Shown here piece after piece: positions 1 to 9,180 of a DNA stretch of 9,180 bases (its first letter is position 1; every line of letters starts with the position of its first letter). This stretch comes from Erythrobacter sp. (lineage in GTDB: Bacteria > Pseudomonadota > Alphaproteobacteria > Sphingomonadales > Sphingomonadaceae), in assembly GCA_002695185.1 (NCBI GenBank), contig NZOF01000102.1, positions 1-9,180 of the forward strand, written 5' to 3'. The position numbers and the translations under genes are program-made. The notes beneath the pieces were generated by a model. It worked only from the letters and a program-made list of their open reading frames with translations, was not told the DNA's origin and made no database searches.

Positions 1-170
1 AGTGCATCGCCTTTGGTCCCGAAGATCCTGTATCCTGCGGAGCAGCGGAAGAGGGAATCGGCGATCGAATAATCGTCCCATGACGAATAGGCGGGATCGG
101 CCGGCCCCACCCCCTGCGGTAGCGCGAAATTTGATGTGCCGAGCGCGTTTTGGCTGGAATCGAAGATCAT
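1..170 (-). CDS. 5' part of an unknown protein, cut by the left window edge
   Basis: An open frame starts with ATG at 170-168 on the minus strand and runs without a stop to the left edge, giving 56 visible residues that begin MIFDSSQNALG and continue with ADPAYSSWDDYSIADSLF. An in-frame TAG lies just upstream, so this ATG is the first possible start in this frame. No convincing Shine-Dalgarno is visible; GGTAG lies about 10 bases before the ATG. The frame contains a plausible mix of residues and ends mid-codon at base 1. It follows gapR in the same direction, beyond gapR's terminator, so it needs its own promoter; a CATCCTA promoter-like motif lies at 217-223. I do not recognise the family. 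It could be a chance open frame, but the opposite frames look less protein-like. Confidence 0.5.
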   Translation of the reverse strand, partial: MIFDSSQNALGTSNFALPQGVGPADPAYSSWDDYSIADSLFRCSAGYRIFGTKGDA

Positions 171-186
171 GTTGCGTTTCTACCGA

Positions 187-214
187 ATTGAAAAGGGCCG
201 CCGAAGCGGCCCTT
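187..214 (-). terminator. Intrinsic terminator of the gapR homologue
   Basis: On the minus strand a 9-bp perfect stem (AAGGGCCGC pairing with GCGGCCCTT) closes on a TTCG tetraloop and runs into TTTT. It lies 15 bases past the gapR stop codon. This is a textbook rho-independent terminator for leftward transcription. The U tract is short, as TTTT is followed by CAATT. Confidence 0.85.
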
Positions 215-223
215 GTTAGGATG
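213..223 (-). promoter_or_regulatory. CATCCTA motif ahead of the left-edge gene
   Basis: On the minus strand this reads CATCC followed by TAACAA, which can serve as a -10 hexamer. It lies between the gapR stop and the gapR terminator and 47 bases before the ATG at 170. No TTG-type -35 is visible at the usual distance. If it is a promoter, its start point would fall near the loop of the terminator, so new transcripts would lack the left arm and escape termination. It is the weakest of the five copies of the motif. Confidence 0.35.
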
Positions 224-228
224 GAACC

Positions 229-471
229 TCAGCCGATGCCGAGTGCTGCCTTGTAAGTCTCAAGGATCATTTCCATTTCGCGGCGATCGTCGGCATTCAT
301 TTTACGAAGGCGGATTACCTGCTTCATCGTGGAAACCGAGTACCCCACGGCCTTAGCCTCGGCGTAAACGTCACGGATATCGTCGGCGATTCCCTTCTTT
401 TCTTCTTCGAGGCGTTCAACGCGCTCAATGAGAAGGCGCAGGCGGTCATCGGTGGTTTCGGCTTCTGCCAT
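229..471 (-). CDS. gapR: GapR family nucleoid-associated protein (DUF2312)
   Basis: This 80-residue protein matches the whole DUF2312/GapR family: an N-terminal helix with IERVERLEEEKKGIADDI at about residues 15-32, then DVYAEAKAVGYSV and VIRLRKMNADDRREME, ending in the usual short helix with the YKAALG tail. Caulobacter GapR is about 89 residues, so this is a full-length member. In Caulobacter, GapR binds overtwisted AT-rich DNA ahead of moving polymerases and forks and stimulates topoisomerases; it forms coiled-coil dimers and tetramers. Homologues are also common on plasmids and phages of Alphaproteobacteria, where they may act on the element's own DNA. GAGGA lies about 9 bases before the ATG. 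The gene has its own CATCCTA promoter-like site upstream and an intrinsic terminator downstream, so it looks monocistronic. Family assignment is firm; its role on this replicon is inferred. Confidence 0.95.
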   Translation of the reverse strand: MAEAETTDDRLRLLIERVERLEEEKKGIADDIRDVYAEAKAVGYSVSTMKQVIRLRKMNADDRREMEMILETYKAALGIG

Positions 472-524
472 TGGTATTCCTCATGCAGTTGGTGTGGGAG
501 AACAGTGAGTTGCTAGCTCGGATA

Positions 525-552
525 TTTGTAGGATGAAGGATCTGATCGGCAA
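525..552 (-). promoter_or_regulatory. Candidate promoter of gapR with CATCCTA motif
   Basis: On the minus strand TTGCCG (552-547), a 16-bp spacer and TACAAA (530-525) form a sigma-70-like arrangement. CATCC lies directly before the -10 box, as in the four other copies. The predicted start point near 518 gives a leader of about 47 bases. The -35 box lies inside the inverted repeat at 544-566. Confidence 0.5.
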
Positions 553-566
553 AAGTTGGGCCGATC
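544..566 (-). terminator. Weak hairpin at the end of the PBP gene
   Basis: GATCGGC and GCCGATC form a 7-bp perfect stem around a 9-base loop, overlapping the PBP stop codon by two bases. No U tract follows on the minus strand (AGATCC comes next), so efficient intrinsic termination is doubtful. It could instead be an operator, since it contains the -35 box of the gapR promoter. Confidence 0.3.
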
Positions 567-2568
567 AATCAGTGGGCCTGATTGCGCGGCTTCGTCCGGG
601 TGCGCGGTCGACGACAGGCTGGGTTGCTTGCGGGGTAGATATTGCCGCTTCAGGCAATGGGCTGCTTTCTGCAGGACGTTCGGATTTCTGCGTCGTGATC
701 GTCGTTGGAGTGTCACGGCCGTACGCTGGCCGAGATGGCCCGGTTGACGCAGGCAAGGGAGACAGGGTGATGACGTCAGGTCGATCCTTGGTCGCAACCT
801 TCATGTAGTCTGCAAAGCTGCGCGCGGGACCTCGCCCGCCCTGCATTCCAGGGATGGGCCTTGCATCATCGCGGCCCATCCAGACGCCGGTGACAATGCC
901 GCCTGAGAACCCGATGAACCAGCCGTCCTTGCCGGAATTGGTCGTTCCGGTTTTTCCAGCCGCAGAGCGACCGAAGTTGGAGGCCTGGCCGGTGCCATAA
1001 TCAACGGTGCCGGACATAAGGCGGACCATGTCCGCCGCATTATTGGCCGAGACAATCTGCTGAGGCTCGTAATCGAGACGCTCATAGACGGTCTGCCCAT
1101 TCATCTCGATGCGTGAAATTCCGAATGGCACAACGGACCGGCCCAGCGATGCGACCGTCGCATAAGCTCGGGCCATGTCGAGAAGGCGGACATCCGCGGT
1201 ACCGAGCACCATGCTTGGAGATCGTTGCACCGGCGTTGAGATCCCGAGGCGATGGGCGATATTTGCGATCTTCGCGGTCCCCACGTCCTGGCCGAGCCGC
1301 GCTGCAACGGTGTTCAGGGACCACGCGAAGGCGGTTCGAAGAGGGATAACCCCGGAGTATCGGCCGGAGCTGTTATGAGGCGTCCATCCGCGGATATTGA
1401 TCGGACCATCATAAACGGCGCTGGAGGGCCTGTAACCTGCCTCGAGGGCTGCGAGATAGACGAACAGCTTGAAGGATGACCCTGGCTGGCGGCGTGCCTG
1501 CGTGACCCTGTTATAGGTGGAAGTGGCGTAGTCGAGACCGCCTATCATCGCCTTGATAGCGCCGCCTTCCTCGAGCGAGACCAGCGCGGCTTGCTGTCCC
1601 TTCCCAGTATGGGCGGCAATCGCATCGAGAGAGGCCTGCTGAAGCGTAGGCGACAGGGTGGTGTAGACATCGACGTTGCCGCTCAGGCCGGGCGCGAGTT
1701 GGTCGACTTGCGGACTGATCCAGTCAACGAAATGTCGGCTCGAGGTACGAAGCTGAGGATCGTGTGCCTTCGCAAAAGTGAGGCCTTTTGGCTTGGAAGG
1801 AGCCGATGTTTCCTGTCCTGTTGAGCGCATGCGGGCAAGGACGACCCCTGCCCGGCCCAATGCTGCCTCTTTGTCGGCCGTGGGAGCATAGGAGGACGGG
1901 GCCTTGGGCAGCCCAGCGAGAAGAGCCGCTTCGGACAGGGAAAGTTCGGTTGCATCGTGACCGTAGAAACGGCGCGACGCTGCATCGATTCCATAAGCGC
2001 CCCCACCGAAATAGATCCGGTTAAGGTAGAGCTCGAGGATCTGGTTCTTCGTGAATTTCCGCTCCATCGCCAGAGCGACGATCACTTCGTCGATCTTCCG
2101 CCTGATGTTGTAGCTTCTGGAAAGAAATATGGTGCGAGCGACTTGCTGCGTGATGGTCGAGGCGCCCTGCATGCGGCGGTCTGTATCGCGGTTTGCGAAG
2201 GCGAGATGTAGGGCACGTGCAAGCGCTACGGGATCGATCCCGAAATGAGATCGGTACCTGTGATCTTCGACCGCAATAATGGCCTGACGCATTGTGACGG
2301 GGATCGCCTTGTAGGAGAGCCATTCGCCGTAGGCTGGTCCGGTGCGATGAAGCACGGTCCCATCGTTCGCAAGAAAGCGCAGTGTCGTGCCGCGGGGCGA
2401 ACGTTTGATGTCCTCGAAAGAAGGCAATCTCGACGCGGCATTGTAAACGGCGTATCCTGTCCCGATGGCGAGGCCGGCAGCAACGGATGAGGCGGCCAGA
2501 CCAGTCCAAATCAAGCCGTGTACCAGCCTCCGGCGCTTTGAAGGCGGCTGGTCAGTTCGATTGGGCAT
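565..2568 (-). CDS. Bifunctional class A penicillin-binding protein (PBP1A type)
   Basis: This 667-residue protein should polymerise lipid II into glycan strands and cross-link the stem peptides on the periplasmic face of the inner membrane. A basic cytoplasmic tail is followed by a membrane anchor at about residues 17-42. The glycosyltransferase family 51 domain (about 60-230) has the catalytic EDHRYRSHFG motif (E101), GASTITQQ (135-142), RKIDEVIVALAMERKFTKNQ, LELYLNRIYFGGGAYGI and EAALLAGLPKAPSSY. The transpeptidase domain (about 300-595) has SSFK with nucleophile S364, SLN (417-419) and KTGT (539-542). All catalytic motifs are intact. A Pro/Ser/Thr-rich tail of about 70 residues ends the protein. 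There is no Shine-Dalgarno before the ATG; an in-frame TGA just upstream rules out a longer start. Housekeeping PBP1A is chromosomal, so this copy among accessory genes is probably an extra one, perhaps helping envelope remodelling or transfer (inference). It appears to be a single-gene unit with a CATCCTA motif upstream. Confidence 0.95.
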   Translation of the reverse strand: MPNRTDQPPSKRRRLVHGLIWTGLAASSVAAGLAIGTGYAVYNAASRLPSFEDIKRSPRGTTLRFLANDGTVLHRTGPAYGEWLSYKAIPVTMRQAIIAVEDHRYRSHFGIDPVALARALHLAFANRDTDRRMQGASTITQQVARTIFLSRSYNIRRKIDEVIVALAMERKFTKNQILELYLNRIYFGGGAYGIDAASRRFYGHDATELSLSEAALLAGLPKAPSSYAPTADKEAALGRAGVVLARMRSTGQETSAPSKPKGLTFAKAHDPQLRTSSRHFVDWISPQVDQLAPGLSGNVDVYTTLSPTLQQASLDAIAAHTGKGQQAALVSLEEGGAIKAMIGGLDYATSTYNRVTQARRQPGSSFKLFVYLAALEAGYRPSSAVYDGPINIRGWTPHNSSGRYSGVIPLRTAFAWSLNTVAARLGQDVGTAKIANIAHRLGISTPVQRSPSMVLGTADVRLLDMARAYATVASLGRSVVPFGISRIEMNGQTVYERLDYEPQQIVSANNAADMVRLMSGTVDYGTGQASNFGRSAAGKTGTTNSGKDGWFIGFSGGIVTGVWMGRDDARPIPGMQGGRGPARSFADYMKVATKDRPDVITLSPLPASTGPSRPAYGRDTPTTITTQKSERPAESSPLPEAAISTPQATQPVVDRAPGRSRAIRPTD

Positions 2569-2596
2569 GGGGAGGTCTCGATCGGCGTAGGTGCAT
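2552..2596 (-). promoter_or_regulatory. Possible 14-codon leader ORF overlapping the PBP start
   Basis: An ATG at 2596 lies 7 bases after the -10-like TAAAAT, so the predicted mRNA would begin at or next to it. The frame encodes MHLRRSRPPHAQSN and ends with TGA at 2554-2552, overlapping the PBP start codon at 2568 in another frame. With no Shine-Dalgarno before the PBP gene, coupled re-initiation is possible. This is inference from spacing only. Confidence 0.2.
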
Positions 2597-2603
2597 CAGC
2601 CCC

Positions 2604-2633
2604 ATTTTAGGATGATAGGACCGGTCATCCCAA
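2604..2633 (-). promoter_or_regulatory. Candidate promoter of the PBP gene with CATCCTA motif
   Basis: On the minus strand TTGGGA (2633-2628), an 18-bp spacer and TAAAAT (2609-2604) make a sigma-70-like promoter, with CATCC abutting the -10 box. GGATGA (2610-2615) and TCATCC (2625-2630) form an inverted repeat across the spacer, which could be a repressor dyad. The rest of the 186-base gap between this gene and the DUF2726 gene shows only a weak GCCG/CGGC hairpin at 2733-2743 without a U tract. Confidence 0.5.
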
Positions 2634-2754
2634 AGGTGGGCTTCACGCGGCGAGAAGCGTAGCGGCCAGCGATCTGCCGACAGCTTCGCTCAATGCGCTG
2701 AGTTCTGTGTATTCAGGTGATTGGACGTTTGGGCCGGGGCGGCGACCCACGCTG

Positions 2755-3378
2755 CTATGCGAAGTCGGAAAGCGCGAGCCGCTGGGCGATATTGGCGTTG
2801 ATTCCGGGGTATAGGTGATATTTTAGCTGGCTGGAGAGCTCATCCAGGGTGATCTTGTGGGCCTTGCGGAGCCGAAGTGTCGGGAAACCTGCATTGGCGG
2901 TAATGCGGTCACGCCTGGCGTCTTTTGCTCCATCGTGCGAGCGGTCATCGAGTTCGATGATTAGCCTGACATTCGACTTCGAATCACAGATGACGAAATC
3001 GATGATCTTGCGATCGAACTTGTTTCTGAAGCGCAGACGGTCTCCGTAGCTGAGACCGTTGGGCGTCTTGATGATGGCGCCCATTGCAACTTGCGAAAAG
3101 ACGTCGAATTGGCTCCCCGCGAGGACCTCGCGGAGCTTACGATAGAGGACTATCTCGTGCTGCGTCATGAGCGGTTTCCCGGTGAAATCCGAGAAGGCAC
3201 GCATAGTGGGTAAGGTGGAAATGCCCGAACTTGTGGGACGCCTTGCCCTTAGGAGAACCAGCAGCAGGAAATATCCGATGACGAACGGCGCAGCCCACAG
3301 GGCCAGCGATAAAATCATTCTGATAACGCTGTCAGCGATGAACAGCATTGCTTGGCCTGGGGTAGTTGGCGGGTTCAT
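2755..3378 (-). CDS. Membrane-anchored DUF2726 protein (PD-(D/E)XK-like fold)
   Basis: The 207-residue protein has one long hydrophobic segment (about residues 17-44) followed by RARR, which suggests an N-terminal anchor with the rest in the cytoplasm. Residues about 72-190 match DUF2726: MTQHEIVLYRKLREVL, FDVFSQVAMGAII, KIIDFVICD with D127, RLIIELDDRSHD with E142 and D144, then RRDRITANAGFPTLRL. The D...E-x-D pattern and the trailing RxD resemble a PD-(D/E)XK nuclease core, although the second site is E-L-D and not the classic E-x-K, so activity is uncertain. The start codon overlaps the sigma factor stop by ATGA, with GGAAG about 6 bases upstream, so translation is coupled. It is the last gene of the rnhB-sigma operon. 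A role in nucleic-acid processing or element defence is inference from fold and neighbours. Confidence 0.8.
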   Translation of the reverse strand: MNPPTTPGQAMLFIADSVIRMILSLALWAAPFVIGYFLLLVLLRARRPTSSGISTLPTMRAFSDFTGKPLMTQHEIVLYRKLREVLAGSQFDVFSQVAMGAIIKTPNGLSYGDRLRFRNKFDRKIIDFVICDSKSNVRLIIELDDRSHDGAKDARRDRITANAGFPTLRLRKAHKITLDELSSQLKYHLYPGINANIAQRLALSDFA

Positions 3379-4160
3379 GCTGCCTTCCGCGTATATTTCT
3401 TCGGCGGTTCGAGGTCGACGTTCGCGACGCCCATGATCTGGAATTGACGAGACAGCTTCTTCAAAAGACCGACCTCGATTTGCCTGATGCGCTCACGCGA
3501 CACGCCAAACTCGGCGGATAGATCGGCAAGAGTGGCCGGTTCATCATTGGCGGCGACGCGGGCGAAGAGAATCCGCTTTTCCCGGTCATTGAGCGTTGCC
3601 GCGGCCTTGTGGATCAAGGCGACCCCCTTTTGGCGATCGATGTGGGCATCGGGCGGCGGAAGATTATCCGCCAGCTGGAATGCATCCTCGATGGCTGTGT
3701 AGGCCGAATTCGAGGCAGTGAGAGATCGGCGGACCTCATCGTCGATGTCTTCGAGCTTGATGCCTGCCAATTTTGCTACGGCGGCTGGCGTGGGTATCTG
3801 ACCGCGCGCTTCCAGCTTCTGGCGTGCCTTGCAAATCCGGGAGCCCTGGAGCGCGGGATTGGTCCGGCCGGTGATTTTGACGAGCGGCGCGGCGCGCTGG
3901 GCAGTTCTGATGCGCTCTGCGATGCGGTGCCGGGCAAACGTGGCAAACTGGTAGCCAGCGTCTAGGTCAAAAGGCTCAAGGGCCTCAAGAAGGCCGATCG
4001 TTCCGAGCTGACAAGCGTCTTCTCGCTCAAGCTTTGATCCATGTCTCACGGCAAGCTTTACGATGAGCTTCTCGTAATGCTTGATCAGCTCTGCCTTGGA
4101 GCGCTCGCAGCCTGCCTTCGCCTTCGCAATGGTGTCGGCGTGCGTGATCTGCTGTCCCAT
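3375..4160 (-). CDS. RpoH-like sigma-70 family RNA polymerase sigma factor
   Basis: This 261-residue protein should bind core RNA polymerase and direct it to a specific promoter set. Region 2 spans about residues 20-92 and includes EDACQLGTIGLLEALEPFD and YQFATFARHRIAERIR, close to the region 2.2-2.4 pattern of RpoH/RpoD proteins but with H78-R79 where a conserved Trp-Ile-Arg is usual. A region 3-like segment follows (PTPAAVAKLAGIKLEDID, about 123-140). Region 4 spans about 182-237 with the helix-turn-helix TLADLSAEFGVSRERIRQIE, a good sigma-70 signature. There is no region 1.1, and it is slightly shorter than RpoH. The stretch 94-112 is unusual. GGGGGA precedes the ATG. It is third in the rnhB operon and is coupled to the DUF2726 gene by ATGA. 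It may read the CATCCTA promoters, including its own operon's (inference). It is not necessarily a heat-shock factor. Confidence 0.9.
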   Translation of the reverse strand: MGQQITHADTIAKAKAGCERSKAELIKHYEKLIVKLAVRHGSKLEREDACQLGTIGLLEALEPFDLDAGYQFATFARHRIAERIRTAQRAAPLVKITGRTNPALQGSRICKARQKLEARGQIPTPAAVAKLAGIKLEDIDDEVRRSLTASNSAYTAIEDAFQLADNLPPPDAHIDRQKGVALIHKAAATLNDREKRILFARVAANDEPATLADLSAEFGVSRERIRQIEVGLLKKLSRQFQIMGVANVDLEPPKKYTRKAA

Positions 4161-4187
4161 GTTTCCCCCGTTCAGCGATTGTTTGTT

Positions 4188-4382
4188 TCAGAGTTCGAAC
4201 CAGTCGGCCGATGTGAGATCGACTACGACGGTTGCATCGGAATGGTTCGGATTGGCCCATCTGACGGGGACGTGAAAAACCTGCTGATCTTCGGTCTCCA
4301 CGACTTTGCCGATGACCTCGAATGGATCGGCGTGTTCGCGCAGCCATGCGACGGGGTCAGTTCCTGAAATTTTGGTGGTCAA
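4188..4382 (-). CDS. Small unknown protein between rnhB and the sigma factor gene
   Basis: The 64-residue frame begins with TTG at 4382 (T-T-K-I-S-G-T-D follows) and ends with WFEL. It contains VAWLREHADPFEVIGKVVE and a beta-rich C-terminal part (VFHVPVRWANP, ATVVVDLTSADW). Third codon positions are strongly GC-rich, as in its neighbours, which supports real coding. There is no ATG in the frame and only a weak AGAAAG sequence upstream, so the start is uncertain. It is in the same frame as rnhB and is separated from it only by the TAG stop and four codons, so coupled re-initiation is likely. The sigma gene starts 27 bases later. No family is recognised. Its position suggests a partner or regulator of the sigma factor, for example an anti-sigma-like protein, but nothing in the sequence proves this. 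Confidence 0.6.
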   Translation of the reverse strand: MTTKISGTDPVAWLREHADPFEVIGKVVETEDQQVFHVPVRWANPNHSDATVVVDLTSADWFEL

Positions 4383-4394
4383 ATGAATAGCTTT

Positions 4395-5018
4395 CTAAAG
4401 ATCTGGCCGAGCCTTGAGCATGGTCCGAATGGGAGCAAAGCTTCGCCGGTGGTGCAGGCTTGGGCCGTGGGCTTCGATAGCCGCGATGTGGTCGCGGGTT
4501 CCGTATCCCTTGTTTTTCCCCCAATTGTACTGTGGCTCCAGATCGTGAAGCGCCTTTACTGCGTTATCGCGCCAGACCTTTGCGATGATGCTTGCAGCAG
4601 AAATCGTCGGGCAGAGATCATCACCCTTGGGCAATAGCTCCAAGGCTCCGGGTATGGGCGGCGCTTTGTCGCCGTCGACGATGACGAGGCTCTGGCGGCG
4701 CAGCGTTGAAGGAATGCCTTCCCAGGCGCGCCGCATTGCAAGAAGCGTTGCGGCAAGGATCCCAATGCGATCGATTTCCTGAACCGTGGCTTCGCCGATG
4801 GAGACCTCGGCGCACTCGCGAATGGCAAGATCGAATGCGATCCGCTTTTTCTCGCTGAGCTTCTTGGAATCGCGAAGTCCTTCAGGCGCTTCGGTCACAA
4901 AGATGACCGCGGCGGTCGTGACTGAAGTGATGAGCGAACCGCGTCCGACTTCGTCGATACCGATGACGGGGCGCTGACTGCGTCTGCAGCAGGGATGATC
5001 TTCATTGGACATTCCCAT
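4395..5018 (-). CDS. rnhB: Ribonuclease HII
   Basis: The 207-residue protein cleaves RNA in RNA-DNA hybrids and 5' of single ribonucleotides in DNA. The catalytic set is present: D22 and E23 in GIDEVGRG, D115 in VIVDGD, and D151 in SAASIIAKVWRD. The GRG loop (25-27) that reads the RNA-DNA junction is kept, as are DSKKLS (50-55) and the C-terminal NKGYGTRDHIAAIEAHGPS. The stretch after GRG reads SLITSVTTAAV, where family members usually have PLAGPVVAAAV, so this is a divergent copy, probably additional to the chromosomal one. ATG occurs at 5018 and 5012 with no Shine-Dalgarno before either. A -10-like TACAAT abuts the first, so the mRNA may begin at the second ATG and be leaderless. It heads an operon with a 64-aa protein, a sigma factor and a DUF2726 protein. 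A job in primer removal or hybrid clearance for the element is inferred. Confidence 0.93.
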   Translation of the reverse strand: MGMSNEDHPCCRRSQRPVIGIDEVGRGSLITSVTTAAVIFVTEAPEGLRDSKKLSEKKRIAFDLAIRECAEVSIGEATVQEIDRIGILAATLLAMRRAWEGIPSTLRRQSLVIVDGDKAPPIPGALELLPKGDDLCPTISAASIIAKVWRDNAVKALHDLEPQYNWGKNKGYGTRDHIAAIEAHGPSLHHRRSFAPIRTMLKARPDL

Positions 5019-5029
5019 ATTGTAGGATG
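5019..5029 (-). promoter_or_regulatory. CATCCTA motif and -10-like box ahead of rnhB
   Basis: On the minus strand CATCC (5029-5025) is followed by TACAAT (5024-5019), the best -10 hexamer of the five copies. It touches the first rnhB ATG. No TTG-type -35 is seen at 16-18 bp, so an activator, or a sigma factor that reads mainly the -10 side, would be needed. An inverted CATCC half-site lies at 5049-5053 on the plus strand. Confidence 0.45.
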
Positions 5030-5046
5030 AAAATGTCTATTCGCGG

Positions 5047-5063
5047 AGCATCCTCTCGATGCT
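5047..5063 (-). other. Short hairpin between the 70-aa gene and rnhB
   Basis: AGCATC and GATGCT form a 6-bp stem around a 5-base loop, 28 bases past the stop of the 70-aa gene. No U tract follows on the minus strand. It may be a weak terminator or part of the rnhB control region, since its left arm includes most of the inverted CATCC half-site. Confidence 0.25.
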
Positions 5064-5090
5064 GCTCATGTAAGGATCCAGAGGGAAGGA

Positions 5091-5303
5091 TCACTCAGCC
5101 GATCTGAAAACATAGATAGGCTGCCGGGCGGTTACGCATGAGCGCGTATCGTCAGGATCGTCGCCGGCAAAGACGGCGACGGCACACAGCGCCGTATCGG
5201 CGCCGCTGTAGAAGCCCTGCCAGTATGCGCCATATCCGGCGAGGGCAGCGGAAAACAGTGCGGTGAAGGCGTATGTGCCCAGCCGCTTGAGCTTGATTGT
5301 CAT
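5091..5303 (-). CDS. Small exported or membrane-anchored unknown protein
   Basis: The 70-residue protein has a basic N-terminus (TIKLKRLG) and one hydrophobic segment at about residues 9-27, rich in Ala and Gly, which suggests an uncleaved signal or a single membrane anchor. The remaining part has an acidic GDDPDD patch and two cysteines (C40, C56) that could pair in the periplasm. AAGGA lies about 10 bases before the ATG, a good ribosome site. It follows the 277-aa gene after 27 bases in the same direction and has no CATCCTA motif of its own, so it is probably the second gene of that unit. I do not recognise a family. Confidence 0.65.
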   Translation of the reverse strand: MTIKLKRLGTYAFTALFSAALAGYGAYWQGFYSGADTALCAVAVFAGDDPDDTRSCVTARQPIYVFRSAE

Positions 5304-5330
5304 TCTAGATTGGTCCTTACACCAGCGGAT

Positions 5331-6164
5331 TTAGATGCGACCGATCCCTTGGACTGCGAGCATCTGCATCGTCATCTGGTCGACGGGCTTGATATTCTGG
5401 TCGATGCGAAGGGATGGAGCCGGGGGGTCGCGCGGCGTGTCGTGGACGAGGATGAAGCGGTCCACGGCATTGCTGGCAAGGCCGGCTTCAAGATCGGAGG
5501 CTGCGATCTGGAAGTCATTCCCGATGATCATGACAGGTCCGTATTTGGTCGGTGCCATGGGTCGGAACTGCCAATTGCCGGCGATGCCGCGGCGAAGATG
5601 TCTGTCATCGCCAACGAGGGCTTCGGCCAGGGTATTGGCTTCGCCGCTCAGCCCTGCCCCCAGTCCTGCAATTGGACGCGCAGCCGACATTTCGCCTTCA
5701 TGAGGGTTCGTAATGGGCACGAGGAAGTGCTTGTCACCGCGTCTCAGTACGATGCCGTAATTCTGACTGTCGTAGCTTTGCGTCCGGACGGAAACGGGCG
5801 GCGGCAGATGCTCGATTATCATGTCCAGTGCTCCGCCCTTTTGTCCGGCGTGGCTGAGCCATTCGCTGGTAAGTCGCGATAGCTGCGGAGAGTGCCACTC
5901 CGTTTCCTTGATGGCCGCCTGGTGCGAGGCATGGATCCATTCGCGGCGGTCGACTGCATTGAGAGCGGCAAGGCTTTTTTGAGCGTCGGTGCGAGCGGAA
6001 TCCTCGAAACCGTATCCCTGTAGGCCTGCGTCGAGGAGCGGAAGCTGGATATGAACGTAGGCAGCAGCGGCCGACCTCGCGCCGCCCGGGATGACCAGAT
6101 CGCTTTCAGGAATGAGCGGGGAGAGCTCATCTCGGACGGCGATGACTGCGTCGGAAAGGTTCAT
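5331..6164 (-). CDS. Unknown 277-residue protein
   Basis: No family is recognised. The protein is soluble-looking, with no membrane segment or signal. The N-terminal part (1-110) is helical and Ala-rich, with MNLSDAVIAVRDELSPLIP, GARSAAAAYVHIQLPLL and RREWIHASHQAAIKETEWH. The middle has a likely beta region (NYGIVLRRGDKHFLVPIT, about 135-153) followed by a Gly/Ala-rich stretch and GNWQFRPMAPTKYGPVMIIGND. AAAGGAG lies at a good distance before the ATG. A CATCCTA promoter-like motif ends 27 bases upstream, giving a short leader of about 16 bases that just contains the ribosome site. This fit of predicted start point, ribosome site and start codon supports both the promoter and the gene start. 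It heads a two-gene unit with the 70-aa protein. A + strand open frame of 190 codons lies opposite, but it has no ribosome site and is a shadow. Confidence 0.8.
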   Translation of the reverse strand: MNLSDAVIAVRDELSPLIPESDLVIPGGARSAAAAYVHIQLPLLDAGLQGYGFEDSARTDAQKSLAALNAVDRREWIHASHQAAIKETEWHSPQLSRLTSEWLSHAGQKGGALDMIIEHLPPPVSVRTQSYDSQNYGIVLRRGDKHFLVPITNPHEGEMSAARPIAGLGAGLSGEANTLAEALVGDDRHLRRGIAGNWQFRPMAPTKYGPVMIIGNDFQIAASDLEAGLASNAVDRFILVHDTPRDPPAPSLRIDQNIKPVDQMTMQMLAVQGIGRI

Positions 6165-6186
6165 TCTGTGCTCCTTTGAGACGCTA

Positions 6187-6216
6187 AGTGTAGGATGGAT
6201 ATTTGTTAGCGATCAA
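6187..6216 (-). promoter_or_regulatory. Candidate promoter of the 277-aa gene with CATCCTA motif
   Basis: On the minus strand TTGATC (6216-6211), an 18-bp spacer and TACACT (6192-6187) form a sigma-70-like promoter with CATCC abutting the -10 box. GGATGG (6193-6198) and CCATCC (6217-6222) form an inverted repeat that spans the promoter from the -35 side to the -10 side, a plausible operator. Confidence 0.55.
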
Positions 6217-6293
6217 CCATCCACAAAATTAATGCTGTTCGGGAACGCGTTTGAAGCTTCAGGCTTGTATAATTTGTGGGACCCGAAAGGGCG

Positions 6294-6326
6294 CGATGGT
6301 CCGGCTTTCCTGGTGCCGGACCATCG
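6294..6326 (-). terminator. Perfect 12-bp inverted repeat after the DUF7007-type gene
   Basis: CGATGGTCCGGC (6294-6305) pairs perfectly with GCCGGACCATCG (6315-6326) around a 9-base loop. On the minus strand it lies 53 bases past the stop of the DUF7007-type gene. It is followed by a GC-rich stretch with no T run, so it is a strong hairpin but not a standard intrinsic terminator; it may protect the mRNA 3' end or act as a bidirectional block. A second copy of its right arm exists at 6349-6360 because of the tandem duplication. Confidence 0.55.
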
Positions 6327-6383
6327 TTCCGATCGTTGAGCGCTATTAGCCGGACCATCGTTCCGATCGTTGAGCGCTATTAG
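6315..6383. repeat. 34-bp exact tandem duplication spanning the stop codon
   Basis: Two head-to-tail copies of a 34-bp unit occupy 6315-6348 and 6349-6382, with one further matching base at 6383. The copies are identical. The right copy carries the TAA stop of the DUF7007-type gene, read as TAATAG on the minus strand, and the left copy repeats this in the 3' untranslated region. Perfect identity suggests a recent duplication. Confidence 0.95.
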
Positions 6384-7105
6384 GCAGCCAGTTTGTGCCG
6401 GGCCTCGTCGATAACGAAGCCGCCGACTGGAATGTGGTATTCGTCCTTTGGCACGAGATAGACCCGTTCGTTGCGGCTGGATCGGTCGCCGCCGAGCTTG
6501 GCGATGCAGCGCACCATGCCATTATCATTGATGGCAGAGACGACGACCCACTTCCCTTTGTTTCGCTCAGTGGCCGCGCGCTCTCTCAAGGTGCGGCTAT
6601 CCTCCTCTGTGAGGGCCTCGCCCGTTACTGCGGTGAATTCGTCCGGGTACCAGTTGCGCAGTGTGGCATAAGCGAGTTCGATCTCCCAGTCTGTGAACAG
6701 CTGCGGGAAGGTAAAGGCTACCACCGACCAGTGACCATCTTCCTCGTACTGACCGTTCCTGGCACGCCAAGCCGAGTGTACAGCAGCGTTGCGTTCTTCG
6801 GAGAGGATGAAACCCCCGTGGCCGGCGGTGCTTACCGATTGGATGCCGTCGCCGTATCGCGTGGCTCCTTGTACGGCGCCCCACATCGAGTTTCTGATGG
6901 ACGTCGAGGGCCGGCGGCAGAGCCCCCGCTTTTGATCGTTGTGCTTCTTCATTTTGGCAACGAACAAATCGAAGTCCGCAGCTGAGAAATTGAACTTCTC
7001 AGGACCGGCTCTGAAATCGTAATGGGCGCCCCAGACGGTGCCCTTGGTATCGAGGGAATAGATAGATTGACCGACGCGTGCGGTCTTGATGATGGCGGCC
7101 TTCAT
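6380..7105 (-). CDS. DUF7007-type unknown protein
   Basis: The 241-residue protein starts at the ATG at 7105, which has AAGGAG 8 bases upstream; a longer frame from 7213 would overlap the preceding gene and add a low-complexity, unprotein-like N-terminus. Residues about 74-165 (SMWGAVQGATRYGDGI, then STAGHGGFILS, then GHWSVVAFTFPQLF and the NWYPDEF segment) resemble the WG...GHGG pattern I associate with DUF7007, a family of unknown function found on alphaproteobacterial plasmids and islands. The N-terminal 60 residues (KAAIIKTARVGQSIYSLD) look like a separate small domain. The stop is TAATAG and lies inside a 34-bp tandem duplication. It follows the unknown gene at 7170 by 64 bases with no clear terminator or CATCCTA motif between, so it is probably the last gene of the right-hand cassette. 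The reality of the gene is firm; the family name is from memory. Confidence 0.8.
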   Translation of the reverse strand: MKAAIIKTARVGQSIYSLDTKGTVWGAHYDFRAGPEKFNFSAADFDLFVAKMKKHNDQKRGLCRRPSTSIRNSMWGAVQGATRYGDGIQSVSTAGHGGFILSEERNAAVHSAWRARNGQYEEDGHWSVVAFTFPQLFTDWEIELAYATLRNWYPDEFTAVTGEALTEEDSRTLRERAATERNKGKWVVVSAINDNGMVRCIAKLGGDRSSRNERVYLVPKDEYHIPVGGFVIDEARHKLAA

Positions 7106-7169
7106 CGCAGGCTCCTTGTCCTGTGTGCGGGTGCAGATTTTTTGGGGTGTTATGGGAAGTGGCGGCCGG

Positions 7170-7790
7170 TCAGGCTGCAAAGGCCTCACGGACCAGCAAT
7201 GACGTTTCGTCATTCGCGATCGGGCCTGTCCGTCCCAGTTCGCGCATCTTTTTCAGGATGCTGATGGGATGCTTGATCAGTTCGGGGATTGAATAATCGA
7301 GGTCGCGGAGCAGATGGCTGGTGCTTTCTTCGAACGCCCAATTGTCACCATGGGGCGAAAGATAGAAGCTGCCGTGTAGATATCCGTCGCTTTCGTCATC
7401 GGAGTATTCCGGCGTATCGAGGGATCCAGCGACTGCGAGATTGAAGACCGGAAATTCTGCATCCTCCGGGTCTAAAGCGGTATCAGGTTCGATTACGATC
7501 CCCTTCAGCTCATCTCGTGGGTGATCCTGCACGGTCCCGGCAAGCCGGACATAGGAATCTGTCGGAGCATTGTCGCCGGTCGATGTGCTCGTGGTAATAT
7601 CCTGGAAATATTCCGGTTCGGAAACGATCAGGAGCTCCTTGGTGTCTCGCGGCGCAGAACTGATGCTCACCCTGATTTCGAAGCGGCTTTCGCCATGATC
7701 AACGACTTCGACTTCCTCGATACAGCAGTACTCGCCGTCTTCGACAAAGCTCTGGACCGCTGCATTGGCGTCGGTGATCTGGATGGTCAT
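7170..7790 (-). CDS. Unknown acidic 206-residue protein
   Basis: No family is recognised. The protein is very acidic: by my count about 42 Asp/Glu against 14 Lys/Arg, with patches such as EYSDDESDG and PDTALDPEDAE. The N-terminal half alternates like beta strands (CCIEEVEVVDHGESRFEIRV, then KELLIVSEPEYFQD), and the C-terminal third is helical (SHLLRDLDYSIPELIKHPIS). It has no signal or membrane segment. The start codon overlaps the stop of the upstream gene as ATGA, with AAGGA just upstream, so it is translated in step with that gene. The strong negative charge may reflect a DNA-mimic or a partner-binding protein, but composition alone cannot show this. Confidence 0.78.
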   Translation of the reverse strand: MTIQITDANAAVQSFVEDGEYCCIEEVEVVDHGESRFEIRVSISSAPRDTKELLIVSEPEYFQDITTSTSTGDNAPTDSYVRLAGTVQDHPRDELKGIVIEPDTALDPEDAEFPVFNLAVAGSLDTPEYSDDESDGYLHGSFYLSPHGDNWAFEESTSHLLRDLDYSIPELIKHPISILKKMRELGRTGPIANDETSLLVREAFAA

Positions 7791-8296
7791 AGAGTGTTCC
7801 TTGCAATGGCGGTCAAGCGGGTGATTATCCCGTGCCGCGCTTCATAGGGTAGCGAGGCGGCTATCGAGGCCAGACGACGTTCGATGGCGCCGAGATCGCC
7901 TTCAACTTCCGCTGCGAGGAGGGCGTCGTGATCCTTCATGACCCGGCGGCGTCCCTCTTCAGCCTTTTCCTTCGGGCCTATCCACGCGGTAATTTCGTGA
8001 TCGTCCGGGATGTCGATGAATTCGCCGTAGGCTTCCTTGATGTCTTGCCAGATGGCGACCCACCCGCTGCCAAAGTTGTATTCTCCGGAGCGAAGCGAGC
8101 GATATTTGGTGTCGCGGCCGCTGAGGGAGACAAATTTCGTCGGCGTAAGAATGTCGCCTTCATCGAAAGGATTGCCGGGGTGGCTGATGTAGAAGAGCCA
8201 GCCGCCGGCCAGCTCTTCCTGGTGGTGAGCGTGGTATTCACCGCCGATGCCGTCGAATTCCGTCTCGAGCGTGGCGATGACCTCTTCGTAGGTCAT
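7787..8296 (-). CDS. Unknown 169-residue protein of the ATGA-linked cassette
   Basis: No family is recognised. The N-terminus (YEEVIATLETEFDGIGGE) is helical and is followed by the histidine-containing EYHAHHQEELAGGWLFYISH and a beta-rich section (KFVSLSGRDTKYRSLRSGEY, GSGWVAIWQDI). The C-terminal 55 residues are helical and charged (KEKAEEGRRRVMKDHDALLA, then GAIERRLASIAASLP). It overlaps both neighbours by four bases (ATGA) and has GGGGAGGG just before its start, inside the end of the upstream gene. The tight linkage implies that the proteins are made together and may act together. No catalytic motif is evident. Confidence 0.78.
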   Translation of the reverse strand: MTYEEVIATLETEFDGIGGEYHAHHQEELAGGWLFYISHPGNPFDEGDILTPTKFVSLSGRDTKYRSLRSGEYNFGSGWVAIWQDIKEAYGEFIDIPDDHEITAWIGPKEKAEEGRRRVMKDHDALLAAEVEGDLGAIERRLASIAASLPYEARHGIITRLTAIARNTL

Positions 8297-8952
8297 TCGC
8301 CCTCCCCTTTGTATGCCGCGAAGAAGCCGCCTGCGAAGGTCACGACGAGGCAGTCATCGTCCCATTCGACGGCCTCGGGCTTCGGGATCTTGTCGTGGTC
8401 CCATTCGGAGCCAAAATCGATCTCTTCGAGCGCATTGTCGACGCACAGCGTGGCGCGTGCGGTCTCTGACATATTGGGGAAGAACGAGATTTGCTCGAAG
8501 TAGCGCCATTTGTTTTCACCAAAGGTCGCGCGGGCCGTCAGATGGGTTTCGTTCCAGTCGTCGTAGGTCAACTCGAGCTCTTCGTTTGAGATCACGAATT
8601 TGAAATCGCCTGGAATGCTTCCCTGGTCATCGAGGACAACGGGAACATAGTCCCATAGGCTGGAAGCCTTGCGTTCCATCCGGCGGACCGCGGGGATGTG
8701 ATCAAGGTCATCTTCGGAGGGTGCCCGGTCCTGGTCCTCCCAGATAAGACAGGTGAGGCCTTCACGGTTCACGTTATGATTGTCGTTGTACTCGGCTACG
8801 CCCCAAAGCTGGACATCGATGGCGCGCAAGTTGCTGCCATGGTGTGCTGCCAACTGATCGACGCTCTCGAGAAGCCAATGGGGGACAAAGGTCTTGTCCC
8901 CCAGTTCGGCGTATTTCGGCCATGTGAGGGCGTTGGGCGCGGTTTCGCTCAT
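8293..8952 (-). CDS. Unknown acidic 219-residue protein of the ATGA-linked cassette
   Basis: No family is recognised. The protein is acidic and rich in aromatic residues, with VPHWLLESVDQLAAHHGSN near the N-terminus, CLIWEDQDRAPSEDDLDHI at about 88-106, and a beta-like central part (FKFVISNEELELTYDDW). The C-terminal part has GSEWDHDKIPKPEAVEWDDD followed by the hydrophobic LVVTFAGGFFAAYKG. There is no signal peptide or clear membrane span. The start overlaps the stop of the gene that enters from the right edge (ATGA) and has no separate Shine-Dalgarno, so translation is probably coupled. The stop overlaps the next start in the same way. Confidence 0.78.
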   Translation of the reverse strand: MSETAPNALTWPKYAELGDKTFVPHWLLESVDQLAAHHGSNLRAIDVQLWGVAEYNDNHNVNREGLTCLIWEDQDRAPSEDDLDHIPAVRRMERKASSLWDYVPVVLDDQGSIPGDFKFVISNEELELTYDDWNETHLTARATFGENKWRYFEQISFFPNMSETARATLCVDNALEEIDFGSEWDHDKIPKPEAVEWDDDCLVVTFAGGFFAAYKGEGE

Positions 8953-9180
8953 GCCGCGATCTGGCCGACGAGCTTGGCAGCCTTTTCGAACATTCGGGTA
9001 TGACCGCCGAAGTCGGCTTCGACTGCATTGTCGATCAGGTGATATGCCTGTTCGGCTGCAATGTCGTCATTGGCTGACATTTGCCCATCATAGATCGACC
9101 CCTTCACCAGCGTCGTGAACATCGAGGAATCGCGGCGAACAGCGTCCATTTCGGCGCGGCTGGGCTTATAGGTAATCGAC
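8949..9180 (-). CDS. 3' part of an unknown protein, cut by the right window edge
   Basis: The frame is open from the window edge to a TGA at 8951-8949 and shows 76 residues. The first ATG in view is at 9149, but the ten codons before it (SITYKPSRAE) have no stop and look protein-like, and no ribosome site precedes that ATG, so the gene most likely begins outside the window. Visible features are MDAVRRDSSMFTTLVKGSI, then AAEQAYHLIDNAVEADFGGH and a helical end (RMFEKAAKLVGQIAA). It overlaps the next gene by ATGA and so belongs to the same unit. The family cannot be named from this fragment. Confidence 0.7.
   Translation of the reverse strand, partial: SITYKPSRAEMDAVRRDSSMFTTLVKGSIYDGQMSANDDIAAEQAYHLIDNAVEADFGGHTRMFEKAAKLVGQIAA

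What the first reader, a model, noticed from the sequence alone, without database searches (positions are those of the whole stretch)
213..6222. One CATCCTA motif marks the head of every transcription unit in view
The minus-strand heptamer CATCCTA occurs at 217-223, 529-535, 2608-2614, 5023-5029 and 6191-6197. I found no copy in the opposite orientation and none inside a gene. Each copy precedes a gene that heads an inferred unit: the left-edge gene, gapR, the PBP gene, rnhB-sigma-DUF2726, and the 277-aa/70-aa pair. The motif leads into TACAAT, TAAAAT, TACAAA, TACACT or TAACAA, and three copies have TTGCCG, TTGGGA or TTGATC 16-18 bp upstream. A random 7-mer is expected about once in this length over both strands. 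This looks like an element-wide promoter class or a regulon, binding either a dedicated sigma factor or a common repressor.
Basis: partly seen in the sequence, partly recalled or inferred. Interest (0 to 1): 0.75.

Follow-up and report, generated by a model that had tools for sequence, protein, structure and literature searches.

The report
Plasmid-wide alternative-sigma-type promoter class
Four of the five repeated motifs look like the core of a real promoter type that recurs on large plasmids of marine bacteria and in flagellar gene clusters of related species, so a set of plasmid genes may be switched on together by one alternative sigma factor that is not yet identified.

Summary
The five CATCCTA copies exist (5 found, 0.61 expected, 0 of 200 shuffles reach 5). 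Four head transcription units and recur at the matching places of a homologous Croceicoccus contig, L001, two of them in otherwise unalignable DNA. The fifth (217-223) sits beside a terminator, breaks the consensus and is not conserved. The motif is the -10 half of a two-part promoter: TTTGG, 14-15 nt, CATCCTANAAT. Among 397 family genomes only G001 and G003 have 20 or more sites; the rest at most 8. All 20 in G003 lie on six contigs (250 kb) of plasmid type, where it marks 24 of 177 unit heads, against 1 of 257 on chromosome stretches: not every unit. The same -10 heads flagellar operons in other family members that encode an atypical sigma-like protein. G001 carries a relative on a motif-bearing contig, with weak sigma regions and a possible SPOR-like end.

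The parts
6187..6197 (-). -10 region CATCCTACACT ahead of the 277-aa gene
   Evidence: conserved in L001 at 236
6211..6216 (-). -35-like TTGATC, 13 nt before CATCC
   Evidence: sequence; same hexamer in L001
5331..6164 (-). 277-aa protein, no Pfam family; marker gene of this plasmid group
   Evidence: 92% identical in L001
5091..5303 (-). 70-aa ORF behind the 277-aa gene
   Evidence: 80% identical ORF in L001
5019..5029 (-). -10 region CATCCTACAAT ahead of the rnhB operon; the start codon supported by L001 (5012) lies 6 nt behind it, so the mRNA may be leaderless
4395..5012 (-). RNase HII gene (ORF open to 5018; the start at 5012 matches the L001 start)
   Evidence: Pfam PF01351
4188..4382 (-). 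64-aa ORF between rnhB and the sigma gene
   Evidence: 70% identical ORF in L001
3375..4160 (-). sigma-70 family protein, 261 aa, RpoH-type sigmas among its nearest named relatives; inside a unit headed by the motif
   Evidence: Pfam Sigma70_r2 and r4; relatives
2755..3378 (-). DUF2726 protein; in L001 this place holds a C5-cytosine methylase gene instead
2628..2634 (-). -35-like TTTGGGA for the PBP promoter
   Evidence: sequence; TTTGGG kept in L001
2604..2614 (-). -10 region CATCCTAAAAT ahead of the PBP gene
   Evidence: same 11-mer at the matching place in L001 and in G003, each 35 bp before the start codon
565..2568 (-). class A penicillin-binding protein gene
   Evidence: Pfam Transgly and Transpeptidase
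548..554 (-). -35-like TTTTGCC for the gapR promoter
   Evidence: sequence
525..535 (-). -10 region CATCCTACAAA ahead of gapR
   Evidence: CATCCTACAAT at L001 6399
229..471 (-). GapR-like DNA-binding protein gene
   Evidence: Pfam PF10073
217..223 (-). fifth CATCCTA copy, probably chance: followed by ACAA, beside a hairpin, not conserved in L001
191..214 (-). terminator-like hairpin behind gapR (GGGCCGC-TTC-GGCGGCC then TTTT)
   Evidence: sequence

Best explanation
CATCCTA is the upstream part of a composite -10 element (CATCCTANAAT) of a bipartite promoter, TTTGG, 14-15 nt, CATCCTANAAT, read by RNA polymerase carrying an alternative sigma factor. The promoter drives a plasmid-borne regulon: in the window, PBP, gapR, the rnhB-64aa-sigma-DUF2726 operon and the 277-aa/70-aa pair. 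Transcription would start about 6-8 nt behind the hexamer, at a few genes right at the start codon. Shown by sequence: the class, its position at unit heads, its conservation, and its concentration on plasmid-type contigs. Inferred: that a sigma factor reads it.
For: Conservation against diverged flanks: 4 of 5 window copies recur at the matching unit heads of L001; the PBP and gapR copies lie outside every BLASTN segment. Position: 37 of 45 CATCCTANAAT sites in 593 kb lie outside called genes where 13% of bases do; 32 of 45 have a same-strand start within 150 bp, 27 both (gene calls are crude, and the G001 contigs were chosen for having a site). Element bias: G001 23 and G003 20 sites among 397 genomes, next highest 8; all 20 in G003 on six contigs totalling 250 kb; 20 of 24 TCCTANAAT there have CA in front, 0 of 8 elsewhere in that genome. 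Heads: 24 of 177 on the G003 contigs, 1 of 257 on chromosome stretches; on the opposite strand 8 of 177 and 1 of 257. Sigma-type geometry: logo; TTG-to-TA gap peaks at 19-21 nt. Reader family: sites gather in flagellar regions of G084, G296, G180, G135, G035, G226; 8 of 9 downstream proteins tested are flagellar; an A3 protein is present in these six and in G003 and G001. Genomes with flagellar-type A3 (E < 1e-80) have at least one site in 19 of 24 cases against 155 of 340 without A3, Fisher p 0.0024; without the six genomes that suggested the idea, 13 of 18, p 0.031 (tallied by hand). The G001 form has CATCCTAAAAC about 70 bp before its own gene; a 43% relative (P0131) and a 277-aa-marker relative (P0003) are both listed on a contig of 155,519 bases.
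Against: G003 has no A3-type match on its plasmid-type contigs, only one on a 390-kb contig outside any flagellar cluster, and its sampled chromosome shows no motif enrichment. G005, G006, G011 and G013 have no significant match to the G001 protein yet hold 2-5 sites each; in G006 and G011 a site lies 6-7 bp before a relaxase gene. 24 of the 34 genomes with 3 or more sites have no A3 match, among them G386 with 7 (hand tally); I looked at site positions of only part of them. G037, without an A3 match, has three CATCCTATAAT within 77 kb on one contig, in DNA without flagellar matches where I fetched it. Sphingosinicella plasmid p1 has an A3-type gene but only 2 CATCCTANA. Most heads on the G003 contigs lack the motif. 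No transcript 5' ends were seen.
Confidence: 0.47

Rival explanations
1. Host RpoD reads the promoters. CATCC and TTTGG are a plasmid-lineage style of sigma-70 promoter, perhaps helped or held down by a plasmid DNA-binding protein that contacts CATCC.
For: TTG-to-TA spacing of 19-21 nt equals the canonical 17 +/- 1 spacer. Genomes without a detected A3-type protein keep the motif before relaxase genes.
Against: The sampled chromosome of the same genome does not use it: 1 of 426 upstream regions has CATCCTA, and 6 TANAAT occur there against 46 in 483 plasmid-set upstream regions. Over 80% of sigma-70 promoters in the related Novosphingobium lack T at -7 (PMC8407463, passages), whereas 27 of 49 CATCCTANAA sites in upstream regions have T there. 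ATCCT tolerates no substitution in that sample.
Confidence: 0.29
2. The window's own RpoH-like sigma (3375-4160) reads the class and activates its own operon.
For: The gene lies inside a unit headed by the motif, in the window and in L001. CC directly before the -10 core resembles the composite -10 of RpoH and FliA promoters (recalled, no call).
Against: Only G001 of 397 family genomes has it at E <= 1e-25; with its relative P0010 as query, only G001 of 396 order genomes. G003, with 20 sites, shows no ortholog. The fetched flagellar regions with the same -10 show no match better than E 0.5 (tblastn).
Confidence: 0.13
3. A repressor or activator, not a sigma, recognises CATCCTA as an operator of a plasmid regulon.
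For: Near-absolute conservation of ATCCT. A 389-aa helix-turn-helix protein gene in G003 C4, and its relatives in G001 C304 and C625, lie next to a site.
Against: The motif is asymmetric, in register with TANAA, and coupled to TTTGG at a distance that varies by about 1 nt, which is usual for sigma recognition.
Confidence: 0.07
4. Chance or composition: a 7-mer picked after the fact.
For: One of five copies (217-223) does look like chance.
Against: Cross-genome results.
Confidence: 0.03

Closest known systems
SigN regulon of plasmid pBS32, Bacillus subtilis (PMC6751061, passages read)
   Same: A plasmid-encoded sigma whose promoters sit predominantly on that plasmid, with self-activation.
   Different: Another phylum (recalled). 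SigN activity was shown in vitro and by transcript end mapping; nothing is shown experimentally here. The passages seen mention no link to flagella.
FliA (sigma-28) flagellar promoters
   Same: Flagellar operons; a CC extension before the -10 core (GCCGATAA against CCTATAA; recalled).
   Different: A plasmid with the same FliA-type flagellar cluster (Qipengyuania citrea E4 plas1) has 2 ATCCTANAA sites in the 250 kb fetched, none at flagellar operons.
RpoH (sigma-32) promoters
   Same: Composite -10 with a C-rich extension (recalled); the window sigma is RpoH-like.
   Different: -35 is TTTGG, not CTTGAA (recalled); the motif is nearly absent from the sampled chromosome of G003, which has RpoH-size sigma genes.
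Alphaproteobacterial sigma-70 promoters (PMC8407463, passages read)
   Same: TTG at -35 and canonical spacing.
   Different: Invariant ATCC before the -10, T at -7 in 27 of 49 sites, plasmid-restricted in G003.
Sigma-like protein WP_115418442.1, Erythrobacter aureus plasmid
   Same: Relative of the A3 family, in a plasmid flagellar cluster; that plasmid has 3 CATCCTATAAT.
   Different: No plasmid-wide use of the motif.

Membership tests
Sigma-70-family bipartite promoter (any sigma) | -35 and -10 parts with near-fixed spacing, upstream of unit heads, on the coding strand | tested here: met
   (same strand 24 of 177 heads, opposite strand 8 of 177)
Sigma-70-family bipartite promoter (any sigma) | Transcription starts 6-8 nt behind the -10 | not testable with these tools
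   no transcript data
Housekeeping RpoD promoter | Used throughout the chromosome of the host | tested here: not met
   CATCCTA in 1 of 426 chromosomal upstream regions sampled; 0 CATCCTANAAT outside the six contigs of G003
Plasmid-restricted sigma regulon (SigN type) | Promoter sequence confined to the plasmid | tested here: met
   G003: 20 of 20 sites on six plasmid-type contigs; not strictly true across the family, where flagellar operons carry the -10
Plasmid-restricted sigma regulon (SigN type) | Cognate sigma encoded on the same plasmid | tested here: inconclusive
   window and G001 carry sigma genes; on fetched G003 plasmid-type contigs only a FliA
Plasmid-restricted sigma regulon (SigN type) | Purified sigma directs RNA polymerase to these promoters | not testable with these tools
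   -
FliA regulon | Motif accompanies FliA and its flagellar operons | tested here: not met
   Q. citrea plasmid
Regulon of the A3-type sigma family | Motif clusters only where an A3-type gene exists | tested here: inconclusive
   8 genomes with clusters have one; against: G037 has three sites in 77 kb without a match, and G005, G006, G011, G013 have sites without one
Sigma-70 family (485-aa G001 protein) | Regions 2 and 4 | tested here: met
SPOR domain (C-terminal part of the 485-aa protein) | SPOR fold by profile and structure | tested here: inconclusive

The most novel reading that the evidence does not exclude
A large plasmid family has taken over the promoter code of a flagellar sigma family: a plasmid-encoded sigma tethered to the membrane by its own hydrophobic stretch, with a peptidoglycan-binding SPOR-like end outside, reads TTTGG-N14-15-CATCCTANAAT and couples a plasmid regulon (cell-wall enzymes, relaxase, DNA repair genes, the sigma itself) to the state of the cell envelope.
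Probability: 0.21. Interest if true: 0.88.

Novelty: new variant of a known kind. Interest (0 to 1): 0.68.

Why it matters
Plasmid genes are usually assumed to use the host's housekeeping promoters. A plasmid family with its own recognisable promoter class, shared with flagellar operons of related bacteria, would let one factor switch a plasmid regulon as a block, would give a sequence tag for finding these plasmids in fragmented assemblies, and points to an uncharacterised sigma family with a directly testable promoter.

Tried and rejected
Phage origin: no similar DNA in the phage collection for window 2755-5018, no 277-aa relative there, no relative in viral contigs for three queries; the related contigs carry RPA, ParA and MobA/MobL genes, so a plasmid.

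FliA as reader: proposed because G003 and G001 contigs carry fliA-like genes; rejected because the Q. citrea plasmid with the same FliA-type cluster lacks the motif (250,000 of 270,508 bases fetched).

Window RpoH-like sigma as reader: weakened because none was found in G003.

Six other Sphingomonadales plasmids: 0, 0, 1, 1, 1 and 3 sites, so the class is not general. Two of them (407,975 and 347,485 bases, read whole) show no dominant upstream word.

The A3-type gene of G003 on contig C33: no ATCCTANA in the 35 kb fetched around it, so no sign of local targets.

Circularity: the G001 contigs (other than L001) and the six G003 contigs were fetched because they hold sites, so the top rank of CATCCTA is partly built in; the L001 comparison does not depend on this, and the contrast of 24 of 177 against 1 of 257 depends on it less. 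Of 34 genomes with 3 or more sites I asked for all site positions of only some (G001, G003, ten and those listed).

Correction: I tested 20 of 24 against 155 of 340 (p 4.5e-4); on recount it is 19 of 24 (p 0.0024).

The fold model of the 485-aa protein is poor overall (mean pLDDT 51.7); only the two ends were used. Foldseek gave no match at E <= 0.001.

Literature: searches showed no description of this motif as a promoter (titles and abstract starts of the listed papers only,419 papers hold the letters somewhere, 20 were listed and none looks related by title). For PMC6751061 and PMC8407463 I saw passages only.
Full report
What the window is. No whole genome is held for it and no plasmid record is similar at high identity. 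The nearest DNA found is L001, a 10,316-base contig of a Croceicoccus metagenome-assembled genome (handle G001), whose 277-aa protein is 92% identical. Window genes, all on the minus strand: GapR-like, class A PBP, DUF2726, an RpoH-like sigma, RNase HII, a 277-aa and a 70-aa protein, DUF7007 and others. Related contigs of G003 (same genus as G001 by the tool's grouping) carry an RPA replication initiator, ParA, a MobA/MobL relaxase, NAD-dependent DNA ligase, DNA methylases, a Tad-type gene and a flagellar cluster, so this is a family of large plasmids, not a phage.

The observation. The five copies are real. L001 also has five: four at the heads of the same units and one inside the PBP gene. 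The copies before PBP and gapR lie in stretches that BLASTN does not align between window and L001, yet CATCCTAAAAT and CATCCTACAA are kept, with TTTGG (TTTTGCC at gapR in the window) starting 19-20 nt before the CATCC. G003 has CATCCTAAAAT 35 bp before the start codon of its 64.5%-identical PBP, the same distance as in the window and L001. The copy at 217-223 fails: it is followed by ACAA, it sits beside a hairpin, and the matching stretch of L001 lacks it.

Consensus. 81 sites aligned on CATCCTA show T at -19 (0.63) and -18 (0.78), G at -15 (0.52), then CATCCTA, then A, C or T, then AA, then T in 0.62 (selection required CATCCTA and two of the three last bases). Among upstream regions, substitutions within ATCCT of CATCCTANAAT gave 0 sites, while the first C and last T vary: C 27, T 4, A 1, G 1; T 27, C 13, A 7, G 2. 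The gap from TTG to TA peaks at 19-21 nt, the usual sigma spacing. At a few genes the start codon is 6-7 nt behind the hexamer, for example rnhB in L001 and by homology in the window, which suggests leaderless mRNAs.

Element specificity. Whole-genome counts of CATCCTANAAT: G001 23, G003 20; reversed-pattern control 1 and 0. Over 397 genomes of the family, 192 have at least one, and none but these two exceeds 8. In G003 all 20 are on contigs C1, C2, C4, C6, C8 and C14 (250,158 bases of about 3.8 Mb). TCCTANAAT: 24 on those contigs, 20 with CA in front; 8 elsewhere, none with CA. 45 sites lie in 593 kb of fetched DNA, 37 of them outside called genes. Among 7-mers in upstream regions CATCCTA is the one most enriched in the plasmid set: 54 of 483 against 1 of 426 chromosomal (partly circular, see Tried and rejected). 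At unit heads the motif (ATCCTANA) is present in 4 of 4 in the window, 3 of 5 in L001, 24 of 177 on the six G003 contigs, 13 of 87 on the other G001 contigs and 1 of 257 on G003 chromosome stretches; on the opposite strand 0, 0, 8, 9 and 1; at non-heads 0 of 8, 0 of 3, 6 of 102, 3 of 44 and 0 of 166. So the window is unusually dense; on the G003 plasmid contigs it marks roughly one unit in seven.

The flagellar link. Ten other genomes with 3-8 sites were examined for clustering. In six (G084, G296, G180, G135, G035, G226) sites gather within 15-48 kb in regions with flagellar matches; in G386, G263, G398 and G053 they are scattered. Of nine proteins right behind sites that I submitted to Pfam, from G084, G296, G180, G135 and G035, eight are flagellar (FliF, FliK, FliL, MotA, FlbT twice, FlaF twice) and one, from G135, is an HAD hydrolase. 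Several of these promoters have a GGCAA-TTGCC palindrome in the -35 region, others TTTGG, others neither. Four of the clusters (G084, G035, G180, G226) encode an atypical sigma-70-like protein of about 308-350 aa. A search with it (alignment A3) hit 57 of 397 genomes, including G135 and G296 within 20 kb of their sites, G003 (on a 390-kb contig, not flagellar) and G001. Genomes with the close, flagellar-type form (E < 1e-80) have at least one CATCCTANAAT in 19 of 24 cases; genomes without any match in 155 of 340 (Fisher p 0.0024; 13 of 18 and p 0.031 without the six genomes that suggested the idea, tallied by hand).

G003, with 20 sites, has no A3-type match on its plasmid-type contigs. G005, G006, G011 and G013 have no significant match but 2-5 sites each; in G006 and G011 a site lies 6-7 bp before a gene whose product is 50% and 85% identical to a G001 relaxase. 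G386 has 7 scattered sites and no match; G037 has three sites in 77 kb and no match. Sphingosinicella p1 has an A3-type gene and 2 CATCCTANA. Host RpoD therefore remains a serious rival. Against RpoD stands the near absence of the motif from the sampled chromosome and the report that over 80% of sigma-70 promoters of Novosphingobium lack T at -7 (PMC8407463, passages). FliA is rejected by the Q. citrea plasmid. The window's RpoH-like sigma is weakened by its absence from G003.

Verdict. 'Every unit' is too strong beyond the window and one copy is probably chance. The closest known parallel is the SigN regulon of pBS32 (PMC6751061, passages). New here, as far as the listed searches show, are the promoter sequence, its sharing with flagellar operons, and a candidate sigma family.

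Noticed in passing
L001:6612-6793: The gapR gene of the Croceicoccus contig is interrupted by an insertion of about 180 bp with hairpin-like stretches; the window copy is intact.
   Followed up: partly
window 6316-6383: A 34-bp sequence is repeated head to tail twice between the 277-aa promoter and the DUF7007 gene.
   Followed up: no
L001:3118-4287 against window 2755-3378: Between the sigma gene and the PBP gene L001 has a C5-cytosine methylase where the window has DUF2726; the PBP promoter motif is kept all the same.
   Followed up: partly
G003 C4 28699-33763; L304, L311: A MobA/MobL relaxase gene and a 389-aa helix-turn-helix gene lie side by side in G003; relaxase genes in G006 and G011 have the motif 6-7 bp before their start.
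   Followed up: partly
L198-L213 (flagellar regions): GGCAA-TTGCC palindromes lie where a -35 would be before FliF and FliL genes, possibly a flagellar activator site.
   Followed up: no
NZ_CP031358.1 and NZ_CP098495.1: Flagellar gene clusters sit on plasmids of Erythrobacter aureus and Qipengyuania citrea, the first with an A3-type sigma, the second with a FliA-type sigma.
   Followed up: partly
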